This document shows positions 1 to 64,000 of a stretch of 64,000 nucleotides of DNA, piece after piece; within the stretch, counting starts at the first letter, position 1; each line of letters begins with the position of its first letter. The position numbers and the translations under genes were made by a program. The stretch is from Herbidospora daliensis. GTDB lineage: Bacteria; Actinomycetota; Actinomycetes; Streptosporangiales; Streptosporangiaceae. The notes under the pieces were generated by a model. The model saw nothing but the letters and a program-made list of their open reading frames with translations. It did not search any database and was not told the DNA's origin. The stretch covers positions 124,001 through 188,000 of the forward strand of contig NZ_BBXF01000004.1 of assembly GCF_001570585.1 (NCBI RefSeq), written 5' to 3'.

Positions 1-1
1 C

Positions 2-1492
2 ATCCCCTTCGCCGTCAAGGACAACATCGACGTCGCGGGCCTGCCCACGACCGTCGCCTGCCCCGACTACGCCTACCGGCCCGCGCGGTCGGCCCCGATC
101 GTCGACCGGCTGGTCGCGGCGGGCGCGATCCTGATCGGGAAGAACAACCTCGACCAGTTCGCCACGGGCCTGTCGGGCTCCCGCAGCCCCTACGGATCAG
201 TGGAGTCGCCGCTGGTCGAGGGGCTGATCTCGGGGGGTTCGTCGTCGGGGTCGGCGGTGGCGGTGAGCGCGGGGCTGGTCGGCTTCTCGATCGGCACCGA
301 CACGGCGGGCTCGGGGCGGGTGCCGGCGGTGATGACCGGGACCGTGGGGCTCAAGCCGTCGAAGGGGCTGGTCAGCACGCTGGGCGTGGTGCCGGCGTGC
401 GCGTCGCTCGACTGCCCGAGCGTGTTCGCGCTGAACGTCGCCGACGCCCGGACCGTCCTGGAGGTCATCCAGGGGTACGAGCCGGACGACCCCTGGTCGC
501 GGGAGCTCACCCCCCGGACGGAGCCGATCAGGAGGATCGGCGTCATCCGGGGCGACGTCCACTGGGGCGAGGTGCTCACCCGGCTCGGCGACCTCGGCTA
601 CGAACTCGTCGACGTCGACCTCGAACCGTTCCTCGAAGCCGGGCGGCTGCTCTACGAGGGGCCGTGGGTGGCTGAACGCTGGAGCGTGCTCGGGCCGTTC
701 GTCGAGAGCCACCCCGAATCCCTCCACCCGGTCACCGCGGCGGTGCTGAACAGCGGCAGCCGGGTCACCGGGGCGGACGCCTTCCGCGGCCTGCACCGGC
801 TCAGGGAGCTGACGGCCCAAACCCGCCGCACCTGGGCCCAGGTCGACGCCATCGCCGTGCCGACCGTGCCGCGCACGTTCACGCTCGCCGAGATGGCCGA
901 GGATCCGATCGGCCGCAACTCCGTCCTCGGCACCTACACGACCTTCGCCAACCTCCTCGATCTGGCCGGGATCGCCGTCCCGGCCGGCTTCACGTCCGCG
1001 GGCAGACCGCACGGCGTCACCCTGCTCGCCCCCGCAGGCGCCGACGGTCCGCTCGCGGACGCAGCCGAACGGTTCCAGACGGGGCGGGCGGGAGCCACCC
1101 CGTACCGGATCAGGAAGGGCGCGCCGCTGCTGGCGGTGGTGGGCGCGCACCGGACCGGCCACGCGCTGCATCCCGAGCTGGCCGCGCTCGGGGCCTATCC
1201 GGCCGGGATCGCCCACACGGCCGCCGCCTACCGCCTCTACGACCTCGGCGACCGGCCGGGGCTGGTGCGGACCGACGGCGGGGCGTCCATCGAGGTGGAG
1301 CTGCACCACGTCGAGACGGCGCGGCTGGGCGAGCTGCTCGCGAAGATCCCGCCGCCGCTCGGGCTCGGCTCCGTCGAGCTCGACGACGGGACCGTCGTCA
1401 CCGGGTTCCTCTGCGAGGCCCACGCGGTCGCGGACGCCCTGGACATCACGGGTTACGGCTCCTGGCCGGGCTACGTGAACGCCCGGCCGTAA
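2..1492 (+). CDS. atzF: Allophanate hydrolase, 5' end cut by window
   Basis: The frame is open from the first base, so the N-terminus lies outside the window. The protein shows the amidase-signature triad. The catalytic Lys is in AVKDN near the left edge, the cis-Ser in GGSSSGSA (about 233-256), and the nucleophile Ser in TDTAGSGRVPA (about 299-331). A C-terminal region of about 150 residues beginning near ALLAVVGAHRTGHALHP matches the extra domain that separates allophanate hydrolases from plain amidases. The family hydrolyses allophanate to ammonia and CO2, completing urea use by the urea carboxylase route. Urea carboxylase would be expected just left of the window. A generic amidase is less likely because of the C-terminal domain. 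Confidence 0.88.
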   Translation: MPFAVKDNIDVAGLPTTVACPDYAYRPARSAPIVDRLVAAGAILIGKNNLDQFATGLSGSRSPYGSVESPLVEGLISGGSSSGSAVAVSAGLVGFSIGTDTAGSGRVPAVMTGTVGLKPSKGLVSTLGVVPACASLDCPSVFALNVADARTVLEVIQGYEPDDPWSRELTPRTEPIRRIGVIRGDVHWGEVLTRLGDLGYELVDVDLEPFLEAGRLLYEGPWVAERWSVLGPFVESHPESLHPVTAAVLNSGSRVTGADAFRGLHRLRELTAQTRRTWAQVDAIAVPTVPRTFTLAEMAEDPIGRNSVLGTYTTFANLLDLAGIAVPAGFTSAGRPHGVTLLAPAGADGPLADAAERFQTGRAGATPYRIRKGAPLLAVVGAHRTGHALHPELAALGAYPAGIAHTAAAYRLYDLGDRPGLVRTDGGASIEVELHHVETARLGELLAKIPPPLGLGSVELDDGTVVTGFLCEAHAVADALDITGYGSWPGYVNARP

Positions 1493-1537
1493 CATCCGGC
1501 GGCATCGCGCGAAACATGGGTTTCCTACGCTCCGGAC

Positions 1538-3067
1538 ATGGCGGACATATTCGACTCATATGCCCTGGCCGACGCATGGGACGAGATGTTCGAGCGGCCG
1601 GGCACGCCCCGGCCGCCGTATCAAGGGCTCTTCGCGGCCCTGCAACCCCTCGGGGCCGACGAGCTCCGGTTCCGGGCCGACCAGCTGGCCCGGGTGTTCA
1701 CCGACCGGGGGGTCACGTTCGACTACGCGGGCGAGGAACGCCCGTTCCCGCTCGACCTGATCCCCCGCGTCATCGACGCCGCCGAGTGGGACCTGATCTC
1801 CCGCGCGGTCCGGCAGCGGGTGCGCACGCTGGAGGCGTTCCTCGCCGACGTGTACGGCGGCCGCCAGATCTTCCACGACGGGGTCGTCCCGTGGGGGCTG
1901 CTGCACAGCTCCCCCCACTTCCACCGGATGGCCGACGGGATCAGGCCGGCGAACGGGGTGCGCGTCCACATCGCGGGGGTCGACATCATCCGCGACGAGG
2001 CGGGCGCCTTCCGGGTGCTGGAGGACAACGTCCGCACCCCGAGCGGCGTCAGCTACGTCCTGGAGAACCGGCTGGCGATGATGCGCACGCTCCCGGCGCT
2101 GTTCACCGAGCAGCGGGTGCGGGCGGTGGACGAGTACCCCTCCCGGCTGCTGGCCGCGCTCCGGCGGGCCGCCCCGGCGGCGATCACCGACCCGACGGTC
2201 GTCGTGCTCACGCCCGGGGTCTACAACGCCGCCTACTTCGAGCACGCCCTGCTCGCCCGGCTGATGGGCGTGGAGCTGGTCGAGGGACGTGACCTGGTCT
2301 GCGAGAACAACCGGGTCTACATGGTCACCACCCATGGCAAGCGGCCGGTGCACGTGATCTACCGGCGGGTCGACGACGACTACCTCGACCCGCTGCACTT
2401 CCGGCCCGACTCGACCCTCGGCTGCCCGGGGCTGCTGAACGCCGCCCGCGCCGGCACGGTCGCCATCGCGAACGCGGTCGGCAACGGGGTGGCCGACGAC
2501 AAGCTGCTCTACACGTACGTGCCGGACCTGATGAAGTACTACCTCGGCGAGACGCCGCTCATCTCCAACGTGGAGACCTACCGGCTGGAGGACGCCGACA
2601 CCCTCGAATGGGTGCTCGGCAACCTCGGCGACCTGGTGCTCAAGCCCGTCGACGGAGCCGGGGGCAAGGGCATCGTCATCGGCCCCCGGGCCGCCGACGA
2701 GACGCTGGGGCGGCTGCGGGAGAACGTGCAGAAAGATCCCCGAGGGTGGATCGCCCAGCGGCCGGTGGCGTTGTCGACCTCCCCGGCCCTGATCGGCGAC
2801 CTGCCCCGGCCCCGGCACATCGACCTGCGGCCGTTCGCGGTCAACGACGGCGACGACGTCTGGCTGCTGCCGGGCGGCCTCACCCGGGTCGCGCTGCCGG
2901 AGGGCGAGCTGGTCGTCAACTCCAGCCAGGGCGGCGGTTCCAAGGACACCTGGGTGCTGTCGGAGCCCGGCCCGCGTATCCCGCACGTCGTCACCGGCGG
3001 CCACCTGCCGCCGGCCCATTGGCAACCGAGCCGCAACGCGGCCTGGGACGGGGAGACCGACCAGTGA
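1538..3067 (+). CDS. Circularly permuted ATP-grasp protein (DUF404/DUF407)
   Basis: A 509-residue protein of the circularly permuted ATP-grasp family. Recognisable stretches are VLEDNVRTPSGVSY, VLTPGVYNAAYFEH, LKPVDGAGGKGI (the nucleotide-binding glycine-rich part) and VNSSQGGGSKDTWV near the C-terminus. These proteins are predicted to form peptide or amide bonds at the expense of ATP; the substrate is unknown. The ATG at 1538 is preceded by TACGCT (1526-1531) with a six-base gap, which suggests a leaderless transcript starting at the ATG. It is the first gene of a three-gene coupled operon, its stop overlapping the GTG of the alpha-E gene in a GTGA. This order (ATP-grasp, alpha-E, transglutaminase) is a known conserved cluster of unsolved function. 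Confidence 0.9.
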   Translation: MADIFDSYALADAWDEMFERPGTPRPPYQGLFAALQPLGADELRFRADQLARVFTDRGVTFDYAGEERPFPLDLIPRVIDAAEWDLISRAVRQRVRTLEAFLADVYGGRQIFHDGVVPWGLLHSSPHFHRMADGIRPANGVRVHIAGVDIIRDEAGAFRVLEDNVRTPSGVSYVLENRLAMMRTLPALFTEQRVRAVDEYPSRLLAALRRAAPAAITDPTVVVLTPGVYNAAYFEHALLARLMGVELVEGRDLVCENNRVYMVTTHGKRPVHVIYRRVDDDYLDPLHFRPDSTLGCPGLLNAARAGTVAIANAVGNGVADDKLLYTYVPDLMKYYLGETPLISNVETYRLEDADTLEWVLGNLGDLVLKPVDGAGGKGIVIGPRAADETLGRLRENVQKDPRGWIAQRPVALSTSPALIGDLPRPRHIDLRPFAVNDGDDVWLLPGGLTRVALPEGELVVNSSQGGGSKDTWVLSEPGPRIPHVVTGGHLPPAHWQPSRNAAWDGETDQ

Positions 3068-4041
3068 GAGAACTCCTGAGCCGCATCGCCGAGACCCTCT
3101 ACTGGATCGGCCGGTACGTCGAACGCTCCGACGACATCGCGCGCCTGCTCGACGTGTCCCTGCACCGCACCCTCGGCGACGACGAGGACTGGTCGACGGT
3201 GCTGGCCATCCTCGGCCACGAGGGCGGCGACAACCCGACGACCGAGACGATGATCCAGCGGCTGGCCTACGACTCGGCCACGCCGAGCTCGATCGCCGGG
3301 TGCGTCAGGGCCGCCCGCGAGAACGCGCGCGGGGTGCGGGAGATCATCTCCAGCGAGGTCTGGGAGTGCCTCAACGTCACCTGGAACGAGCTGCCGATCC
3401 GCCAGATCGGGGCCGAACGGCTCGGCCCGCACGGCTATCTCCGGTACGTCCGCGAGCGCGCCGCCCTGTTCTCGGGTCTGACCGACGCGACCATGAGCCG
3501 CGACGACGGCTGGTTGTTCATCGTGCTCGGCCGCAGCCTGGAGCGGGTCGACATGACCGCCCGCCTGCTGGCCGTGCACGGCGAGGTGCTGCCCAGCGAG
3601 TTCGCGCCGCACGCGGAGTCGATCGGCTGGAAGGCGCTGCTGGAGGCGTGCGGGGCCGACGAGTCGTTCACCCGCACCCACCGGGGCGACGCGAAACGGG
3701 TGCTGGAGTTCCTGCTGCTCGACCGGCTGTTCCCCCGTTCGGTCATGCACGCCCTCACCACGGCCGAGCAGTGCCTGGCCGAGCTCAGCCCCAACCAGGG
3801 CAGGGCGGGCATGAGCGACCCGGCGCGGGCGGCCGTCGGGCGGGTCAGGATGGCGCTCGAGTACGCCGACACGGCGGGCCTCGAGGAGCAGCTGCCCGAG
3901 CTGCTGATCACCCTCCAGGCGGCGTGCGTGATCGCCTCGGAGGGGCTGACGGAACGGTTCTTCCAGCACGCCTCGACGCTGCGCTGGGAGCTGGGCGTGC
4001 AGGCGCTGGGAGGTGCGGTGTGGAAACCGGCTGGCGTGTGA
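3064..4041 (+). CDS. Alpha-E domain protein (DUF403)
   Basis: A 325-residue, largely helical protein starting at the GTG that overlaps the upstream stop by four bases. The N-terminal motif LSRIAETLYWIGRYVERSDD and the later FIVLGRSLERVDMTARLL are typical of the alpha-E family. The family always travels with circularly permuted ATP-grasp and transglutaminase-like proteins and is thought to be a structural or substrate-holding partner, with no assigned reaction. A longer reading from upstream in the same frame exists but would run through the ATP-grasp gene, so the coupled GTG is preferred. The 3' end overlaps the start of the transglutaminase gene. Confidence 0.88.
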   Translation: MRELLSRIAETLYWIGRYVERSDDIARLLDVSLHRTLGDDEDWSTVLAILGHEGGDNPTTETMIQRLAYDSATPSSIAGCVRAARENARGVREIISSEVWECLNVTWNELPIRQIGAERLGPHGYLRYVRERAALFSGLTDATMSRDDGWLFIVLGRSLERVDMTARLLAVHGEVLPSEFAPHAESIGWKALLEACGADESFTRTHRGDAKRVLEFLLLDRLFPRSVMHALTTAEQCLAELSPNQGRAGMSDPARAAVGRVRMALEYADTAGLEEQLPELLITLQAACVIASEGLTERFFQHASTLRWELGVQALGGAVWKPAGV

Positions 4042-4856
4042 GGATCCGCCACTCGACGTTCGTGGAGTACGAGGGCGAGGCGGCGTCGTCGTACAACGAG
4101 GTCAGGATGACCCCGGTCGACGACCACCGGCAGGCGACGCTCGACTGGAGCCTGGTCGTCCGGCCGGCCACGCCGGTCTGGACCTACCGCGACTACTGGG
4201 GCACCCACGTCAGCGTCTTCGACGTGACCGGCGGCCACCGGACGCTCGCCATCGAGGCCGAGGCCCGGGTCGACACCTCACCCGTGCGGCCGCTGGCCAA
4301 GCCGCTGCCGTGGGAGGTGCTGCGGGCCGTCGGCGGCCCGGTCGCCGAGCTGCTGCGGCCGACCGAGCGGACCACGGTCAGCTGCGGCGAGGTCGGGCTC
4401 GTCCAGGCCCACGGCCGCGACCCCCATGAGACCGCCGAGGCCATCGCGTGGGCCGTGCACGAACGGGTGGAGTACGTGCCCGGCGCGACCGGGGTGCTCA
4501 CAAGCGCGCAGGAGGCCTGGGACCAGGGGAAGGGCGTCTGCCAGGACATGGCGCACCTGACGGTGGCGCTGATGCGGGCGGCCGGGCTGCCGGCCCGTTA
4601 CGTGTCGGGATACATCCATCCGGCGGCCGACGCGGTCGTCGGCGAGCCGGTCGCGGGGCAGTCGCACGCGTGGGTGGAGTACTGGGCCGGAGAGTGGAAC
4701 GCGCTCGACCCGACAAATCGCTCAAAAGTAGGCGAAACACATGTAGTGGTAGCGCGCGGGAGAGACTACGCTGACGTACCCCCTTTGAAAGGTATTTACC
4801 AAGGACCACCTGCGGGAAGACAAGAAGTAAAGGTCGAAGTGACCCGGTTGGCGTGA
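4038..4856 (+). CDS. Transglutaminase-like cysteine protease/transferase
   Basis: A 272-residue protein starting with a GTG that overlaps the alpha-E stop codon. The N-terminal about 100 residues are the bacterial transglutaminase-like N-domain (HSTFVEYEGEA). The catalytic triad is visible: Cys in GKGVCQDMAH (about residue 167), His in SHAWVEYW (about 209) and Asp in ALDPTN (about 223). The family acts on peptide bonds or gamma-amides, here presumably on whatever the ATP-grasp partner makes. Oddity: from about 4712 to the stop the gene switches to A/T-ending codons (AAA, AGA, GTA, TCA), unlike everything upstream. The AT-richer character continues through the following intergenic stretch. Confidence 0.9.
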   Translation: MRIRHSTFVEYEGEAASSYNEVRMTPVDDHRQATLDWSLVVRPATPVWTYRDYWGTHVSVFDVTGGHRTLAIEAEARVDTSPVRPLAKPLPWEVLRAVGGPVAELLRPTERTTVSCGEVGLVQAHGRDPHETAEAIAWAVHERVEYVPGATGVLTSAQEAWDQGKGVCQDMAHLTVALMRAAGLPARYVSGYIHPAADAVVGEPVAGQSHAWVEYWAGEWNALDPTNRSKVGETHVVVARGRDYADVPPLKGIYQGPPAGRQEVKVEVTRLA

Positions 4857-4894
4857 TCATTACGTATTACTGGGAAGGCTGAGACCAATACGAG

Positions 4895-4908
4895 AGAGGA
4901 GAGCCTCT
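4895..4908 (+). promoter_or_regulatory. Small hairpin over a Shine-Dalgarno site
   Basis: AGAGG (4895-4899), loop AGAG, CCTCT (4904-4908) lies directly upstream of the GTG at 4910. The hairpin includes the AGGAG ribosome-binding sequence (4897-4901), so it could limit translation of the small ORF. The stem is only five pairs, so the effect is speculative. Confidence 0.35.
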
Positions 4909-4909
4909 T

Positions 4910-5005
4910 GTGAAAAGGGTCCAGATCGTCCAGCGCCCCCGTCCGCCCCGGCAGCCGCTGCCCATCGACCTACGCACTCCGTCGGGGCGGGTCCTCCCTT
5001 TTTGA
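4910..5005 (+). CDS. Small Pro/Arg-rich ORF (31 aa)
   Basis: A 31-codon ORF, GTG start, preceded by AGGAGAG (4897-4903) six bases upstream, a strong ribosome-binding site for such a short frame. The peptide begins VKRVQIVQ, has the core RPRPPRQPLP and ends SGRVLPF. It contains no Cys, Ser/Thr cluster or obvious leader. It lies 53 bases downstream of the transglutaminase gene on the same strand. It could be a peptide substrate of the ATP-grasp/transglutaminase system, a short functional peptide or a chance ORF. I do not recognise a family. Pro-Arg content superficially recalls proline-rich antimicrobial peptides, but that is only a composition resemblance. Confidence 0.4.
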   Translation: MKRVQIVQRPRPPRQPLPIDLRTPSGRVLPF

Positions 5006-5009
5006 CCCG
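4988..5009 (+). terminator. Hairpin between convergent genes
   Basis: CGGGTC (4988-4993) and GACCCG (5004-5009) form a six-pair stem around a loop ending in five T. It sits between the end of the ATP-grasp operon region and the stop of the minus-strand glycosyltransferase, and overlaps the last codons of the 31-aa ORF. It is a plausible weak bidirectional terminator. Confidence 0.35.
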
Positions 5010-5018
5010 GCCCTTGTC

Positions 5019-6125
5019 TCACCGCCGGCCCGACGAAGCGTCGGCGGCCCGTTCATAACAACGCTCGAACCCTTCAAGGACCACCGGCCACGAGCATCTG
5101 ACCGGCGACGTCGACCGATTGTGCTCGGCGATCGCCCCTCGTAGCGCAGGGTCCCCCGCGAGCCGGGCCACCGCACCGGCCAGCTCGTCGAAGGTGCGCC
5201 CCAGCAGGCCTTCCTTGCCCGGGCTCACGAAATCGGCCACACCGCTCTGCGACCGTGCCACCACCGGCACCCCCGCCGCGCGCGCCTCCAGCGCGGCCAG
5301 ACCGAACGACTCCCGGGGCGCCGGGGCGACGAAGACGTCGGCCTCCGCCAGCAGCCCCCTGATCTGGTCCCGGGTGTACCTGCCCGGCATCTCGACCCAG
5401 TCGATCCGCTTCGCCTTCAGATGGCGCTCCATCTGGCCCCGTGCGGGCCCGTCGCCCACGATCGTGGCCCGCAGGGTGACGCCCCTGCGCGTTCTGGCCT
5501 TGGCGGCCTCCAGGAGCTTCAGGAGGCGCACGGGCTGCTTGCGCGGCGCCAGCCGCCCGACGGCGACCACGTGGACCTCGTCGGAGGGCACCCGGGCCGG
5601 GCCCTCGGGCCGCCAGCCCGACAGGTCGAGCCCGTTCGACACGACGTGGACGGGCGTCCGCGGCCCCGCCACCCGCCGGATGTGCCGCGCCGCCGCCTCG
5701 GAGACGGCCGTGCCGACCAGCCCCCACTCGCTCCAACTCGCGGCGTCGAGCGCGCGGTAGAGGCCGGCGGTCACCGGATCCCACATGCTGTGCACGGTCA
5801 CCACCGTGGGCAGCCCCACCCGGTGGGCGGCCAGCACCCCCATCCACGCGAACGGCGACACCGCGCCCGTGTGGACGTGGACGACGTCGGGGTTCCGCTG
5901 CGTCATGATCCGGATCAGGTGGCCCGTGCCGCGCGGGTGGACCGGCAGGTCGAACGGCATGCGCGCGGTGGTCCGGTGGACGCCCGGCAGCGGCTCCCCC
6001 GGCGTGGCGGTGACCACCTCGACGTCGTGCCCGGCCTCGCGCTGGCTCCTGATCAGGTCGGCGACCTGCACCTCGATGCCGCCCAGCCGGGGCAGGTAGC
6101 AGTCGCTCACGTGAAGGATGCGCAC
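5019..6125 (-). CDS. GT4-family glycosyltransferase
   Basis: A 368-residue GT-B fold glycosyltransferase. The N-terminus RILHVSDCYLPRLGGIEVQV is the classical GT4 acceptor-domain start. The C-terminal donor domain has VAVGRLAPRKQP, then PRESFGLAALEARAAGVPVV with the conserved EX7E-type region. It likely transfers a nucleotide-activated sugar to a lipid or cell-surface acceptor; the specificity cannot be read. The GTG at 6125 is chosen because the family motif starts there and because the upstream ATG (6185) would overlap the divergent PIG-L start. A CAGGCT box six bases before the GTG suggests a leaderless start. Transcribed divergently from the deacetylase gene. Confidence 0.85.
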   Translation of the reverse strand: MRILHVSDCYLPRLGGIEVQVADLIRSQREAGHDVEVVTATPGEPLPGVHRTTARMPFDLPVHPRGTGHLIRIMTQRNPDVVHVHTGAVSPFAWMGVLAAHRVGLPTVVTVHSMWDPVTAGLYRALDAASWSEWGLVGTAVSEAAARHIRRVAGPRTPVHVVSNGLDLSGWRPEGPARVPSDEVHVVAVGRLAPRKQPVRLLKLLEAAKARTRRGVTLRATIVGDGPARGQMERHLKAKRIDWVEMPGRYTRDQIRGLLAEADVFVAPAPRESFGLAALEARAAGVPVVARSQSGVADFVSPGKEGLLGRTFDELAGAVARLAGDPALRGAIAEHNRSTSPVRCSWPVVLEGFERCYERAADASSGRR

Positions 6126-6183
6126 CCGGTCAGCCTGACAGAGGTCCGGACCCGGCTCAAACGCGCGATCGGAGGGTGGGATC

Positions 6184-6987
6184 ATGTGTCGGGTGAAGAC
6201 AGCGGTGTTCTTTCACGCCCATCCCGACGACGAGGCGCTGCTGACGGCCGGGACCATGGCGATGCTCGCGGCCGAGGGCCACCGCGTGGTCCTGGTGGTG
6301 GCCACGGCGGGCGAGCACGGCCTGGCCGAACTCCCCCACGGCGACGAGCTCGGCGAGGCCCGCATGAACGAGCTCTACGACTCGGCCGCCCGCCTCGGCT
6401 GCGCCCGCGTGGTGCGCCTCGGCTACGCCGACTCGGGCCTGGAGGCCGGCGGCGGCGCCGAAGACCGCCCCGCCGACGCCTTCATGGACGCCGACATCGA
6501 AGAGGCAGCCACCCGCCTGGCCGCGATCCTCGACGAGGAGAAGGCCGAGCTCCTGACCATCTACGACCCTTCTGGCGGCTACGGCCACCCCGACCACGTG
6601 CAGGTCTACCGGGTCGGCACCCGCGCGGCGAAACTCGCCGCGATCCCGCCGATCCTCCTGGAGGCCACCGTCAACCGCGACCCCCTGCTGAAGGGCGTGC
6701 GGCTGGCCGCGAAGTTCTACCCCCAGCTCGACATCCGCTCGTTCGAGACCGCCTACTCCGCCTCGGCCGACATCACCCACCGGGTGAACGTCCGCAGGTG
6801 GACGTCGGTCAAGCGCCAGTCGATGGCCGCCCACGCGACCCAGGCCAGCGGCGGCGACGGCGACCGCACCCTGGCCGCCCTGCTGAAGATCCCGGCCCCG
6901 GTCTACCGCTACGTCTTCGGCACCGAGTGGTACGTCCGCCGCGACCTCCCCCCGGGCACCAAGATGACCCACCCGTTCGACGACTGA
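6184..6987 (+). CDS. PIG-L (LmbE/MshB-type) deacetylase
   Basis: A 267-residue protein with the signature FHAHPDDEAL (about residues 10-19), whose His, Asp and Asp ligate zinc, and a later SGGYGHPDHVQVYR that supplies the third ligand and catalytic groups. The family removes N-acetyl groups from sugars, as in mycothiol or GPI-like lipid synthesis. The length fits MshB-like homologues, but I cannot tell whether it is MshB, the mycothiol-conjugate amidase or a paralogue. A GTG three codons downstream is an alternative start. The divergent GT4 neighbour suggests a glycoconjugate pathway. Confidence 0.82.
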   Translation: MCRVKTAVFFHAHPDDEALLTAGTMAMLAAEGHRVVLVVATAGEHGLAELPHGDELGEARMNELYDSAARLGCARVVRLGYADSGLEAGGGAEDRPADAFMDADIEEAATRLAAILDEEKAELLTIYDPSGGYGHPDHVQVYRVGTRAAKLAAIPPILLEATVNRDPLLKGVRLAAKFYPQLDIRSFETAYSASADITHRVNVRRWTSVKRQSMAAHATQASGGDGDRTLAALLKIPAPVYRYVFGTEWYVRRDLPPGTKMTHPFDD

Positions 6988-6988
6988 C

Positions 6989-7288
6989 TCAGCCCGCCTC
7001 GCGGAGCGGCTGGAACTGAACGTCGAGACGCACTTCGAGCGCCTCGGCGAGACGTTCCAGCATGGGGATGGTGGGCATGGTGCCACCCGCCTCGAAGCGG
7101 GCGACCGCGGGCTGCTTGAGACCGGCCCGCTGCGCGAGTTCGGCCTGGGTGAGCCCGAGCTCCTCGCGGCGCCGGCGCACGGCCTCTCCCAACTCGAACC
7201 GGAGGCGGGCGGCTTCATGGGCTGCTCCGGCACCAGGACGTCCCATGATCTCGGCCCGCTTGTCGGCCCACGCCCTGCGCTCACCCAT
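6989..7288 (-). CDS. higA: XRE-family antitoxin (HigA-like)
   Basis: A 99-residue protein with a Cro/C1 helix-turn-helix in the middle (GLTQAELAQRAGLKQPAVAR, then MPTIPMLERLAEAL). It follows the RelE/ParE-type toxin on the same strand and their reading frames overlap by eight bases. Toxin-first order and overlap are characteristic of HigBA modules. The HTH protein neutralises the toxin and represses the operon. Start is the ATG at 7288; a longer reading would run through the toxin gene. Confidence 0.85.
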   Translation of the reverse strand: MGERRAWADKRAEIMGRPGAGAAHEAARLRFELGEAVRRRREELGLTQAELAQRAGLKQPAVARFEAGGTMPTIPMLERLAEALEVRLDVQFQPLREAG

Positions 7289-7631
7289 GGCCAGCACTCT
7301 CCTCCGCCGTGTGCGCCTCGGCGATACAGCGCTCCATGGCGCGCACCGCCCGCTCGATCTCACCGGGCTCGCGCATCCGCTGCTTCTTGAACACCGTGAG
7401 CAGGATGATCCTCCGGCCCGACGCGATCCAGTAGGTGATGCGCACCGCCTCGCGAGAGAGATGGAAACGGAGTTCCCGCAGCTTCCCGCGCAACTGCCTG
7501 GTGTACGGCTCTCCGAGCAGCACACCCCGCTCCGCCAGAAGATCGACGTAGAAGACGGCCGTCTCCTGATCGTCTTGGCTCAGCGAGTCGAGCCACTCGT
7601 CGATCTCGGGCTCCAGCTCCACCTCTCCCAA
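7281..7631 (-). CDS. higB: RelE/ParE-superfamily toxin (HigB-like)
   Basis: A 116-residue protein of the phage-Gp49/HigB type. It contains LAERGVLLGEPYTRQLRG, then KLRELRFHLSREAVRITYW and GRRIILLTVFKKQRMREP, the conserved core of actinobacterial mRNA interferases cutting ribosome-bound mRNA. The only in-frame start before an upstream stop is TTG at 7631 (a GTG three codons in is possible). It overlaps higA by eight bases. A 16-base inverted repeat sits immediately upstream and is the likely autoregulatory operator. Confidence 0.85.
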   Translation of the reverse strand: MGEVELEPEIDEWLDSLSQDDQETAVFYVDLLAERGVLLGEPYTRQLRGKLRELRFHLSREAVRITYWIASGRRIILLTVFKKQRMREPGEIERAVRAMERCIAEAHTAEESAGHG

Positions 7632-7634
7632 GTC

Positions 7635-7650
7635 ATAACACGGACGTTAT
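7635..7650. promoter_or_regulatory. Candidate HigBA operator
   Basis: ATAAC (7635-7639), six-base spacer, GTTAT (7646-7650). This inverted repeat abuts the TTG start of the toxin, so a bound antitoxin-toxin complex would block the promoter or ribosome access. Position and symmetry are seen; the regulatory role is inferred from how HigA antitoxins work. Confidence 0.55.
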
Positions 7651-7759
7651 AAGGGAGGCAAGGGTGCCGTCCGGCGCACGACACATCAGACTTGGGGCCC
7701 TCACCTGGTTCGTACCAGAGGATGAGCGAAGCGGTCGTGGTGCCCGGCAGACTGGGCGC

Positions 7760-8821
7760 ATGAACAGGTGGGTGCGGGTCGCCATGTCGGTCGCGTCGCT
7801 GGCGCTGGCCGCGGGGCTGATCGTCTACCTGCCCTCGATCATCGGGTCGCTCACCGGGGCGACGATGTCGTGGGGCCAGATCGGCGACCTGTTCGCCGCC
7901 GTCTCCTGGCAGATGGCCGCGCTGATGACCGTCGTGTGGCTGGCCAGCCTGCTCGCCTACACCTTCGTGCTCACCGGGTCGCTGCCCGGCCTCGGGCACA
8001 CCCAGGCTCTCACCCTGAACGCCGCCGGGAGCGCGGTCAGCAACCTGCTGCCCTTCGGCGGGGCCGCCGGGGTGGCGCTGACCATGGCGATGACCAAGGG
8101 CTGGGGCTTCCCCGTCGGGGCCATCGTCGCCTCGACGCTGGTCAGCGGGGTCTGGAACATGATCTTCCGGTTCCTGCTGCCCGCCGTCGGGATCCTGGCC
8201 CTGCTGCTGTCGGGGACCGCGTTGTCCCCCACGGTCACCAAGGCCGGGTGGGCCGCCTCCGCGTCGCTGCTGGCGCTCGTCGTGATCGTCGGGGCGGCGC
8301 TGTTCTGGGACCGGGGGGCCCACGTCATCGGGCGCGGCGCCGACCGGCTCGTGGCGCTGTCGCCGAAGAAGATCCGGCCGGCCGAGCGGTGGGCCTCCGG
8401 CGCCATCCACAAGCTGCGCGCCGACATGGCCGGGGTGGTCCGGTCGGGCTGGCTGAAGATGTCGCTCGGCATGGTGTTCTTCCTCGGCTTCCAGTGGCTG
8501 ATCCTGGCGCTCTGCATGGCCGGGACCGGCGCGTGGGTCGGGACCGCCCAGTCGATCGCGGTGTTCGCGCTGTCGCGGGTGCTGACGAGCGCGCTGGCCA
8601 CGCCCAGCGGCGCGGGGTTCATGGAGGCCGGCACCGCGCTCGCGCTGATCGGGTTCGGCGCGGGCGAGGCGCAGGCGACCGCCGCCGCGATTCTGTTCGG
8701 TTTCTGGACGTACACGATCGAGATTCCGTGGGGCGGGCTCGCCCTCGGAGGTTGGGCGATTCTTCGCAAACGCGACGGGAAGCGGGAATCGGAACCGGTC
8801 ACCCGCGAGAAAGCATCATGA
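7760..8821 (+). CDS. Flippase-like membrane protein (LPG synthase TM domain, UPF0104)
   Basis: A 353-residue integral membrane protein with about eight hydrophobic segments. The family motif region is LNAAGSAVSNLLPFGGAAGVALT, followed by SGVWNMIFRFLLPAVGI and near the C-terminus ALATPSGAGFMEAGTALAL. This is the transmembrane module found alone or fused to lysylphosphatidylglycerol synthases. Stand-alone members are called lipid or glycoconjugate flippases, mostly without experiment. ATG 7760 is chosen because the upstream in-frame extension is polar and unlike the family. CAGACT six bases before it may be a leaderless -10 box. Confidence 0.82.
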   Translation: MNRWVRVAMSVASLALAAGLIVYLPSIIGSLTGATMSWGQIGDLFAAVSWQMAALMTVVWLASLLAYTFVLTGSLPGLGHTQALTLNAAGSAVSNLLPFGGAAGVALTMAMTKGWGFPVGAIVASTLVSGVWNMIFRFLLPAVGILALLLSGTALSPTVTKAGWAASASLLALVVIVGAALFWDRGAHVIGRGADRLVALSPKKIRPAERWASGAIHKLRADMAGVVRSGWLKMSLGMVFFLGFQWLILALCMAGTGAWVGTAQSIAVFALSRVLTSALATPSGAGFMEAGTALALIGFGAGEAQATAAAILFGFWTYTIEIPWGGLALGGWAILRKRDGKRESEPVTREKAS

Positions 8822-8838
8822 TCTTGCGCGACAATTGA

Positions 8839-8860
8839 CCTCACTCTCCCCGAAGTGAGG
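8839..8860. terminator. Hairpin after the flippase-like gene
   Basis: CCTCACT (8839-8845) and AGTGAGG (8854-8860) form a perfect seven-pair stem with an eight-base loop, 17 bases after the membrane-protein stop. No T-run follows, which is usual for actinobacterial terminators. It could also be an operator for the SARP gene downstream. Confidence 0.5.
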
Positions 8861-8916
8861 ATGACCGGTGAACGTCTTGTGTACCGTTTGGCGGCGCGCA
8901 TAGCGTGGCGGCTGAC

Positions 8917-11900
8917 ATGAGCACGGTGGTCTTCCGGGTCCTGGGTCCGGTCGAAGCGTACGACGGCGAGAACGAGCTCGATCTCGGCGGCCTCCGCCAG
9001 CGGGCCGTCCTGGCCCGGCTTCTGGTCGCCCGGGGCCAGGTCGTACCCGTCGACACCCTCCTCTTCGACCTGTGGTCCGACGACGCCGCCAAGGGCGCGC
9101 AGTCGGGCCTCCAGGTGTACATCTCCCGGCTGCGCCGCGTGCTGGAGCCCAACCGTCCCCGTGGCGGGCCTAACCGGCTGCTGGTCACCGTCGCCTCCGG
9201 CTACGCCCTGCGGGCCGCGCCCGAGCAGATCGACGCCCTCCGGTTCGAGGCGACCGTACGGGCCGCCGGCGAGCGGCTCGACGACAATCCGCAGACCGCC
9301 AGGGCGCGGCTCGAGTCGGCCCTGGGGTTGTGGCAGGGCACTCCCTACAGCGACTTCCAGGATCAGCCCTGGGCCGAGGCCGAGGTGACCCGCCTGAGCG
9401 AGCTGCGGCTGGTGGCGCGCGAGCGCCACGCCGACGCCGGGCTGCGCCTCGGGCTCCACGCCGAGACCGTGCCCGACCTCGAGGCGCTCACCACCGAACA
9501 CCCGCTGCGCGAGGAGGGCTGGCGGCTGCTGTCGCTCGGCCTCTACCGCTGCGGCCGGCAGGGCGACGCGCTGGCCGCGCTGCGCCGCGCCCGCACGATT
9601 CTCGACGACGAGCTCGGCATCGACCCGGGCCCGGCCCTGCGCAAGCTCGAAAGCGACATCCTGTCGCAGGCCCCGGCGCTCGACCTGACCCCGCTGCCGC
9701 GCCGGGCCGAGACCACCCCGACCTGGCCGCCGCGCCCGCTCGAAGTGAGCCCGCTGCCGCCGCTGGAGCCCGAGCCGTTCGTCGGCCGCGAGTCCGAGCT
9801 GACCACGCTGCTGGCCGCCGCTCCGCAGGCCAAGTCGGGCCGCCTCGCCATCGCGATGGTCGGCGGCGACCCGGGGTCGGGCAAGACCACGCTGCTGCGG
9901 CAGCTCTCCGGCCGCCTCGAAGGCCAGGGCTGGATCATCGCCGGGGGCGGCTGCCCCGACAGCGCGGCGACCCCGCCCGGCTGGGCCTGGGTCGAGGTGC
10001 TGCGGGCGCTGATCGCGCGGCGCGGCGCTGGTGAGTACGGCGCGCTGCTCGCACCGCTGCTCGACGACCACGCGCCGGTCCCCAACGACGACGACGCCTC
10101 CGGCGGCTTCCGCCTCCACCGGGCGGTCGGCGGATTCCTGTCGGGCGTGGCCCGCGAGGCGCCGCTGCTGATCACCCTCGAAGACCTCCACTGGGCCGAC
10201 GACCAGACCCTCGCGCTGCTGCGCGCGCTGCCGAGCCTGCTGGCCGCCAGCCGGGTGCTGCTCGTGGTGACCTGCCGCGAGGGCGAGCTCAGCGACCCGC
10301 AGCAAGACGTGCTGGCCGCCCTGGCCCGCCTCGGCCCGGTCAGGGTCGAGCTCGACGGGCTGGCCCCGGCGCAGGCGGCCGAGCTCGTGCGGGCGACGTT
10401 CGTGCGCGGCGAGATCGACCACGACGTGGTCGCCGCGATCGTCGAGCGCACCGGCGGCAACCCGTTCTACGTGAAGGAGACGGTCCGCCTCTTCGAGGCG
10501 GAGGCCGACATCTCCCAGGTTCCTTCGGGTGTACGCGACGTGCTCCGCCGCCGCATCGCGCGCCTGCCCGAGAAGGCCCAGCAGATTTTGCTGCAGGCCG
10601 CCGTGATCGGCCGCGACGTCGACGTCGACGTGCTGGTCGACATCTCGGGCGAGGAGGACTCGGTCGTCGACGCCGTCGAGGCCGCCCTGCTCGCGGGCCT
10701 GGTCACCGAGCCCGGCGCGGGGCGGCTGCGCTTCGACCACGAGATGGTCCGCGACACCCTCTACTCCGACGCCTCCCGGCTGCGCCGCTCCCGCCTGCAC
10801 GCGGCGGTCGCCTCGGTCATCGAGTCGCGCACCCCGGGCGACGTGGCCGCGCTGGCCCACCACTACGACCTGGCCGGCACCGCCGACACCGCCGCCAAGG
10901 CGGTGCGTTACGCGGGCCTGGCCGGCGAGCAGGCCGAACGCCGCTACGCCTACCGCGAGGCCGCCTCGCAGTGGGAACGCGCGATCAACGCCTACGACCG
11001 TTCCGGCGGCCGCCAGGTCAAGGAACGCATCGAACTCCAGGTCCGCACCATCCACGCGCTGGCGCTGGCCGGCGACATGACCGCCGCCCGCGCCCACCGG
11101 CGCGACGCGATGGACGTCGCACTCCCGCTCGGCGACCTCGAACTGACCGCCCGGGTGGCGGCCGCCCTGGCCGTGCCCCACAAGGGCATCGCGCGCGACT
11201 TCACCCGCACCGCGTGGGAGATCGTCGACGTCACCGAGAAGGCGCTGCTGGAGCTGCCGCCCAGTGAACACTCGCTGCGCGCCAGCCTGCTGGCCACCCT
11301 GGCCCTGGAGCTCGAAGGCTCCGCCACCCCGCGCGGCGAGCAGGCGTCGTTGGAGGCCGAGGAGCTGGCCCGCGCCAGCGGCGACCCCAACCTGCTGGCG
11401 ATGGCGCTCAGCGGCCGCCTGCGGCAGTCCTACACGCTGGCCCAGGTCGACGAGCGCGAAGACATCGGCCGCGAACTGCTCCGGGTGGGCGCCGAGTCGG
11501 GCCAGATCTCCGTACAGACCCTCGCCCACCTGGTGCTGCTCGAATGCGCGGCCGCCCGGGGCGACTTCGCCGAAGCCGACCGCCAGCTGGCCCGCGCCGA
11601 CCGCCTCGGCCAGCAGTACGGCCTGGCCGCCCCCGCCGCCGTGGGCGCCTGGTACGCCGGCCAGCGCCTCATGATCGCAGGCGACTACGCGGGCGCCGAG
11701 ACCGCCTACCGCAACGCGGCCCGCCTGACCGCCCGCGCGGGCATGCTCGAAGGCCGCCAAGACCTGCCGCTGATCGCGACCTTCTGCCTCCACCTGGTGC
11801 AGGGCAAGGCCGACGAGATGGCCGACGCCCTCGGCGAGGCCCACACCCGCGGCGCGAAGTGGACCCTCGACGCCTACGCGGTCGCCCTGGCTGAAGCGGG

Positions 11901-12246
11901 CCACCTGCGCGACGCGCGGGCGGTGGCCGTGACGCGAGAGCCGGTCCGCGGCGACTTCCTCTACGAACTCGCGATGATCTGGCGAGCCCTGGCGGGCCTG
12001 CGCCTCGACGACGTCGACCGCATGACCGAGGCCTACACGGCCCTGCGCCCCTTCCACGACCGCATCGCGGGCGCGGGCACGGGCGTGGTGGCGTTGTGGC
12101 CGGTCGCCCGGACCTTGGGCGACCTGGCGGTCAAACTGGGCCACCCCGACGCCCGCGCCCACTACGAGAAGGCGCTGGCGGTGGCCCGACGGGTCGGCGT
12201 ACAGAGATGGGTCGACGACGCGGAGATCGCCCTCGACCGCGCCTGA
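8917..12246 (+). CDS. AfsR/SARP-family regulator with AAA ATPase and TPR domains
   Basis: A 1109-residue regulator. Residues 1-100 form the OmpR-like winged helix of SARPs (FRVLGPVEAYDG, LARLLVARGQVV, YISRLRRVLEP), followed by the bacterial transcriptional activation domain to about 260. The ATPase has Walker A GDPGSGKTTLL (about 317) and Walker B LITLEDLHWAD (about 420). The C-terminal half is alpha-helical and TPR-like. It resembles AfsR-type large SARPs that activate secondary metabolism or development genes, but lacks a C-terminal LuxR helix-turn-helix. A possible promoter is TTGTGT (8877-8882) with TAGCGT (8901-8906), giving a very short leader. GTG 8905 is an alternative start. No biosynthetic cluster is visible nearby, so the target is unknown. 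Confidence 0.9.
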   Translation: MSTVVFRVLGPVEAYDGENELDLGGLRQRAVLARLLVARGQVVPVDTLLFDLWSDDAAKGAQSGLQVYISRLRRVLEPNRPRGGPNRLLVTVASGYALRAAPEQIDALRFEATVRAAGERLDDNPQTARARLESALGLWQGTPYSDFQDQPWAEAEVTRLSELRLVARERHADAGLRLGLHAETVPDLEALTTEHPLREEGWRLLSLGLYRCGRQGDALAALRRARTILDDELGIDPGPALRKLESDILSQAPALDLTPLPRRAETTPTWPPRPLEVSPLPPLEPEPFVGRESELTTLLAAAPQAKSGRLAIAMVGGDPGSGKTTLLRQLSGRLEGQGWIIAGGGCPDSAATPPGWAWVEVLRALIARRGAGEYGALLAPLLDDHAPVPNDDDASGGFRLHRAVGGFLSGVAREAPLLITLEDLHWADDQTLALLRALPSLLAASRVLLVVTCREGELSDPQQDVLAALARLGPVRVELDGLAPAQAAELVRATFVRGEIDHDVVAAIVERTGGNPFYVKETVRLFEAEADISQVPSGVRDVLRRRIARLPEKAQQILLQAAVIGRDVDVDVLVDISGEEDSVVDAVEAALLAGLVTEPGAGRLRFDHEMVRDTLYSDASRLRRSRLHAAVASVIESRTPGDVAALAHHYDLAGTADTAAKAVRYAGLAGEQAERRYAYREAASQWERAINAYDRSGGRQVKERIELQVRTIHALALAGDMTAARAHRRDAMDVALPLGDLELTARVAAALAVPHKGIARDFTRTAWEIVDVTEKALLELPPSEHSLRASLLATLALELEGSATPRGEQASLEAEELARASGDPNLLAMALSGRLRQSYTLAQVDEREDIGRELLRVGAESGQISVQTLAHLVLLECAAARGDFAEADRQLARADRLGQQYGLAAPAAVGAWYAGQRLMIAGDYAGAETAYRNAARLTARAGMLEGRQDLPLIATFCLHLVQGKADEMADALGEAHTRGAKWTLDAYAVALAEAGHLRDARAVAVTREPVRGDFLYELAMIWRALAGLRLDDVDRMTEAYTALRPFHDRIAGAGTGVVALWPVARTLGDLAVKLGHPDARAHYEKALAVARRVGVQRWVDDAEIALDRA

Positions 12247-12250
12247 ACCG

Positions 12251-12727
12251 TCAGCCGAACCAGGCGGTGACCAGCACGGTGTCGGGGTGACGCGCCATCT
12301 TCGTGACGAAGACCTCGACCAGGTGGTCGCCGGCGTGCTTTTCCACGCCGGCGACGAGGATGTCGCCCTCCACGGTCTCCTCGGCCACCCGGGCCGCCGA
12401 GACCGGGCTCCACCCCGTGGACCGGAACCGGCCGGTCAGTTGGCGGACGGACGCACCGTCGACGTGCACGGCTATCGACGGCCCGGATTCCGGCGGCGCG
12501 CAGCCGCTGTCGCCGTCGACCTGACTGCGGCCCTGCTGCGGCAGAACCGGCACGACGATCCGCGTCAACCGGTCGATCTCCACAGCGCTGTCGGCGACGC
12601 AGCCGGGGTCCTCCCGTTCGAAGAGGTACGCCACGTAGCGGTCGGCGGCGTAGAGCGCCGTCACTCCGGCCAGGACCACCGCGACCGCGATCGTCCCGAC
12701 GAGGATCTTTAATCGCATGTCGATCAT
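12251..12727 (-). CDS. Hypothetical membrane-anchored protein
   Basis: A 158-residue protein with one N-terminal membrane segment (about residues 7-29) and an extracytoplasmic remainder that contains two Cys likely to pair (GCVAD and SGCAPP). I do not recognise a family. The start ATG at 12727 overlaps the stop of the DUF4331 gene (ATGA), indicating translational coupling; an internal ATG three codons later is also possible. Its stop lies four bases from the end of the convergent SARP gene. Confidence 0.65.
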   Translation of the reverse strand: MIDMRLKILVGTIAVAVVLAGVTALYAADRYVAYLFEREDPGCVADSAVEIDRLTRIVVPVLPQQGRSQVDGDSGCAPPESGPSIAVHVDGASVRQLTGRFRSTGWSPVSAARVAEETVEGDILVAGVEKHAGDHLVEVFVTKMARHPDTVLVTAWFG

Positions 12728-13743
12728 TGTCGTCCCGCCGGCGGGACGTACGGGAACTCGTTTCTCGGTTTCGGGGTGACCGACTCGCGGCCGATGCCCA
12801 GGGTCACCGGGGTGTTGGCCGCGAAGGAGAACATCACGTCCGGGGCGTTGTCGGTCAGGGCGCGGCCGTTCCAGCCCGCGAAGGTGAACGCCGCCTCGGT
12901 GCCGATCCGGTACGGCAGCAGGTTCGGGAGCATGCGTTCCATGACCGTCCGCGCGTAGGCGTCCGGGTCGGCGGCGGTGCCGTAGGCGCGGACGACCCCG
13001 GCGACCTTCGAGCGGATCGCCTCTCCGTGGACGCGGACGTCGTCGGCCGGATCGTTGGTGTTGAGGCGGTCGCCGAGGTCCTCGTCGTACTGGGTGAAGA
13101 GCGGGTGGATCATCGGGAGGCCGCAGCGGTTGATCGGGTGCCAGCCGCCGCTGTCGGTGGCGAGGTAGGTCTGGGCCCAGACGCCGATGTGGCCGTCGGG
13201 GCCGGCGACGGGGCGGAGTTCGTCGTCGGGGAGTTCCAGGACGATCGAGTAGACCGTGTGGCCGGCGAAGAGGTTGCCCGCCTTGTCGGGGTTCCAGCCG
13301 GTCAGGTCGACGGTGGTGCCGTGCTGGAAGGCCTGGCCGACGGCGTGCAGGACGTCGGGTTCGATCCAGAACGAGTCGCCCGCCTGGCCGATCCAGACGC
13401 GGCCGCCGCAGTCGAGTTCGACGGTCTCGCCCAGGCGGCCTTCGGCGATGAGCTTCTCCTCGCCGGCGGCCACGTGGTGGAGGCGGAAGGTCTGGCCGCC
13501 CTCGGCGTCGCGTGCGCCGAAGGTGAAGCGGAAGGTCACGTCCTCGACGGCGTCGCCGGTGCCGTCGATCTTGAATTCGTAGCGGCCCTCCGGGTGGAGG
13601 CCCTTCGGGGCGTCGGGGCCGGCGAAGGAGTGGCTGTGGTCGGCGGCGATGACGGTGCCGCGTTCCCCTCGGAAGACGTAGAGGTCGCAGACGTCCAGGC
13701 GCGGGTCCTGGCGGGCGAGGGGCGAGTCGAGGTGGTGGGACAT
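12724..13743 (-). CDS. DUF4331 family protein
   Basis: A 339-residue protein beginning MSHHLDSPLARQDPRLDVCD, the typical DUF4331 N-terminus, with the recurring DLYVF element. The family is of unknown function, often secreted in other phyla; here no signal peptide is present. The ATG at 13743 has GGGGAG at a good distance. It is first in a two-gene coupled unit with the anchored hypothetical protein. Within the family, His and Asp near the N-terminus are conserved and may bind metal, but this is not established. Confidence 0.82.
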   Translation of the reverse strand: MSHHLDSPLARQDPRLDVCDLYVFRGERGTVIAADHSHSFAGPDAPKGLHPEGRYEFKIDGTGDAVEDVTFRFTFGARDAEGGQTFRLHHVAAGEEKLIAEGRLGETVELDCGGRVWIGQAGDSFWIEPDVLHAVGQAFQHGTTVDLTGWNPDKAGNLFAGHTVYSIVLELPDDELRPVAGPDGHIGVWAQTYLATDSGGWHPINRCGLPMIHPLFTQYDEDLGDRLNTNDPADDVRVHGEAIRSKVAGVVRAYGTAADPDAYARTVMERMLPNLLPYRIGTEAAFTFAGWNGRALTDNAPDVMFSFAANTPVTLGIGRESVTPKPRNEFPYVPPAGRQ

Positions 13744-13820
13744 GGGTGTGCTCCCCGGTCTCAGGGTGGGTCCTGACCTGACCCACCCTGCCTCTCGCCC
13801 GGAAGATCCCGGTCTATGAA

Positions 13821-14306
13821 TCAGCAGTCGACCTGGAACTTCTCGCTGATGAGCCGGTTGTCCGCCACGTCGAGGACCGCCCGGTAGAGGCCGGGGTTGC
13901 CCGGGACGCGGACCCGCCAGTCGACGGTGCGGGCGGCGCCGTCGAAGCCGCCGGTGCCCGACAGGTAGTCCTGCCACGCCTCGGCCGCCGGGCTGTAGCG
14001 CTGGAGCGTCCAGGTGTAGGAGACGGCGCCCGAGTCGGCGACCGTGCGGACGCGGTAGGCGCAGTCGGCGAGGTCGTCCACGGTCAGCACGCCCGGTTCG
14101 GGGGCGGGGAGGCGCTTCTCGGCAGGCACCGACTGGGCCGACGACAGGGCGACGGAGCGGGCCGGTTCGTCGGTGACGGCGGTTCCGGTGAAGTAGGCTG
14201 CGGCGACCGCGAGGGTGGCGACGAGGAGCCGCAGCGCGGTTCCGCCGCCGCTCGCGACGACCGGGGCGAGGCTGCGGGATTTCATGCCTTTTTTGTAGAA
14301 CGCCAT
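13821..14306 (-). CDS. Hypothetical membrane-anchored or secreted protein
   Basis: A 161-residue protein with one hydrophobic segment near the N-terminus (about 21-45), then a polar region ending in a beta-rich domain (AYRVRTVADSGAVSYTWTLQRY) with a C-terminal Cys. The pattern resembles the extracellular domains of the pseudokinase and the sigma-fusion protein in this window, which also have Ig-like C-termini, but sequence similarity is weak by eye. Either ATG 14306 or ATG 14285 could be the start; the latter has a poor AAGG site very close. Confidence 0.6.
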   Translation of the reverse strand: MAFYKKGMKSRSLAPVVASGGGTALRLLVATLAVAAAYFTGTAVTDEPARSVALSSAQSVPAEKRLPAPEPGVLTVDDLADCAYRVRTVADSGAVSYTWTLQRYSPAAEAWQDYLSGTGGFDGAARTVDWRVRVPGNPGLYRAVLDVADNRLISEKFQVDC

Positions 14307-14416
14307 GGTTGAGCGGTGGTTGCCGTCCGCTTGCAGGGGCGTGTGGTGCCTGGCGCGGTCCACGATGCGTCGCTTAAGGTAAGGCTGTCCTAATTCCCGG
14401 CAAGAGGCGGCACACG

Positions 14417-14914
14417 GTGGAGTTCGGGGACCCGTTGTTCGGGCTGCCCTACTGGCTCGTCGGCGCGATCCTCACGGTCGCGCTCTTCGGCGCCTTCCAG
14501 GTCTACTACTGGGTGGGCCACAAGGTCGGCGACGCCGTCTACGAGTCGCGGCTCGGGCGCAAGATCGGGCAGGAGCGCATCACCAAGGTCGAGAATGTCG
14601 TCCGCAAGTGGGGGGCGCTCGCGGTCTACGGGTGTTTCTTCGTGCCGGGCCTGCGGCACACGCTGCCCTGGGTGGCCGGGGTGCTGCGCATCAACTACCG
14701 CTGGTATCTGGTCGCCAGCGCGCTGGGCTGCCTGACCTGGGCGCCGCTGGTGTGGTTCGGCCTCTATTCGGTCATCTGGGCCTGGCTCGGGCTCGCCGCC
14801 GACTCGCCGGTGATCGCGGCCGTGCTCGCCGTCGTGGTACTGGCCCTCGTGGCCTTGTACGTCTGGCGGCGCCGCCGCGGCCGCGACACGCCGGCGGCCT
14901 CCCAGGCGGGTTAG
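14417..14914 (+). CDS. DedA/VTT-domain membrane protein
   Basis: A 165-residue protein, GTG start, preceded by an AAGAGG-like site. The DedA/SNARE-associated core is visible: GHKVGDAVYESRLGR, then RWGA-like KWGALAVYGCFFVPGLRHTLPWVAGVLRI in two parts, with the conserved Arg and Pro. Three to four membrane segments remain. DedA proteins are lipid scramblases or transporters of undecaprenyl phosphate and related lipids. It is shorter than full-length DedA (about 200 residues), with the N-terminal portion reduced. Confidence 0.8.
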   Translation: MEFGDPLFGLPYWLVGAILTVALFGAFQVYYWVGHKVGDAVYESRLGRKIGQERITKVENVVRKWGALAVYGCFFVPGLRHTLPWVAGVLRINYRWYLVASALGCLTWAPLVWFGLYSVIWAWLGLAADSPVIAAVLAVVVLALVALYVWRRRRGRDTPAASQAG

Positions 14915-15093
14915 AGCTCCGAGTCGTCGAGGACCGCCTCCGGCGCGGTGCGGCGTACCGACTCGATGCCGTTCACGCAGGCCGCGCGGCTGGTGAACGC
15001 CTCGCTGACCGCGATGGTCTGCCCGTTGCCCATGACGAGCCGGAACCGGTAGGCCCCCGCCGCGTCTCTGCTGATGACGAATCTGCTCGCCAT
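14911..15093 (-). CDS. DUF1508 (YegP-like) small protein
   Basis: A 60-residue protein starting at ATG 15093. It contains SRDAAGAYRFRLVMGNGQ, and then SEAFTSRAACVNGIESVRR, the single DUF1508 repeat found in YegP-type proteins. Function is unknown. It overlaps the convergent DedA gene by four bases at its 3' end. The family match is clear despite the short length. Confidence 0.85.
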   Translation of the reverse strand: MASRFVISRDAAGAYRFRLVMGNGQTIAVSEAFTSRAACVNGIESVRRTAPEAVLDDSEL

Positions 15094-15150
15094 GTGTTCC
15101 CCCCGAATGCCGTCCGGCCGTCGCAGGCCTACCCGTGCGATCATGCGGGC

Positions 15151-15960
15151 ATGCGTGCCGCCGTTCTTCTCAGTGCCGTCCTCACCTGGGCAATCCTCCT
15201 TTCGTCGCCCGCCCACGCCGACCCTCGGGTGACCGCGAAGGAGGTCTACGTCGTGGATCTCACGACGGGAACGGTCCCGTTCGCCAAGCACGAGAACCGG
15301 CGGGTGCCCGTCGCCAGCCTGACGAAGGTGATGACGGCCTACGTGGTCAGGGAACAGGCCGACCTCGACGACCTGGTGACGATCACCGCCGCCGACGTGA
15401 GCCACGCCCACTCCAGCGGCGCCACCCACGCCGGGTTGCGGGCCGGGGAGCGGCTCACGGTCCGCCAGCTCCTCTACGCGCTGCTGCTGCCCTCGGCCGC
15501 CGACGCGTCGAACGCGCTGGCCCGCACCTACGGCCCCGGCAAGGGCCGCTTCGTCGGCCGGATGAACGCCGCCGCCCGCGACCTCGGCCTGGGCGACACC
15601 CGGTTCGTGAACGCCGACGGGCTGCCGGCGCCGGGGCAGTACTCGACCGCCCGCGACCAGCTGGAGCTGACCCGCGTGGTGCTGAAGGACCGGGTGCTGG
15701 CGCAGATCGCCCGGACCCGGGTCGCGCGGGCCGGCGGGCACACCTGGACCAACACCAACAAACTGCTCGGCACCACGCCCGGGGTCATCGGGCTGAAGAC
15801 CGGTTTCACCAGGGCGGCGGGCTACTGCCTGGCGTTCGCGGCGCGGCGGGACGGACGCACCTACCTCGGGGTGATCCTGGGCGACACGGGAGACCTGCGG
15901 CGGTTCACGACGGCGCGGAACCTGCTGAGCTGGGCCGAACGAGTGAGTGACAGGCGATAG
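15151..15960 (+). CDS. D-alanyl-D-alanine carboxypeptidase (S11)
   Basis: A 269-residue secreted enzyme: signal peptide about 1-24 (AVLTWAILLSSPAHA), then SxxK in VASLTKVM (Ser about 54) and KTG in GLKTGFT (about 215). The SxN position reads Ser-Ala-Ala in LPSAADASNAL, so the usual Asn is replaced, as in some actinobacterial S11 members. It trims the terminal D-Ala of peptidoglycan stem peptides outside the membrane. No C-terminal amphipathic anchor domain is present, so it is a compact form. The 3' end overlaps the convergent methyltransferase gene by 56 bases. Confidence 0.88.
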   Translation: MRAAVLLSAVLTWAILLSSPAHADPRVTAKEVYVVDLTTGTVPFAKHENRRVPVASLTKVMTAYVVREQADLDDLVTITAADVSHAHSSGATHAGLRAGERLTVRQLLYALLLPSAADASNALARTYGPGKGRFVGRMNAAARDLGLGDTRFVNADGLPAPGQYSTARDQLELTRVVLKDRVLAQIARTRVARAGGHTWTNTNKLLGTTPGVIGLKTGFTRAAGYCLAFAARRDGRTYLGVILGDTGDLRRFTTARNLLSWAERVSDRR

Positions 15961-16726
15961 CGGCGGCCGCCACGACGTTGAGGGAGTCGACCCCGTTCTT
16001 CAGCGCGGCGGGGCTCATCGGGATGCGGACCCGCTCGGTCGCCTGGCCGAGCCAGCGCGACGACAGGCCGTCGCCCTCGGAGCCGAGCAGCAGCGCCGCC
16101 TTCTCGCCCAGCCTGACCTCGTCGATCGGCACGGCCGAGGCGTCGGGGGTGAGCGCGAGGGTGTCGTAGCCGTCGAGGGCGGCCAGGCCGCCGTGCCAGT
16201 CGTCCATGCGGGCCCACGGGATGGCGAAGACGGCGCCCATCGAGACCTTGATCGCCCGGCGGTAGAGGGGGTCGGCGCAGCGCGGCGACAGGATCACGGC
16301 GTCGACCCCGAGCGCCGCCGCCGACCGGAAGATCGCGCCGACGTTGGCGTGGTCGACCAGGTCTTCGAGGACGATGACCCGGCTGGACCGGCGGGCCAGC
16401 GCGGCGACCGAGGGCGGCGCCAGGCGTTCGAAGGAGGCCAGCGCGCCCCGGTGGACCGGGAAGCCGGTCACCTGCTCCATGAGGGAGTCGCTCACGACGT
16501 ACACGACCTGGTTTTCGAGCACGTCGGCCAGGTGGGTGAGCCACTTGGGAGTGGTCAGGAAGGCCCGTGCGGGGTGGCCGGTCTGGAGGGCGCGGCGGAT
16601 GACCTTCTCGCCTTCGGCCAGGAACAGGCCGTGCTCGGCCTCCAGGCTCTTGCGGAGCTCCACGTCACGCAGGTGGGTGAAGTCGGTCAAGCGCGGGTCA
16701 GCCGGGTCGTGGAGCTCGATGACCAT
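15905..16726 (-). CDS. SpoU/TrmH-family RNA methyltransferase
   Basis: A 273-residue SPOUT methyltransferase. The N-terminal substrate-binding part has FLAEGEKVIRRAL. The catalytic domain has VLEDLVDHANVGAIFRSAAA (motif 1), ALLLGSEGDGLS (motif 2) and IPMSPAALKNGVDSLNVVAA (motif 3), together forming the SAM-binding trefoil knot. It probably methylates a ribose 2'-OH in rRNA or tRNA; the exact site is unknown. ATG 16726 is favoured over the adjacent GTG 16729 because TAGGCT (16738-16733 on this strand) lies six bases upstream, the pattern of leaderless starts seen elsewhere in the window. Confidence 0.87.
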   Translation of the reverse strand: MVIELHDPADPRLTDFTHLRDVELRKSLEAEHGLFLAEGEKVIRRALQTGHPARAFLTTPKWLTHLADVLENQVVYVVSDSLMEQVTGFPVHRGALASFERLAPPSVAALARRSSRVIVLEDLVDHANVGAIFRSAAALGVDAVILSPRCADPLYRRAIKVSMGAVFAIPWARMDDWHGGLAALDGYDTLALTPDASAVPIDEVRLGEKAALLLGSEGDGLSSRWLGQATERVRIPMSPAALKNGVDSLNVVAAAAIACHSLVRPSSAGSAPS

Positions 16727-16838
16727 CACGCAAGCCTACCCTTGCCACCCCTTGGCGACGGCAAACCGGCGTGACGGTCCGTGGCCGATAAAGTACTCAG
16801 CGCTGTATCCGGCGGTGCGAGGGCGATCGGGGGTCAAG

Positions 16839-17477
16839 GTGCCTGACCAGCGGACGCTCGCGCGCCCGGCCGTTTCGGCCGAGAGCTGGCTGAGGGACGC
16901 CCGCCGCGCGCGCCTGCTGTCGGTGGCGACCCTCGGCTGGCTCGGCGCCGAAAGCCTGGTCGGCGTGTACGCCGGCTGGACCGCCGACTCGGTCGCGCTG
17001 CTCGGCTGGGGCCTCTCGGCCCTGGTCGAGGCGCTGGCCAGCCTCATCGTGTTGTGGCGCTTCACCGGCGCCCGCCTGGTGTCGCCGCTGGCCGAGTTCC
17101 GCGCGACCCGGATGGTCGCGGTGAGCTTCTGGCTGCTGGCGCCCTATCTCGTCCTGCACGTGCTCCACGACCTGGAGAACGGTCACCGGGCCGCGCCGAC
17201 CGCCCTCGGCGTCCTGGTCACCACGATCAGCCTGGTCAGCATGCCGGTCCTCGGATGGGCCAAACGGCGGGTCGGGGCCCGCCTGGCCTCGGCGGCGACG
17301 AGGGGCGAGGGCACCCAGAACGTGCTCTGCGGGCTGACCGCCGCCGGGGTGCTCGCCGGGTTCGCGGCGGGTTCGATCGGGTGGTGGTGGGCCGACCCGC
17401 TGGTGGCGCTCTCGCTCGCGGCGATCGCCGTCTTCGAGGGCGGCAGGGCCTGGCGCGGGCACGTCTGCGACCACTGA
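16839..17477 (+). CDS. CDF-like cation transporter family membrane protein
   Basis: A 212-residue membrane protein with five to six hydrophobic segments, resembling the short cation-diffusion-facilitator homologues of actinobacteria. Visible elements are SVALLGWGLSALVEALAS, LWRFTGARL and the last segment WWWADPLVALSLA. In CDF transporters the metal site uses Asp or His residues in segments 2 and 5. Here the segment-2 Asp is Ser (GWGLSALVE) while the segment-5 Asp (WADPL) remains, so metal transport is doubtful. Starts GTG 16839 and GTG 16815 are both possible. Confidence 0.7.
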   Translation: MPDQRTLARPAVSAESWLRDARRARLLSVATLGWLGAESLVGVYAGWTADSVALLGWGLSALVEALASLIVLWRFTGARLVSPLAEFRATRMVAVSFWLLAPYLVLHVLHDLENGHRAAPTALGVLVTTISLVSMPVLGWAKRRVGARLASAATRGEGTQNVLCGLTAAGVLAGFAAGSIGWWWADPLVALSLAAIAVFEGGRAWRGHVCDH

Positions 17478-17680
17478 AGCGAGAGCACGGCGACGTCCAT
17501 GCCGGCGTCGCGGAGGGCGTCGATCACCTCTGAGGCGCCGCCCGGGACCGTCCAGACCCGGCCGTGGCGGCCCGTCAGCTGGACCGCGCGCAGCCCCGGA
17601 ACCGCCCGCATCGCCTCTCTGGCCGAGGGCGGCAGGCCGGGGCGGTTGAACTCCAGCAGGAGGAGATCTCCGTCACGCAT
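17183..17680 (-). CDS. Hypothetical protein overlapping the CDF-like gene
   Basis: On the minus strand, a frame starting ATG 17680 (or 17728) encodes about 70 residues outside other genes: MRDGDLLLLEFNRPGLPPSA, then LRAVQLTGRHGRVWTVPGG and EVIDALRDAGMDVAVLSLQ. It looks like an alpha/beta protein with good third-base GC. The frame has no stop until 17183, so it would overlap the CDF-like gene tail to tail by 295 bases. Such overlap is unusual; a sequence error or a shorter real product is possible. No family is recognised. Confidence 0.4.
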   Translation of the reverse strand: MRDGDLLLLEFNRPGLPPSAREAMRAVPGLRAVQLTGRHGRVWTVPGGASEVIDALRDAGMDVAVLSLQWSQTCPRQALPPSKTAIAASESATSGSAHHHPIEPAANPASTPAAVSPQSTFWVPSPLVAAEARRAPTRRLAHPRTGMLTRLIVVTRTPRAVGAAR

Positions 17681-17721
17681 CCCAGCCCCCCGGGTGCCTA
17701 TTCGCCCGATTTGACGAACAC

Positions 17722-17755
17722 GATACATCGCGAGATCGAGAAGTCAAGATGTATC
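17722..17755. promoter_or_regulatory. Inverted repeat with GATACATC arms
   Basis: GATACATC (17722-17729) and GATGTATC (17748-17755) are exact reverse complements, and each is followed by GCGA. The spacing of 18 bases gives about 2.5 helical turns centre to centre. The site lies between the minus-strand hypothetical gene and the solute-binding/VWA gene and is a plausible operator. The regulator is unknown; TCGCGA cores with AT flanks recall PadR-type sites, but no PadR gene is in the window. Confidence 0.45.
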
Positions 17756-17815
17756 GCGATGCCCATCATCGCAGTAAAAGGACCGTTTTGCCGGTCTAAT
17801 GGTTGCCACTATGGT

Positions 17816-17832
17816 TCCGTAAGCATTACGGA
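17816..17832. promoter_or_regulatory. Palindrome TCCGTAA-N3-TTACGGA
   Basis: A perfect seven-base inverted repeat with a three-base centre, 53 bases upstream of the GTG of the solute-binding/VWA gene. It is in the right place to control that gene as an operator. It could also be a small hairpin in its leader. Confidence 0.45.
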
Positions 17833-17884
17833 GAATCTCCCTTTTGCCTGGCGGGGAGAGCAATCGACTGACGAAGAGGCCATC

Positions 17885-19663
17885 GTGGGACGTCACCGCA
17901 CTGACGAGATCGAGGGCGGCTACCCCGCGTACGAGCAGCCCGCCACCCGCCGGAAGTCGGCAGGGCCGGGCAAGGTGCTCGTCCCGCTGGCGGGGGCCGT
18001 GGCCCTCGCGGTACTGCTGGGCGTGGCCGCGTACGTCGTGGTGAACAAGGACTCCGCCGGGTGCTCCGGCGAGAAGGTGTCGTTGTTCGTCGCCGTCGCC
18101 AAGGACATCGAACCGGCCGTGAGCGAGATCGCCGAGCGGTTCGTGAAGGCGGAGAAGACCGTCGACGGCAGCTGCATCGACGTGGCCGTGAAGGGGGCCG
18201 ACTCCGACGGGGTCGCCGCCGCGCTGACCGGGACCGGCGGGGCCAGTTCCGCGCCCGACCTGTGGATCCCCGACTCGTCGTTGTGGTTGTCGCAGATGCC
18301 GGCCAAGTCGGCGCCCAAGGTGAGCGGCAACCTGGCGACCTCGCCGATCGTGCTGGCCGCGCCGAAGGCCGCCGCCGCGAAGCTGGCCGAGTCGCTGGAG
18401 CCGAGCTGGACCGGCATGATGACGGCCGCCAACGCCGCCAACCCCGACGGGCTCGCGAGCAAGGTGCGCGTGGTCGTGCTCGACCCCGCCAAGAACGCCG
18501 CCGGGCTCGGCGCGCTGCTGGCCGGGGCCGGGATCCTGCAGCAGAGCGGCGACGAGGGCTCCGAGGAGCTGCTGGTCGGCGTGCTGCGGCAGTTGTCGGA
18601 GTCGAAGGTGACCTCGCCCGACAACCTGTTCGCGACCCTGTCGAAGGCCGCCACCCGGGTGCCGATCGGGGTGACCTCCGAGCAGTCGGTGTGGGCGTTC
18701 AACAAGGCGAACAAGAACGCGGCCGTGGCGCTCTATCCGGCCGAGGGCACCGTCAACCTCGACTACCCGATCATCACCACGGCGAAGGACCCCGAGAGCG
18801 CCCAGGCCGCCAAGCTGTTCACCACCGAACTCGCCTCGGCCGCCTCCCGCAAGACCATCCAGGGCCTGGGCTTCCGCACCCCCGAGGGCCAGGGCAGCGT
18901 GCTGACCCCCGAGTCGGGCATGCGGGCCGAGGCCCCGACGGCCCTGCCGATCCCCGACGCCAAGACCGTCGTCAAGCTCGCGCAGTCGTGGAAGCGCGTC
19001 GGCCTGGGCACCAAGTTGCTGTCGCTCCTGGACGTCTCGGGCACGATGGCGCTGCCCGCCGACTCCTCCGGCATCACCCGCATGCAGGCCATCTCGCAGG
19101 TCAGTACCGAGGGCCTGAAGCTGTTCCCGGACAAGACCGAGATCGGGACCTGGATCTTCTCCGACAACCTCAACGGCGAGAAGGTCGACTGGAAGGAGAC
19201 GGTCCCGGTCGGGCCGCTCGCCCAGCAGATCGACGGGGTGACCCGGCGCGAGGTGATCGCCCAGCAGATGACCCAGATCAAGGCGATCCCCACGGGCAAC
19301 ACCGGCCTCAACGACTCGCTCTGGGCGGCGTACCAGAAGATGACCGCCGAGTACGAGGCCGACAAGATCAACACGATCCTGCTGTTCACCGACGGCGTCG
19401 GCAACGACGACCCGAGCGGCGGCATCACCAACGGGGGCATCCTCAAGCGCCTCAAGTCGGCGTACGACCCCGCCAAGCCGGTGTCGGTGCTGGTCATCTC
19501 GTTCAACACCCAGGGCGACGAGAACCGCGCCCAGATGGAGAACATCGCCAAGGCGACCGGCGGCACGGCGTACTTCCCGGAGACGGTGCTGGAGATCAGG
19601 AACATCTTCCTGCAGGGCATCGCCCGCCGGTTGTGCGCGCCCAACTGCCCCAGCGCCAAATAA
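17885..19663 (+). CDS. Membrane-anchored substrate-binding and VWA-domain protein
   Basis: A 592-residue protein. The GTG at 17885 has AAGAGG seven bases upstream; the long upstream extension is rejected. The layout is a short cytoplasmic start, one membrane segment (about 32-52), a periplasmic-binding-protein-like domain (about 60-360, KVSLFVAVAKDIEPAVSEIA, later YPAEGTVNLDYP), and a von Willebrand A domain (about 375-580) with the MIDAS motif LLDVSGTM and the later LLFTDGVGNDD. The combination resembles extracellular sensors or adhesion-type proteins of actinobacteria, with metal-dependent ligand binding by VWA. No ABC permease is adjacent, so transport is unlikely. It ends with two Cys that may pair. 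Confidence 0.83.
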   Translation: MGRHRTDEIEGGYPAYEQPATRRKSAGPGKVLVPLAGAVALAVLLGVAAYVVVNKDSAGCSGEKVSLFVAVAKDIEPAVSEIAERFVKAEKTVDGSCIDVAVKGADSDGVAAALTGTGGASSAPDLWIPDSSLWLSQMPAKSAPKVSGNLATSPIVLAAPKAAAAKLAESLEPSWTGMMTAANAANPDGLASKVRVVVLDPAKNAAGLGALLAGAGILQQSGDEGSEELLVGVLRQLSESKVTSPDNLFATLSKAATRVPIGVTSEQSVWAFNKANKNAAVALYPAEGTVNLDYPIITTAKDPESAQAAKLFTTELASAASRKTIQGLGFRTPEGQGSVLTPESGMRAEAPTALPIPDAKTVVKLAQSWKRVGLGTKLLSLLDVSGTMALPADSSGITRMQAISQVSTEGLKLFPDKTEIGTWIFSDNLNGEKVDWKETVPVGPLAQQIDGVTRREVIAQQMTQIKAIPTGNTGLNDSLWAAYQKMTAEYEADKINTILLFTDGVGNDDPSGGITNGGILKRLKSAYDPAKPVSVLVISFNTQGDENRAQMENIAKATGGTAYFPETVLEIRNIFLQGIARRLCAPNCPSAK

Positions 19664-19689
19664 TCTTCACCTGAGTCACAGGAGTCGCT

Positions 19690-19729
19690 GTCTTCCCAGG
19701 TCATGCCACTTGAGCATGGCCTGGAAGAC
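19690..19729 (+). terminator. Long hairpin after the VWA gene
   Basis: The arm 19690-19706 pairs with 19714-19729 (core CTTCC, AGG, CATGC against GCATG, CCT, GGAAG) with one bulged C, one G-T pair and a seven-base loop. It begins 26 bases after the stop. There is no T-run, but stems this long terminate well in actinobacteria. Confidence 0.65.
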
Positions 19730-19804
19730 GGTAAACGCGGCGCCGGAAAGGGGCGTCCTTCTCGTGTGGGGACCGGCAGGTCCTGTTCTCGGGGAGGAAT
19801 TCCG

Positions 19805-21472
19805 TTGCCCGGATGGCCGACCGTCGGCCGAGCCGACGACAACCGTCTGCTCGACGCGTTGAAGCGCGACGACGCGCACGCACCAGCCAGCCTGTACGAC
19901 GCGTACGCCGACCGGCTGAACGACTACGCCTACAGCCGCCTGCGCGACTTCGACCTGGCCGCGAGCGCCGTCCACGACGCCCTCGTGCTCGCGGTCGCCT
20001 CGGTGGGCCGGCTGGCGGAGACGCAGAAGCTGCGCGCCTGGCTCTACGCCCTGGTGCGCTTCCAGTGCGCGTCGCGGACGCCGGGCACGGCGACGACGCC
20101 GATCGACCTGGCCGACAGCCCCGACCCCGAGATGACCATGCTCGTCCACGAGGCGCTGGGCGAGCTGAGCGGGCCCGAGCGCGAGGTGCTGGAGCTGTCC
20201 TTACGCCACGACCTCACCCCGGCCGAGGCGGGCGCGGTGCTGGGGCTGACCTCCCGCCAGGCGGCGACGCGGCTGGATCGGGCCCGCGACCACCTGGAGA
20301 ACTCGGCCGCCGCGGTGGTGCTGGCGCGCACCGGCCGGGCCCACTGCCCCGACCTGTCGGCGATGGTCGACTCGTGGGACGGCCCGCTGAGCACGCTGCT
20401 GCGCCAGCGGCTGAGCCGCCACATCGCGGGCTGCGAGGTCTGCGCCGAGGGCCGCGAGCGGCACGTCTCTGCGCCGAAGCTGCTGGAGATGGTGCCGGTG
20501 GCGTTCCCTCCGCTGTCGCTGCGCCGCCGGGTCGTGGACACCTGCGCCCACCCGGAACGAGACGAAACGAAGATCCTCATCGTGCGGGACGGGGATCACT
20601 TCGACCGGAACGGATTCCCCGTTCCGGTCGGGCGGCGGCCCCGAGTGAAGCGGGGCCGCCGGGCGGGGGGAGTGTCACGGCGGGCGGCGGGGAAGAAGAA
20701 GTCCCGGCGCGCGACGCCCGCCGTGGCCGCTCTCGGCGTGGCCCTGGTCGCGGGGGGCGGGGTGTTCTGGCTCAACGGGGCCGTCGCCGGCGCGCCGACC
20801 CGCATCGAGGCCATGCCGCAGCCCACGGACGACGTGGTCCAGGCCCCCCAGTACGAGACCACCGAGGAGGACACCGCGCCCCCGCCGCCGGAGGAGACCC
20901 CGGCGGCCGACCCGACGCCGGTGGAGGCCGAGCAGACCTCCTCCACGCAGGCCCCCGCCCCGGTCGCCACGGCGGCCGGGCAGCCCTCGGCGCGGCCCCG
21001 GCCGACCCGCACGCCCGCGAGGACCCCCAAGCCCACCCGGCGGCCGAACGCCGCCCCGGCCGCGCTGTCGATGACCTGCCCCGGAGACGTCGGCGACTCC
21101 TCCGGCGGGGTGCTCTACCTCACCGCCAGGAACGCTCCAATCGCCTGGAGCGCCCGCGCGGGCGACAACGTCTCGATCGCCCCGGCGCGCGGGGTGCTGA
21201 AGAAGGGCGCGAGCGGGCGCATGACGATCTCGATCGTCGACCCGAAGTCGGCCGGCGGCGCCACGATCGCGATCACCTCGCCCGGCGGCAACCCGTCGTG
21301 CCGGATCACCTGGCGCGGCGACGGCTACTCCCCGCCCGGCGGCGGGGTGCCCGACCCGACCAACCCGCCCCGGCCGACCCCGACGCCCCCGAAGACCGAC
21401 GAGCCGACCTCGGCGCCCAGCGAGACCCCGGCGACCCAGGTGTCGGAGGGGCCCCAGCAACCTCTGCAATAA
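19805..21472 (+). CDS. ECF sigma factor fused to zinc finger, membrane segment and extracellular domain
   Basis: A 555-residue fusion. TTG 19805 is chosen for the strong GGGGAGGAA just upstream. Residues about 10-75 form sigma region 2 (SLYDAYADRLNDYAYSRL) and about 105-160 region 4 (LSGPEREVLELSLRHDLT, then TSRQAATRLDRARDHL). A zinc-finger-like HIAGCEVCAEG (H-x3-C-x2-C, about 203-210), typical of anti-sigma factors, follows. A single membrane span (about 302-325), a Pro/Thr-rich linker and a beta-rich extracellular domain (about 420-515, ending with a Cys pair) complete it. So sigma factor, anti-sigma element and sensor-like domain are on one chain. It probably regulates surface or envelope genes, perhaps the VWA gene upstream. 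This is inferred from architecture only. Confidence 0.82.
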   Translation: MPGWPTVGRADDNRLLDALKRDDAHAPASLYDAYADRLNDYAYSRLRDFDLAASAVHDALVLAVASVGRLAETQKLRAWLYALVRFQCASRTPGTATTPIDLADSPDPEMTMLVHEALGELSGPEREVLELSLRHDLTPAEAGAVLGLTSRQAATRLDRARDHLENSAAAVVLARTGRAHCPDLSAMVDSWDGPLSTLLRQRLSRHIAGCEVCAEGRERHVSAPKLLEMVPVAFPPLSLRRRVVDTCAHPERDETKILIVRDGDHFDRNGFPVPVGRRPRVKRGRRAGGVSRRAAGKKKSRRATPAVAALGVALVAGGGVFWLNGAVAGAPTRIEAMPQPTDDVVQAPQYETTEEDTAPPPPEETPAADPTPVEAEQTSSTQAPAPVATAAGQPSARPRPTRTPARTPKPTRRPNAAPAALSMTCPGDVGDSSGGVLYLTARNAPIAWSARAGDNVSIAPARGVLKKGASGRMTISIVDPKSAGGATIAITSPGGNPSCRITWRGDGYSPPGGGVPDPTNPPRPTPTPPKTDEPTSAPSETPATQVSEGPQQPLQ

Positions 21473-21605
21473 CACGGGCGGTTGCCGAGTCGTTACCGAT
21501 AGAGTCCTGGTCCTTTGTGAACCGGGCGCTGCGGAAGAGCGTCGCCATTGACGCGCGTGTCCCCGGTTGATCCTATGAAGTGCCTCCACCAGCCGGGAGA
21601 GTGAC

Positions 21606-21971
21606 ATGGGGACCAGTAAGACCGTCCTGATCGGTGTGGTCGGTGCGCTGTGCGTGGCGGGAGCCGTGCTCGCGCTGGCCGACGTGCAGACGCCCGCCAG
21701 GCTGATCTTGACGCCCCTGTTCCTGCTCCTGGCGCCCGGCGTGGCCATCGCCGGGTTGTTGCGTGATCGTGACCCCCTATCGGCACTAACCGTGGGACTG
21801 GCCGCCAGTCTGGCTGTCAACGTTCTTCTCGCCGAGGCGATGCTCCTCTTCGACGCATGGTCACCGCGTGCCGGCGTGGCCACCGTCGCGGTCGTGAGCG
21901 CGTTTCTGGTGATCCTGCGCCAGCTTCACCGCCCCCGCACTCGCGTCACCCCCGCCAGAACTCCCGGGTGA
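21606..21971 (+). CDS. Small multi-pass membrane protein
   Basis: A 121-residue protein with three or four hydrophobic segments (VLIGVVGALCVAGAVLAL, LILTPLFLLLAPGVAIAGLL, LTVGLAASLAVNVLLAEA). The ATG at 21606 has a GGGAGAG site. I recognise no specific family beyond a resemblance to the DUF1616-type membrane region of actinobacterial polysaccharide loci. It stands just upstream of the glycosyltransferase operon. Confidence 0.65.
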   Translation: MGTSKTVLIGVVGALCVAGAVLALADVQTPARLILTPLFLLLAPGVAIAGLLRDRDPLSALTVGLAASLAVNVLLAEAMLLFDAWSPRAGVATVAVVSAFLVILRQLHRPRTRVTPARTPG

Positions 21972-22093
21972 CGACCCCACACCACCCTCTGCCCCACGAC
22001 CGGGACGAGCCCCTGACCCATCTCGTCCAGTCGCGCCGGTCCGCTGGCAGTCTCCGCTCATGACAGACCGCCCGGAAGGACATTTCCGTCACC

Positions 22094-22897
22094 ATGAGTC
22101 CCGAGATCACCGGCCTGCGGCCGCTTCCGCACGTCGAGCGATACACGCCCCTCGGCCCCCACCTCGCGGTCTCGCCGACCGTCAGCGTCGTCGTGCCGGC
22201 GATGAACGAGGCCGAGAACCTGCCCCACGTGTTCGCCACCCTGCCGACCTGGGTCCACGAGGTCGTCCTGGTCGACGGTCACTCGACCGACGACACCGTC
22301 GAGGTGGCCCGGCGGCTGCGGCCGGGGCTGCGCATCGTCCACCAGACCGGCCGGGGCAAGGGCGACGCCCTGGCCGCCGGGTTCGCGGCCTGCACGGGCG
22401 ACATCATCGTGATGATCGACGCCGACGGCTCGACCGACGGCCGCGAGATCATCCACTTCGTCAGCGCCCTGGTCAGCGGGGCCGACTTCGCCAAGGGCTC
22501 GCGGTACGTGCCCGGCGGCGGCAGCGACGACCTCACGGTCACCCGGCGGGCCGGCAACAGCGTGCTGCGCACGATCGTCAACACGCTCTACCGCACCCGG
22601 TACACCGATCTCTGCTACGGCTACAACGCCTTCTGGGCCCGCCACCTGCCCGCGCTCGACCTCGACTGCGAGGGCTTCGAGGTCGAGACGCTGATGAACA
22701 TCCGGGCGGCCAGGGCGGGGCTGCGGGTGCACGAGGTGCCCAGTCACGAACGCTGCCGCATCCACGGGGAGTCGAACCTGCGGGCGATCCGCGACGGGCT
22801 GCGGGTGCTGCGCACGATCGTGCGGGAGTGGCGCCGCCGCCGCGCCGCCCCCGCGCCGCTGCCGCAACCGGCCACGGCCGACCAGGGCGCGGCATGA
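22094..22897 (+). CDS. Glycosyltransferase family 2 (dolichol-phosphate-mannose type)
   Basis: A 267-residue GT-A enzyme. Features in order are VSVVVPAMNEAENLPHV, VVLVDGHSTDDTVEVAR, GRGKGDALAAGF, IVMIDADGSTDG (the metal-binding DxD about 107-113) and LCYGYNAFW. It likely transfers a sugar from a nucleotide donor to polyprenyl phosphate or another acceptor. It is the first of three coupled genes, its stop overlapping the next ATG. The stretch ending in RRRRAAPAP is a basic tail rather than a membrane anchor. Confidence 0.88.
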   Translation: MSPEITGLRPLPHVERYTPLGPHLAVSPTVSVVVPAMNEAENLPHVFATLPTWVHEVVLVDGHSTDDTVEVARRLRPGLRIVHQTGRGKGDALAAGFAACTGDIIVMIDADGSTDGREIIHFVSALVSGADFAKGSRYVPGGGSDDLTVTRRAGNSVLRTIVNTLYRTRYTDLCYGYNAFWARHLPALDLDCEGFEVETLMNIRAARAGLRVHEVPSHERCRIHGESNLRAIRDGLRVLRTIVREWRRRRAAPAPLPQPATADQGAA

Positions 22898-23799
22898 ACA
22901 CCTCCGTGGTGATCTGCGCGTACACCGAGGACCGCTGGGACGACATCGCCGCCGCGGTCGCCTCGGTGCGGGCCCAGACGGTGCCCGCGCGCGAGCTGCT
23001 GCTGGTCGTCGACCACAACCCCGACCTGCACCTGCGGCTCAAGCGCGCCTACCCCGACGCGATCGTGCTGGAGAACGTGCACGACCGGGGGTTGTCGGGC
23101 GGCAAGAACACCGGTACCGAGGCGGCCACCGGCGCCTACGTCGCGTTCCTCGACGACGACGCGGTGGCCGACCCGGGCTGGATCGAGGGCCTGGAGTCGG
23201 CCATGGCGGAGCTGGGCGTCGTCGGCGCGGGCGGGGCCACCCGCCCGCTGTGGGCCACCCGGCGGCCCCGCTGGTTCCCGGTGGAGTTCGACTGGACGGT
23301 CGGCTGCACCTACCGGGGCATGCCGGAGACCCGCGCGCCGATCCGCAACGTGATGGGCGGCAACGCGATCTTCCGCCGCGACGTGATCGGGGCGGTCGGC
23401 GGGTTCTCCACCGGCATCGGCCGCAGCGTCGACGGCCGTGAGAGCAGGCCGCTGGGCTGCGAGGAGACCGAGTTCTGCATCCGGCTCACCCAGCGGCTGC
23501 CCGGCTCGGTGCTGCTGTTCGAGCCGTCGGCGGGCATCGGCCACCGGGTCCCGGCGGCGCGGGAGACCTTCGGCTACTTCCGGTCCCGCTGCTACGCCGA
23601 GGGGTTGTCCAAGGCCCTGGTCACCCGGAGCGTGGGCAGCGGCGACGGGCTGGCGAGCGAGCGGTCGTACACGTTCAGGACCCTGCCGCTCGGAGCGCTG
23701 AAGGGGCTGGTCACGCTGCGCTGGGGGACGAGCGCCGCCATCGTCGTCGGGCTGGCCTGGACGACCTGGGGTTACCTGGTCGGGAAGGCACGACGATGA
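22894..23799 (+). CDS. Glycosyltransferase family 2
   Basis: A 301-residue GT2 protein starting in an ATGA overlap with the previous gene. The N-terminus TSVVICAYTEDRWDDIAAAV and the acidic metal site AFLDDDAVADPGW (about residue 87) are clear, followed by VMGGNAIFRRDVIGAVGGF and an LGCEETEFCIRL acceptor loop, typical of rhamnosyl- or glycosyltransferases acting on surface glycans. A C-terminal hydrophobic stretch (VVGLAWTTWGYLVG) may associate it with the membrane. Acceptor and sugar are unknown. Confidence 0.88.
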   Translation: MNTSVVICAYTEDRWDDIAAAVASVRAQTVPARELLLVVDHNPDLHLRLKRAYPDAIVLENVHDRGLSGGKNTGTEAATGAYVAFLDDDAVADPGWIEGLESAMAELGVVGAGGATRPLWATRRPRWFPVEFDWTVGCTYRGMPETRAPIRNVMGGNAIFRRDVIGAVGGFSTGIGRSVDGRESRPLGCEETEFCIRLTQRLPGSVLLFEPSAGIGHRVPAARETFGYFRSRCYAEGLSKALVTRSVGSGDGLASERSYTFRTLPLGALKGLVTLRWGTSAAIVVGLAWTTWGYLVGKARR

Positions 23800-24611
23800 A
23801 CACCCCGATGAACCGGGTGCCGATCCTGATGTACCACTCGGTCACCGACCGGCCCAACGCGGAGACCCGGCCGCTCGCCGTGCGGCCGGGCGACTTCGCC
23901 GAGCAGCTGGCCTACCTGGCCGCGAACGGGTTCACCCCGATGACGTTCGCGAGCCTGATCGCGGCCGTGAACGGCACCGGCGCGACGCTCCCGGCCAAGC
24001 CGGTGGTGCTCACCTTCGACGACGGCTACGCCGACTTCCACACCGAGGCGATGCCGATCCTCGACCGCTACGGTTTCCCGGCCACCCTGTTCCTGACCAC
24101 GGGCTGGGTGGCCGACGCTGGCGGCGAGGCGGCCGGCCGGCCGCTCGACCACATGGTCAGCTGGTCGCAGACCCGGGAGGCGGCGGCCCAGGGGCACGAG
24201 ATCGCCGGGCACAGCCACAGCCATCCGCAGCTCGACCAGTTGCCCGACGCCGAACTCCGGCAGGAGCTCCGGCGCGGCAAGGCGGTCCTGGAGGACAGAC
24301 TCGGACTCCCGGTGACGACGATGGCCTATCCCTACGGCTACTCCAGCGCCCGGGTCCGCCGGGAGGCCCGGCGGGCCGGGTTCTGGGCGGCGTGCGCGGT
24401 CGCCAACGACATGGCCGACCTGCCCGCCCCCGACATGCTGGCCGTTCCCCGCCTGACGGTGAGCCGGACCACCGGGCCGGGCCGGTTCGCCCGCGCCGTG
24501 GAAGGCCGGGCGCTCCCGCTGGTCTATCTCCGGGAGCGCGCGCTGACCCGTGGCTACGCCGTCGTCCGCCGGGGCAGGTACGGAATCGCGCGTTTCGCCC
24601 GAAGAGCATAA
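23796..24611 (+). CDS. Polysaccharide deacetylase (CE4)
   Basis: A 271-residue NodB-type deacetylase with the metal-binding motif LTFDDGYADFH (about 71-81), the His-rich second motif GHSHSHPQLDQ (about 138-148) and AYPYGYSS. It removes N- or O-acetyl groups from a surface polysaccharide. No signal peptide is apparent, so the protein may act in the cytoplasm on a lipid-linked glycan made by the two coupled glycosyltransferases. Start is an ATGA overlap. Confidence 0.88.
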   Translation: MNTPMNRVPILMYHSVTDRPNAETRPLAVRPGDFAEQLAYLAANGFTPMTFASLIAAVNGTGATLPAKPVVLTFDDGYADFHTEAMPILDRYGFPATLFLTTGWVADAGGEAAGRPLDHMVSWSQTREAAAQGHEIAGHSHSHPQLDQLPDAELRQELRRGKAVLEDRLGLPVTTMAYPYGYSSARVRREARRAGFWAACAVANDMADLPAPDMLAVPRLTVSRTTGPGRFARAVEGRALPLVYLRERALTRGYAVVRRGRYGIARFARRA

Positions 24612-24650
24612 GGGGAGAAAACAGGGCGACCGAGGACATGAGGGGGCACA

Positions 24651-25253
24651 GTGGCCCAGGCATGGCTACCCGTCGCCAGTCGCATTCCCGCTCCCCAGGA
24701 CGCCGGCCCCATGATCGGGGGCGCGCCCAGGGTGGTCTGGTTCATTTGGCCAGGAGACCCACAAGGGATCTCGGCCAAATCCGTGGCCCAGCGGCTCGTC
24801 CAGCTCAACCGCCCCGCCCACCTGGTGTGGAACCCGGTGACGGGGCAGATCATCCAGCAGTTGCCGCCGACCCGCGCGGCCTGCGGCCTCACCGGAGACC
24901 TCAACCGGCAGGGCCGGGTGTGCGTCCAGATCAGGGTCTTGGGGTCGGTGCACGAACCGTTCACCGACAGCAAGCTCGACGGTCTCGACGAGATCCTCGC
25001 CTGGCTCGACTCGTGGGAGGTTCCCCGGCGGTGGCCGGCCGGTCCGCCCCTACCCGTGCCCCATTCGCTGGTGCAGGACGGCAACCGCCGTCTCTGGGCC
25101 CGTGGGGGGCATTTCGGGCACTCACAGGTTCCGGGTTCCGCCGAGGGGGATCCGGGGGCCATCGACGTCGCCCGCATCATCGGAGACAGCGCGCCTCACT
25201 TAGAGGTGCCCCGTCCCCGTGAGGAGCTACGTCTCCTGGAGAGCGTGGTCTAG
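24651..25253 (+). CDS. Hypothetical protein, possible amidase/PGRP-like domain
   Basis: A 200-residue protein starting GTG 24651 with GAGGGGG just upstream. The region VVWFIWPGDPQG to NRQGRVCVQIRV and the later FGHSQVPGSAEGDPGAID resemble the HxxxP...DPG zinc-site segment of N-acetylmuramoyl-L-alanine amidase/PGRP domains seen in phage lysins and actinobacterial hypothetical proteins. There is no signal peptide. The identification rests on a few motifs. Its 3' end overlaps the convergent MocR gene by 27 bases. Confidence 0.5.
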   Translation: MAQAWLPVASRIPAPQDAGPMIGGAPRVVWFIWPGDPQGISAKSVAQRLVQLNRPAHLVWNPVTGQIIQQLPPTRAACGLTGDLNRQGRVCVQIRVLGSVHEPFTDSKLDGLDEILAWLDSWEVPRRWPAGPPLPVPHSLVQDGNRRLWARGGHFGHSQVPGSAEGDPGAIDVARIIGDSAPHLEVPRPREELRLLESVV

Positions 25254-26624
25254 CAGGGTCCTGACGATCCCGCAGCCGTGGCGGACGTCGTGGAGCGCGG
25301 CCGAGCCGTAGCCGACGACCAGGCCGTGGACGCGGGGCGGGCCGTGGTGGTGGCGAATGGTCGTGTCGACCAGGACCCCCCGCTCACGGGCTCCGGCGAC
25401 CACTTCCGGCACGACGTGTTCCGGAAGTTCCGCCAGGACGTGCAGACCGGCCGTGTCGCCCTTGGTCCACGGGCCGAGGGCGGCCACCACGGCCTCGCGC
25501 CTGCGGGCGTACTCCAATCGCATGCGTCTCAGGTGCCGGTCGAGGTCGCCGCGGTCGAGCAGGATCGCGACCGCCCGCTGGACCGGCCCCGACGTGCGGT
25601 CGGCGAGTTCCTTCCGCGTTCGCGCGATCCGGTCGAGCAGCGGCCGTCCGGCCACCAGCCAGCCGACGCCGACGTCGGGGCTGAGCGACTTCGACAACGT
25701 GCCGAGCAGCACCACGTTCTCGGGGCCGAGGCCGTAGAGGGCGGGGAGCGGGGCGACGTCGTAGCGGAACTCGGCGTCGTAGTCGTCTTCGACGACGAGC
25801 GCGCCGGTGGCGCGGGCCCAGGCGAGCAGGCGTTCGCGGCGCGGGATCGGCAGGCGCCCGCCGGTCGGGTACTGGTGGGCCGGGGTGGTGTAGATCATCC
25901 GCAGGCCGTCGGGCAGGTCGTCGACGATCAGGCCGTCGCCGTCGACCGGGCAGGGCACGATCTCGGCCCCCCGCGAGGCGAAGATGCGCCGGGCCGACCG
26001 GTAGCCCGGCTCCTCCACCCCGACCCGGTCGCCGGGCTTCAGCAGGGTGGCCGCCAGCAGGTCGAGGCCGTTGCCGGTGCCGCGGGTGATCAGCACGTCG
26101 TTCGGCCCGGCGGGCACCGCGCGGGCCCGGCGCAGGTGGTCGGCGAGCGCCTCGCGCAGCGGCGGGTCGCCGTAGAGGTCGGGCCACGCGCTCATCGGCA
26201 GGTCGCCGGCGGCCCGCCAGGCCCGCCGCCAGGCGGCGGTGTCGTAGGCCGTCACCCAGGGACGGCCCGGCCGCAGGTCGATCAGGCCGGGGTCGGGGGC
26301 GTGCGGCGGCGGATTGGACTCGGGGTCGGGCTCGGGCGGGCGGGCGGCACCGCCCTCGACGGCGTGGACGTCGGCCACGTAGGTGCCCGAGCCGTGTTTG
26401 CCGTCGAGCCAGCCTTCGGCGTAGAGCTGCTGGTAGGCCTCGGTGACCACGGTCCGGCTGACGCCGAGGAGACCGGCCAGGCTCCGGCTGGAGGGCAGCC
26501 GCTCCCCGGCCCGCAGCGCGCCGTCGCGCATGGCCGCGCGCAGCTGGTCGCTCACCTGGACGACGAGGGGGGTCGGGGCGGCCCGGTCGACGGCCACCGG
26601 CAGATCGACCTGCTGCTCCCGCAA
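25227..26624 (-). CDS. MocR-type regulator (GntR HTH plus aminotransferase-like domain)
   Basis: A 465-residue MocR/PdxR-subfamily protein. The N-terminal GntR helix-turn-helix (LPSSRSLAGLLGVSRTVVTEA) is followed by a class-I aminotransferase fold (from about 115) with LITRGTGNGLDLLA, VVEDDYDAEFRYD and the PLP-lysine loop LLGTLSKSLSPDVGVGWL. PLP-lysine is present, so it probably senses PLP. TTG 26624 (17 residues into the longest frame) is favoured because AGGGAG precedes it and because the AAAGTGG operators would otherwise lie inside the gene. It is divergent from a PNPOx-like flavoprotein gene, its probable target. An upstream GTG at 26672 cannot be excluded. Confidence 0.88.
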   Translation of the reverse strand: MREQQVDLPVAVDRAAPTPLVVQVSDQLRAAMRDGALRAGERLPSSRSLAGLLGVSRTVVTEAYQQLYAEGWLDGKHGSGTYVADVHAVEGGAARPPEPDPESNPPPHAPDPGLIDLRPGRPWVTAYDTAAWRRAWRAAGDLPMSAWPDLYGDPPLREALADHLRRARAVPAGPNDVLITRGTGNGLDLLAATLLKPGDRVGVEEPGYRSARRIFASRGAEIVPCPVDGDGLIVDDLPDGLRMIYTTPAHQYPTGGRLPIPRRERLLAWARATGALVVEDDYDAEFRYDVAPLPALYGLGPENVVLLGTLSKSLSPDVGVGWLVAGRPLLDRIARTRKELADRTSGPVQRAVAILLDRGDLDRHLRRMRLEYARRREAVVAALGPWTKGDTAGLHVLAELPEHVVPEVVAGARERGVLVDTTIRHHHGPPRVHGLVVGYGSAALHDVRHGCGIVRTLLDHALQET

Positions 26625-26653
26625 AGTGGTCTCCCTCAACACCGCGAAAGTGG
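26623..26653 (+). promoter_or_regulatory. Direct-repeat MocR/PdxR operator (AAAGTGG x2)
   Basis: AAAGTGG occurs at 26623-26629 and again at 26647-26653, 24 bases apart (start to start) in the same orientation. This is the motif known for PdxR-type MocR regulators, which bind direct repeats of AAAGTGG. It lies directly upstream of the -35 region for the PNPOx-like gene and overlaps the regulator's own start, fitting activation of the flavoprotein gene and autoregulation. Confidence 0.8.
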
Positions 26654-26680
26654 ACGTGTTCCTCCAGGCCACTCGGCTCC

Positions 26681-26686
26681 TACGGT
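26681..26686 (+). promoter_or_regulatory. -10 box TACGGT of the PNPOx-like gene
   Basis: TACGGT ends six bases before the ATG at 26693, which would place transcription start at or next to the ATG, a leaderless transcript. The two AAAGTGG repeats lie about 30-60 bases upstream, where an activator would sit. Confidence 0.6.
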
Positions 26687-26692
26687 ACCCGT

Positions 26693-27334
26693 ATGACCGA
26701 GCTGTCCAGCACCCCTCGTACCGTCCTCGGCCGTTCCAAGGCCCGTGGCCGCACCGACCGCGCCGAGCTCCACGCCGTCCTCGACGCCGGCCTGATCTGC
26801 CACCTGGGTGTGATCGCCGACGGCTCCCCCATGGTCATCCCGACCGGGTACGGCCGCATCGGCGACACCCTCTACGTCCACGGCTCCACCGGCGCGCGGT
26901 CGCTGCGGATCGCCCCCGGTGACACGGTCTGCGTGACCGTCACCCACCTCGACGGCATCGTGCTGGCCCGGTCGGTCTTCCACCACTCGGTCAACTACCG
27001 CTCGGCGATGATCTACGGCGTGCCGCGCCTGGTCACCGACGAGGAGGAGCGCATGGCCGGGCTGGCCGCCATCACCGAGCAGCTCGCCCCCGGCCAGTGG
27101 GACTACGCGCGGCTGCCCAACCGCAAGGAGATGGCCGCCACCGCCGTGCTGGCGTTGTCGCTGGAGGAGGCGTCGGTCAAGATGCGCGCGGCCGGCCCGA
27201 GCGACGACGACGAGGACTACGACCTGCCGATCTGGGCGGGCGTGCTGCCCGTCGTCACCACGTGGGGCGTCCCGGAGACCGACCCCAGGATGACCCGGGA
27301 CATTCCGGTTCCCGCCCATATCTCCGGTAGATGA
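26693..27334 (+). CDS. PNPOx-like FMN-binding split-barrel protein
   Basis: A 213-residue member of the pyridoxamine-phosphate-oxidase-like split-barrel family (Pyridox_ox_2 type). The characteristic stretch is LDAGLICHLGVIADGSPMVI, then PTGYGRIGDTLYVHGSTGAR and DGIVLARSVFHHSVNYRS. Such proteins bind FMN, F420 or heme and reduce or oxidise small molecules; a B6-related role is suggested by the divergent MocR regulator. The ATG is 69 bases from the regulator start chosen here. The stop codon is overlapped by an ATG of the relic frame downstream. Confidence 0.85.
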   Translation: MTELSSTPRTVLGRSKARGRTDRAELHAVLDAGLICHLGVIADGSPMVIPTGYGRIGDTLYVHGSTGARSLRIAPGDTVCVTVTHLDGIVLARSVFHHSVNYRSAMIYGVPRLVTDEEERMAGLAAITEQLAPGQWDYARLPNRKEMAATAVLALSLEEASVKMRAAGPSDDDEDYDLPIWAGVLPVVTTWGVPETDPRMTRDIPVPAHISGR

Positions 27335-27350
27335 CCTTTGACAACCGGGT

Positions 27351-27364
27351 CGCCCGATCGGGCG
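27351..27364. promoter_or_regulatory. 14-bp perfect palindrome CGCCCGATCGGGCG
   Basis: A perfect palindrome 17 bases after the PNPOx-like stop codon. It can be an operator or the stem of a short hairpin ahead of the larger structured element. No regulator is assigned. Confidence 0.4.
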
Positions 27365-27383
27365 TCTACTTAACGCAGCACGA

Positions 27384-27453
27384 GGCGACCGGCGCCCATG
27401 TGGCCATCGAGTACCCGCAAGGGACTCGCATGGGCGGCCGGGTCGCCTTTTTT
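27384..27453 (+). ncRNA. Long GNRA-capped hairpin with T-run (terminator or structured RNA)
   Basis: Three stacked stems: GGCGACC (27384-27390) with GGTCGCC (27441-27447), GCCCATG (27394-27400) with CATGGGC (27429-27435), and CGAGT (27408-27412) plus CCC with GGG plus ACTCG (27424-27428), capped by a GCAA tetraloop. A run of six T (27448-27453) follows. It ends the PNPOx-like transcript, but is far larger than an ordinary terminator and could be the end of an independent small RNA. No Rfam-type family is recognised. Confidence 0.55.
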
Positions 27454-27782
27454 CTTCTCCGTTACGCCTCCGGAGTGGCCGGCCGAAACCCGGAGCAGGC
27501 GTCCCCCGATGTGATCAGCGTCACCAAATCATGCCTTCGGGGCATCACCCGGCGCTCCGCGCAGTATTGGTTCCCGAATGGCGATGTCACACTATGCCCT
27601 GGTCAACGGGCCGAACAGAGCCCGGCTTCGGGACTCGGCGTCCCCGCACTACCCACCTGTACCACTAAAGTCACGTTTGACACTGAGTCACTACAATCTC
27701 ATGACTTTTCCCATCACGAGGTAGACCCGCCGTTAGGCTCTGTGGTCGTCATGGTGGGGGCCCGGGCACATAAGGAGACCGC
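27454..27782. other. Non-coding interval before the kinase gene
   Basis: About 330 bases of lower GC with no convincing coding frame. It holds the likely kinase promoter: TAGGCT (27734-27739) about 43 bases before the ATG, and an AAGGAGA ribosome-binding site just before it. A TTGACA (about 27675-27680) is present but not at a normal distance from any -10 box. Nothing else is recognisable. Confidence 0.4.
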
Positions 27783-29531
27783 ATGTACGGCCAGACCGGC
27801 GCCTGGCGGGTTCCCGGCTATACGGAGCTACGCGAGCTCGGCACCGGCGCAGCCGGACAGGTCGTGCTGGCCAGGCACGATGCCGATGGAACGCTAGTCG
27901 CGATCAAATACCTCTCCCAGGAACTCCGAGCCGACCTCAACTTCATCGCCCGGTTCCGGCACGAGGCACGTCTCCTCGCGCTGATGGACCGGAACCCGCA
28001 CGCCGCCCGCTTCTACGAGTACGTCGAGCAGCCCCACGGCGCCGCGATCGTGATGGAGCTCGTCGACGGCGTCTCGTTGCGCGCGATGATCCGCTCCGAA
28101 GGCCCGACCGGGCCCGAGGCCGCCCTGGCGGTGCTCAAGGGCTCCCTGATCGGCCTCGCCATCGCCCACGACATGGGCGTGGTGCACCGGGACTTCAAGC
28201 CCGAGAACGTCATGGTCGACGGCGACGGCCACAGCAAGCTCGTCGACTTCGGCATCGCCGCCCGCGCGGGCGAGGGCATGCCGGCCTCGGGCACGCCGTC
28301 GTACATGGCCCCCGAGCAGTGGGCGGGCGCCCCGGCCGGGCCGACGACCGACGTCTACGCCGCCACCGTGGTGTTCTTCGAGTGCCTCACCGGGCAGCGC
28401 CCGTTCCAGGCGGGCAACCTGGCCGCGCTGGCCCACCAGCACCAGGCCGCCCCGGTCCCGCTCGACCAGATCCAGCCCCAGCTGCGCGGCCTCATCGAGC
28501 GCGGCATGTCCAAGCACCCGCAGGAGCGCCCCGCCTCGGCCCACGCCTTCCTCCAGGAACTGGAGTCGGTGGCGCTGGAGACGTACGGCCCGCAGTGGGA
28601 GGAGCGCGGACGCCGCCGCCTGGCGGCCCTCGCCGGTCTGCTGGCCGCCTTCTTCCCGCTCGCCGCGTCGGTGCCCCAGGCCAACACCAACCTCGCCGAC
28701 ACCCAGCTCGCCGCGGGCAGCGAGGACTTCGGCGACGAGGAGCGCAAGGGCGGCTTCTTCAGCAAGGCGTTCGTGAAGATCGGCCTGACCGTGGTCGGCA
28801 TGGCGGTGATCGCGGGCGGCACGGCCGTGCTGGTCGGCTCGATCAGCGGCGCGACCCTGTCGGCCGGCACCACCCAGCTCACCCCGAGCCCGGTGAACAC
28901 CTCCTCGACCCCCGACCCGCTGGTCGAGGAGGTCGACGACGGCCTGATCGAAGAGGTCCCGGTCACCGAGACCCCCGAGGTCACCGAGTCGCCGGAGGCC
29001 GACGGCAACCAGCCCCCGGTCACCCAGCCGACGTCGAACGTGCAGCCCAAGCCGACGCAGCAGCCGAAGCCGAAGCCGACGAAGAAGCCCACCAAGAAGC
29101 CGACCCCCAAGCCCACCAAGAAGCCGGGCGGCGGCGGTGGCGGCCTCGAGGAGCCGGGCGACCCGACGGCCACCAGCGAGCCGGGCGAGGAGACCCCGAC
29201 CCCCTCCCCCTCGCCGACTCCGACGACCAACTCGCCGACGCCCACCACGCCGACGTCGCCCACCACGTCGTCCGAGCCCTCATCGCCGCCGCCTTCGAGC
29301 CCGTCGAACGACCCGACCATCACCCGCAACACCGGCTCCCCGGGCGGCGGCGGCCCCGGCTCCCCTTCGTCGGAGCCCACCCCTGAGGCCGAACCGACCG
29401 TCGAGCCGACCACCGGAGAGACGGCCGCCGCCGGATTCTTCGCCCTCGGCCTGATGACGACCGGCCTCGTGCCCGCCACACTTGCCGTGAAGCGGTCCAT
29501 GGCGGGAAGGCACCGGCGGAGGCGTAAGTAG
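27783..29531 (+). CDS. Ser/Thr protein kinase with Pro/Lys-rich extracellular tail
   Basis: A 582-residue kinase. The catalytic domain (about 10-275) has the glycine loop ELGTGAAGQVVLAR, VAIKY (Lys about 41), VVHRDFKPENVMV (about 134), VDFGIAA (about 153) and SYMAPEQW. Membrane segments follow at about 284-300 and 333-355. The rest is a low-complexity Pro/Thr/Lys tail (KPKPTKKPTKKPTPKPTKKP) and a last hydrophobic segment (549-570) with a basic end. It is a PknB-like signalling kinase, though no PASTA repeats are seen. It is followed three bases later by the pseudokinase gene. Substrates are unknown. Confidence 0.9.
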   Translation: MYGQTGAWRVPGYTELRELGTGAAGQVVLARHDADGTLVAIKYLSQELRADLNFIARFRHEARLLALMDRNPHAARFYEYVEQPHGAAIVMELVDGVSLRAMIRSEGPTGPEAALAVLKGSLIGLAIAHDMGVVHRDFKPENVMVDGDGHSKLVDFGIAARAGEGMPASGTPSYMAPEQWAGAPAGPTTDVYAATVVFFECLTGQRPFQAGNLAALAHQHQAAPVPLDQIQPQLRGLIERGMSKHPQERPASAHAFLQELESVALETYGPQWEERGRRRLAALAGLLAAFFPLAASVPQANTNLADTQLAAGSEDFGDEERKGGFFSKAFVKIGLTVVGMAVIAGGTAVLVGSISGATLSAGTTQLTPSPVNTSSTPDPLVEEVDDGLIEEVPVTETPEVTESPEADGNQPPVTQPTSNVQPKPTQQPKPKPTKKPTKKPTPKPTKKPGGGGGGLEEPGDPTATSEPGEETPTPSPSPTPTTNSPTPTTPTSPTTSSEPSSPPPSSPSNDPTITRNTGSPGGGGPGSPSSEPTPEAEPTVEPTTGETAAAGFFALGLMTTGLVPATLAVKRSMAGRHRRRRK

Positions 29532-29533
29532 TC

Positions 29534-30892
29534 ATGCATGACGGGGGCACTGTCGCGGGCCATCGGCTGACCGGCAGGACGCGGGTCAGCGAGGTCGGCA
29601 CCTGGCACGACGCGGAAGGCCCCGGCGGCGCGCCGTCGGGGCTGCTCCGGTTCAACGATCACCTGCTGGCCGCCCCGGGCGCGCGTGAGCGCCTGGTGGC
29701 GGCCATTTCCGCTGATCGGCGGCTGGCCCAGTCGGGGCAGTACGGCCTGCTGCCGGTCGCCGACCTGGTGGCGGCCCACGGCGAGGTCTGGCTGATCGTC
29801 GGCCGCCGCACCGTGCCGACCGTGGCCGACCTGCTCACCGGCGGCGGCCAGCTGGGCTGGCAGCCCGACGCCGGCAGCGCCGCCACGATCCTGATCGAGA
29901 CCGCCCAGACCCTGCTGGGCCTGCACGCCGCGGGCCTGGCCCACGGAGCGGTCCACCCCGGCACGGTCGTCATCGGCGAAGACGGCTCGGCCCTGCTGGC
30001 CGAACGCGGCCTGCTGGAGGCGCTGCGCACCGAGCCCGCCTCGCCGGAACGTGACATCGCCGCCTGGCAGGGCCTGGCCCGCACCCTGTCGGCGAGCTGG
30101 GCCACCGGCCAGCAGGCGCAGCTGCTCGACCACGCCGCCTCGACGGCCGCCTCCCGGGGGCTGGCGGCGGCCCGCGACGTCCTGACGAACGGCCGCGAGC
30201 TGCTCCCGGCCGGGTTCTCCACCCGCGAGTCGCTGGTGCGCACCCTGCACGCCTGGTCGGCGCTGCCGCCGGTGGCCGCGGCGCTGCCGCCCGCGCGGCT
30301 GCCCGAGACCGGCGAACTGCGGACCCTGCTCGACCCGGCCCGCCACCCGGGCGCGCCGCCCGCGGCGGAGTCGGGCGGCATGCGGTTCGGACCGGGCGTG
30401 CCCGCCGACACCTCGGCCGCCCAGATCTGGCGGCAGGGCGCCACCCAGCACGCCGACCCCACGGCCCAGAGCCGCCGCAAGGCCAGGCCGAAGCGCCGGG
30501 GCGCGTGGCTCAGCTCGCTGGTGGTCTGCCTGCTGATCGCCGGTTTCATCCTCTACCAGCGGATGCAGCCGCCCGCCGAGATCACGGTGTCCAAGGTCAG
30601 CGTCTCCGCCCCGAAGAAGACCCAGGGGTGCGACGCCAAGACCAAGATCATGGCGGTGGTCACCACCAACGGCGAGAGTGGAACTTTCACGTACGAGTGG
30701 GAGCAGAGCGACGGCCGGGTGACCGAGGGCACCCAGCGGGTCGAATCGGGTACGACTTCGGTAGATCTTCCGCTGATCTGGCAGGTGAGCGGTCCGGGCC
30801 GATTCAAGGGCACCGCAACGCTCCGCGTGCTCGACCACACCGCCGAGGGGAAGCCCATAGCCGCGAAGGCGAGCTTCTCGTACAAATGCTGA
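29534..30892 (+). CDS. Membrane-anchored pseudokinase-like protein
   Basis: A 452-residue protein two bases downstream of the kinase gene. The N-terminal 250 residues resemble a kinase fold without its catalytic residues: LHAAGLAHGAVHPGTVVIGE (about 130-149) sits where HRD-KPEN should be, and no DFG is visible. A membrane segment (LVVCLLIAGFILY, about 331-345) leads to an extracellular beta-rich domain with two Cys (QGCDAKTKI and the final YKC). Pairing with an active kinase suggests a regulatory or scaffolding partner. Pseudokinase assignment is by fold-level resemblance, not clear homology. Confidence 0.65.
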   Translation: MHDGGTVAGHRLTGRTRVSEVGTWHDAEGPGGAPSGLLRFNDHLLAAPGARERLVAAISADRRLAQSGQYGLLPVADLVAAHGEVWLIVGRRTVPTVADLLTGGGQLGWQPDAGSAATILIETAQTLLGLHAAGLAHGAVHPGTVVIGEDGSALLAERGLLEALRTEPASPERDIAAWQGLARTLSASWATGQQAQLLDHAASTAASRGLAAARDVLTNGRELLPAGFSTRESLVRTLHAWSALPPVAAALPPARLPETGELRTLLDPARHPGAPPAAESGGMRFGPGVPADTSAAQIWRQGATQHADPTAQSRRKARPKRRGAWLSSLVVCLLIAGFILYQRMQPPAEITVSKVSVSAPKKTQGCDAKTKIMAVVTTNGESGTFTYEWEQSDGRVTEGTQRVESGTTSVDLPLIWQVSGPGRFKGTATLRVLDHTAEGKPIAAKASFSYKC

Positions 30893-30898
30893 CTTCAC

Positions 30899-30904
30899 TA
30901 GGCT
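30899..30904 (+). promoter_or_regulatory. -10 box TAGGCT before the DUF2510 gene
   Basis: TAGGCT ends seven bases before the ATG at 30912, indicating a leaderless start for this gene within the kinase/pseudokinase run. Confidence 0.55.
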
Positions 30905-30911
30905 GCACGGC

Positions 30912-32012
30912 ATGACGACGACCCCCGCCGGCTGGTACCCGGACCCCTACGGCTCGCCGCAGCTGCGGTGGTGGGACGGTTCGCAGTGGACCGACGCCAC
31001 CCACGCCCTGGAAGGCCAGGACGCCCCGGAGACTCCGGAGCCCGCCGGACAGGAGACGCTGGCGACCACTCCCGCCGCGCCGGCCGCTGCCACCGCCCAG
31101 TTCGCCCCTCCGCCGGCCCCGCCGCAGCCGCAGTGGGCCGCGCCGTCGCAGGCGTGGGGCGCCACGAGCCAGTTGCCGATGCCCCAGTTCGGCGCGCCGC
31201 CGAAGCCGCCCTCGCCGTTGCCGTGGGTGCTCGGCGGGGTGGGCATCGTGCTCGTCATCGCGCTGGTCGTGGGCGGCGCGTTCGTGTTCCTGAACCAGGG
31301 CGCGAGCGAGCCCTCGATCGCCCGGCCCCCGGCGACCAACGAGCCGGCGCCGCCGCCGCAGACCGAGCAGGCGCCGCCGCAGGAGCAGGTGCCGGTCCCC
31401 GACCAGGAGCAGCCGCAGCCGCAGCAGCCCCCGCAGCCGTCGATCACGTCGTTCCCGCAGCCGGAGGACGGCCGCATCAACGACGCGGTGTCCGGCCTCA
31501 GCTACAAGTACCTGGGCCAGCCCTGGAAGGTCTCCGACCCGAAGGTCATGAACGCCCCCAGCGACCCGACCTACCCGCTGTTCACCAGCGGCTACGGCGC
31601 GGTCTCCCAGCCGGGCTTCAACGGCCAGGAGGGCGTCGACTGGATGGGCACGGTCGCGGCCGCCCAGCTTCCGCAGATGCTCCCCTACCGGGGCGTCGAA
31701 GACCTGGAAGTGGTCACCACGACCCTGCTGTCGGCGTACGAGCCGGTCTTCTACTCGCTCAAGCACGAACGCCAGGTGCTCCGGAACGAGGCGATCAAGG
31801 TCGGCGACCGGGACGCCTGGATCATCGAGTACAAAATGGACTTCAGCGCGGTGGCCAAGGAGAAGAAGTACGACTTCACCACCGAGACGGGCGCGTTCGT
31901 GCTGGTCGACATGGGCGAAGGGAAGCGGCCGTCGTTCTTCTACGTGTCGATCCCCGACAACCTGAAGTCCGAGCAGGTCGGTGATGTCCTGGACTCGCTC
32001 CAAACGCACTGA
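30912..32012 (+). CDS. DUF2510-domain membrane protein
   Basis: A 366-residue protein with the DUF2510 motif at the very N-terminus ([20 protein letters not shown], then WTDATH), a Pro/Gln-rich linker, one membrane span ([22 protein letters not shown], given in part; about residues 107-130) and an extracellular domain of about 190 residues. DUF2510 is a small domain of unknown role common in actinobacterial membrane proteins. Expression with the kinase pair makes it a candidate substrate or partner. The extracellular domain is not assigned. Confidence 0.82.
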
Positions 32013-32034
32013 GCCGGAGCACTACGCTAAGGAC

Positions 32035-32631
32035 ATGAACGACCTGCTGGTCTGGATCGACTGCGAAATGACCGGGCTCGACCTCGGGCGCGACGCGCTG
32101 GTGGAGGTCGCCTGCGTCGTCACCGACGGTGAGCTGAACCAGTTGGACCACGGGGTCGACGTCGTCATCAAGCCCCCGCCGGAGGCGCTGGAGCAGATGT
32201 CGGAGATCGTGCGCACCATGCACACGGCCTCCGGCCTGCTCGAGGCCCTGGCGGGCGGTGTGACCCTCGCCGAGGCCGAGGCCATCGTCCTGGAATACAT
32301 CCGGGGCCACCTCCCGGAGCCGAAGAAGGCTCCGCTGTGCGGCAACTCGATCGCCACCGACCGCTCGTTCCTGGCGCGGGACATGCCCGTGGTGGACAGC
32401 CACCTCCACTACCGGATGATCGACGTCTCCTCGATCAAGGAGCTGGCCCGCCGCTGGTATCCGCGCGTCTACTTCGCCTCACCCGAGAAGCAGGGCGGCC
32501 ACCGCGCCCTCGCCGACATCACGGAGAGCATCCGGGAACTGCGCTACTACCGGGCCACCGTGTTCGTCCCGCAGCCCGGTCCCGACTCGGCGACGGCACG
32601 CGACACGGCGGAGGCCGTTAGTAGTTCGTAG
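32035..32631 (+). CDS. orn: Oligoribonuclease
   Basis: A 198-residue DEDDh exonuclease, 3'-5', that degrades short RNA oligonucleotides including pGpG and other dinucleotides. The conserved blocks are [13 protein letters not shown] (catalytic D and E), [36 protein letters not shown] and [19 protein letters not shown] (catalytic H and D). The ATG at 32035 follows TACGCT (32023-32028) by six bases, so it is probably leaderless; an upstream ATG would overlap the DUF2510 gene. It sits next to tRNA-His. Confidence 0.95.
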
Positions 32632-32696
32632 TTGTCACGCGATACCGCTACACTCGTGCTTGTACGCGAGACCGGGTGAGCGGGATCGCGCACATG

Positions 32697-32769
32697 GTGG
32701 GTATAGCTCAGTTGGCAGAGCGCCAGGTTGTGGTCCTGGATGTCGTGGGTTCAAGTCCCATTACTCACC
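32697..32769 (+). tRNA. tRNA-His (GTG)
   Basis: Full cloverleaf: acceptor GTGGGTA (32697-32703) with TACTCAC (32762-32768), D-arm, anticodon stem CCAGG (32723-32727) around TTGTGGT with anticodon GTG at 32730-32732, and the T-arm with GGTTCAAGTCC. A G at 32696 can serve as the extra G-1 opposite discriminator C. The CCA tail is not fully encoded. Confidence 0.95.
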
Positions 32770-32775
32770 CAGCGT

Positions 32776-32803
32776 AAGGGCCGGTCCTTCGGGACCGGCC
32801 CTT
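32776..32803 (+). terminator. Terminator after tRNA-His
   Basis: A perfect 12-pair stem, AAGGGCCGGTCC (32776-32787) with GGACCGGCCCTT (32792-32803), closed by a TTCG tetraloop. It begins seven bases after the tRNA. Confidence 0.9.
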
Positions 32804-32847
32804 CATCGTTTCCCCGCCTGTCACACCGGCACGTCACACTGGCACAC

Positions 32848-33309
32848 ATGACGAGCCCGCCCATCCGCACCGCCGTCCGTGTCGTCGCGCTCGACGGCGA
32901 CGGGCGGGTGCTGTTGCTGCGCTACGAGGAGAACGGCGGGTTCTGGGCCACTCCGGGCGGCGCGCTCGACGGCGACGAAGACCATCTGGCCGCGTTGCGC
33001 CGGGAGATGCGCGAGGAGCTCGGGACCGGCGAGGTCCCGGTCGACGGGCCGGTGGCCGAGCGGGCCAAGGAGTTCCTGTTCGAGGGCGCGATGATCCGGC
33101 AGGTCGAGCGTTACTACCTGGCCCGGCTCTCCGCCGGCGATGTGGACCTCGCGCGGGCGACCCAGCCTGACACCATTCAGGAGTATCGGTGGTGGACGGC
33201 CGGCGAGCTGGAGACGACGCCGGAGACCGTCTACCCCGCCGACCTCGGTGATCTCGTCACGGAGATCGTCCGCAGCGGGGTGCCCGCGCGGCCGGTCGTG
33301 CTCCGGTGA
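32848..33309 (+). CDS. NUDIX hydrolase
   Basis: A 153-residue NUDIX protein. The Nudix box begins at about residue 38: GGALDGDEDHLAALRREMRE followed by ELG, the full GX5EX7REUXEEXGU pattern. It hydrolyses a nucleoside diphosphate linked to another moiety; the substrate is not readable. The ATG at 32848 begins the family-like N-terminus TSPPIRTAVRVVALDGDGRV. A longer frame runs back through tRNA-His and is rejected. Confidence 0.9.
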   Translation: MTSPPIRTAVRVVALDGDGRVLLLRYEENGGFWATPGGALDGDEDHLAALRREMREELGTGEVPVDGPVAERAKEFLFEGAMIRQVERYYLARLSAGDVDLARATQPDTIQEYRWWTAGELETTPETVYPADLGDLVTEIVRSGVPARPVVLR

Positions 33310-33358
33310 CGTAGCCGGGTGCGATTTGCCCACGAAGCAACCCCCACAGGGCTTTCAC

Positions 33359-33373
33359 GCGAGTTAAACTCGC
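33359..33373. promoter_or_regulatory. Palindrome GCGAGT-TAA-ACTCGC
   Basis: A perfect six-base inverted repeat with a three-base centre, 76 bases upstream of the small LuxR-type gene. A second partial copy of the motif (GACTTAACTC) occurs near 33411-33420. It is a candidate operator for that gene, possibly autoregulatory. Confidence 0.45.
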
Positions 33374-33448
33374 TCACAACCGCTACGCCGGACGCGGGGG
33401 CCCTCGGCGACTTAACTCTCTGCCATGGATCTCTGCCACGGAGGCCAG

Positions 33449-33667
33449 ATGCGAGTCGACGACCCCACCGGAACGGCCCTCAGCAAGCGCGAGACAGAGG
33501 TCATGGACCTGATCGCCAACGGTCACTCCAACAACCAGATCGCACAGCGGCTGTTCCTCAGCGAGAAGACGGTCAAGAACCACGTCAACCGGATCTACGC
33601 CAAGCTCGGCGTCGCCTCCCGGGGGACGGCCATCGACCTGTGGTCAGGACGCGAGCCCTCGCCGTAG
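33449..33667 (+). CDS. Stand-alone LuxR-type HTH protein
   Basis: A 72-residue protein that is nearly all helix-turn-helix: [20 protein letters not shown], then [20 protein letters not shown]. There is no receiver or ligand domain. ATG 33449 has GGAGG six bases upstream; an ATG eight codons earlier is weaker. It resembles the C-terminal output domain of NarL-type response regulators expressed alone, so it probably acts as a small DNA-binding regulator. The 3' end overlaps the convergent lysine-transaminase gene by 24 bases. Confidence 0.85.
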
Positions 33668-34906
33668 CCGGGACAGCCCCACTTCGATCTCCTCCGGGGT
33701 GACGTTGAGGGGTGGGCGGAGCCGTACAGTGCCCTCGGAGGCGGGCAGGACCAGCAGCGACTCACGCTCGCGCAACCGTGCGACGACCGCGTCGCGGTCG
33801 GGCACGTCGAAGGCGGCGAGCAGCCCGCGACCCCGCGCGTTGCGCAGCAGGCCCTCGGCCTCCAGGTCGCGGAGGGCGCCGAGCAGCTTGTCGCCCAGCA
33901 CGCCGGCGTGCTCGATCAGGCCGTCGCGTTCGATGATCTCCATGATCCGGGTGGCGCGCACGATGTCGGTCAGGCCGCCGCCCCAGGTCGAGTTGATCCG
34001 GCCGCTGACGCGGAACACGTTGTCGGGCACCTGGTCGACCCTGCGCCCGGCTATCACCCCGCCGACCTGCATCTTCTTCGCGAACGCCACGACGTCGGGC
34101 CGCAGGCCCAGCCCCCGGTACGCCCACGCCGACCCCGTCACGCCCACCCCGGTCTGGACCTCGTCGAGCACGAACAGGGCCTCGTGCCGGTGGCACAGGT
34201 CCTGCATGGCGCGCAGGAACTCCGGGCGCAGATGGTTGTCGCCCCCCTCGCACTGGATGGGTTCGGCGATGAAGCAGGCGATGTCGTGGGGGTACCTGCG
34301 GAACGCGTCCTCGGCCTGGCCGAGCGCGTGCTCCTCGGCCGCCTCGACGTCTCCCAGGTGGACGGCGGGGGTGTCGATGCGGGGCCAGCCGAACTTGGGG
34401 AAGCGGTCGGTCTTGATCGGCTCGGTGTTGGTGAGCGAGAGCGTGTAGCCGCCCCGGCCGTGGAAGGCGCGGCTCAGGTGGAGGACCTGGGTGCCGAGGC
34501 CGGGATGGCGGCCGTTGGCCTCGTTCCAGCGGCTCTTCCAGTCGAAGGCGACCTTCAGCGCGTTCTCGACGGCCGCCGAGCCGCCCTCCACGAGGAACAG
34601 GTGGGGCAGTTCGGGGTCGCCGAGGACGCGGGTGAAGGTCTCGGTGAAATCGGCCAGTTCCTCGGTGTAGAGGTCGGAGTTGGCCGGTTTGTTGGCGGCC
34701 AGCCGCCCGAGGCGGGCGAGGAAGGCCGGGTCGTCGTCGAAGGGGTTGAACCCCAGCGGCGACGACGCGAACGAGGTGAAGAAGTCGAGGTGTCTCCGGC
34801 CGTCGCGGGCGTCGACGAGCCAGGAACCCGAGCTGCGCGCCAGATCGAGGACGACGGGCAGGCCGTCGACGAGCAGGTGCCGGGAGAGCCGCTCGTGAAC
34901 CGTCAT
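33644..34906 (-). CDS. lat: L-lysine 6-transaminase
   Basis: A 420-residue class-III aminotransferase. The N-terminus [15 protein letters not shown] and the segments [52 protein letters not shown] and [15 protein letters not shown] match the Lat family. The PLP-binding Lys is in [11 protein letters not shown] (about 277). It converts L-lysine and 2-oxoglutarate to aminoadipate semialdehyde, which cyclises to piperideine-6-carboxylate, and glutamate. In some actinomycetes this starts beta-lactam synthesis, elsewhere it serves lysine catabolism; no beta-lactam genes are in the window. Confidence 0.92.
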
Positions 34907-34949
34907 GATGAAGATATTCCCGGCCTATGGCGCTATACGCGGAAAATCT

Positions 34950-35516
34950 TCACGCAGGCATGTTCTTCACCCGAAACGCCAGGTAGAACAGCGAGAGCCC
35001 CAGGATGATCGCCAGCACCCCGATGAGCCAGGCGAGCGAGAGCGCGCCGGCGGCCGGCCAGATGACCAGCACGACGCCGAAGACCACCGACAACACCCCG
35101 GCGAGCATCAGGCCCCAGTCGCCGTCGATCCGCCTGCGGGCGTTCACCGCGGCGATGATCTCCAGCAGGCCGGTGACCACGAACCAGGCGCCGATCAGCC
35201 AGAGCAGCACGATCGCGGTGATCGCGGGCCAGGTGGCGACGACGATGCCGACGACCACCCCGACGACGCCGGAGAAGATCATCCAGCCCCGGGAGCCCTT
35301 GTTGACCTCGCGGAAGGCGCCCGCGATCGTGAACAGGCCGTTGACGATGGCGTACGCGGCGAAGACGTAGACGAGGGCGAGCAGGGTGATGCCCGGCCAC
35401 GCCAGGGCGATGATGCCGAAGATCACCGCCAGCAGGCCCCGGACCGCCAGCACCCACCAGGTGTCCCGGCTGGCCGGGCGGAGGCCCGTGTTCAGGTCGG
35501 CGTTCAGATCATGCAT
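34950..35516 (-). CDS. HdeD-family membrane protein
   Basis: A 188-residue protein with six hydrophobic segments arranged as three HdeD pairs (VRGLLAVIFGIIALAWPGIT, then LLWLIGAWFVVTGLLEIIAA). In enterobacteria the family is linked to acid resistance; in actinobacteria its role is unknown. ATG 35516 is chosen for the GGAGGTG upstream; an in-frame longer start at 35582 would include a sequence that overlaps the Shine-Dalgarno site. Confidence 0.85.
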   Translation of the reverse strand: MHDLNADLNTGLRPASRDTWWVLAVRGLLAVIFGIIALAWPGITLLALVYVFAAYAIVNGLFTIAGAFREVNKGSRGWMIFSGVVGVVVGIVVATWPAITAIVLLWLIGAWFVVTGLLEIIAAVNARRRIDGDWGLMLAGVLSVVFGVVLVIWPAAGALSLAWLIGVLAIILGLSLFYLAFRVKNMPA

Positions 35517-35585
35517 GTGACCCACCTCCATCAGGAGGTATGTGTCCAGAAATATCCCGCTTTCAGACCATATGTGGGCCAAGGA

Positions 35586-37196
35586 TCAGAGGGCGTTGAG
35601 GAACCGGGCCGCGACCGGGATCGCCACGTCGCGGCCGGTGCCGCCGTTCTTGACGAAGACCGCGAACGCCAGGTCGTCGTGGAAACCGACGAACCAGGCG
35701 TGGTCGTCCTGCCCGGCCTCCTCGGCGGTGCCGGTCTTGCCGCTCACCCCGGCGGGCAGGCCGGTGTTCTCGGCGGTGCCCTCCGACACCACCGACGACA
35801 TCATCGTGCGCAGTCCCTCGGCCACGCCGGGGGCCAGCGGCGCCTCGGCCGGCTGGTCCGGCGCGTCGGCGAGCAGCCGGGGCGCCCGCCATACCCCGCT
35901 CTGCACCGCCGCCGCCACGCTCGCCATGCACAACGGCGTGGCCACCACGGTGCCCTGGCCGAACGACGCCTCGGCCAGCGCGTCGTGGTTGTGCGGCTCG
36001 GTCAGCGACCCGCAGGAGCCGCCCGCACCGGTCGACAGGGTCGCGCCGAACCCGAAGGCCGTCGCCTGGGCGGTCAGCGTCGCGGCCGGCACCCGTTCGA
36101 CGGCCAGCTGGGCGAAGGTGGTGTTGCACGACTCGGCGAACGCCTGCCGGAAGGTCACCGTGCCGAAGTCGTGGGCCTGGAAGTTGTTGATGACCCGCCC
36201 GAACGGGATCTGGTAAGTCGCCGGGCAGCTCACCTGCTGGTCGGGGGTGACCCCGGCCGCGAGCAGCGCCGCCGCGGTGACGATCTTGAAGGTCGAGCCG
36301 GGCGGGAAGGCCGAGGAGAAGGCGCCCTTGCCGCCGAGCCGGTCGGCCACCGCGAGCACCTCGCCGGTCGAGGGCCTGATCGCCACGATCGCGGCCGGCT
36401 TCTGCACCGGGTCGAGGGCGCGGGCGGCGGCCATCTGGACGTACTTGTCGATCGTGGTGGCGAAGGCCGGGCCCTCGGTGACCGGCTGGTCGTGGCGGTA
36501 GACCTCCTCGACCTCGCCGTCGAAGGGCTTGTCGATGACCACGCGCCAGCCGCCCTTCGACGGGTTGGGCGGGGCGTGCGCGGCCAGGTCGTCGACGTAG
36601 GAGTCGGCGTAGCTGTTCGGCGGCAGGGCCTCGCCCTCGCGGGTGGCCAGCCGGTAGGGGGCGCCGGGCAGGTTGCGGCGTTCGATGGTGTCGCCGTGTT
36701 CGAGGTCGGGGTGGATGGTGTCGGGCGTCCAGTCGACCTGCCACTCGCGTTTGACCACGATGAGGCGGACCGTCGAGGTCAGCTTCATCGGGGGGCCGTC
36801 GGCCATCGTCCACTCCCCCGTGAACGACAGGTCGGCGGTGACGTCGTCGATCTCGTCGACGGAAAGGGGGGTGAAGACCCGGCTCACCGGCTGGAGGGCG
36901 GTGTCGGCGGCCTGGTGGAGCGTGGTGAAATCCTCCGGGGGGTCGTGGACGAGCGCGCGCATCGCCGCGAGGTCGCCCTTCTCCCACTCCTTGAGGTAGG
37001 CGGTCCCGGCGTCCCAGGGGGTGTTGCGGTTGGGGTTCTCGGGCTCGACGAGCTCGTCGGGCACGCTCTCAGGCGTCGCGGTGGTCACCGGGTCGGGGGG
37101 CGGCACGCTCCGGCCACTCACGATCAGCCCGGCCACCCCTGCGACGAACATGGTGACGACCGCCGCGACGAGAACGAGCAGGGGCCGCCTGCGCAT
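35586..37196 (-). CDS. Penicillin-binding protein with NTF2-like N-domain
   Basis: A 536-residue membrane-anchored transpeptidase. An N-terminal segment (VLVAAVVTMFVAGVAGLIV) is followed by a MecA-N/NTF2-like domain (about 60-170) and the transpeptidase domain. Active-site motifs are PPGSTFKIVT (SxxK, Ser about 298), ESCNTTFAQ (SxN, about 354) and VSGKTGTAE (KTG, about 485). It cross-links peptidoglycan outside the membrane. The NTF2-like N-domain is also seen in PBP2a and related class-B enzymes with low beta-lactam affinity, so resistance is possible but not shown. An AGGAG site precedes the ATG. Confidence 0.9.
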   Translation of the reverse strand: MRRRPLLVLVAAVVTMFVAGVAGLIVSGRSVPPPDPVTTATPESVPDELVEPENPNRNTPWDAGTAYLKEWEKGDLAAMRALVHDPPEDFTTLHQAADTALQPVSRVFTPLSVDEIDDVTADLSFTGEWTMADGPPMKLTSTVRLIVVKREWQVDWTPDTIHPDLEHGDTIERRNLPGAPYRLATREGEALPPNSYADSYVDDLAAHAPPNPSKGGWRVVIDKPFDGEVEEVYRHDQPVTEGPAFATTIDKYVQMAAARALDPVQKPAAIVAIRPSTGEVLAVADRLGGKGAFSSAFPPGSTFKIVTAAALLAAGVTPDQQVSCPATYQIPFGRVINNFQAHDFGTVTFRQAFAESCNTTFAQLAVERVPAATLTAQATAFGFGATLSTGAGGSCGSLTEPHNHDALAEASFGQGTVVATPLCMASVAAAVQSGVWRAPRLLADAPDQPAEAPLAPGVAEGLRTMMSSVVSEGTAENTGLPAGVSGKTGTAEEAGQDDHAWFVGFHDDLAFAVFVKNGGTGRDVAIPVAARFLNAL

Positions 37197-37267
37197 TAGG
37201 TTCTCCTGGGAGGTCGGAGTGCACTCCTGGATATACCACGCGAAGACGACAGGCAGAGAGATGTGTG

Positions 37268-38110
37268 ATGGCGAAGTCCACGAACCCGGTACCGGGCCGA
37301 TACCTCGTCGTGTTCGGGGAGGTCGAACTGCTGCGTGACCTCGACAACCCGGCGGGGTGGATGCTGCTCATGGACGGGGTGCCCCAGTCGTACGTCGACC
37401 TCGCCGACCCGACCCATCTCGACTTCGAGTACGTCCAGCTCATGGGCATCGCGATCGACTGTCTGCCCGAGGGGCCGCTCGACGTGACCCACGTGGGTGG
37501 GGGCGGGTTCACGCTGCCCCGCTACGTCGCGGCGACGCGGCCGGGCTCGCGCCAGATCGCCATCGAGCCCGACCACGCGCTCGTGCAATTGGTCAGGGAC
37601 CAGCTCGCCCTCAAGACGGTGCCCCGGCTCAAGGTGCGCACGACCGGCGGCCGGGAGGGCGTCACCACCCTCGACGACGCCTCGGCCGACCTCGTCGTCC
37701 TCGACGCCTTCTCGGGCGCGGTGATGCCGATCGAGCTGGCCACCGCCGAGTACATGGGCGACCTGGCGCGGGTCCTGCGGCCCGACGGCACGCTGCTGGT
37801 CAACGTGGCCGACGGCAAGGGGCTGCGGTTCGCCCGGCGGCTGCTGTCGACCGTGCGCGGGGTGTTCCGGCACGTGACCCTGCTGGCCGAGCCCGGCGTC
37901 CTGCGCGGACGCCGGTTCGGCAACCTGATCGTCGTCGCCTCCAACCGCGACCTGCCGCTCGACCGGCTGGTGCGGGCGGCCGCGGGCGGGCTCACGCAGG
38001 CGCGCTGCGTGGCCGGCGAGGACCTGGTGAAGTTCGTCGCGGGCGCCAAGCCCATCCACGACGGAGACCCGGTGGCGGCGCCGGTGCCGCCACCTGCGGT
38101 CTTCGGCTGA
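37268..38110 (+). CDS. Spermidine-synthase-like methyltransferase-fold protein
   Basis: A 280-residue protein with a Rossmann fold: LDVTHVGGGGFTLPRYVAA (motif I), then IAIEPDHALVQLVRDQL (motif II acidic end), DLVVLDAFSGAVMP and LRPDGTLLVNVADG. It matches the spermine/spermidine synthase superfamily (fused-MFS subtype without the MFS part). Aminopropyl transfer is not certain, since substrate residues are not conserved by eye. ATG 37268 is preferred; GTG 37265 is immediately upstream. Confidence 0.82.
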   Translation: MAKSTNPVPGRYLVVFGEVELLRDLDNPAGWMLLMDGVPQSYVDLADPTHLDFEYVQLMGIAIDCLPEGPLDVTHVGGGGFTLPRYVAATRPGSRQIAIEPDHALVQLVRDQLALKTVPRLKVRTTGGREGVTTLDDASADLVVLDAFSGAVMPIELATAEYMGDLARVLRPDGTLLVNVADGKGLRFARRLLSTVRGVFRHVTLLAEPGVLRGRRFGNLIVVASNRDLPLDRLVRAAAGGLTQARCVAGEDLVKFVAGAKPIHDGDPVAAPVPPPAVFG

Positions 38111-38119
38111 CGTGCCCGC

Positions 38120-38365
38120 TCAGGCCCCGTGGGAGCGGGCGATCTCGTCGATGCGCTCGGCCAGCCGGTAGTCGAGGTCGGTCAGGCCGCCCGCGTCATG
38201 GGTGGTGAGCGTGAAGTGCAGGGTGCGCCAGCGGATGTCGATGTCGGGATGGTGGTTCATCTTCTCGGCCTCCTCGGCCACCCGGTCGACGATCATGATC
38301 GCGGTCGGGAAGTCGGGGGCGTCGATGGAGCGCCGGAGCGTCTCGCCGTCTTTCGTCCATGCCAT
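38120..38365 (-). CDS. Pterin-4a-carbinolamine dehydratase-like protein, short
   Basis: An 81-residue protein with the PCD signature MNHHPDIDIRWRTLHFTLTT, then HDAGGLTDLDYRLAERID, which carries the His-His and His-Asp active-site residues. Family members recycle tetrahydrobiopterin by dehydrating the 4a-hydroxy form. It is about 15 residues shorter than usual, missing the N-terminal helix; an in-frame stop just upstream shows that the start is not simply misplaced. A GGTGAG site precedes the ATG. Confidence 0.85.
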   Translation of the reverse strand: MAWTKDGETLRRSIDAPDFPTAIMIVDRVAEEAEKMNHHPDIDIRWRTLHFTLTTHDAGGLTDLDYRLAERIDEIARSHGA

Positions 38366-38377
38366 GGACTCACCGTC

Positions 38378-38968
38378 TCACAAGCGCGGCCAGCTCCCCC
38401 CGGGCGTCGGCGCGGCCTTGGCGCGGGCGCGGCGGGCCATCGACATGATGCCGCGCACCATGTGGGTGGCGTGGGTCTGCTGCCGGGTGGCGATCGACTT
38501 GGCCAGGATCGGCTCCAGGTCGGCCATCAGGCGCGGCAGCTGGGTGACGCTCCAGTCGTGCCAGCGGGAGAACTGGGTGCCGCCGCTGTCGCCGTCCTCC
38601 TGCCGGTAGGCGACCATGACGGGACAGTGGTCGTTGGCGTAGGCCAGCCACGACTCGATGGCCGAGTTGAACCGTTCCACCCGCGAGTGGGCGGCGTAGA
38701 ACCAGCCGTCGTCGCCCAGGTAGTCGTCGTCGCCGGGTTTGGCCGGGTAGGCGCGGGCCAGCGCGCCGTGCAGGAACAGGCCCGACGCGACCATGAGCTG
38801 GCGGCCGTCGGCCCAGTCGATGGTGTCCTGGAGCGGTCCAGGGCAGCTGGACTCGATCGCCGAACGCTGATAACTCGAGGGTTCGCGCTCGAACCGCACG
38901 TGGACCTCGGCCCACATGTAGTACTTCGCCTCTCCCGCCCCGAAGAAGGGGAAGGGAAACTCGTTCAT
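38378..38968 (-). CDS. Hypothetical protein
   Basis: A 196-residue soluble protein starting at ATG 38968 (GGGAG about ten bases upstream). It has no recognised family. Notable stretches are FGAGEAKYYMWAEVHVRFER, DTIDWADGRQLMVASGLFLH and ESWLAYANDHCPVMVAYRQE, with an alpha-helical Arg-rich C-terminus. The frame has strong actinobacterial codon use. A longer frame (to 39097) overlaps the divergent regulator gene and is rejected. Confidence 0.7.
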   Translation of the reverse strand: MNEFPFPFFGAGEAKYYMWAEVHVRFEREPSSYQRSAIESSCPGPLQDTIDWADGRQLMVASGLFLHGALARAYPAKPGDDDYLGDDGWFYAAHSRVERFNSAIESWLAYANDHCPVMVAYRQEDGDSGGTQFSRWHDWSVTQLPRLMADLEPILAKSIATRQQTHATHMVRGIMSMARRARAKAAPTPGGSWPRL

Positions 38969-39025
38969 CAACTCAAACTCCCGGAGGGGGCCGTCGAATG
39001 GCGGATTACCACCGTGCCATCCGGT

Positions 39026-39050
39026 CAATCTCCTAGCATCCGTAGGATTG
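39026..39050. promoter_or_regulatory. Inverted repeat in the divergent promoter
   Basis: CAAT-CT-CCTA (39026-39035) and TAGGATTG (39043-39050) are inverted copies with a two-base bulge. The repeat lies between the unknown gene and the LuxR ATPase gene, and its right arm holds a TAGGAT box. It is a candidate shared operator. Confidence 0.4.
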
Positions 39051-39069
39051 CGGGGTTTTACTGTCTTTC

Positions 39070-41643
39070 GTGTTCGTGGGACGTGAAGCGGAGTCAACCG
39101 CGCTGGCCGAGGCCCTGGAGACCGGCGGGCTGGCCGAGGTGACCGGGGAGCCCGGCATCGGCAAGACCCATCTGCTGACCGAGTTCGCCCGCGAGGCGGG
39201 CGGGCGCGGGGTCAAGGTGCTGCGGGGGGTGGCCACCGAGTTCGAACGCGACCTCCCCCACCGCGTCTTCGAGGACGCCATCGGCCCGCTGGGCGGCGGC
39301 GACCGGCTGGCGCTGGCCCGGACCGTCCGCGAGCACCTGGCCGAGCTCGGCCGGGTGGCGCTGGTGCTCGACGACCTCCACTGGGCCGACCCGGCGTCCT
39401 GCGAGCTGCTGGCCTCCCTCGTGCGGCGGCCCGCCGACGAGCTGCTCGTCGTCTGCGCCTACCGCGACCGGCAGGCCGGCCACCGGCTGCTCGGCGCGCT
39501 GGCCGAGGCCGGGCCGGCCGCGATCCCGCACGTCCGGGTCAGGCTCGGGCCGCTGTCGCTGGGCGAGGCGCGCGAGCTGGTCGGCGACCGGCCGGAGCTG
39601 CGCGACCTGCACGACGAGAGCGGCGGCAACCCGCTCTACCTGAAGGGCCTGGCGGGCGGCGCGGCCGGGACCACGCTGACCGGGCTGCTGGCCGGGGAAC
39701 TGGCCCGCCTGTCGGACATGGAGTTACGGGCCGCCCAGGCCGGGGCGGTGCTCGGCGACGCCTTCACCCCCGACGACGTGGCGATGCTCGGGCCGGTCCC
39801 GGCCGTGCTCGGCGAGCTCGCCGCCCGCGACCTCATCCGCGACACCGGCGACGGCCGGTTCCGGTTCCGCCACCCCCTCCTGCGGCAGCTCGTGTACGAG
39901 GGCGCCGACCCCGCCTGGCGCATGCTGGCCCACCGGCTCGCGGCCCGCGAGTTGTCGGCCCTGGGCGCGCCGGTGAGAGAGGTGGCCCACCACGTCTCCC
40001 GTACCGCCAGCAGGCACGAGCCCGGCGACCTGCCGACGCTGATGGCGGCGGCCCGCGAGGCCGTCAACATCGCGCCCGCCGCCGCGGTCGAGTGGCTGAA
40101 GGCGGCCCAGCCGCTGGTCGGCGACCTGACCGACCCGGTCTCCGTCGAGCTGCACGTGCTGCTCGCCCAGGCGCTCATCTACGACGGCCGCCTCGAAGAC
40201 GCCCGCGCGGCCCTGCACGAACTGCTCCCGCACCTGCCGGTCGGCCACCGCAGCGAGCTCGTCGCCGCCTGCGCCGTCGTCGAACGCCTGCTCGGCCGGT
40301 ACGCCGAAGCCGCCTCCCTGCTCACCAACGAGGCCGCCAAGGGGGGCAGGGGCGCCTGGCTGCACCGCGAGCTGGCCACCCTGCGGCTGCACCTGGGCGA
40401 CGTGCCCGCCGCGATGGCCGACATCGCGGCCGCCGTCGAGGCCGCGGAGAACCCCGAGGAGGAGGCGGCCGGCCATTCGCTGCTCGCCTTCGCGGCGGCG
40501 TACGAGGGCGAGCCGGGCCCGGCGGCGCGGGCCGTCGACACCGCCGCGCACGCCGCCGACGCGCTGACCGACGCCGCCGCCACCCGCGAGCTGACCGCGC
40601 TGACCCGGCTGGTGTGGGCCGAGTCGTTCGTCGAACGGCAGGCCGACGCCGAACGCCACGCCCGCCGCGCGCTGACGCTGGTCAGGTCGCTCTCGCGCAG
40701 CGGGCTGCTGGCCGACGTGCTGATGGCGCTGACCCAGCTCTGCGGCCGGACCGGCCGGCTGGAGGAGGCGATCAGGTTCGGCGAGGAGGCCGAGGACGTC
40801 GCCTGCCAGTCGGGCAGCCCGATCCTGCTGGCGCTGGTGCGGTCGATCCTGGCCGAGTCGGTGGTCTACACCGACGTGCAGCGGGCCGTCGGCCTCGCCA
40901 CGTGGGCGGCCGACTCGGTGACCGGGGTCGACGGCTGGTGGTCGGCGAGCACGGTCTGCCTGTCGGCGCAGGTGCTGCTGTCGGCCGGGGAGCCCGACCG
41001 GGCCCGCTGGATGCTGCTCGGCATCGGCGGCGGCGTCGGCATGCCGCAGTGCCAGCCGGGTTACCGGCCGATGTGGCTGGAGACCCTCACCCAGGCGCTG
41101 CTCGGCTGCGACGAGGTGGCCTGGGCCAGCGCCGCCGCCAATGCGGCGCTGGCCGCCGCCGGGTCGCTCGCGCTCCCGGCCCAGCACGCGTTCGCCTCGC
41201 GCGCGCTGGCGTGTGTGCGGGCCGCCGAGGGCGACCTCGCCGGGGCGGCGGAGTTCGCGGCCCGGTCGGCGGAGCTGTTCGGCGCCGCCGGGTTCCGGCC
41301 CCACGTCGCCCGTACGCTGATCATGACCGCGTCCTTCAGCGACGACGGCCACAAGGAGCTCGCGACGGCGAAGGCCATCGCGGCCGAGGTCGGGGCGAGC
41401 GTGCTGGCCGAGGAGGCCGAACGCGAGCAGCGCCGCCTGGCCGCGCGGGGCCCCCGCAGGGGCGACCTGCTGACCAAGCGGGAGCGGCAGATCGCCGAGC
41501 TGGCCAAGACCGGCCTGACCAGCAAGGAGATCGCCGCCCGCCTGATGCTGAGCAGCCGTACGGTCGACGACCACCTCGCGCACGTCTACCGCAAGCTCGG
41601 GGTCTCCTCGCGTACGGCACTCGCCAACGTGCTCGGCGTGTGA
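39070..41643 (+). CDS. LuxR-family regulator with AAA ATPase (LAL type)
   Basis: An 857-residue LAL regulator. GTG 39070 lies five bases after TACTGT, a possible leaderless start. The ATPase has Walker A TGEPGIGKTHLL (about 25) and Walker B LVLDDLHWADPASC (about 97). A helical TPR-like middle follows. The C-terminal LuxR helix-turn-helix (about 799-855) reads LLTKRERQIAELAKTGLTSK, then IAARLMLSSRTVDDHLAHVY. LAL regulators activate secondary metabolism or carbohydrate pathways; the target is unknown. Its stop lies one base from the convergent ABC permease. Confidence 0.9.
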   Translation: MFVGREAESTALAEALETGGLAEVTGEPGIGKTHLLTEFAREAGGRGVKVLRGVATEFERDLPHRVFEDAIGPLGGGDRLALARTVREHLAELGRVALVLDDLHWADPASCELLASLVRRPADELLVVCAYRDRQAGHRLLGALAEAGPAAIPHVRVRLGPLSLGEARELVGDRPELRDLHDESGGNPLYLKGLAGGAAGTTLTGLLAGELARLSDMELRAAQAGAVLGDAFTPDDVAMLGPVPAVLGELAARDLIRDTGDGRFRFRHPLLRQLVYEGADPAWRMLAHRLAARELSALGAPVREVAHHVSRTASRHEPGDLPTLMAAAREAVNIAPAAAVEWLKAAQPLVGDLTDPVSVELHVLLAQALIYDGRLEDARAALHELLPHLPVGHRSELVAACAVVERLLGRYAEAASLLTNEAAKGGRGAWLHRELATLRLHLGDVPAAMADIAAAVEAAENPEEEAAGHSLLAFAAAYEGEPGPAARAVDTAAHAADALTDAAATRELTALTRLVWAESFVERQADAERHARRALTLVRSLSRSGLLADVLMALTQLCGRTGRLEEAIRFGEEAEDVACQSGSPILLALVRSILAESVVYTDVQRAVGLATWAADSVTGVDGWWSASTVCLSAQVLLSAGEPDRARWMLLGIGGGVGMPQCQPGYRPMWLETLTQALLGCDEVAWASAAANAALAAAGSLALPAQHAFASRALACVRAAEGDLAGAAEFAARSAELFGAAGFRPHVARTLIMTASFSDDGHKELATAKAIAAEVGASVLAEEAEREQRRLAARGPRRGDLLTKRERQIAELAKTGLTSKEIAARLMLSSRTVDDHLAHVYRKLGVSSRTALANVLGV

Positions 41644-41644
41644 G

Positions 41645-42496
41645 CTACTTGCCCACCCCAGCGGTAAGCCCGGTCTGGATCTGGCGCTGGAAGATCACGT
41701 AGACGATCAGGATCGGGATGATCGCCATCGACAGGGCGGCGAACAGGCCGGCCCAGTCGGCCTCGTAGCCGGCGCTGGTCGAGATGTTGGCGATGCCCTG
41801 GGTGATCAGCCACTTGTCCTGCTTGTCGCCCGGGAGCAGCGCGATCGGCAGCAGGTACTGGTTCCACTGGCCGATCACGTTGAAGATCGTGATGCTGATC
41901 AGGCCGGGTTTGGCCATCGGCAGCATGATCTGGAAGAAGGTGCGGGCGTGCCCGCAGCCGTCCATCATCGCGGCCTCGGCGACCGTCGTCGGCAGCGTCT
42001 TGAAGAACGCCGCCAGGAAGAACACCGTGAACGGCATCGAGTAGGCGACGTAGACCAGCACGACCCCGGTGTGGGTGCCGAGCAGGCCGACGTTGTCGAC
42101 GACCTTGTAGAGGGCCGACAGCGCGAGGAAGGGCGGGATCGACAACCCGGCCACGAACAGGGTGTAGATGAGGCGGTTGCCGCGGAAGTCGTACCGCGAC
42201 AACACGTAGGCGGCCATCGAGCCCAGCAGCATCGTGAAGAACGTGGAGAAGGCCACCACGATGACGGTGTTGACCAGGTATTCGCCGATGCGCGAGGTCT
42301 CCCACGCGCGGCCCCACGCCCCCCAGCCCCACTGCTGCGGCAGCGCCAGCGGGCTGTCGCCGAAGATCTCGGTGTTGGTCTTGAACGAGTTGAGGAACGT
42401 GTAGAGGATCGGGGTCACCGTCAGGATCGTCCAGAGCACGAGCATGACGTGGGAGACGCCGCCGAGCAGCCCGGCCGACTGCTTCCGGGTCTTCAT
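41645..42496 (-). CDS. ngcG: Carbohydrate ABC permease, NgcG-like
   Basis: A 283-residue MalG-type permease with six membrane segments. The EAA loop for docking the ATPase reads TVAEAAMMDGCGHARTFFQI, then MLPMAKPGLISI. The ATG overlaps the stop of the first permease (ATGA). Order and sequence fit NgcG of the N-acetylglucosamine/chitobiose transporter NgcEFG. No ATPase is in the cluster, as expected, since actinobacterial CUT1 importers share a single MsiK elsewhere. Confidence 0.8.
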   Translation of the reverse strand: MKTRKQSAGLLGGVSHVMLVLWTILTVTPILYTFLNSFKTNTEIFGDSPLALPQQWGWGAWGRAWETSRIGEYLVNTVIVVAFSTFFTMLLGSMAAYVLSRYDFRGNRLIYTLFVAGLSIPPFLALSALYKVVDNVGLLGTHTGVVLVYVAYSMPFTVFFLAAFFKTLPTTVAEAAMMDGCGHARTFFQIMLPMAKPGLISITIFNVIGQWNQYLLPIALLPGDKQDKWLITQGIANISTSAGYEADWAGLFAALSMAIIPILIVYVIFQRQIQTGLTAGVGK

Positions 42497-43431
42497 CAGT
42501 ACTCGATCCTCTCGCGCCGGGTGACCCGCAGGGTGAGGGCCGCGAACGTGAGCACCAGGAAGACCAGCGCGACGCCCATCGCGGACGCGTAGCCGAACCG
42601 GTAGTAGGTGAAGGTCTGCCGGAAGATCTCCAGCGGCAGCACGGTCGTGGCGTTGTCGGGCCCGCCGCGGTCGATCGAGAGCACCTGGACGAGCGCGAAG
42701 GCGTCGAACGCCGCGATGCCCAGGTAGACCCAGCCGACCTGGACGGTGTTCCACACCAGCGGCAGGGTGATCTTGAAGAACAGCGTGAGCCGGTTGGCGC
42801 CGTCGAGCGCCGCCGCCTCGAAGATCTCCTTGGGCACCCCGGCCATGCCGGCGCTGAACAGCACGACGTAGAAGCCGACGCCCTGCCAGACCATCACGCC
42901 GATGATCGTCCAGAGCGCGAGGTCGGGCTTGATCAGCCAGCCGACCGGGTCGATCCCGAACCAGCCCAGGACGCTGTTGAGGATGCCCGACTTCTGCGGG
43001 TTGAGCACCGCCTGGAACAACACGCCGACGATGACGACGGCGAGGACCTGCGGGAAGAAGAAGACGACCTTGTAGAAGGACGACCCCCACACGCCGCTCA
43101 GCTGCCCGTTCTTCTGCCCGCCCCCGAGGTTGAGCAGGAACGAGAAGAACAGCGCGATCGCGATCGTGACCAGCGGCATGACCAGCAGGATCAGCCCGTG
43201 GTGCCGGACCGCGGCCCAGAAGACGTCGTCCTCGAACAGCCGGGTGAAGTTCTCCAGCCCGACGTACTGGAAGTCCGGGGAGATTCCGCGCGAGTTCGTC
43301 AACGCGAGCTGCAGGGCCTGCAGGTTGGGACTCACGAAGAAGATGATGTAGATCGCCAGCGGCGCGGCCAGGAAGGAGGCGATGAAGCCCCACTTCCTGA
43401 CCGCGCCCGGCGTCAGCCGGCCACGCCGCAT
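42496..43431 (-). CDS. ngcF: Carbohydrate ABC permease, NgcF-like
   Basis: A 311-residue MalF-type permease with six membrane segments; the EAA loop reads PKEIFEAAALDGANRLTLFF, then KITLPLVWNTVQVGW. It follows the substrate-binding gene by two bases or overlaps it (ATG 43431 or GTG 43437, the latter in a GTGA overlap). It forms the heterodimer with the second permease for amino-sugar uptake. Confidence 0.8.
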   Translation of the reverse strand: MRRGRLTPGAVRKWGFIASFLAAPLAIYIIFFVSPNLQALQLALTNSRGISPDFQYVGLENFTRLFEDDVFWAAVRHHGLILLVMPLVTIAIALFFSFLLNLGGGQKNGQLSGVWGSSFYKVVFFFPQVLAVVIVGVLFQAVLNPQKSGILNSVLGWFGIDPVGWLIKPDLALWTIIGVMVWQGVGFYVVLFSAGMAGVPKEIFEAAALDGANRLTLFFKITLPLVWNTVQVGWVYLGIAAFDAFALVQVLSIDRGGPDNATTVLPLEIFRQTFTYYRFGYASAMGVALVFLVLTFAALTLRVTRRERIEY

Positions 43432-43433
43432 CG

Positions 43434-44885
43434 TCACACGTTCCGGGTCTGCTTGATGATCGAGGAGTCGGCCTTGGTCTTGTCGGCCGCCGCCTGCATC
43501 TTGGTGGCGAACTCCTCGGCGCTGATGCGGCCGAACATCAGGGCGTTGGTCTGCTTGCGCAGCTCGGTCTCGAGCTCCTTGTACCAGCCCTCGAACGAGG
43601 AGAAGGTGACCACGTTGGTGCCCGCCGCCGTCTGCGCGGCGGCGACCGAGGTCAGGCCGGGCGACAGGGTCAGGCCCTCGGTGGCGCCGATGACGACGGT
43701 CAGCGACTTGGTCTTCTCGGTGAAGTCGCGGGCGCCCTGCTTCGAGAGCATCTGGCGCAGGTACTCCAGGCCGCCGGCCGCGTTCTTGGCCTTCGAGGGC
43801 ACGATGAAGCCCTCGGCGGCGGCGGCGCGGATCGCCTCGTAGGGCATCTGGTCGGCGGCGGTGACCGAGGGGGTCGGGACCATGCCGTACTCGAAGCCCT
43901 CGGGGGTGTCCTTGGCCTGCTCGGCCTCCAGCCAGGAGCCCGACGGGTAGAACGCGATCTTGCCCTGGTTCTGCTGGGTCTGGACCTCGGTGTGGATCAG
44001 GCCCTCGTACGCCGGGTCCATGAACTTGCCGATCTCGGCCCACGCGGCGGCGGCCTGCTTGACGGCGTCGTTGTTCCAGGCGTTGTCGGCCAGGTTGTCG
44101 ATGTCGAGGAGGATCTTGTTGCCGCCGATCTTCGCGGCCGAGATCAGGATCATCCAGTAGGCGTAGTAGGACGCGTTCTTGCCGGCGTAGCCGAACGGCA
44201 CGATGTTCTTGGCCTTGGCGGCCTCGGCGAAGGTCTTGAACTCGTCGAAGGTCTTCGGCGGGGTCCAGCCCTCCTTCTCGAAGAGCTTGGCGTCGTACCA
44301 GAGGCCGTAGGCGGTGTAGACGTAGTTCAGCGTGTACGGCTTGGCGGGGTCGCCGCCCAGGCCCGACTCGATCGTGCCGGGCACGATGACGTCCTTGACC
44401 TTCTTGGTGGGGTCGTCGACGCTCGGGGCCTCGAACAGCGGGGTGAGGTCGAGCAGCTGACCGGCGTTGATCAGGGCGCCGCCGTCGAGGTTGTCGGTGC
44501 CGGAGTTGTTGACCACGTCGGGCACGTCGCCGCCGGCGAAGCGCGGGGTGAGGGTCTGCCCGATCGTCTGGATGCCCTGGTGCTTGATCGTCGCGCCCGG
44601 GAACGCCTTCTTGTAGAGGGGTTCGTGCGACTGGGTGGCGTACTCGTCGCTGTAGCCGCCCTTGAAGATGACGACTTCGAGCGGGGCGTCGGCCTTGACG
44701 TTGAAGGGGTTGTTCGCCGAGGCGCTCGCGCCGCCGGCCGAGGGGGCCGGGGCCGAGGGGGCGGCCGCCTCGGAGCCACCGCCGCCGGTGGCACAGGCGC
44801 TCAGAAAAGGACCGGCGACGAGGGCGGTCAGTCCGACGCGGGCCAGCAGCTGACGGCGCGTGATGTCACGGGGCGTGATGGTCAT
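43434..44885 (-). CDS. ngcE: Amino-sugar ABC substrate-binding lipoprotein, NgcE-like
   Basis: A 483-residue lipoprotein with a twin-arginine-type signal (TRRQLL) and lipobox LSAC (Cys 31). The mature protein resembles NgcE-type binders: FKGGYSDEYATQSHEPLYKK, IQTIGQTLTPRFAGGDVPDV, VNNSGTDNLDGGALINAGQL. NgcE takes up N-acetylglucosamine and chitobiose. The ATG has AGGAG at a good distance. A dre-like site and two palindromes upstream support amino-sugar control. Identification as the NgcE subfamily is from recall of its sequence pattern; another sugar is possible. Confidence 0.8.
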   Translation of the reverse strand: MTITPRDITRRQLLARVGLTALVAGPFLSACATGGGGSEAAAPSAPAPSAGGASASANNPFNVKADAPLEVVIFKGGYSDEYATQSHEPLYKKAFPGATIKHQGIQTIGQTLTPRFAGGDVPDVVNNSGTDNLDGGALINAGQLLDLTPLFEAPSVDDPTKKVKDVIVPGTIESGLGGDPAKPYTLNYVYTAYGLWYDAKLFEKEGWTPPKTFDEFKTFAEAAKAKNIVPFGYAGKNASYYAYWMILISAAKIGGNKILLDIDNLADNAWNNDAVKQAAAAWAEIGKFMDPAYEGLIHTEVQTQQNQGKIAFYPSGSWLEAEQAKDTPEGFEYGMVPTPSVTAADQMPYEAIRAAAAEGFIVPSKAKNAAGGLEYLRQMLSKQGARDFTEKTKSLTVVIGATEGLTLSPGLTSVAAAQTAAGTNVVTFSSFEGWYKELETELRKQTNALMFGRISAEEFATKMQAAADKTKADSSIIKQTRNV

Positions 44886-44913
44886 CCAACTCTCCTGATA
44901 CCGGGGGGATCAA

Positions 44914-44930
44914 TTAGGAAAGTTTCCTAA
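44914..44930. promoter_or_regulatory. Palindrome TTAGGAAA-G-TTTCCTAA (ROK-like operator)
   Basis: A perfect eight-base inverted repeat with a single central base, 29 bases upstream of the ngcE-like ATG. AGGAAA/TTTCCT palindromes are typical of ROK-family sugar regulators in actinobacteria. It overlaps the likely -10/-35 region, so it would repress. No ROK gene is in the window. Confidence 0.65.
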
Positions 44931-44944
44931 ACGTTCGTGAACGT
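44931..44944. promoter_or_regulatory. Palindrome ACGTTC-GT-GAACGT
   Basis: A perfect six-base inverted repeat with a two-base centre, immediately adjoining the ROK-like palindrome. It resembles LacI-family operators in size. Its regulator is unknown. Confidence 0.5.
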
Positions 44945-44981
44945 ACGAGCGAGGCCCAAGCATCGTCAAGGTGTCGGGGTC

Positions 44982-44991
44982 GGTCTAGACC
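44982..44991. promoter_or_regulatory. DasR-like dre site (GGTCTAGACC)
   Basis: A perfect ten-base palindrome identical to the core of the DasR responsive element (consensus TGGTCTAGACCA); the flanks here read CGGTCTAGACCA. It lies 97 bases upstream of the ngcE-like ATG. DasR links aminosugar levels to chitin/GlcNAc uptake and, in Streptomyces, to development and antibiotics. Confidence 0.75.
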
Positions 44992-45143
44992 AACCTGTGA
45001 CGTGACCGCGATGGTTCGTGAGCCGATCGCGGCGTTTTGCCTGCTTATGGGGGATATTAAACATGGGACGATCCCCTCTTTACACCCGAGCTTTACCGCA
45101 TCTTATGCCCTATAAGGGGGCTACTGGTATAGACCGGCTGCCA

Positions 45144-45149
45144 GATAAT
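45144..45149 (+). promoter_or_regulatory. -10-like GATAAT before the aldolase gene
   Basis: GATAAT ends nine bases before the ATG at 45159, and no Shine-Dalgarno site precedes the ATG, so a leaderless transcript is plausible. The -35 region is weak. Further upstream, GGGGAT (45050-45055) and ATCCCC (45071-45076), and GCCG/CGGC (45022-45033) followed by GTTTTG, can form hairpins of unknown use. Confidence 0.4.
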
Positions 45150-45158
45150 GTGATCGCC

Positions 45159-45788
45159 ATGAAGGAGCTCCAAGAGGAGTTGTGCCGGTACGGCCACCGC
45201 GCCGCCTCCCTCGGCCTGGTCATCGGCACCTCGGGAAACCTCAGCGTGCGCGCCGGCGACCTGGTCGCGGTCACCCCGTCGGGCGTCGCCCTCGACGCGC
45301 TCACCCCCGGCGACTGCCCGGTCGTGACCCTCGACGGCGAGATCGTCTCGGGTTCGCGCGCGCCGTCGTCGGAGACCCCCATGCACCTGGCGCTCTACCG
45401 GGCGACCGGCGCGGCGGCGGTGGTCCATACCCATGCCGTGTTCGGGACGGTCGTCGCCACCACCCTGACCGAACTGCCGGCCATCCACTACAACGCCCTG
45501 CTGCTCGGCGGCACGGTCAGAGTCGCCGAGTACGCCACCTACGGCACCCCCGAGCTGGCCGCCAACGTGGTCCGCGCCCTGGAGGGCCGGCAGGCGGCGC
45601 TGATGGCCAACCACGGGAGCGTGTCGATCGGCCGCACCCTGGAGGAGGCGTTCGAGGCGACCCGGCTGCTGGAGTGGTTGTGCGAGGTGTACGTCCGCGC
45701 CCTCGGCGTCGGCGCCCCGCGCGTGCTCACCGAGGACGAACTGGTCGCGGTGATCGCAAGGGCGAGTAAGGGTTCGGGAAACGCCTGA
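45159..45788 (+). CDS. Class II aldolase (FucA/AraD-like)
   Basis: A 209-residue zinc aldolase. Key blocks are LVIGTSGNLSVRAGD, APSSETPMHLALYRA (the catalytic Glu) and VVHTHAVFGTVVA (His ligands), then ALMANHGSVSIGRTL (third His). It cleaves or forms sugar phosphates, or works as an epimerase; L-fuculose-phosphate aldolase is the closest guess. It is divergent from the amino-sugar transporter and may share its control region. Confidence 0.85.
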   Translation: MKELQEELCRYGHRAASLGLVIGTSGNLSVRAGDLVAVTPSGVALDALTPGDCPVVTLDGEIVSGSRAPSSETPMHLALYRATGAAAVVHTHAVFGTVVATTLTELPAIHYNALLLGGTVRVAEYATYGTPELAANVVRALEGRQAALMANHGSVSIGRTLEEAFEATRLLEWLCEVYVRALGVGAPRVLTEDELVAVIARASKGSGNA

Positions 45789-45860
45789 TCGTCGTCCCTT
45801 CGAGGCGGGATCCCGATTGGTCGAATGACCTCCGGATCTTCTCGCCAATAGGGGGACACG

Positions 45861-46730
45861 ATGAGGTTGCTCGTCAATGCCGCGATCATCGCCGGGGTGG
45901 CGGTCTCGGCCGCGCAGACGCCCGCCGCCGCCGCGCCGAACCCGATCAACACGATCAAGGTTCCGTGCAGCGTCAGCGCGCTGCACAACGCCGTCACGGC
46001 GGCCAACACGAACACGGCGGTGCTGAAGCTGGCGCCGAGCTGCTCGTACAACCTGACCACGCCGCTCCCGGCGATCAGCGGCCGGATCACGCTGAAGGGC
46101 GCCAACACCTCGATCAGGCGCGCCCTGGCGGCCGCGCCGTTCCGGATCCTGGACGTGCTCGCCACCGGCGACCTGACCGTCGAGGACGTTTTCATCATGA
46201 ACGGCCTGATCGGCAGCGGCGACGGCGCCGGCATCAGGAACGCCGGCCGGCTCAACCTGCGCCGCGTCACCGTGGCGGGCAACCTCGCCCAGCTCGGCAA
46301 CGGCGCGGGCCTGGCCAACACCGGCCGCGCCACGGTCCGCAACTCCATCTTCGCCACCAACCTGGCCCTGGGCGGCGACGGCGCCGGCATCCACAACGCC
46401 GGCGACCTGCACCTCATCGACAGCACCGTGGTCGGCAACGTCCTCAACAACCGGGGCGCGGGCCTCTTCACCGCCGCCGGCCACACCTCCCGCGTGGTCC
46501 GCAGCTCCGTCAACGGCAACCTGAGCGCCTCCCTGACGGGCGGCGGCGTCGCCAGCGCCGGCACCACCACGCTGCGCGACACCTGGGTCAGGCTGAACAA
46601 GTCGATCGGCGCGGGCGGCGGCGTCCTCGTGCTGCCGGGCGGCTCCGTGACGCTCGACCGCTCGGGCGTCCGCGACAACAACCCCGACAACTGCGCCGGC
46701 CCGACCGCGATCCCGGGCTGCGCCGGCTAG
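45861..46730 (+). CDS. Secreted right-handed beta-helix-like protein
   Basis: A 289-residue protein with a signal peptide (about 1-24, ending in AAAA) and short repeats typical of a parallel beta-helix: DGAGIRNAGRLNLRRVTVAG, GNGAGLANTGRATVRNS, DGAGIHNAGDLHLIDSTVVG, GGVASAGTTTLRDTWV. Four Cys pairs at the ends may staple the solenoid. Polysaccharide binding or lyase activity is a common role of the fold, but no catalytic residues stand out. Confidence 0.75.
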   Translation: MRLLVNAAIIAGVAVSAAQTPAAAAPNPINTIKVPCSVSALHNAVTAANTNTAVLKLAPSCSYNLTTPLPAISGRITLKGANTSIRRALAAAPFRILDVLATGDLTVEDVFIMNGLIGSGDGAGIRNAGRLNLRRVTVAGNLAQLGNGAGLANTGRATVRNSIFATNLALGGDGAGIHNAGDLHLIDSTVVGNVLNNRGAGLFTAAGHTSRVVRSSVNGNLSASLTGGGVASAGTTTLRDTWVRLNKSIGAGGGVLVLPGGSVTLDRSGVRDNNPDNCAGPTAIPGCAG

Positions 46731-46802
46731 GGACACGCCCAGGCTCCTCCCCGGGGCGCCCGGCGCGGGCGCCGTGTCACGGTTGCCCCGGGAGGGTGTT
46801 TC

Positions 46803-49289
46803 ATGGTGTCGATTCACGTGGGCGGCTACGCCCGGGTACCGGTTGACCTGGGCGGGCTCGCCCGGCAGGACGTGCGGTTACGCGTCGCCGAGGGGCCCGC
46901 GTTCGCGGCCGTCTCCGCGTCGGCGGACGCCGGAGCCGACCCGGCCGAGGCGATGCTGCTCGCGGGGCCGCATCCGGGCACGTACACGCTGGAGGTCAGG
47001 GACCTCGGCGGCGGCCTGGTCTCCTCGACCGCCTTCGCCGTCACCGAGGACCCGCCCCCGCACGACGGGCCACCGACGGCCTTCACCGGGGCCAACCCGA
47101 TGTACCCGCGCTCCGGCGCGTGGGGCTCGGTGCTCAACCCGATGTGGCCTGCCGGCTTCACCTACGGCCCGTCCCCCGTGTCGGGGCCGCGCAGAGTCGC
47201 GATCGTGTACGTCGGCACGAGGGACTCGGCCTCCGCGCCCGCCACCCCGGCGACCTACCGGACCGCGCTGGAGACCACGCGCGACTACTTCCGCGAGATC
47301 TCCCACGGCGCGCTGGAGATCGTGCCGGCGGGCGAGGCGACGGTCCGGCTGCCGCGCCGGTGGAACCGCTACCACGAGCCGTTCGGTCCGGCCGACGGAC
47401 GCCAGGCCGCCACCCACGAACTGATCGGCGAGGCCATGCGGCGGGCCCAGGCCGACCTCGACCTCGGCGGGGTCGACACCTGCGTGTTCGTGGTCGCCCC
47501 GCCCGGCCGGGGCCGGTTCAGCTGGCCCATCGCCTCCGGCGGCACGTACCAGCTCCCGCTCGGGCCCCTCGGCTGGTCCTGGAAGTCGCTGCCCTGGGTG
47601 GTGATGCCGGCGAACTGGGAGGCGGTGGGCACCCGCCGCGCCTTCCAGACCCTCACCCACGAGATCGGCCACACCATCGGCCTCGGCGACATGTACGGCG
47701 CCGACCCCCGCGACATCGGCGGCTGGGACGTCATGAGCGACGAGGCCCGCTATTCGGGCCTGTCGCTGCCGCACCGCGTCGTGCTCGGCTGGACCGACCG
47801 GGCCTGGTTGCGCCGCTACGACTTCACCCGGGAGCACCCGGTCGACGAGGAGGTCGTGCTCACGGCCGCCGGGCTCACCGGGGGCGGCCCGCCGCCGGGC
47901 GAGCGCGCGGGGCTGGAGGTCGAGGTCGCCGACGGCTGGCGCTACTACTTCGAGTACCGCTCTCGGCAGCACCCCGACGGCGCCGACCCCGGCCCGGCCC
48001 AGCTCGCCGACCAGAACCTGCCGGCCGACCGGGTGGTCCTGGGCACCGACGTCGTGGCCGGGTGGTACCGCCCGCCGGTGGTCCGCCGCCCGATCCGGCT
48101 GCTGGCCGACGACGGCGACGGCGAGGGCGCGGCCCTGCCCGCCGGCGCCGACTACGAGGAGTCCGACGGCGACGCCTCCTTCCGGGTCCACGTGCTGGCC
48201 GCCGACGACGACCGGGCGCGGGTGCGGGTGACGTACCGGCCGACCCCCGGCGTGGTCCCGCGGCCGGACGGGCCCGACCCGTCGATCCGCCCCTGGCCGG
48301 GCGGCGGCGACTGGCGCAGCCCCGACGTGACGATCTCCAACGCGACCGGGTTGCCGTTCCCGTGGGCCGGCCACGACAACGTGATCGTCGCGACCGTGCG
48401 CAACCGGGGCGCCGTGGACGCGACCGGGGTCAAGGTGGGGTTCTGGGTCAAGGACTTCAGCGTGTCGGCCACGGGGCCCGAGACCTTCCTCGGTTGGGAC
48501 CGGGGCGACGTGCCGGCGGGCGGCGAGCGGGCGTTCCGGATGGACTGGCGGCCGCCGGCCGCGCGGAGCGGCCTGTGGTTCCTGCCGCTCACGTTCGCCC
48601 ACTACTGCGTCGTGGTCCGGATCGAGCCGGTGCCCGGCGAGCGAAGCACGGCCGACAACGAGGCCCAGACCAACTTCACGCTGGTGTGGACGGCGGCGGC
48701 CTCGCCCTACGACCGGCAGGCCGTCCCGGTGACGGTGAGCAACCCCTACCCCGACCGCCCGGTGCGGGTGAACCTGCACGCCGAGCAGACCCTCGACGGG
48801 TTCCGCACCTACCTGGAGCACACCTGGGTGCGGCTGGCGCCGGGCGAGACCCGCGCGGTCGAGGTGATGGTCGAGTGCGTCGCCCGCGAACCCGCCTTCG
48901 CCGACCGGGTGCGGGAGGCCGAGCTCTGGCGCACCCCCAACGTCGTCACCGTCGTCGCGACGGTCGCCGACCCGGGCTCCGACGTGCTGACCCCGATCGG
49001 CGGCGGCACGATCGAGGTCCGCGCCGGCCTGGCTACCGGGCTGACCGAGCTCGACGTGAGCGAGACGAGCGCGTCGGGACGCCTCACGACGGCCGAGGGC
49101 GACCCGGTCGCGGGCGCGACCGTACTGCTCACCTCCCGGGACGCCGGCCGGGCGGAACTCGTCGAACGCGCCACGACCGACGTGTCGGGCCGTTTTTCGA
49201 CTCTCGTCCGCCGCCGCCCGGCGGAGATCGCCTACCCGGGCGACCTCATGGGCTACGCACCCTGCTCGGCGAAGCTCAGCCCGGTTTGA
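46803..49289 (+). CDS. Zinc metalloprotease (HEXXHXXGXXD type), no signal peptide
   Basis: An 828-residue protein. The zinc site THEIGHTIGLGDMYG (about 283-296) and a Met-turn VMSDE (about 308) define an M6-type or related metzincin-like domain (about 120-420). The C-terminal 400 residues are beta-rich: CARDB-like GHDNVIVATVRNRGAVDATG (about 520), and a last domain of the CarboxypepD-regulatory type (GRLTTAEGDPVAGATVLLTS). No signal peptide or membrane segment is visible, so export is unclear. The start ATG has a GGGAGGG site. No substrate is known. Confidence 0.82.
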   Translation: MVSIHVGGYARVPVDLGGLARQDVRLRVAEGPAFAAVSASADAGADPAEAMLLAGPHPGTYTLEVRDLGGGLVSSTAFAVTEDPPPHDGPPTAFTGANPMYPRSGAWGSVLNPMWPAGFTYGPSPVSGPRRVAIVYVGTRDSASAPATPATYRTALETTRDYFREISHGALEIVPAGEATVRLPRRWNRYHEPFGPADGRQAATHELIGEAMRRAQADLDLGGVDTCVFVVAPPGRGRFSWPIASGGTYQLPLGPLGWSWKSLPWVVMPANWEAVGTRRAFQTLTHEIGHTIGLGDMYGADPRDIGGWDVMSDEARYSGLSLPHRVVLGWTDRAWLRRYDFTREHPVDEEVVLTAAGLTGGGPPPGERAGLEVEVADGWRYYFEYRSRQHPDGADPGPAQLADQNLPADRVVLGTDVVAGWYRPPVVRRPIRLLADDGDGEGAALPAGADYEESDGDASFRVHVLAADDDRARVRVTYRPTPGVVPRPDGPDPSIRPWPGGGDWRSPDVTISNATGLPFPWAGHDNVIVATVRNRGAVDATGVKVGFWVKDFSVSATGPETFLGWDRGDVPAGGERAFRMDWRPPAARSGLWFLPLTFAHYCVVVRIEPVPGERSTADNEAQTNFTLVWTAAASPYDRQAVPVTVSNPYPDRPVRVNLHAEQTLDGFRTYLEHTWVRLAPGETRAVEVMVECVAREPAFADRVREAELWRTPNVVTVVATVADPGSDVLTPIGGGTIEVRAGLATGLTELDVSETSASGRLTTAEGDPVAGATVLLTSRDAGRAELVERATTDVSGRFSTLVRRRPAEIAYPGDLMGYAPCSAKLSPV

Positions 49290-49788
49290 CGGGCCGGGCG
49301 CGGACCACGGGCCAGATCCAGACCACGTTGATCACGACCGCGGCCAGGGACACCAGGCCGATCACCAAGAGGAAGATGCTGACCAGGTTGGGTATCGGCC
49401 ACGTCGGCAGCCCTTCGGCCGAGGAGAGCACGGCCCTGCCCGGCTGCTGCGGGTCGTAGGCCACCGTGACGACGGAGCCGGGCTGAGGCGGGTCGCACCG
49501 GGTGGTCGAGCAGTATTCGAGCCTCATCCGGCTCACGACCTCGACGCCGTCGACCATGTAGCTCACGCGGCCGTGGTACTCCATGCCCGGCTGCCCGTCA
49601 TGGCTGTACTGCACCCCGCCGCGCTGGAGCTCGGTCACCTTGCCCGCGGCGACGACCGCCCGGCGGCTGAACGCGGTCTGGTCGGCGTACAACCAGGCGG
49701 CGAGGCCGAGCAGGGCCAGGCCGCCGAGCGTCCACGGCAGCACGTGCTGCCGGAAGAACGTGGCGATCATTCCCTGATGACGCGACAC
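49276..49788 (-). CDS. DUF3592-type membrane protein, copy 2
   Basis: A 170-residue protein with two membrane segments (TLGGLALLGLAAWLYA near the N-terminus, LVSIFLLVIGLVSLAAVVIN near the C-terminus) and an external beta-rich domain between them with the DUF3592 pattern VTVAYDPQQPGRAVL. The GTG at 49788 has a GGGGGG-type site in the tail of the upstream gene. It is a paralogue of the preceding gene, three bases away, and its stop overlaps the end of the convergent protease gene by 14 bases. Confidence 0.8.
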   Translation of the reverse strand: MSRHQGMIATFFRQHVLPWTLGGLALLGLAAWLYADQTAFSRRAVVAAGKVTELQRGGVQYSHDGQPGMEYHGRVSYMVDGVEVVSRMRLEYCSTTRCDPPQPGSVVTVAYDPQQPGRAVLSSAEGLPTWPIPNLVSIFLLVIGLVSLAAVVINVVWIWPVVRARPVKPG

Positions 49789-49791
49789 CGT

Positions 49792-50289
49792 TCACGCCCC
49801 CCTGCGCGGCCGGGTGCGCAGCACCGGCCAGATCCAGGCCACGTTGATCGCGACCGCCGCCAGGAAGGCCAGGCCCAGCACTCCGCACACTAAGACGATC
49901 ACGTTGGGCATCGGCCAGTGCGGGAGCCCTCCGGGCCCCGAGCGTACGGCCCGGTTGAAGTTGTGCGTGTCGTAGGCGACCGTCACGGTCTGGCCCGCCG
50001 TCGGCACCGGGCAGCTCGGCAGGGAGCAGGAGACCAGCTTCAGCCGGTTGCTGAGGACGTCGGCGCCCTTCACCTGGTAGTGCACCCGGCCGCTGTAGTC
50101 GGTGATGGCCGGGCCGTCGTCCTGGTAGAACACACCGCTCCGGATGACGTCCGCCACCGTGCCCGTGGTGACCACGGAGCGGCGGGCGAAGGACGTCTGG
50201 TCGGCGTACCGCCACCCGGCGACCACGAGGAGCACGGCCGCGGCGCAGAACAGCCACAGCACGTATTTCACGAAATACCGGGTGGTCAT
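49792..50289 (-). CDS. DUF3592-type membrane protein, copy 1
   Basis: A 165-residue protein with the same plan as its neighbour: membrane segment, FARRSVVTTGTVADVI, RVHYQVKGADVLSNRLKLVS, VTVAYDTHNFNRAVR, membrane segment. The two copies share YADQTxFxRRxVV and the tail VAINVAWIWPVLRTRP. A Cys pair (CSLPSC) appears in the external domain, as CSTTRC does in the other copy. Function is unknown. Confidence 0.82.
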   Translation of the reverse strand: MTTRYFVKYVLWLFCAAAVLLVVAGWRYADQTSFARRSVVTTGTVADVIRSGVFYQDDGPAITDYSGRVHYQVKGADVLSNRLKLVSCSLPSCPVPTAGQTVTVAYDTHNFNRAVRSGPGGLPHWPMPNVIVLVCGVLGLAFLAAVAINVAWIWPVLRTRPRRGA

Positions 50290-50331
50290 GCCTCGATGAT
50301 GCGGCTCCGCCGGGCCGGGCGCATTGCCGTT

Positions 50332-51525
50332 TTACGCCACGCTGCCCGGCAGGCGGTAGATCGGGGCGGGCTCGATCTCCGGGGCCCGTCTCCGGCCCCT
50401 GCGCGGGGGTTCCTGGTCGGCGCAGAGGTAGGCGTACATGCCCGAGAGAAGGCGTTGCACGTCGGCGTGGGGGCGCACGACCAGGCGCAGGAAGCGGCTG
50501 TTGAAGCCCAGTTTGTTGCCGCACTCGCGGATGTAGACGCCGTGCTCGCGGATCAGGTAGTCGCGCAGTTCGCGGCCGTCGCGGCCCTCGGGGAGCTTGC
50601 ACAACACGAAGTTGCCCTGCGACGGGAAGACGGTCAGGCCGGTGAGGGAGGCGAGCTGGCGGATCATCATCTCGCGGTCGTGGGCGACCAGGCGCAGGCT
50701 GTGCCGGTATTCGTTCATGTGGGCCTTCAGCATGAAGACCACGACCTCGGCGAAGGAGTTGAGGTTCCACTTCGGCAGCACGCGCCGGACCAGCCCGGCG
50801 ATCTGCGGGTTGGCGACCAGGTAGCCGAAGCGCACGCCGTGCAGGCCGAAGTTCTTGCCGAGGCTCTTCAGCACCACCACGTTGGGCCGGATGACGGCCT
50901 CGTCGGCGACGCTGGCCGACGGTTCGGCGTCCACGAACTCGATGAACGACTCGTCGACGACGATCAGGTCGAGGTCGGTCAGCCGGTCGAGCATGCGCAC
51001 GACCTCGTGGCGGGGCAGGTAGCCGCCGTCGGGGTTGTTCGGGTTGCAGATCACCGCCACCCGCGACCCGCGTTCGCGGACGAACCTGATGTAGCTCTCC
51101 ACGTCGAGCCGGAACCGCTGCGACTCCAGCAGCGGGAACATGTCGCAGCGTTTGCCGGTCTCCAGCGGCTGGTCGGTCCAGCGGCCGAAGGTGGGCACCG
51201 GCACGGCCAGGCTCTCGCGGACCAGCAGGTGGTCGAGCCAGGTGATCAGCTCGGTCGAGCCGTTGCCCATCGCGATCGTGGAGGGGTTCAGGTCGAGGGT
51301 GTCGCACAGCTCCTTGGTGATCGTCTCGGCGTCGCTCGGGTAGTACTTGAGCACGTCGACCAGGTTGGTCCGCAGGTCGTCGAACATCGCCGTGGTCGGG
51401 AAGTACGGATTGCACGGGATGCAGAAGTCGACCAGGTCGTCACCTGCGGCCCCGCGCCGCAGGGCGAAGTACGACGGGCTGTGGGCGTCGCTCCGCAGCA
51501 ACGCGAGGTCTACGGATGCTGTCAC
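50332..51525 (-). CDS. PLP-dependent class I/II aminotransferase (HisC/CobD-like)
   Basis: A 397-residue fold-type I enzyme. Motifs are AMGNGSTELITWLDHLL, VICNPNNPDGGYLP, LIVVDESFIEFVD, and VVLKSLGKNFGLHGVRFGYL with the PLP-binding Lys in the SLGK context. It resembles histidinol-phosphate aminotransferase and threonine-phosphate decarboxylase; the substrate is not readable. It ends in an Arg-rich tail. GTG 51525 follows TACCCT by five bases, so it is likely leaderless. It is close behind the DUF885 gene, 32 bases apart. Confidence 0.85.
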   Translation of the reverse strand: MTASVDLALLRSDAHSPSYFALRRGAAGDDLVDFCIPCNPYFPTTAMFDDLRTNLVDVLKYYPSDAETITKELCDTLDLNPSTIAMGNGSTELITWLDHLLVRESLAVPVPTFGRWTDQPLETGKRCDMFPLLESQRFRLDVESYIRFVRERGSRVAVICNPNNPDGGYLPRHEVVRMLDRLTDLDLIVVDESFIEFVDAEPSASVADEAVIRPNVVVLKSLGKNFGLHGVRFGYLVANPQIAGLVRRVLPKWNLNSFAEVVVFMLKAHMNEYRHSLRLVAHDREMMIRQLASLTGLTVFPSQGNFVLCKLPEGRDGRELRDYLIREHGVYIRECGNKLGFNSRFLRLVVRPHADVQRLLSGMYAYLCADQEPPRRGRRRAPEIEPAPIYRLPGSVA

Positions 51526-51557
51526 GCCGGAGGGTACGCGCCACGCCGTCGCCGCGT

Positions 51558-53135
51558 TCAGCCGAGCACGGCTTTGCGGGCCAGCCCGAGGGGCAGGCCG
51601 CCGCTTCCGGCGAGCCGGTCGTGGAAGCTCTTCAGGTCGCCGGTGTACTCGTCTCTGATCTTCTCGATCTCGATCGCGCCGGTCAGGTAGCTGGGCGCCT
51701 GGGTCGGCCAGGCGCAGTAGCGGTTCACCTCGCCCTTGGCGGTGCCGGGCGACAACGACGCCTTGGTGGCCATGTACGTCTCGGCCTCGTCGATCGACAT
51801 CTCGCCGCAGTGCAGGGCGGTGTCGACGACGATGCGGGCGGCCCGCCAGATGCGGCAGTCGAGGTGGGCCAGCTCGGTCTCGGGGGTGTCGTAGTAGCCC
51901 TGCTCCCACATGAGCTTCTCGACGTAGAGGCCCCAGCCCTCGACGAAGTAGGGGGTGCGGAACACCTTGCGGATGCGCCGCGAGCTCTCGCCGATGTGCG
52001 CCAGGTGCCAGTGGTGCCCGGGGTAGGCCTCGTGGACGGCGATCGAGGGCATCTGCGGCCGCGAGTTGGTGCGCAGCCGCTGCCTGACCTGCTCCTCGGT
52101 GAAGTCGTCGGGGGTGTACGGCACGAAGAACACCCCCTCGCGGGCGGTGCTCAGCGGCGGGGGCGCCAGGTAGTTGGCGACCGCGATGATCGGCCGCTGG
52201 AACTCCGGCGAGGGCAGCACCTGGCAGTGTTCGCCCGCCGGGAAGGTGACCAGGTCGCGGTCGCGCACGTAGCGGCGGGCGCGTTCGGTCTCGGCCTCGT
52301 ATTCGGCGCGCATCGCTTCGAGGGTGGGCGGGTGGTCGTTCATGATCGACTCCATGGCGGGCCGCCAGGCGTCGAAGCCGAGCTTGCCGGCCACCTCGTT
52401 CATGCGGGCGTTCAGCGCCTCCCACTCGGCGACGCCCTTGGCGTGGAGTTCGGTCGCGCCGTAGCCGAGCAGCTCGCGTTCGCGCAGCAGGCCCGAGTAG
52501 AGCTCCTCGCCCATCCGCCAGCTGCCGCGGGCGGTGAAGCCCTCCAGGAAGGCGACCAGTTCGTCGAACGCCTGCGCGGCCGGTTCGGCCGCCGCCGCCA
52601 GGCGGGCGCGCAGCGCGGGGTCGCCGACCTGCGCGGGCAGCGTCTCGGTGAGGAACCGCCGGCCGGTACGGGCCTGGCCCAGCCCCCGGGTGACGAGGAG
52701 TTCGGCGGCGAGGTCGGGCGACAGGTTGGCCCGGCAGGCGGCCAGCACGGCGGGCACCTCGCCCAGCCGCGCGACCGCCGCTTCGACGAGTTCGGGTTCG
52801 GGTGACAACCGCTGCTGGAACGGGGTGAACATGGCCGCGAAGATCGCGTCGAGGTAGGGCGCGGGCGTGCGCCGCCACTCGGGCCAGCGGGCGCTGAGCA
52901 CGTCGCCGCGCAGGTGGGCCAGGGCGAGTTCGTGGTCGATCCGGTCGTCGGGCGAGGGCCCGGGATCGGCGTTGGAGAGGCGGTCGAGCCACAACTCGGC
53001 GGCGCGCTCGCGGCGGATGAACCCCTCTTCGCTGAAGTCGCCCAGAGTGTGGTCGAACCCGGGGGCCCCGAGGAGGGTCGCCCGCACCGGATTGTCCTTC
53101 AGATACCAGTCGACGAACTCGTCCAGCAGCGTCAT
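51558..53135 (-). CDS. DUF885 family protein (metallopeptidase-like)
   Basis: A 525-residue protein with the DUF885 motif AVHEAYPGHHWHLAH (about 368), reminiscent of HExxH-type zinc sites, and the later FVEGWGLYVEKLMWE that provides the downstream acidic residue. The family is predicted to be peptidase-like and has no settled function. No signal peptide is seen, in contrast to many homologues. The ATG follows TAGGGT by five bases, so it is likely leaderless. Confidence 0.88.
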   Translation of the reverse strand: MTLLDEFVDWYLKDNPVRATLLGAPGFDHTLGDFSEEGFIRRERAAELWLDRLSNADPGPSPDDRIDHELALAHLRGDVLSARWPEWRRTPAPYLDAIFAAMFTPFQQRLSPEPELVEAAVARLGEVPAVLAACRANLSPDLAAELLVTRGLGQARTGRRFLTETLPAQVGDPALRARLAAAAEPAAQAFDELVAFLEGFTARGSWRMGEELYSGLLRERELLGYGATELHAKGVAEWEALNARMNEVAGKLGFDAWRPAMESIMNDHPPTLEAMRAEYEAETERARRYVRDRDLVTFPAGEHCQVLPSPEFQRPIIAVANYLAPPPLSTAREGVFFVPYTPDDFTEEQVRQRLRTNSRPQMPSIAVHEAYPGHHWHLAHIGESSRRIRKVFRTPYFVEGWGLYVEKLMWEQGYYDTPETELAHLDCRIWRAARIVVDTALHCGEMSIDEAETYMATKASLSPGTAKGEVNRYCAWPTQAPSYLTGAIEIEKIRDEYTGDLKSFHDRLAGSGGLPLGLARKAVLG

Positions 53136-53226
53136 GCGGCGACCCTACCCCCGACCCCGGTCGCCACAAATGACTGACATCCGCGACACTTATTCGCATA
53201 GGTCCCCCCAAAGTAGGAGCAACCAG

Positions 53227-54441
53227 GTGCCACTTCAGATGACCGGCGCCCCTTCGGATCCCGATCTCATCCGGCTCCCCTGGGACGTCCCCCTCGAAGA
53301 GTGGCCCGAGCACCGCCTGGTCGCCCTCCCCCGGGGCATCTCCCGCCACGTCGTCCGGTTCACCCGCATCAACGGCACCGTGTACGCCATCAAGGAGATC
53401 AGCGAGCGGTACGCCAAACGCGAATACCGCCTGCTCTGGGACCTCAACCGGCTCGACACCCCGTCGGTCGAACCGGTGGCCGTGGTGACCGGCCGCGAGA
53501 GCAAGACCGGCGAACGCCTCGACTCGGCCCTCATCACCAGCCACCTGCAGTACTCCCTGCCGTACCGGGCGGTCCTGTCGGGCGCGCTGCGCCCGGAGAC
53601 CCTGGAGCGGCTGCTCGACGCCCTGGCCGTGCTGATCGTCCGGCTGCACCTGACCGGCTTCTACTGGGGCGACTGCTCGTTGTCGAACACCCTGTTCCGC
53701 CGCGACGCGGGCGCGTTCGCCGCCTACCTCGTCGACGCCGAGACCGGCGAGCTGCACCCGATGATCAGCGAGGGCCAGCGCCACCACGACATCGAGGTCG
53801 CCCACGTCAACATCTACGGCGAACTGCTCGACCTGGAGGCCGGCGACCTGCTGCACCCGTCGATCGACCCGCTGGTGTTCGCCGAGCAGATCGTCGAGCG
53901 CTACCACCGCCTGTGGGACGAGCTCAACTCCGACGAGATCATCGAGGAGGTCGACTGGCACAAGGTCGACCAGCGCATCCGCCGCCTCAACACCCTCGGC
54001 TTCGACGTCGCCGAGATGATGGTCCGCCGCAAGGCCGGCACCGGCCGCCTGATCGTCCGCCCCAAGGTCGTCGACGCGGGCCACCACCAGCGCCGCCTCC
54101 TGCGCCTGACCGGCCTGGACGTCGAGGAGAACCAGGCCCGCCGCCTGCTCAACGACCTCGACTCGTTCACCGTCACCCACGGCCTGCGCCACGAGGACGA
54201 GGCGATAGTGGCCCACCGCTGGCTCGCCGAGGTCTACCAGCCGGTGATAAACGCGATCCCGCCGGAGCTGCACCGCAAGCTGGAGCGCGCCCAGCTGTAC
54301 CACGAGGTGCTGGAGCACCGCTGGTTCCTGTCGGAGGCGGCCGGCAAGGACGTCGGCCTCGCGGCGGCCGTCCGCAGCTACATCGACAACGTGCTGGTCC
54401 ACCGCCCCGACGAGAAGGCCATCATCGGCGCAGAGCTCTAG
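53227..54441 (+). CDS. DUF4032 protein with kinase-like N-domain
   Basis: A 404-residue protein; GTG 53227 has AGGAG seven bases upstream. The N-terminal half resembles lipopolysaccharide/aminoglycoside-type kinases: RINGTVYAIKEISERYAKRE carries the likely ATP-binding Lys, and TGFYWGDCSLSNTLF with YLVDAETGEL supplies the catalytic-loop-like Asp/Asn and metal-binding Asp. The C-terminal DUF4032 domain starts near residue 215 (HKVDQRIRRLNTLGFDVAEM). Substrate and reaction are unknown. Divergent from the DUF885 gene and convergent with DUF523. Confidence 0.82.
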   Translation: MPLQMTGAPSDPDLIRLPWDVPLEEWPEHRLVALPRGISRHVVRFTRINGTVYAIKEISERYAKREYRLLWDLNRLDTPSVEPVAVVTGRESKTGERLDSALITSHLQYSLPYRAVLSGALRPETLERLLDALAVLIVRLHLTGFYWGDCSLSNTLFRRDAGAFAAYLVDAETGELHPMISEGQRHHDIEVAHVNIYGELLDLEAGDLLHPSIDPLVFAEQIVERYHRLWDELNSDEIIEEVDWHKVDQRIRRLNTLGFDVAEMMVRRKAGTGRLIVRPKVVDAGHHQRRLLRLTGLDVEENQARRLLNDLDSFTVTHGLRHEDEAIVAHRWLAEVYQPVINAIPPELHRKLERAQLYHEVLEHRWFLSEAAGKDVGLAAAVRSYIDNVLVHRPDEKAIIGAEL

Positions 54442-54907
54442 CCGCGTCGGCGATGCGGTCCTCGCCGAAGACCTCGATGCCGTTGGCGACCAGCAGGGCC
54501 GCCGTGACGCCCTCGCCGGGGAGCATGCGGCCGCGGAAGGTGCCGTCGTAGATCCGCAGGGAGCCGCACGACGGGCTGCCCTCCTTGAGGATCGCGATCC
54601 GGACGCCGAAGGAGCGGGCGACCGCGAGGCACTGGCGGGCGCCTTCGAGGAAGTGCGCCGTCACGTCGGCGCCCTCGGGGGTGAGGATGCGGGCCGCTCC
54701 GGCGAGCACCGCCGCGCCGCCGGCGCCGCCCTCGATCTCGGCCGGGGGGCGGGGCACGGGGAGGCCGCCCTCGACCTCGGGGCAGAACGGGACCAGCCGC
54801 CCTTCGGCGCGCCAGGCTGCGAGGATCGTGTCGTCGCTGGTCTTGGCGCGGCCGTCGAAGCGCACGCGGCGGCCCATCAGGCAGGCGCTGACGAGAATTC
54901 GTTCCAC
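54422..54907 (-). CDS. DUF523 family protein
   Basis: A 161-residue protein with the DUF523 pattern: ILVSACLMGRRVRFDG, LVPFCPEVEGGLPVPRPPAE and ILKEGSPSCGSLRIYDG. The three Cys (SACL, PFCPE, SPSCGS) are conserved in the family and may bind an iron-sulfur cluster or be used in catalysis. Function is unknown. It starts with GTG; its stop overlaps the DUF4032 gene by 20 bases. Confidence 0.9.
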   Translation of the reverse strand: MERILVSACLMGRRVRFDGRAKTSDDTILAAWRAEGRLVPFCPEVEGGLPVPRPPAEIEGGAGGAAVLAGAARILTPEGADVTAHFLEGARQCLAVARSFGVRIAILKEGSPSCGSLRIYDGTFRGRMLPGEGVTAALLVANGIEVFGEDRIADAARALRR

Positions 54908-54958
54908 CTCATCAATTTTGCAACACGGTTTGCACCGGGTATCAGATTCCTCCTTCCA

Positions 54959-55002
54959 CTGACAAAGTCTCTATGTCAGGAAACAAGACAACACATGGTG
55001 TT
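54959..55002. promoter_or_regulatory. Two inverted repeats upstream of the roadblock operon
   Basis: CTGACA (54959-54964) with TGTCAG (54974-54979), and AACAC (54990-54994) with GTGTT (54998-55002), lie 73-116 bases before the operon start, in an AT-richer intergenic stretch between DUF523 and the first roadblock gene. They may be operators; no regulator is recognised. Confidence 0.4.
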
Positions 55003-55074
55003 TCGCTGAGTGATTCTCCGATTTCTCTAAGGTTTGAACCCACCACTTGGCGGGGGTAACCGGAGGAGTTGCGG

Positions 55075-55446
55075 GTGATCGGCATCGAAGACTGCCTGTC
55101 CGAGGCGATGGCCATCCCGGGAGCGCTCGGCGCCATCCTGGTCGACCACACCAGCGGGACGGCGCTCGCGATGGAGGGCCTGCCCGACCCGGAGCGGTCG
55201 GCGGTCGGGCTGAGCGAGACCTTCCGCGCCACGCTCGACGGACTGGCCCTGTCGTCCCCCGATGGAACGGTCCGGATCGACGATCTGATCATCACCACCG
55301 ACCACGGCTACCAGCTCATCAAGCCGATGGAGACGATGTGGGACGGGCCGCTGCTGATCTGCGTGCGGCTCGACCGCGACCGGGCGAACCTGGCCCTGGC
55401 GCGGCGGCGCCTCGACAGCATCTCCCACGAACTGATCGCGTCGTGA
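55075..55446 (+). CDS. Roadblock/LC7-like protein 1
   Basis: A 123-residue protein with a roadblock-type alpha/beta pattern: SEAMAIPGALGAILVDHTSG, then VRIDDLIITTDHGYQLIKPM and LDRDRANLALARRRLDSISH. It aligns well with the third roadblock protein of the cluster (both have GAxGAxxVDxxSG, DDLIIT/EDILIT and LDRxRANLAxAR). GTG 55075 is chosen since GGAGGAG lies six bases upstream; the TTG at 55069 is too close to it. Roadblock proteins usually control small GTPases. Confidence 0.82.
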   Translation: MIGIEDCLSEAMAIPGALGAILVDHTSGTALAMEGLPDPERSAVGLSETFRATLDGLALSSPDGTVRIDDLIITTDHGYQLIKPMETMWDGPLLICVRLDRDRANLALARRRLDSISHELIAS

Positions 55447-55449
55447 CCG

Positions 55450-56286
55450 GTGCCGATCGACGAGATGCTCTCCGACCTGGCGGAGAGCAGGGCGACCGGC
55501 GCCCTGAAAGCGGGCCGGAGCGGCACCGTCTACCTGAGCAAGGGCCGGATCTGTTACGTCGAGTGCGCGCGGACCCCGAGCGTCGAGGAACTGCTGACGG
55601 CCTCCGGCCGGCTCACCCTCACCGGGGTGCGGACGGCCCGCCAGACCGCGGCGGCCACCGCCGACGGCGGCGACATGCTGGTCCGGCGGGGCGTGCTCAG
55701 CCGGGGCGAGCTGCAGCTGTGCGTTCTCGGGGCGACCCTGGACGCCTCCTTCTTCCTGTTCGGCGCGACCGTGCCGAAGCCCAAGTTCCGCGAGGGCGAC
55801 CGGCACTGGCTGGGGATCCACTGGTTCTTCGACGTGCCGGGCCTCTTCCGGGAATGTCACCGCAGGAGGGCCCGGTTGGACCGCGCCTGGCCATCGGCCG
55901 AACTCGACAGCCGCCCGGTGGTGCCGGTGCGGCGCATCCGCTCGCACCACGTGGTGCTGACCGCCCTCCAGTGGGAGATCCTGCTCAACGCGGACGCCGA
56001 GACCACGCCCGCCGAGCTGGCGAAACGGATCGGGCGGCCGGCGTACACGACGCTCCTCGCGGTCCGCGAGATGGCCGCGGCGGGTCTCCTGGAGTGTCCG
56101 GGGCCGCCGCCGCCCCCGGAGAAGCCGCCGGATCTCCCCAAGCGCGTGGCGGGTTCGGCTCCCCGCGCGATGCCCGGAGACGGGGGTGGCCGGCGGGCGC
56201 AGTCGTCCTACCCCGAGATCAGCGGAGACCCGACGGACGTGAATCTGCTCATCAGGCTGCGCAACGCGCTGGAGGCATTCCAGTGA
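55450..56286 (+). CDS. DUF4388 (PATAN-like) domain protein
   Basis: A 278-residue protein, three bases after the previous gene. The N-terminal 115 residues resemble DUF4388/PATAN: LSDLAESRATGALKAGRSGT, VYLSKGRICYVECART, SFFLFGATVPKPKFREG. A second part holds a winged-helix-like stretch (LQWEILLNADAETTPAELAK, then GRPAYTTLLAVREMAAAGLL). PATAN domains link to two-component and GTPase signalling. A Pro-rich linker and a short C-terminal helix end the protein. It overlaps the next gene in a GTGA. Confidence 0.78.
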   Translation: MPIDEMLSDLAESRATGALKAGRSGTVYLSKGRICYVECARTPSVEELLTASGRLTLTGVRTARQTAAATADGGDMLVRRGVLSRGELQLCVLGATLDASFFLFGATVPKPKFREGDRHWLGIHWFFDVPGLFRECHRRRARLDRAWPSAELDSRPVVPVRRIRSHHVVLTALQWEILLNADAETTPAELAKRIGRPAYTTLLAVREMAAAGLLECPGPPPPPEKPPDLPKRVAGSAPRAMPGDGGGRRAQSSYPEISGDPTDVNLLIRLRNALEAFQ

Positions 56287-56696
56287 TCACCCGCCCGTGG
56301 CTCAAACGGGCCGGAAGGGGCATCCCGATGGACCTGCGCCGCGAGATCCACGAGGAGATGCTGCTCCTCAGAGGTCGCACGAACGAGATCACCGGCGTCC
56401 TCACCTGCACCGTCGACGGCATGCTGGTCTCCGCCGACCTGGCGGAGAACGTCGACCAGACCGCGGCGCTCACCTCGGCCGTGCTCTCGATGAGCCGCCG
56501 GATGACCGACCTGACCAGGATCGGCGAACTCGAGGAGACCCTGATCTCCGCCACCCGCGGCTTCACCGCCCACTACGCCGCGGGTCCCAAACTCGTCCTC
56601 ACCGTGCTGGCCGTCCCGGGGGCCAACCTCGGGCTGCTGCGGATCGAGGGCAGGAAGACGGCGGCGAAGATCGCCGCCATCGTCGAACGCGAATGA
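56283..56696 (+). CDS. Roadblock/LC7 protein 2
   Basis: A 137-residue roadblock protein (start GTG 56283 in a GTGA overlap; ATG 56328 is the likely start of the domain itself). The pattern EEMLLLRGRTNEITGVLTCT, VDGMLVSADLAENVDQTAAL, FTAHYAAGPKLVLTVLAVPG fits MglB-type roadblock proteins of the conservon kind. It differs from the other two roadblock proteins, so it may form the heteromeric partner. Confidence 0.85.
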   Translation: MITRPWLKRAGRGIPMDLRREIHEEMLLLRGRTNEITGVLTCTVDGMLVSADLAENVDQTAALTSAVLSMSRRMTDLTRIGELEETLISATRGFTAHYAAGPKLVLTVLAVPGANLGLLRIEGRKTAAKIAAIVERE

Positions 56697-56712
56697 CAGG
56701 AGAAGACCCGAC

Positions 56713-57084
56713 ATGGCGAACATGGACATCTCCCTCAAGGAGATGATGGCGATCGACGGCGCTATCGGCGCCGCCGTGGTCGACTACAACAGCGGCATGA
56801 GCCTGGGCGTGCTGGGCGGGTCGAAGGACCTCGACCTGCAGATCGCCGGGGCCGGCAACACCGAGGTCGTGAAGGCCAAGCTGCGCACGATGGACAGCCT
56901 GGGCCTGAAGGACGCGATCGAGGACATCCTCATCACCCTGTCCGGCCAGTACCACATCATCCGCCCGATCACCGGCCGGGGCGGCAAGGGCCTGTTCCTC
57001 TACCTCGCCCTCGACCGCGGCCGGGCCAACCTCGCGATGGCCCGGCACCACCTGCGGGCCATCGAGGACAAGATGGAGATCTGA
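56713..57084 (+). CDS. Roadblock/LC7-like protein 3
   Basis: A 123-residue protein resembling protein 1: LKEMMAIDGAIGAAVVDYNS, KDAIEDILITLSGQYHIIRP, FLYLALDRGRANLAMARHHL. It has a good AGGAGA site. It is last in the four-gene run and ends 21 bases before the convergent repeat-thioredoxin gene. No Ras-like GTPase of the CvnD/MglA type is present anywhere in the cluster. Confidence 0.85.
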   Translation: MANMDISLKEMMAIDGAIGAAVVDYNSGMSLGVLGGSKDLDLQIAGAGNTEVVKAKLRTMDSLGLKDAIEDILITLSGQYHIIRPITGRGGKGLFLYLALDRGRANLAMARHHLRAIEDKMEI

Positions 57085-57105
57085 TCGCGTACCGGCGTGA
57101 GCCGC

Positions 57106-58308
57106 TCAGGCGGAGCCCAGGAGCGGCTCACGGTTCTCCTTCGGGAACAGCTTCTCGCCCGGCATGGGCAGCCCGAGGGTGTCGGTCACCCGGCGGATCA
57201 GTTCGGCGTGCGACCTGATCCCGGGCAGCCGCAGCAGTTCCTCGCCCTTGCGGGTGAGCAGCACGGTCGGGGTCCGGTCGACGCCGACCGAGGCGGCCGC
57301 GCCGATCGCGGTCTCGACGTCGACGACCGCGCCGATCAGCTCGTCGTCGTACTCGGCGACGATGCGGTCGATCACGGGAGTGATCCACTCGCTGGCCAGG
57401 CAGTCGGTTCCGGTGAAGGTGAGGAGCACCGGAGCCGGCCCCATGACCAGTGAGGCGAGGTCGCGTTCCCCGGTGACGATCCGGCGCCGGGGCGCGACCC
57501 GCGACGGCCGGTCGGGGCCGGTGAGCATGCGCGCGTACGCGTCGGCGAGCCGGGGCGGGCCCGACAGGCCGTTGACGGCCAGGCCGTGGAAGAGCAGGCG
57601 GGCGCAGTCAGACCGGGAGACGTGGTCGAGGTCGATCTCCTTCAGCGGCGGCGCGAACGACAACACCGCCTCGCAGTCGACCGGCCCGGCCAGCGACAGG
57701 ATGGCCAGCGACTCGGTCGAGCCGAGCCGCCACAGGCAGCCCTTCTCCATGTTCTCGGTGCCGAGCCGCAGGTAGCGCAGCCCGGCCATGCTGCCCAGCG
57801 CGCCGAGGCCGTGGCCGCGTACCTCACCCCCGGAGACGGCGACCACCGCGGCCGAGGTGCGGGCGATGTGACCGAACGAGGCGTCGGTGATCGACGATCC
57901 GCCGAGCTTCACCTTGATCAGCGGGCTGTTCTCCGGCAGCGGCACGTCGCCGGTGATGTTGGGCGACCACAACTCCAGGCTTTCGAGGGTGGTCAGCCCC
58001 TGGATCGCGCGCACCCCCTCGTCGGTGAACTTCCCGGTCACCGCCAGGTCGCGCAGCTCCGAGCGCTTGGCGATCAGCCGCAGGTCGTCGTCGCAGACGC
58101 CGCTCAGCCGCAGTCCGGTCGTCTCGGGCGCCTCGGCCAGCCGTTCGGTCGTCGCGGCGACGTAAGCCAGCTCGACGTCCTCGGGGACGGGGATCTCCCC
58201 CGTGGGCCGGAACTCCCCCATGGTCTGCCCGACCGGTCGATCACCGACCACGACGAAGTGGACCTCGCCCGGCAAGGGCGTCTCAGGGAATCTCAGCACA
58301 CGCTCCAT
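57106..58308 (-). CDS. Repeat-domain protein with C-terminal thioredoxin-like fold
   Basis: A 400-residue protein. Residues about 60-240 have a leucine-rich, repeat-like pattern (LRDLAVTGKFTDEGVRAIQG, LESLELWSPNITGDV, LRYLRLGTENMEKGCLWRL, LAILSLAGPVDCEAVL). From about 285 a thioredoxin-like fold follows: VLLTFTGTDCLASEWITPVI, with a single-Cys CLAS motif (Cys 303) in place of CxxC, then the cis-Pro loop VDRTPTVLLT. A single active-site thiol suggests monothiol or binding function. It faces the reductase-like fusion gene across the 100-base divergent promoter region. The combination is not one I know as a named family. Confidence 0.72.
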   Translation of the reverse strand: MERVLRFPETPLPGEVHFVVVGDRPVGQTMGEFRPTGEIPVPEDVELAYVAATTERLAEAPETTGLRLSGVCDDDLRLIAKRSELRDLAVTGKFTDEGVRAIQGLTTLESLELWSPNITGDVPLPENSPLIKVKLGGSSITDASFGHIARTSAAVVAVSGGEVRGHGLGALGSMAGLRYLRLGTENMEKGCLWRLGSTESLAILSLAGPVDCEAVLSFAPPLKEIDLDHVSRSDCARLLFHGLAVNGLSGPPRLADAYARMLTGPDRPSRVAPRRRIVTGERDLASLVMGPAPVLLTFTGTDCLASEWITPVIDRIVAEYDDELIGAVVDVETAIGAAASVGVDRTPTVLLTRKGEELLRLPGIRSHAELIRRVTDTLGLPMPGEKLFPKENREPLLGSA

Positions 58309-58399
58309 TCGCGAAGAATCCCCAGGTCAGCGCCCTTACCAAACGCCCTGGAAGGTACGTTGGAAGCAATGACCCTCCGAGCGTGTTTTTATGGGGCAT

Positions 58400-60058
58400 A
58401 TGGCGAATCCGGCGATCCTGACGGTGGACGACGACCCCGCGGTGTCCCGCGCGGTCTCCCGTGACCTGCGGCGGCGCTACGGCGACCGCTACCGCGTCGT
58501 GCGGGCCGACTCCGGCGAGTCGGCCCTTGAGGCGTTGCGGGAGATCAAGCTGCGCGGGGAGCAGGTCGCGGTCCTGGTGGCCGACTACCGGATGCCCCAG
58601 ATGAACGGCATCCAGTTCCTCGAAGCGGCCATGGATCTCTTTCCGCTGGCGCGGCGCATTCTTTTGACCGCCTATGCCGACACCGAGGCGGCGATCGACG
58701 CGATCAACCTGGTCGACGTCGACCACTACCTGCTGAAGCCGTGGAACCCGCCGGAGGAGAAGCTCTACCCGGTCATCGACGCGCTGCTCGACGCCTGGGT
58801 CGCCACCCCCGACCGTCCGGCGACCGAGATCCGCGTGGTCGGGCACCGGTGGTCGGCCGAGTCGTGGGCGGTGCGCGACTTCCTGGCCCGGAACCTGGTG
58901 TCCTACCGGTGGCTGCTGGCCGACGACCCCGAGGGCCGCCGCCTGCTGACCGCCGCCGGGCTGACCGAGAACGACGTGCCGCTGGTGGTGACGCCCGACG
59001 GCAAGTCGCTGGTGCAGCCGTCGGAGATCGACCTGGCCCCCCACGTGGGCCTGACGACCACGCCGGCCAGCGACTTCTACGACCTGGTGGTCGTCGGGGC
59101 CGGCCCGGCCGGGCTGGGCGCGGCGGTCTACGGGGCGTCCGAAGGGCTGCGTACCGTGCTGATCGAGCAGCGGGCCACCGGCGGGCAGGCCGGGCAGAGC
59201 AGCCGCATCGAGAACTACCTGGGCTTCCCCGACGGCGTGAGCGGCGCGCAGCTGACCGAGCGGGCCCGCAGGCAGGCGCTGAAGTTCGGCACCGAACTGC
59301 TGAGCGCCCGCGAGGCGGTCGCGCTGGAGGCGGGCGGGTCGACGCGGGTGCTGCGCTTCGACGACGGCACCTCGATCGCCGCCCACACGGTGGTGCTGGC
59401 GACCGGCGTCTCCTACCGGATGCTGCAGGCCCCCGGCCTCGACGGCTTCACCGGCCGGGGCGTCTTCTACGGCTCGGCGTCCACCGAGGCCCCTTCGTGC
59501 CTCGACCAGGACGTCTACATCGTCGGCGGCGCCAACTCGGCCGGGCAGGCGGCGGTCTACTTCTCCCGGTACGCCGCCCGCGTCCACATCCTGATCCGCG
59601 GCGACAGCCTCGAACGGTCGATGTCGAACTACCTGATCAAGCAGATCGCCGCCCACCCGACGATCCAGGTCCACCCGAACACCGAGATCTGCCAGGCCGA
59701 GGGCGACGAGCACCTCGAACGGCTGACGCTGCGCGACACCCGCACCGGTCAGATCCGGGTGGCCGACACGACGTGGTGCTTCATCTTCATCGGCGCCGAG
59801 CCCCGCACCGCCTGGCTCGACTCCGTCGTCCAGCGTGACCAGCACGGCTTCGTGCTGACCGGCCCCGACCTGCTGAGCGGCGGGCAGCGGCCCGCCGGGT
59901 GGGCGCTGCCGCGCGACCCCTATCACCTGGAGAGCAGCATGCCCGGCGTCTTCGCGGCGGGCGACGTGCGCTCCGAATCGGTCAAACGCGTCGCCTCCGC
60001 CGTGGGCGAGGGCGCCATGGCCGTCTCCCTCATCCACCGTTATCTGGAGGCGCAATGA
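58400..60058 (+). CDS. Receiver domain fused to glutaredoxin-like and thioredoxin-reductase-like flavoprotein
   Basis: A 552-residue fusion of a family annotated as fused response regulator/thioredoxin-disulfide reductase. The receiver domain (about 1-125) has VDDDPAVSRAV, the phosphoacceptor Asp in VADYRMPQMNG (about 61) and Lys in YLLKPWNPP. A glutaredoxin-like segment (about 135-205, VVGHRWSAESWAVRDFL) lacks Cys. The flavoprotein has VVGAGPAGLGAAV (FAD, about 232), VYIVGGANSAGQAAV (NAD(P)H, about 374) and VFAAGDVRSESVKR. Instead of the reductase CxxC it has only one Cys (APSCLDQ, about 367), so disulfide reduction is questionable. The ATG at 58391 is an alternative start. It overlaps the histidine kinase gene (ATGA). 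Confidence 0.85.
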   Translation: MANPAILTVDDDPAVSRAVSRDLRRRYGDRYRVVRADSGESALEALREIKLRGEQVAVLVADYRMPQMNGIQFLEAAMDLFPLARRILLTAYADTEAAIDAINLVDVDHYLLKPWNPPEEKLYPVIDALLDAWVATPDRPATEIRVVGHRWSAESWAVRDFLARNLVSYRWLLADDPEGRRLLTAAGLTENDVPLVVTPDGKSLVQPSEIDLAPHVGLTTTPASDFYDLVVVGAGPAGLGAAVYGASEGLRTVLIEQRATGGQAGQSSRIENYLGFPDGVSGAQLTERARRQALKFGTELLSAREAVALEAGGSTRVLRFDDGTSIAAHTVVLATGVSYRMLQAPGLDGFTGRGVFYGSASTEAPSCLDQDVYIVGGANSAGQAAVYFSRYAARVHILIRGDSLERSMSNYLIKQIAAHPTIQVHPNTEICQAEGDEHLERLTLRDTRTGQIRVADTTWCFIFIGAEPRTAWLDSVVQRDQHGFVLTGPDLLSGGQRPAGWALPRDPYHLESSMPGVFAAGDVRSESVKRVASAVGEGAMAVSLIHRYLEAQ

Positions 60059-61470
60059 GCGACCTTCTGACCCCGGACGATCTCCGCGGCCTGTTCCTCT
60101 TCGAGTCGCTCAACGACGAGCAGCTCCGGCTGATCGCCGACTGCGGCGTCGTGGTCCGCTACTCCGCCGGCTCGCTCGTGTACGAGGAGGGCGGCCCCGC
60201 GACCTGCTTCGTCGTCCTCCTCGACGGCACGGTCACGCTGAGCCGGCGCGTGCGCGGCGACGACGTCGAGTTCCTCCGCAGCGACCAGCGCGGCGCCTAC
60301 GGCGGGGCGACCCAGGCCTACATGGGCACGCCGGGCGAGCAGACGTACAACAACTCGATGCTCGCGCTGACCGACGTGACCATGTACGAGATCCCGGCCG
60401 ACTCCTTCGCCCAGTGGACCCGCTCGTGGTTCCCGATGGCGATGCACCTGCTGGAGGGCCTGTTCGTCGGCATGCAGACCACGCAGACCGTGGTCGGGGA
60501 GCGCGAGCGGCTGCTCGCCCTGGGCGCGTTGTCGGCGGGGCTGACCCACGAGCTGAACAACCCGGCCGCCGCGGCGGTCCGGGCCACCTCGATCCTGCGC
60601 GAACGCGTGGCCGGCATGCGCCACAAGCTGGGCATGATCGCCGACGGGAAGATCGACGGCGGCCGTCTGCACAAGCTGGTCGAGCTGCAGGAGATCGCGG
60701 TCAAGCGGGCCGCCTCGACGCCCGAGTTGTCGGCCCTGCAGACCTCCGACGCCGAGAGCGAGCTGGAGGACTGGCTCGACGACCACGACATCGCCGGGTC
60801 GTGGGACATCGCGCCCACCCTGGTCGCGGGCGGGATCGACACCGAGTGGCTGCAGACCGTCGAGTCGTGCGTCGGCGAGGGCAACCTCGAAGGGGCGATC
60901 CGGTGGCTGACGTACACCATAGACACCGAGCTGCTGATGGACGAGATCGACGACGCCGTCACCCGCATCTCGGGCCTGGTCTCGGCCGCCAAGCAGTACT
61001 CCCAGCTCGACCGCGCCCCGCACCAGACGGTCGACGTGCACGACCTGCTCGACGCGACGCTGACCATGCTCCAGGCGAAGATCCCCGAAGGGGTGCGCCT
61101 GGTGAAGAACTACGACCGCGCGCTGCCGCCCATCCCGGCCTACGCCGCCGAGCTGAACCAGGTGTGGACCAACCTGATCGACAACGCGATCGGCGCCATG
61201 GACGGCTCCGGCACGCTGACGATCTCGACCTGCCGCGACGGCGACAACGTGGCCGTCGACGTCGAGGACACCGGCCACGGCATCCCGCCGGAGGTCCGCC
61301 CGCACATCTTCGAACCCTTCTTCACCACCAAGGCGGTCGGCGAGGGGACGGGGCTGGGCCTCGACATCTCCTACCGGATCGTGGTGAAGAAGCACCACGG
61401 CGACATCCGGGTCGACTCGCAGCCGGGGCGCACCAACTTCCGGGTCCTGCTGCCGCTGGAAGACGTTTGA
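60055..61470 (+). CDS. Histidine kinase with cyclic-nucleotide-binding domain
   Basis: A 471-residue soluble sensor kinase. An N-terminal cNMP-binding-like beta-roll (about 10-125, LFESLNDEQLRLIADCGVVV, AGSLVYEEGGPATCFVVLLD) is followed by the H-box LSAGLTHELNNPAAAAV (about 165) and catalytic boxes: LNQVWTNLIDNAIGAM (N), VEDTGHGIPPEV (G1) and EGTGLGLDISYRI (G2). No membrane segment is present. It overlaps the receiver-fusion gene by four bases, so the receiver domain there is its likely partner. The beta-roll may bind cAMP, cGMP, or another ligand. Confidence 0.9.
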   Translation: MSDLLTPDDLRGLFLFESLNDEQLRLIADCGVVVRYSAGSLVYEEGGPATCFVVLLDGTVTLSRRVRGDDVEFLRSDQRGAYGGATQAYMGTPGEQTYNNSMLALTDVTMYEIPADSFAQWTRSWFPMAMHLLEGLFVGMQTTQTVVGERERLLALGALSAGLTHELNNPAAAAVRATSILRERVAGMRHKLGMIADGKIDGGRLHKLVELQEIAVKRAASTPELSALQTSDAESELEDWLDDHDIAGSWDIAPTLVAGGIDTEWLQTVESCVGEGNLEGAIRWLTYTIDTELLMDEIDDAVTRISGLVSAAKQYSQLDRAPHQTVDVHDLLDATLTMLQAKIPEGVRLVKNYDRALPPIPAYAAELNQVWTNLIDNAIGAMDGSGTLTISTCRDGDNVAVDVEDTGHGIPPEVRPHIFEPFFTTKAVGEGTGLGLDISYRIVVKKHHGDIRVDSQPGRTNFRVLLPLEDV

Positions 61471-63150
61471 TCAGTCGGTGTCGATCGCGGCCTCAGCGAT
61501 GAAGTAGGGCTCGATGACGGATGTTATCGACTCAATGAACCGGCGTTCGGCCTGAGCCAGGTCGTTGGCGCGGGTCTTGACGAAGGCCTCGTCGTCTCCG
61601 GAGGCGAGATGCCGCAACGCCTCCGGAGAGATGCCCACTTGGGCTCCGTCGAGGATCGCGTTCCGCACGCTCACACCGATAGGGGTTTCGAGCATGACGC
61701 GGTTGCCCGGGCTCGACCCGTTCGGCAGACCCACGCGGTTGGACACCCGCCGAAAGGCATTGCCCTCAAGCGCCCTGATCTGGTCGACGGCCCAAGCGTG
61801 GCCGTCGGGACGCCTCCGCAACTCCCACAAGATGTAGGCGCGAACCCGGGCGCTGCGCATGTCGAACTTCTCCGGAAACGGCCTGGCTCGCTGGTCGGTG
61901 AAGTCAAACATGCCCTGTCCGCCGACGAAATCAGACGGTGACTTCACCTCCGTCGCCAGATCGACCATGTCCCTGATCGACTGGCGGCTGCTAGAGGAGT
62001 TGATGCTCGCGAAGAATCCGCTCCACGAGGTGATCCAGAACCAGCGTTCCAGGGTGTCCACCTGCTCGGCGGATGGCGCCGGGCGAAGGTGGAAAAACAG
62101 GGCCAGCAGAATGAGCTGGTTGTTGTACGGCACCAGCCGCGCCAGCGGCGCCCCGATCCGGTCGCGTAGAAATGCCACCGCCAAGGTCAGCGCTCTGTCC
62201 ATCTGAGCGACCGCACGGGAGACCCGTCCTTCCAGCCGTCGGGCCAGAACGTCCCACCGGGCTCCGGTGACCTCCGTTTCCCCGGCTACCGCCAGCACTG
62301 CCCGGAAAGCGGCGGTGGAATCGACCTGTCCGAACCCTTCGGCGGCGATGCGTTCCAAGACCGTCGCAATCCCGTCGGCCAGGCTTTCCTCTTCGCCGCC
62401 CTTGTAGGTGAGCGCAGAGACCATCTGGTCGGGGGTCATCGACTGGCCCTTGCTGTTGATCCGGGCGAAAACCTCAACGGCCTGGGCCAGAGTGCCGCCC
62501 AACAGGGTAACCACGGAGACCTTGTAGGACTTGATGCGCTGGGCGACGCGCTCGGCCTCCTCGACGAGGTCATCTGACCGCTCCCCGTGGCTCGAACTGT
62601 GCATGAGTTTGCGTGCGTAGGCGAGGAAATCGAGGGTCTTCAAAACCGACCGGACCGGCAGGTAGTTGGCCGGTGGCGGGCCGCCCTGCTTCCAATGGGC
62701 GTAGCGGTTGCCATGGGAGTCGTTGGATCCCAGCACCCGGTAGACGCGCCAGATCCATTCGTTCTCAGCGCCCAGTTCGACATAGTCGGGGCGGTAGAGG
62801 CAGCCGTAGAGGGTCGACAGGCGCTGATGACCGTCAAGGATATACGTGGCGGTCCGGCCGGCCGGGGGGTCGGGAACGGTCAGTCCGCCGACCTCGCCGA
62901 GGCTTTCGAGCGGCGAGGGCGTCTCCCACAGCAGCATGCTGCCGATGGGATAGCCGCGTTCGATGCTGTCGAAGAGGTCGAGCATCTGATCGGGCCGCCA
63001 GACGAACGGGCGCTGGAATTTCGGCACCCTAAGGCGGCCGTCGCTCACGAGGCGCAAATAGTCTTCGAGAAGGCTTACGTCGGGGCGGACACCGATCTCC
63101 CCCTGCTCCGTCTTAAGTTCCGCCGGAGCGTCCAGCCCTGACTCTTCCAT
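61471..63150 (-). CDS. DUF262 domain protein (GmrS/SspE-type), candidate defence nuclease/NTPase
   Basis: A 559-residue protein. The DUF262 ParB-like domain has VPKFQRPFVWRPDQMLDLFD (about 43) and the NTP-linked motif ILDGHQRLSTLYG (about 102), here DGHQR in place of the usual DGQQR. The long helical middle (about 190-420) and the C-terminal SSPGNRVMLETPIGVSVRNA segment recall a degenerate DUF1524/HNH end, without the His of the HNH site. DUF262 proteins act in type IV restriction (GmrSD) and phosphorothioate-based defence (SspE). The gene sits ten bases after the TOPRIM-like gene, and AGGAAG precedes its ATG. The base composition is lower in GC than that of its neighbours. Confidence 0.85.
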   Translation of the reverse strand: MEESGLDAPAELKTEQGEIGVRPDVSLLEDYLRLVSDGRLRVPKFQRPFVWRPDQMLDLFDSIERGYPIGSMLLWETPSPLESLGEVGGLTVPDPPAGRTATYILDGHQRLSTLYGCLYRPDYVELGAENEWIWRVYRVLGSNDSHGNRYAHWKQGGPPPANYLPVRSVLKTLDFLAYARKLMHSSSHGERSDDLVEEAERVAQRIKSYKVSVVTLLGGTLAQAVEVFARINSKGQSMTPDQMVSALTYKGGEEESLADGIATVLERIAAEGFGQVDSTAAFRAVLAVAGETEVTGARWDVLARRLEGRVSRAVAQMDRALTLAVAFLRDRIGAPLARLVPYNNQLILLALFFHLRPAPSAEQVDTLERWFWITSWSGFFASINSSSSRQSIRDMVDLATEVKSPSDFVGGQGMFDFTDQRARPFPEKFDMRSARVRAYILWELRRRPDGHAWAVDQIRALEGNAFRRVSNRVGLPNGSSPGNRVMLETPIGVSVRNAILDGAQVGISPEALRHLASGDDEAFVKTRANDLAQAERRFIESITSVIEPYFIAEAAIDTD

Positions 63151-63160
63151 GTCCCGCTTC

Positions 63161-64000
63161 CTAGATGATCGTCTGTAACAGTTCGAGCATTAACCGCAGG
63201 TCAGCAGTCGCTTCGGGACCGAGATCGGCCTCGGTCAGCGCACCCGCTTCGGCCAGTCGCTCGAACAGAGCACACAGTCCTTCGCCGAACCCCTGGCCCA
63301 AGCCCTCTATCACCTTAGGCTCCAGCGAGTCGTAGAGATCCACCTGCTCGGGCAGAACGGCGAATCGCTTCTCCTTTCCGTTCCAGAACGCCTTCTTGAC
63401 GTCGAGATGCGCCCGCTGATCGGGAGTGAGCCGCTTTAGGTGCCCCAGCTTCTTCGATTTCTCCGAAGGAGCCCCGCTGCTAGCCGCCAGCACCTTCGTC
63501 GGCAGGTAGTTCTCCGCCTCACGGAACTGCAGCAGGTGGCCCGGCACGCCCTCTTTGATCAGCGTCGCGATCTTGCCCTCGTGCTTGGAGGCCCCGTCGG
63601 GCGTGAGCCGATCGCTGTCAAGGACGAAGGTCACCCGGAACAGCCTTCTGAATCGCCCCCGCTCAGCTCGCACGATCTTGGCCAGTTCACCGCTCCCGCC
63701 GCCTTGGGAGAACTCCAGCCAGCCCATCCGATGGGCGTCGAGCAGGCGGCGATCCCCCAAGATGTGCGCCACGGCCACGACAAAACACCGATCGCTTTCC
63801 TGGTTCTCCACGACGACTTTCGCGGGGCGAGCGAGATCGTGCGTATGATCGGAAAGACTGTCGCGCGTGATCACCACTGCCGCAGGCCCAGACCACGTGG
63901 CGCTGACCATCGCCTTGCGGGCCATCAACTCGTATGTCTTGGCCATCTTCGGCACATGGGACTGGAAGTAGCCTTCGATCGCTCCGACGTCGCGGATGTC
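63161..64000 (-). CDS. TOPRIM/DUF4435-like protein, cut by window end
   Basis: The frame is open through the right edge, so the N-terminus lies outside; at least 279 residues are visible. Motifs in order are VVVENQESDRCFVVAVAHIL (E and DxxF), LEFSQGGGSGELAKIV (GGxxG-like), FVLDSDRLTPDG (DxD metal site) and LLQFREAENYLPT (ExYLP). Together they fit a TOPRIM fold of the DUF4435/OLD-nuclease kind. A fused N-terminal domain cannot be seen. It is likely the first gene in an operon with the DUF262 gene and lies in the lower-GC right end. TOPRIM assignment is by motif pattern. Confidence 0.65.
   Translation of the reverse strand, partial: DIRDVGAIEGYFQSHVPKMAKTYELMARKAMVSATWSGPAAVVITRDSLSDHTHDLARPAKVVVENQESDRCFVVAVAHILGDRRLLDAHRMGWLEFSQGGGSGELAKIVRAERGRFRRLFRVTFVLDSDRLTPDGASKHEGKIATLIKEGVPGHLLQFREAENYLPTKVLAASSGAPSEKSKKLGHLKRLTPDQRAHLDVKKAFWNGKEKRFAVLPEQVDLYDSLEPKVIEGLGQGFGEGLCALFERLAEAGALTEADLGPEATADLRLMLELLQTII

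Follow-up and report, generated by a model that had tools for sequence, protein, structure and literature searches.

A three-gene cassette of Herbidospora daliensis is a new member of the phage-defence candidate PDC-M55

The locus at the right-hand end of the window (the whole stretch of H. daliensis DNA analysed, 64,000 nucleotides) is, by its profile matches, a complete new member of an already listed phage-defence candidate, PDC-M55 of PADLOC-DB 2.0.0. It consists of an OLD-type ATPase gene (A), a TOPRIM-like gene (B), and a DUF262 gene (C), and the trio appears to have been gained by this bacterium as one cassette. A sequence-only reading of the same DNA had described B and C as a two-gene module and knew of no named system with this pairing. 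The module is instead a three-gene operon truncated by the window edge, and the description of it as undescribed fails because the trio matches PDC-M55 in PADLOC, a database that the reading itself had named as a check. What was an unnamed pair becomes a well-defined unit of three genes, complete and belonging to a candidate already in a database. The evidence supports an acquired, conserved, defence-type unit; PADLOC lists the trio as a phage-defence candidate, and comparisons point to a possible mode of action. We consider it somewhat probable that the trio was gained as one cassette in which C and A would sense infection and B would act as the nuclease effector.

The inserted cassette spans 3926 bp, from window position 61466 to about 65391 (L003:1467-5392), as delimited by where alignments to the corresponding congener site stop; the exact borders were taken from congeners G443 and G506, and the same alignments delimit the in-window part (61466..64000, no strand assigned). 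Its coding content is limited to A, B, and C. Gene A would lie past the window edge, at window 64099-65289, and was missed earlier because the window ends there; in the parent genome it is located upstream of B, which it overlaps by 4 bp. Gene B is encoded on the minus strand from a start near 64102, and its 3' part (63161..64000) holds 279 of 313 residues. Extension of the contig, as the sequence-only reading had proposed, completed B at 313 aa and revealed gene A beyond it. Gene C (61471..63150, minus strand, 559 aa) lies downstream of B across a gap of 10 bp, in agreement with the earlier placement of a DUF262 gene within ten bases. It is convergent with the kinase gene of the left border (60055..61470, plus strand; Pfam matches to cNMP-binding and HATPase families) with no gap between the two; this gene, which is outside the system, is the signalling gene to which the pair had correctly been called convergent. 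A scan for promoters and terminators gave no excess over shuffles.

The cassette was absent at the same site in 6/6 congeners, all of which retain the kinase gene and the gene before it at 90-97% DNA identity and serve as natural empty-site controls. The GC content of the cassette was 63.3%, as compared to a mean of 71.4% (sd 1.5) and a minimum of 66.5% for same-length slices of window 1-61465. GC3 values were 0.79-0.82 in A, B, and C, versus 0.95 and 0.975 in the two genes flanking the cassette. Both the lower GC and the acquisition proposed in the sequence-only reading are upheld by these observations. No common word of 9 or more bases, direct or inverted, was found between the insertion borders (L003:1401-1530 versus 5291-5480). 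The flanking genes scanned in this genome were ordinary; across the wider set, BREX or DISARM genes were located no more than four predicted genes away at at least six of 28 loci, a raw count made without control loci and with neighbour genes predicted by script rather than taken from annotation.

The order A-B-C was observed at all of the strong B loci (21/21) among 297 genomes of the order searched, which confirms the co-occurrence of B and C homologues, and again at 11/11 public loci retrieved through C; three of these are genomes already among the order set. Up to seven candidates per genome were scored in one genome search and up to four in another, and genome counts, including the 21, are thus lower bounds. 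The trio was also found on an IncFII conjugative plasmid of Leclercia, where it adjoins a tyrosine integrase; no E. coli genome was found to carry the DNA of this Leclercia trio. Searches for relatives of B in phage records returned none, and none was confirmed in viral contigs, for which one peptide pattern only was usable. Divergence of A, B, and C was correlated over 27 loci (r 0.89-0.94; 0/2000 permutations as high). Chance pairing of the genes is ruled out by the recurrent order across loci. Loci L087-L089 (the same genomes as L005-L007) were left out of the residue, divergence, and tail counts and of the 28-locus set, and L104, with broken reading frames, out of the residue counts and divergence distances. 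C proteins scoring below 500 bits, namely the short C of loci L097 and L102 and the DUF262 proteins that stand alone at L047-L054, were left out of the C residue, distance, and tail counts, and Leclercia out of the 29-locus counts.

Protein A is shown by its sequence to be an OLD-family ABC ATPase. The PDC-M55A model of PADLOC-DB matched it at 543 bits over model positions 1-417 of 421, as compared to only 76 bits for the AriA model. The runner-up PADLOC match was NsnB (137 bits, 5-343 of 345 positions), a component of Nsn, which we take to be Menshen (NsnA/NsnB/NsnC). Residues G35, K36, E287, P289, E290, and H321 were invariant across 29 loci; G35 and K36 belong to Walker A, and the invariant residues also cover the Walker B/EPE-type and H-loop motifs. 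The A-profile retrieved 6P74, an OLD protein of solved structure, at E 2e-11 across about 100 positions. Protein A scored 75.6 bits for AAA_15 and 47.1 bits for AAA_21, both above the cut-offs for the PARIS ATPase (AAA_15 32 or AAA_21 27; PMC9122126). The sequence-only reading had distinguished the pair from PARIS by the latter's different, ATPase partner, a contrast that fails because an OLD-type ATPase gene is located directly upstream of B.

Protein C matched the PDC-M55C model at 775 bits (residues 13-559, model 2-554 of 554), with other PADLOC scores of 64 bits for HEC-05 and 30.1 bits for NsnA. Residues 34-246 matched PF03235 (DUF262/GmrSD_N; E 3.2e-24, 86.6 bits against a cut-off of 33.2). 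Translation places the DUF262 nucleotide-site motif ILDGHQR, of a class described in PMC10952713, at residues 104-110 (62821..62841, minus strand), and D106, G107, Q109, and R110 were invariant in 27 full-length C proteins. The C-profile retrieved BrxU (7P9K, E 3.7e-14). A structural model of C, of moderate quality (pLDDT 75.4), matched BrxU and SspE in Foldseek, with a TM-score to BrxU of only 0.34. C gave no Pfam match to DUF1524 at E<=1, and none of the His residues in its C-terminal half is invariant; therefore no HNH nuclease is visible, as the sequence-only reading had noted of the HNH site. Sequence and model show C to be a ParB/Srx-like DUF262 NTPase without a nuclease of its own; it is probably a sensor or switch.

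The C terminus carries a short conserved tail, occupying the stop codon and last seven codons of C here (EAAIDTD; 61471..61494, minus strand) and following the family pattern (I/V)D(T/V/A) plus 1-3 residues. It was present in 26/27 full-length C proteins and in 2/374 other genes of the same loci, the control being 399 genes minus the 25 ending in the C tail. The segment is probably disordered, as modelled, with pLDDT <50 at residues 546-559. No column of A or B clearly tracked the tail of C; a single, conservative one (L229 of A) changed where the tail is missing. Two genomes (L097 and L102) encode a short C of about 250 aa, and the full C is therefore not always required. The naturally short C and the conserved tail lead to direct hypotheses on communication between the parts.

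Protein B, in its entirety, matched the PDC-M55B model at 363 bits (residues 1-313, model 1-315 of 315). The E, DxD, and ExYLP motifs reported earlier are real: E99, D162, D164, E197, and Y199 were invariant in 29/29 aligned orthologues. D104 was also invariant in the 29 loci and, together with E99, D162, D164, and E197, is retained in Leclercia. In TOPRIM domains, defined as a beta-alpha repeat, strand 1 is followed by a Glu and strand 3 by a DxD. The predicted fold of the Planomonospora orthologue (48% identical; pLDDT 91.7) has a TOPRIM-like order of elements, beta-alpha-beta-alpha-beta-alpha-beta, with the E after the first strand and the DxD after the third; the likeness is one of element order. 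A Foldseek search with B gave nothing at E<=0.001; the best match in BFVD, with probability 0.82 and E 0.08, was to an RloB-like protein. A PDB sequence search with B gave no meaningful match, and Pfam gave none for B or, at E<=10, for its counterparts in Leclercia and L046; two stray Pfam matches among 12 B orthologues (E 0.06 and 0.10) were to a Rossmann-fold oxidoreductase family and DprA. The sequence-only reading had called B TOPRIM/DUF4435-like. PF14491 (DUF4435) matched 0/12 orthologues at E<=10, so the second half of that label falls by sequence (a PF14491 search of 118 genomes of the class also gave 0 hits); the first half stands as a likely TOPRIM fold, judged on the model, without a significant database match.

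Profile-profile alignment by hhalign gave B a score of 20.3 against a set of nine RloB sequences and 20.9 against a set of five OLD TOPRIM sequences, neither exceeding the best unrelated control at 21.0; a run with three RloB sequences did not rise above controls either. The controls were 150 single proteins of the same loci, 13 of them B itself and 137 unrelated, and the positive control, RloB against OLD, reached only 24.4. The test has little power because of the single-protein controls and this weak positive control. The alignment of B with RloB, 83 columns long, nevertheless brought their E and DxD motifs into register. B is likely a TOPRIM-type metal-dependent nuclease, which supports the earlier suggestion that the nuclease may be the TOPRIM partner.

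By analogy with their relatives, individual roles can be proposed for A, B, and C. In the uninfected cell, A would keep B inactive, much as AriA sequesters the TOPRIM tRNase AriB in PARIS (PMC12409363). C, via its nucleotide site, would signal that a phage is present; the most plausible cues are phage DNA that is modified or marked in some other way, or an anti-restriction activity of the phage. A would then, through ATP turnover, release or activate B, and active B would cut nucleic acid (tRNA or DNA), aborting the infection; the conserved C tail may be a peptide by which C docks onto a partner. Much more tentatively, the trio might be a split OLD system of a new class, its phage signal coming from a DUF262 NTPase that has no nuclease rather than from the ATPase alone. 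Such a system would combine a GmrSD/Menshen sensor with the sequester-and-release logic of PARIS, with the C tail as the physical connection through which the complex is held together or let go, and would protect BREX or DISARM systems of the host from anti-restriction by phages.

A rather unlikely alternative is a direct restriction complex without cell suicide, in which C would recognize modified phage DNA in the manner of the type IV enzymes GmrSD and BrxU and load A and B to cut it. The similarity of C to BrxU fits this idea, as do the action of the DUF262 proteins GmrSD, BrxU, and SspE on modified DNA (PMC10952713) and the cutting of DNA by OLD and Gabija TOPRIMs (PMC10568477). However, C lacks the HNH domain, which is the cutting part in GmrSD and BrxU, and PARIS, which among architectures that encode ATPase and TOPRIM separately comes closest, acts on tRNA (PMC12409363).

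It is less probable still that B is not an active nuclease but a Rossmann-like fold with acidic motifs, the system working through A and C, which would deplete NTPs or exert a block. That no known TOPRIM was matched significantly, by fold or by sequence, would suit such a protein, as would the two stray Pfam matches, but the E, DxD, and further E are invariant over 29 loci and kept in Leclercia, with TOPRIM-like placement on a confident model. That the trio is not a defence system at all, but a mobile regulatory or housekeeping operon, we regard as very improbable: the literature searched gave no phage data and the flanking genes scanned here are ordinary, but presence is patchy (at least 21 strong loci in 297 genomes), the site is empty in all six congeners, GC is low, defence loci are neighbours elsewhere, and PADLOC lists the trio as a candidate. 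Sensing by C and A with B as nuclease effector is the account we prefer.

Among known systems, the locus unites two widespread defence parts, the OLD-ATPase/TOPRIM combination and DUF262. From PDC-M55 itself no difference was found, A, B, and C matching its models near full length (HMM matches alone); the literature searched turned up no experimental work on members of PDC-M55. Menshen likewise combines a DUF262 protein, an OLD-type ATPase (NsnB being the second-best match of A), and a third protein. However, C reached only 30 bits against NsnA, and the gene order is NsnA-NsnB-NsnC at the one comparison locus (L063) rather than ATPase-B-DUF262. Membership in Menshen is ruled out by the lack of an NsnC match, with none at E<=1 for in-window B or for B of Leclercia and L046 and none at E<=0.1 for whole B. 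In PARIS, too, the gene of an OLD-type ATPase precedes a distinct TOPRIM-type gene (AriA/AriB), but every trio locus read here has DUF262 as its third gene, and the lack of a DUF4435 match in B rules out membership. C shares with GmrSD, BrxU, and SspE the DUF262 N-terminal domain and DG(H/Q)QR motif; it differs in lacking a DUF1524/HNH nuclease, which rules out membership in GmrSD, and in having constant ATPase and B partners. RloA/RloB pairs also present an ATPase gene and then a gene with 'VEGE...DxD...FExW' motifs, but RloB has no supported sequence match to B, and no DUF262 gene is annotated in the annotated 3.5-kb RloB stretches (L139, L140, and L142). Finally, Gabija joins ATPase and TOPRIM in a single chain and adds the UvrD-like GajB, whereas here A and B are separate genes and the third protein is DUF262.

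Beyond the right edge of the window, in the 8.5-Mb parent genome, we found a third gene belonging to the putative defence locus. On L003, a stretch of that genome reaching past the edge (window coordinate = L003 coordinate + 59999), gene A, encoding an OLD-type ABC ATPase (L003:4100-5290, minus strand, 396 aa), overlaps by 4 bp the TOPRIM-like gene B (L003:3162-4103, minus strand, 313 aa), which is separated by 10 bp from the DUF262 gene C (L003:1472-3151, minus strand, 559 aa). The end of C abuts the stop codon of a kinase gene on the opposite strand. The sequence-only reading had described a two-gene module, consisting of C and the C-terminal 279 residues of B; those two genes stand, with A to be added to them. 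Elsewhere in the window, positions 58391-61470 hold a response-regulator/thioredoxin-reductase fusion gene and then a cNMP-binding/HATPase kinase gene, the whole stretch being conserved in six of six congeners (90-97% DNA identity), and genes for tRNA-His (32697-32770) and tRNA-Leu (38017-38107) both lie far from the operon.

All three genes matched a single candidate in PADLOC-DB 2.0.0 over nearly the full length of its models: PDC-M55A (543 bits), PDC-M55B (363 bits), and PDC-M55C (775 bits). The pairing had been put forward as undescribed, a claim that falls with this match; the locus is now better defined and more testable than before. In Pfam, A matched AAA_15 (E = 7e-21), AAA_21 (5e-12), and DUF3696 (9e-9), and its profile matched the solved OLD protein 6P74 over about 100 positions (E = 2e-11). 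C matched GmrSD_N/DUF262 (3e-24), with no DUF1524 found by Pfam. No Pfam family was found for B; 12 orthologues gave two stray hits, of one member each (E = 0.06 and 0.10). PDC systems are described as unpublished candidates derived from "guilt-by-embedding" and mostly without testing (PMC11811056, PMC12988326, PMC10855318). Literature searches for the name PDC-M55, and for DUF262 and DUF4435 together, returned no mention of either. The families of A and C and the gene content, order, conservation, and insertion of the locus are established: the locus is genuine, complete, and acquired, and belongs to a listed defence candidate on which our literature search found no experiment.

The trio is conserved as a unit. 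Searched against 297 genomes of the order, the B profile matched at least 23, at least 21 of them strongly (293-442 bits) and at least two weakly (21 and 23 bits). At all 20 of the other strong loci fetched, A, B, and C were contiguous and in the same order as here. C, searched against 297 genomes of the order, matched at least 53 at E ≤ 1e-40 with a bimodal distribution of scores, at least 19 places scoring 599.9 bits or more and the others 294 or less; each of the 19 top-scoring genes is the C of one of the 21 trio loci, and the two trio loci left over carry a short C. The H. daliensis genome has another DUF262 gene, longer at about 780 aa (G000:C1:528159-528428), with A and B not found within the 16 kb fetched for it. 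Used as a query against public genomes, C found 11 loci, in Planomonospora, Actinomadura (two), Lentzea, Dactylosporangium, Streptomyces, Frankia, Micromonospora, Sorangium (two), and Agreia, all 11 with A and B; three of these (L005-L007) are also counted among the 21. Divergent copies were located on two conjugative plasmids of Leclercia adecarboxylata. The copy that was read, on an IncFII plasmid, adjoins a tyrosine integrase gene and scored 271, 163, and 231 bits against our A, B, and C profiles and 248, 142, and 218 against the PDC-M55 models. Pairwise distances across 27 loci were correlated between A and B (0.92), A and C (0.94), and B and C (0.89), with none of 2000 permutations as high. 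These correlations show that the trio stays together; they are also expected from joint descent and so are no sign of protein binding. At one locus (L104) the reading frames of A and C are broken, apparently by decay or a sequencing fault, and the end of C still has the C-terminal tail described below. On Leclercia NZ_MH909329.1 (101537-103252) the match to B is split in two, with an annotated IS1B element between the parts.

Acquisition of the cassette, proposed from the sequence alone, was borne out and is well supported, and its insertion site is now defined. Six of six congeners have both flanks and lack the cassette, with flank identities of 90-97% on the kinase side and 79-95% in the matching parts of the other; B was not among the matches listed for these six other genomes of the genus. 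The gap between aligned flanks measured 63 bp in G443, 64 in G506, 98 in G494, 122 in G424, 157 in G496, and 200 in G492. Alignments with G443 and G506 placed the exact borders at L003:1467-5392 (3926 bp); in the other four congeners the right flank alignment starts at about L003:5484-5511. The cassette has a GC content of 63.3%, whereas slices of equal length from window positions 1-61465 average 71.4% (sd 1.5, minimum 66.5%). Its coding content is A, B, and C only, and neither an integrase nor a repeat shared by its borders was found. Two similar small proteins, exported-looking by eye (L003:5311-6060 and 7397-8140), flank an ECF sigma factor gene (L003:6045-6587) and one more gene; the gene at 7397-8140 cross-matches the congeners' site of the 5311-6060 gene at 67-71% DNA identity. 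G496 and G492 lack the sigma-factor segment (L003 about 6017-7361) at this site and hold its relative, at 81-82% identity, on another contig, which implies that more than one rearrangement has taken place here within the genus.

Based on its invariant residues and predicted fold, B is likely a TOPRIM nuclease. Across 29 loci, ten residues do not vary (E99, D104, G135, G136, R156, D162, D164, R194, E197, and Y199), and the Leclercia B retains them all. The Planomonospora B, modelled with AlphaFold2 (pLDDT 91.7, pTM 0.89), has strands at 99-103, 134-138, 162-166, and 192-195 in its own numbering, with helices between; Glu 104 follows strand 1, DSD (167-169) strand 3, and REAENY (199-204) strand 4. 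In the order of its elements along the chain, this matches TOPRIM. Structure searches of the viral and PDB libraries gave no match at E ≤ 0.001; among viral structures the best match, with probability 0.82 and E = 0.08, was an RloB-like protein, and retron-Eco2 and GajA were among weak PDB matches. In profile comparisons B scored 20.3 with RloB and 20.9 with OLD, both sets presumed to be accepted TOPRIMs, versus 21.0 for the best of 137 unrelated proteins, on a scale where the RloB-OLD positive control reached only 24.4.

The C profile matched BrxU (7P9K; E = 3.7e-14). Its structural model (pLDDT 75.4) also matched BrxU (E = 1.2e-9 and probability 1.00, with a TM-score of only 0.34), as well as SspE (E = 3.4e-4). 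Within the nucleotide motif, all 27 full-length C proteins have D106, G107, Q109, and R110. A C-terminal tail, (I/V)D(T/V/A) plus 1-3 residues, ends 26 of 27 full-length C proteins versus 2 of 374 other genes of the loci. The tail segment is modelled with very low confidence, as is typical of disordered tails, and a role as a binding peptide is therefore plausible. The Agreia C is without it, as are the Leclercia copy and the short forms. The latter (L097 and L102; 241 and 256 aa), from two genomes of one genus, comprise the DUF262 domain alone beside A and B reading frames, with no remnant of the missing part found downstream.

The neighbourhood was surveyed at 28 other loci (207 script-predicted genes, up to four per side), and PADLOC scans included BREX and DISARM genes among their matches. 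Of 20 neighbours scanned singly, eight matched a BREX or DISARM model: PglZ at L006, PglZ and BrxHI at L007 (the latter gene 21 bp from A), PglW at L012, DrmA and DrmB at L098, DrmA at L099, and DrmMI at L106; the remaining 12 had no PADLOC match at E ≤ 1e-20. A BrxC gene was also found at L006. BREX or DISARM genes thus occur at six or more of the 28 loci, a raw count from these loci alone. In the H. daliensis genome, three A-side genes scanned with PADLOC gave no defence gene, one being a regulator with generic helix-turn-helix matches only. A 2026 survey reports that OLD-ABC modules, PARIS-like ones among them, serve as backup effectors within BREX loci, and in the part consulted it names no DUF262/ParB partner for OLD-ABC/TOPRIM modules (PMC12839542). 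The proximity of PDC-M55 to BREX and DISARM would be in keeping with this.

We suggest that C and A would sense infection and that B would act as the effector. The template for this scheme combines the logic of PARIS, in which the tRNase AriB stays sequestered by AriA unless a phage protein is detected (PMC12409363), with that of DUF262 proteins whose response to modified DNA involves NTP use (PMC10952713).

PDC-M55 is the family of the locus. Membership of PARIS was ruled out on DUF4435, of GmrSD on HNH, and of Gabija on architecture. An ATPase/RloB pair on a Rhodococcus plasmid (L139) was also observed, adjoining a MobF relaxase gene and a toxin-antitoxin pair of the Fic/VbhA type. Judged by its components, Menshen, to which we take the Nsn models to belong, is the named system closest to PDC-M55: NsnB was the second-best model of A (137 bits), whereas none of the NsnC models matched B and the order of genes in the one Menshen-type locus read is unlike that of PDC-M55. 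Should the Menshen study of Li et al. 2025 place a TOPRIM protein in the NsnC slot, PDC-M55 would stand closer to Menshen than described here.
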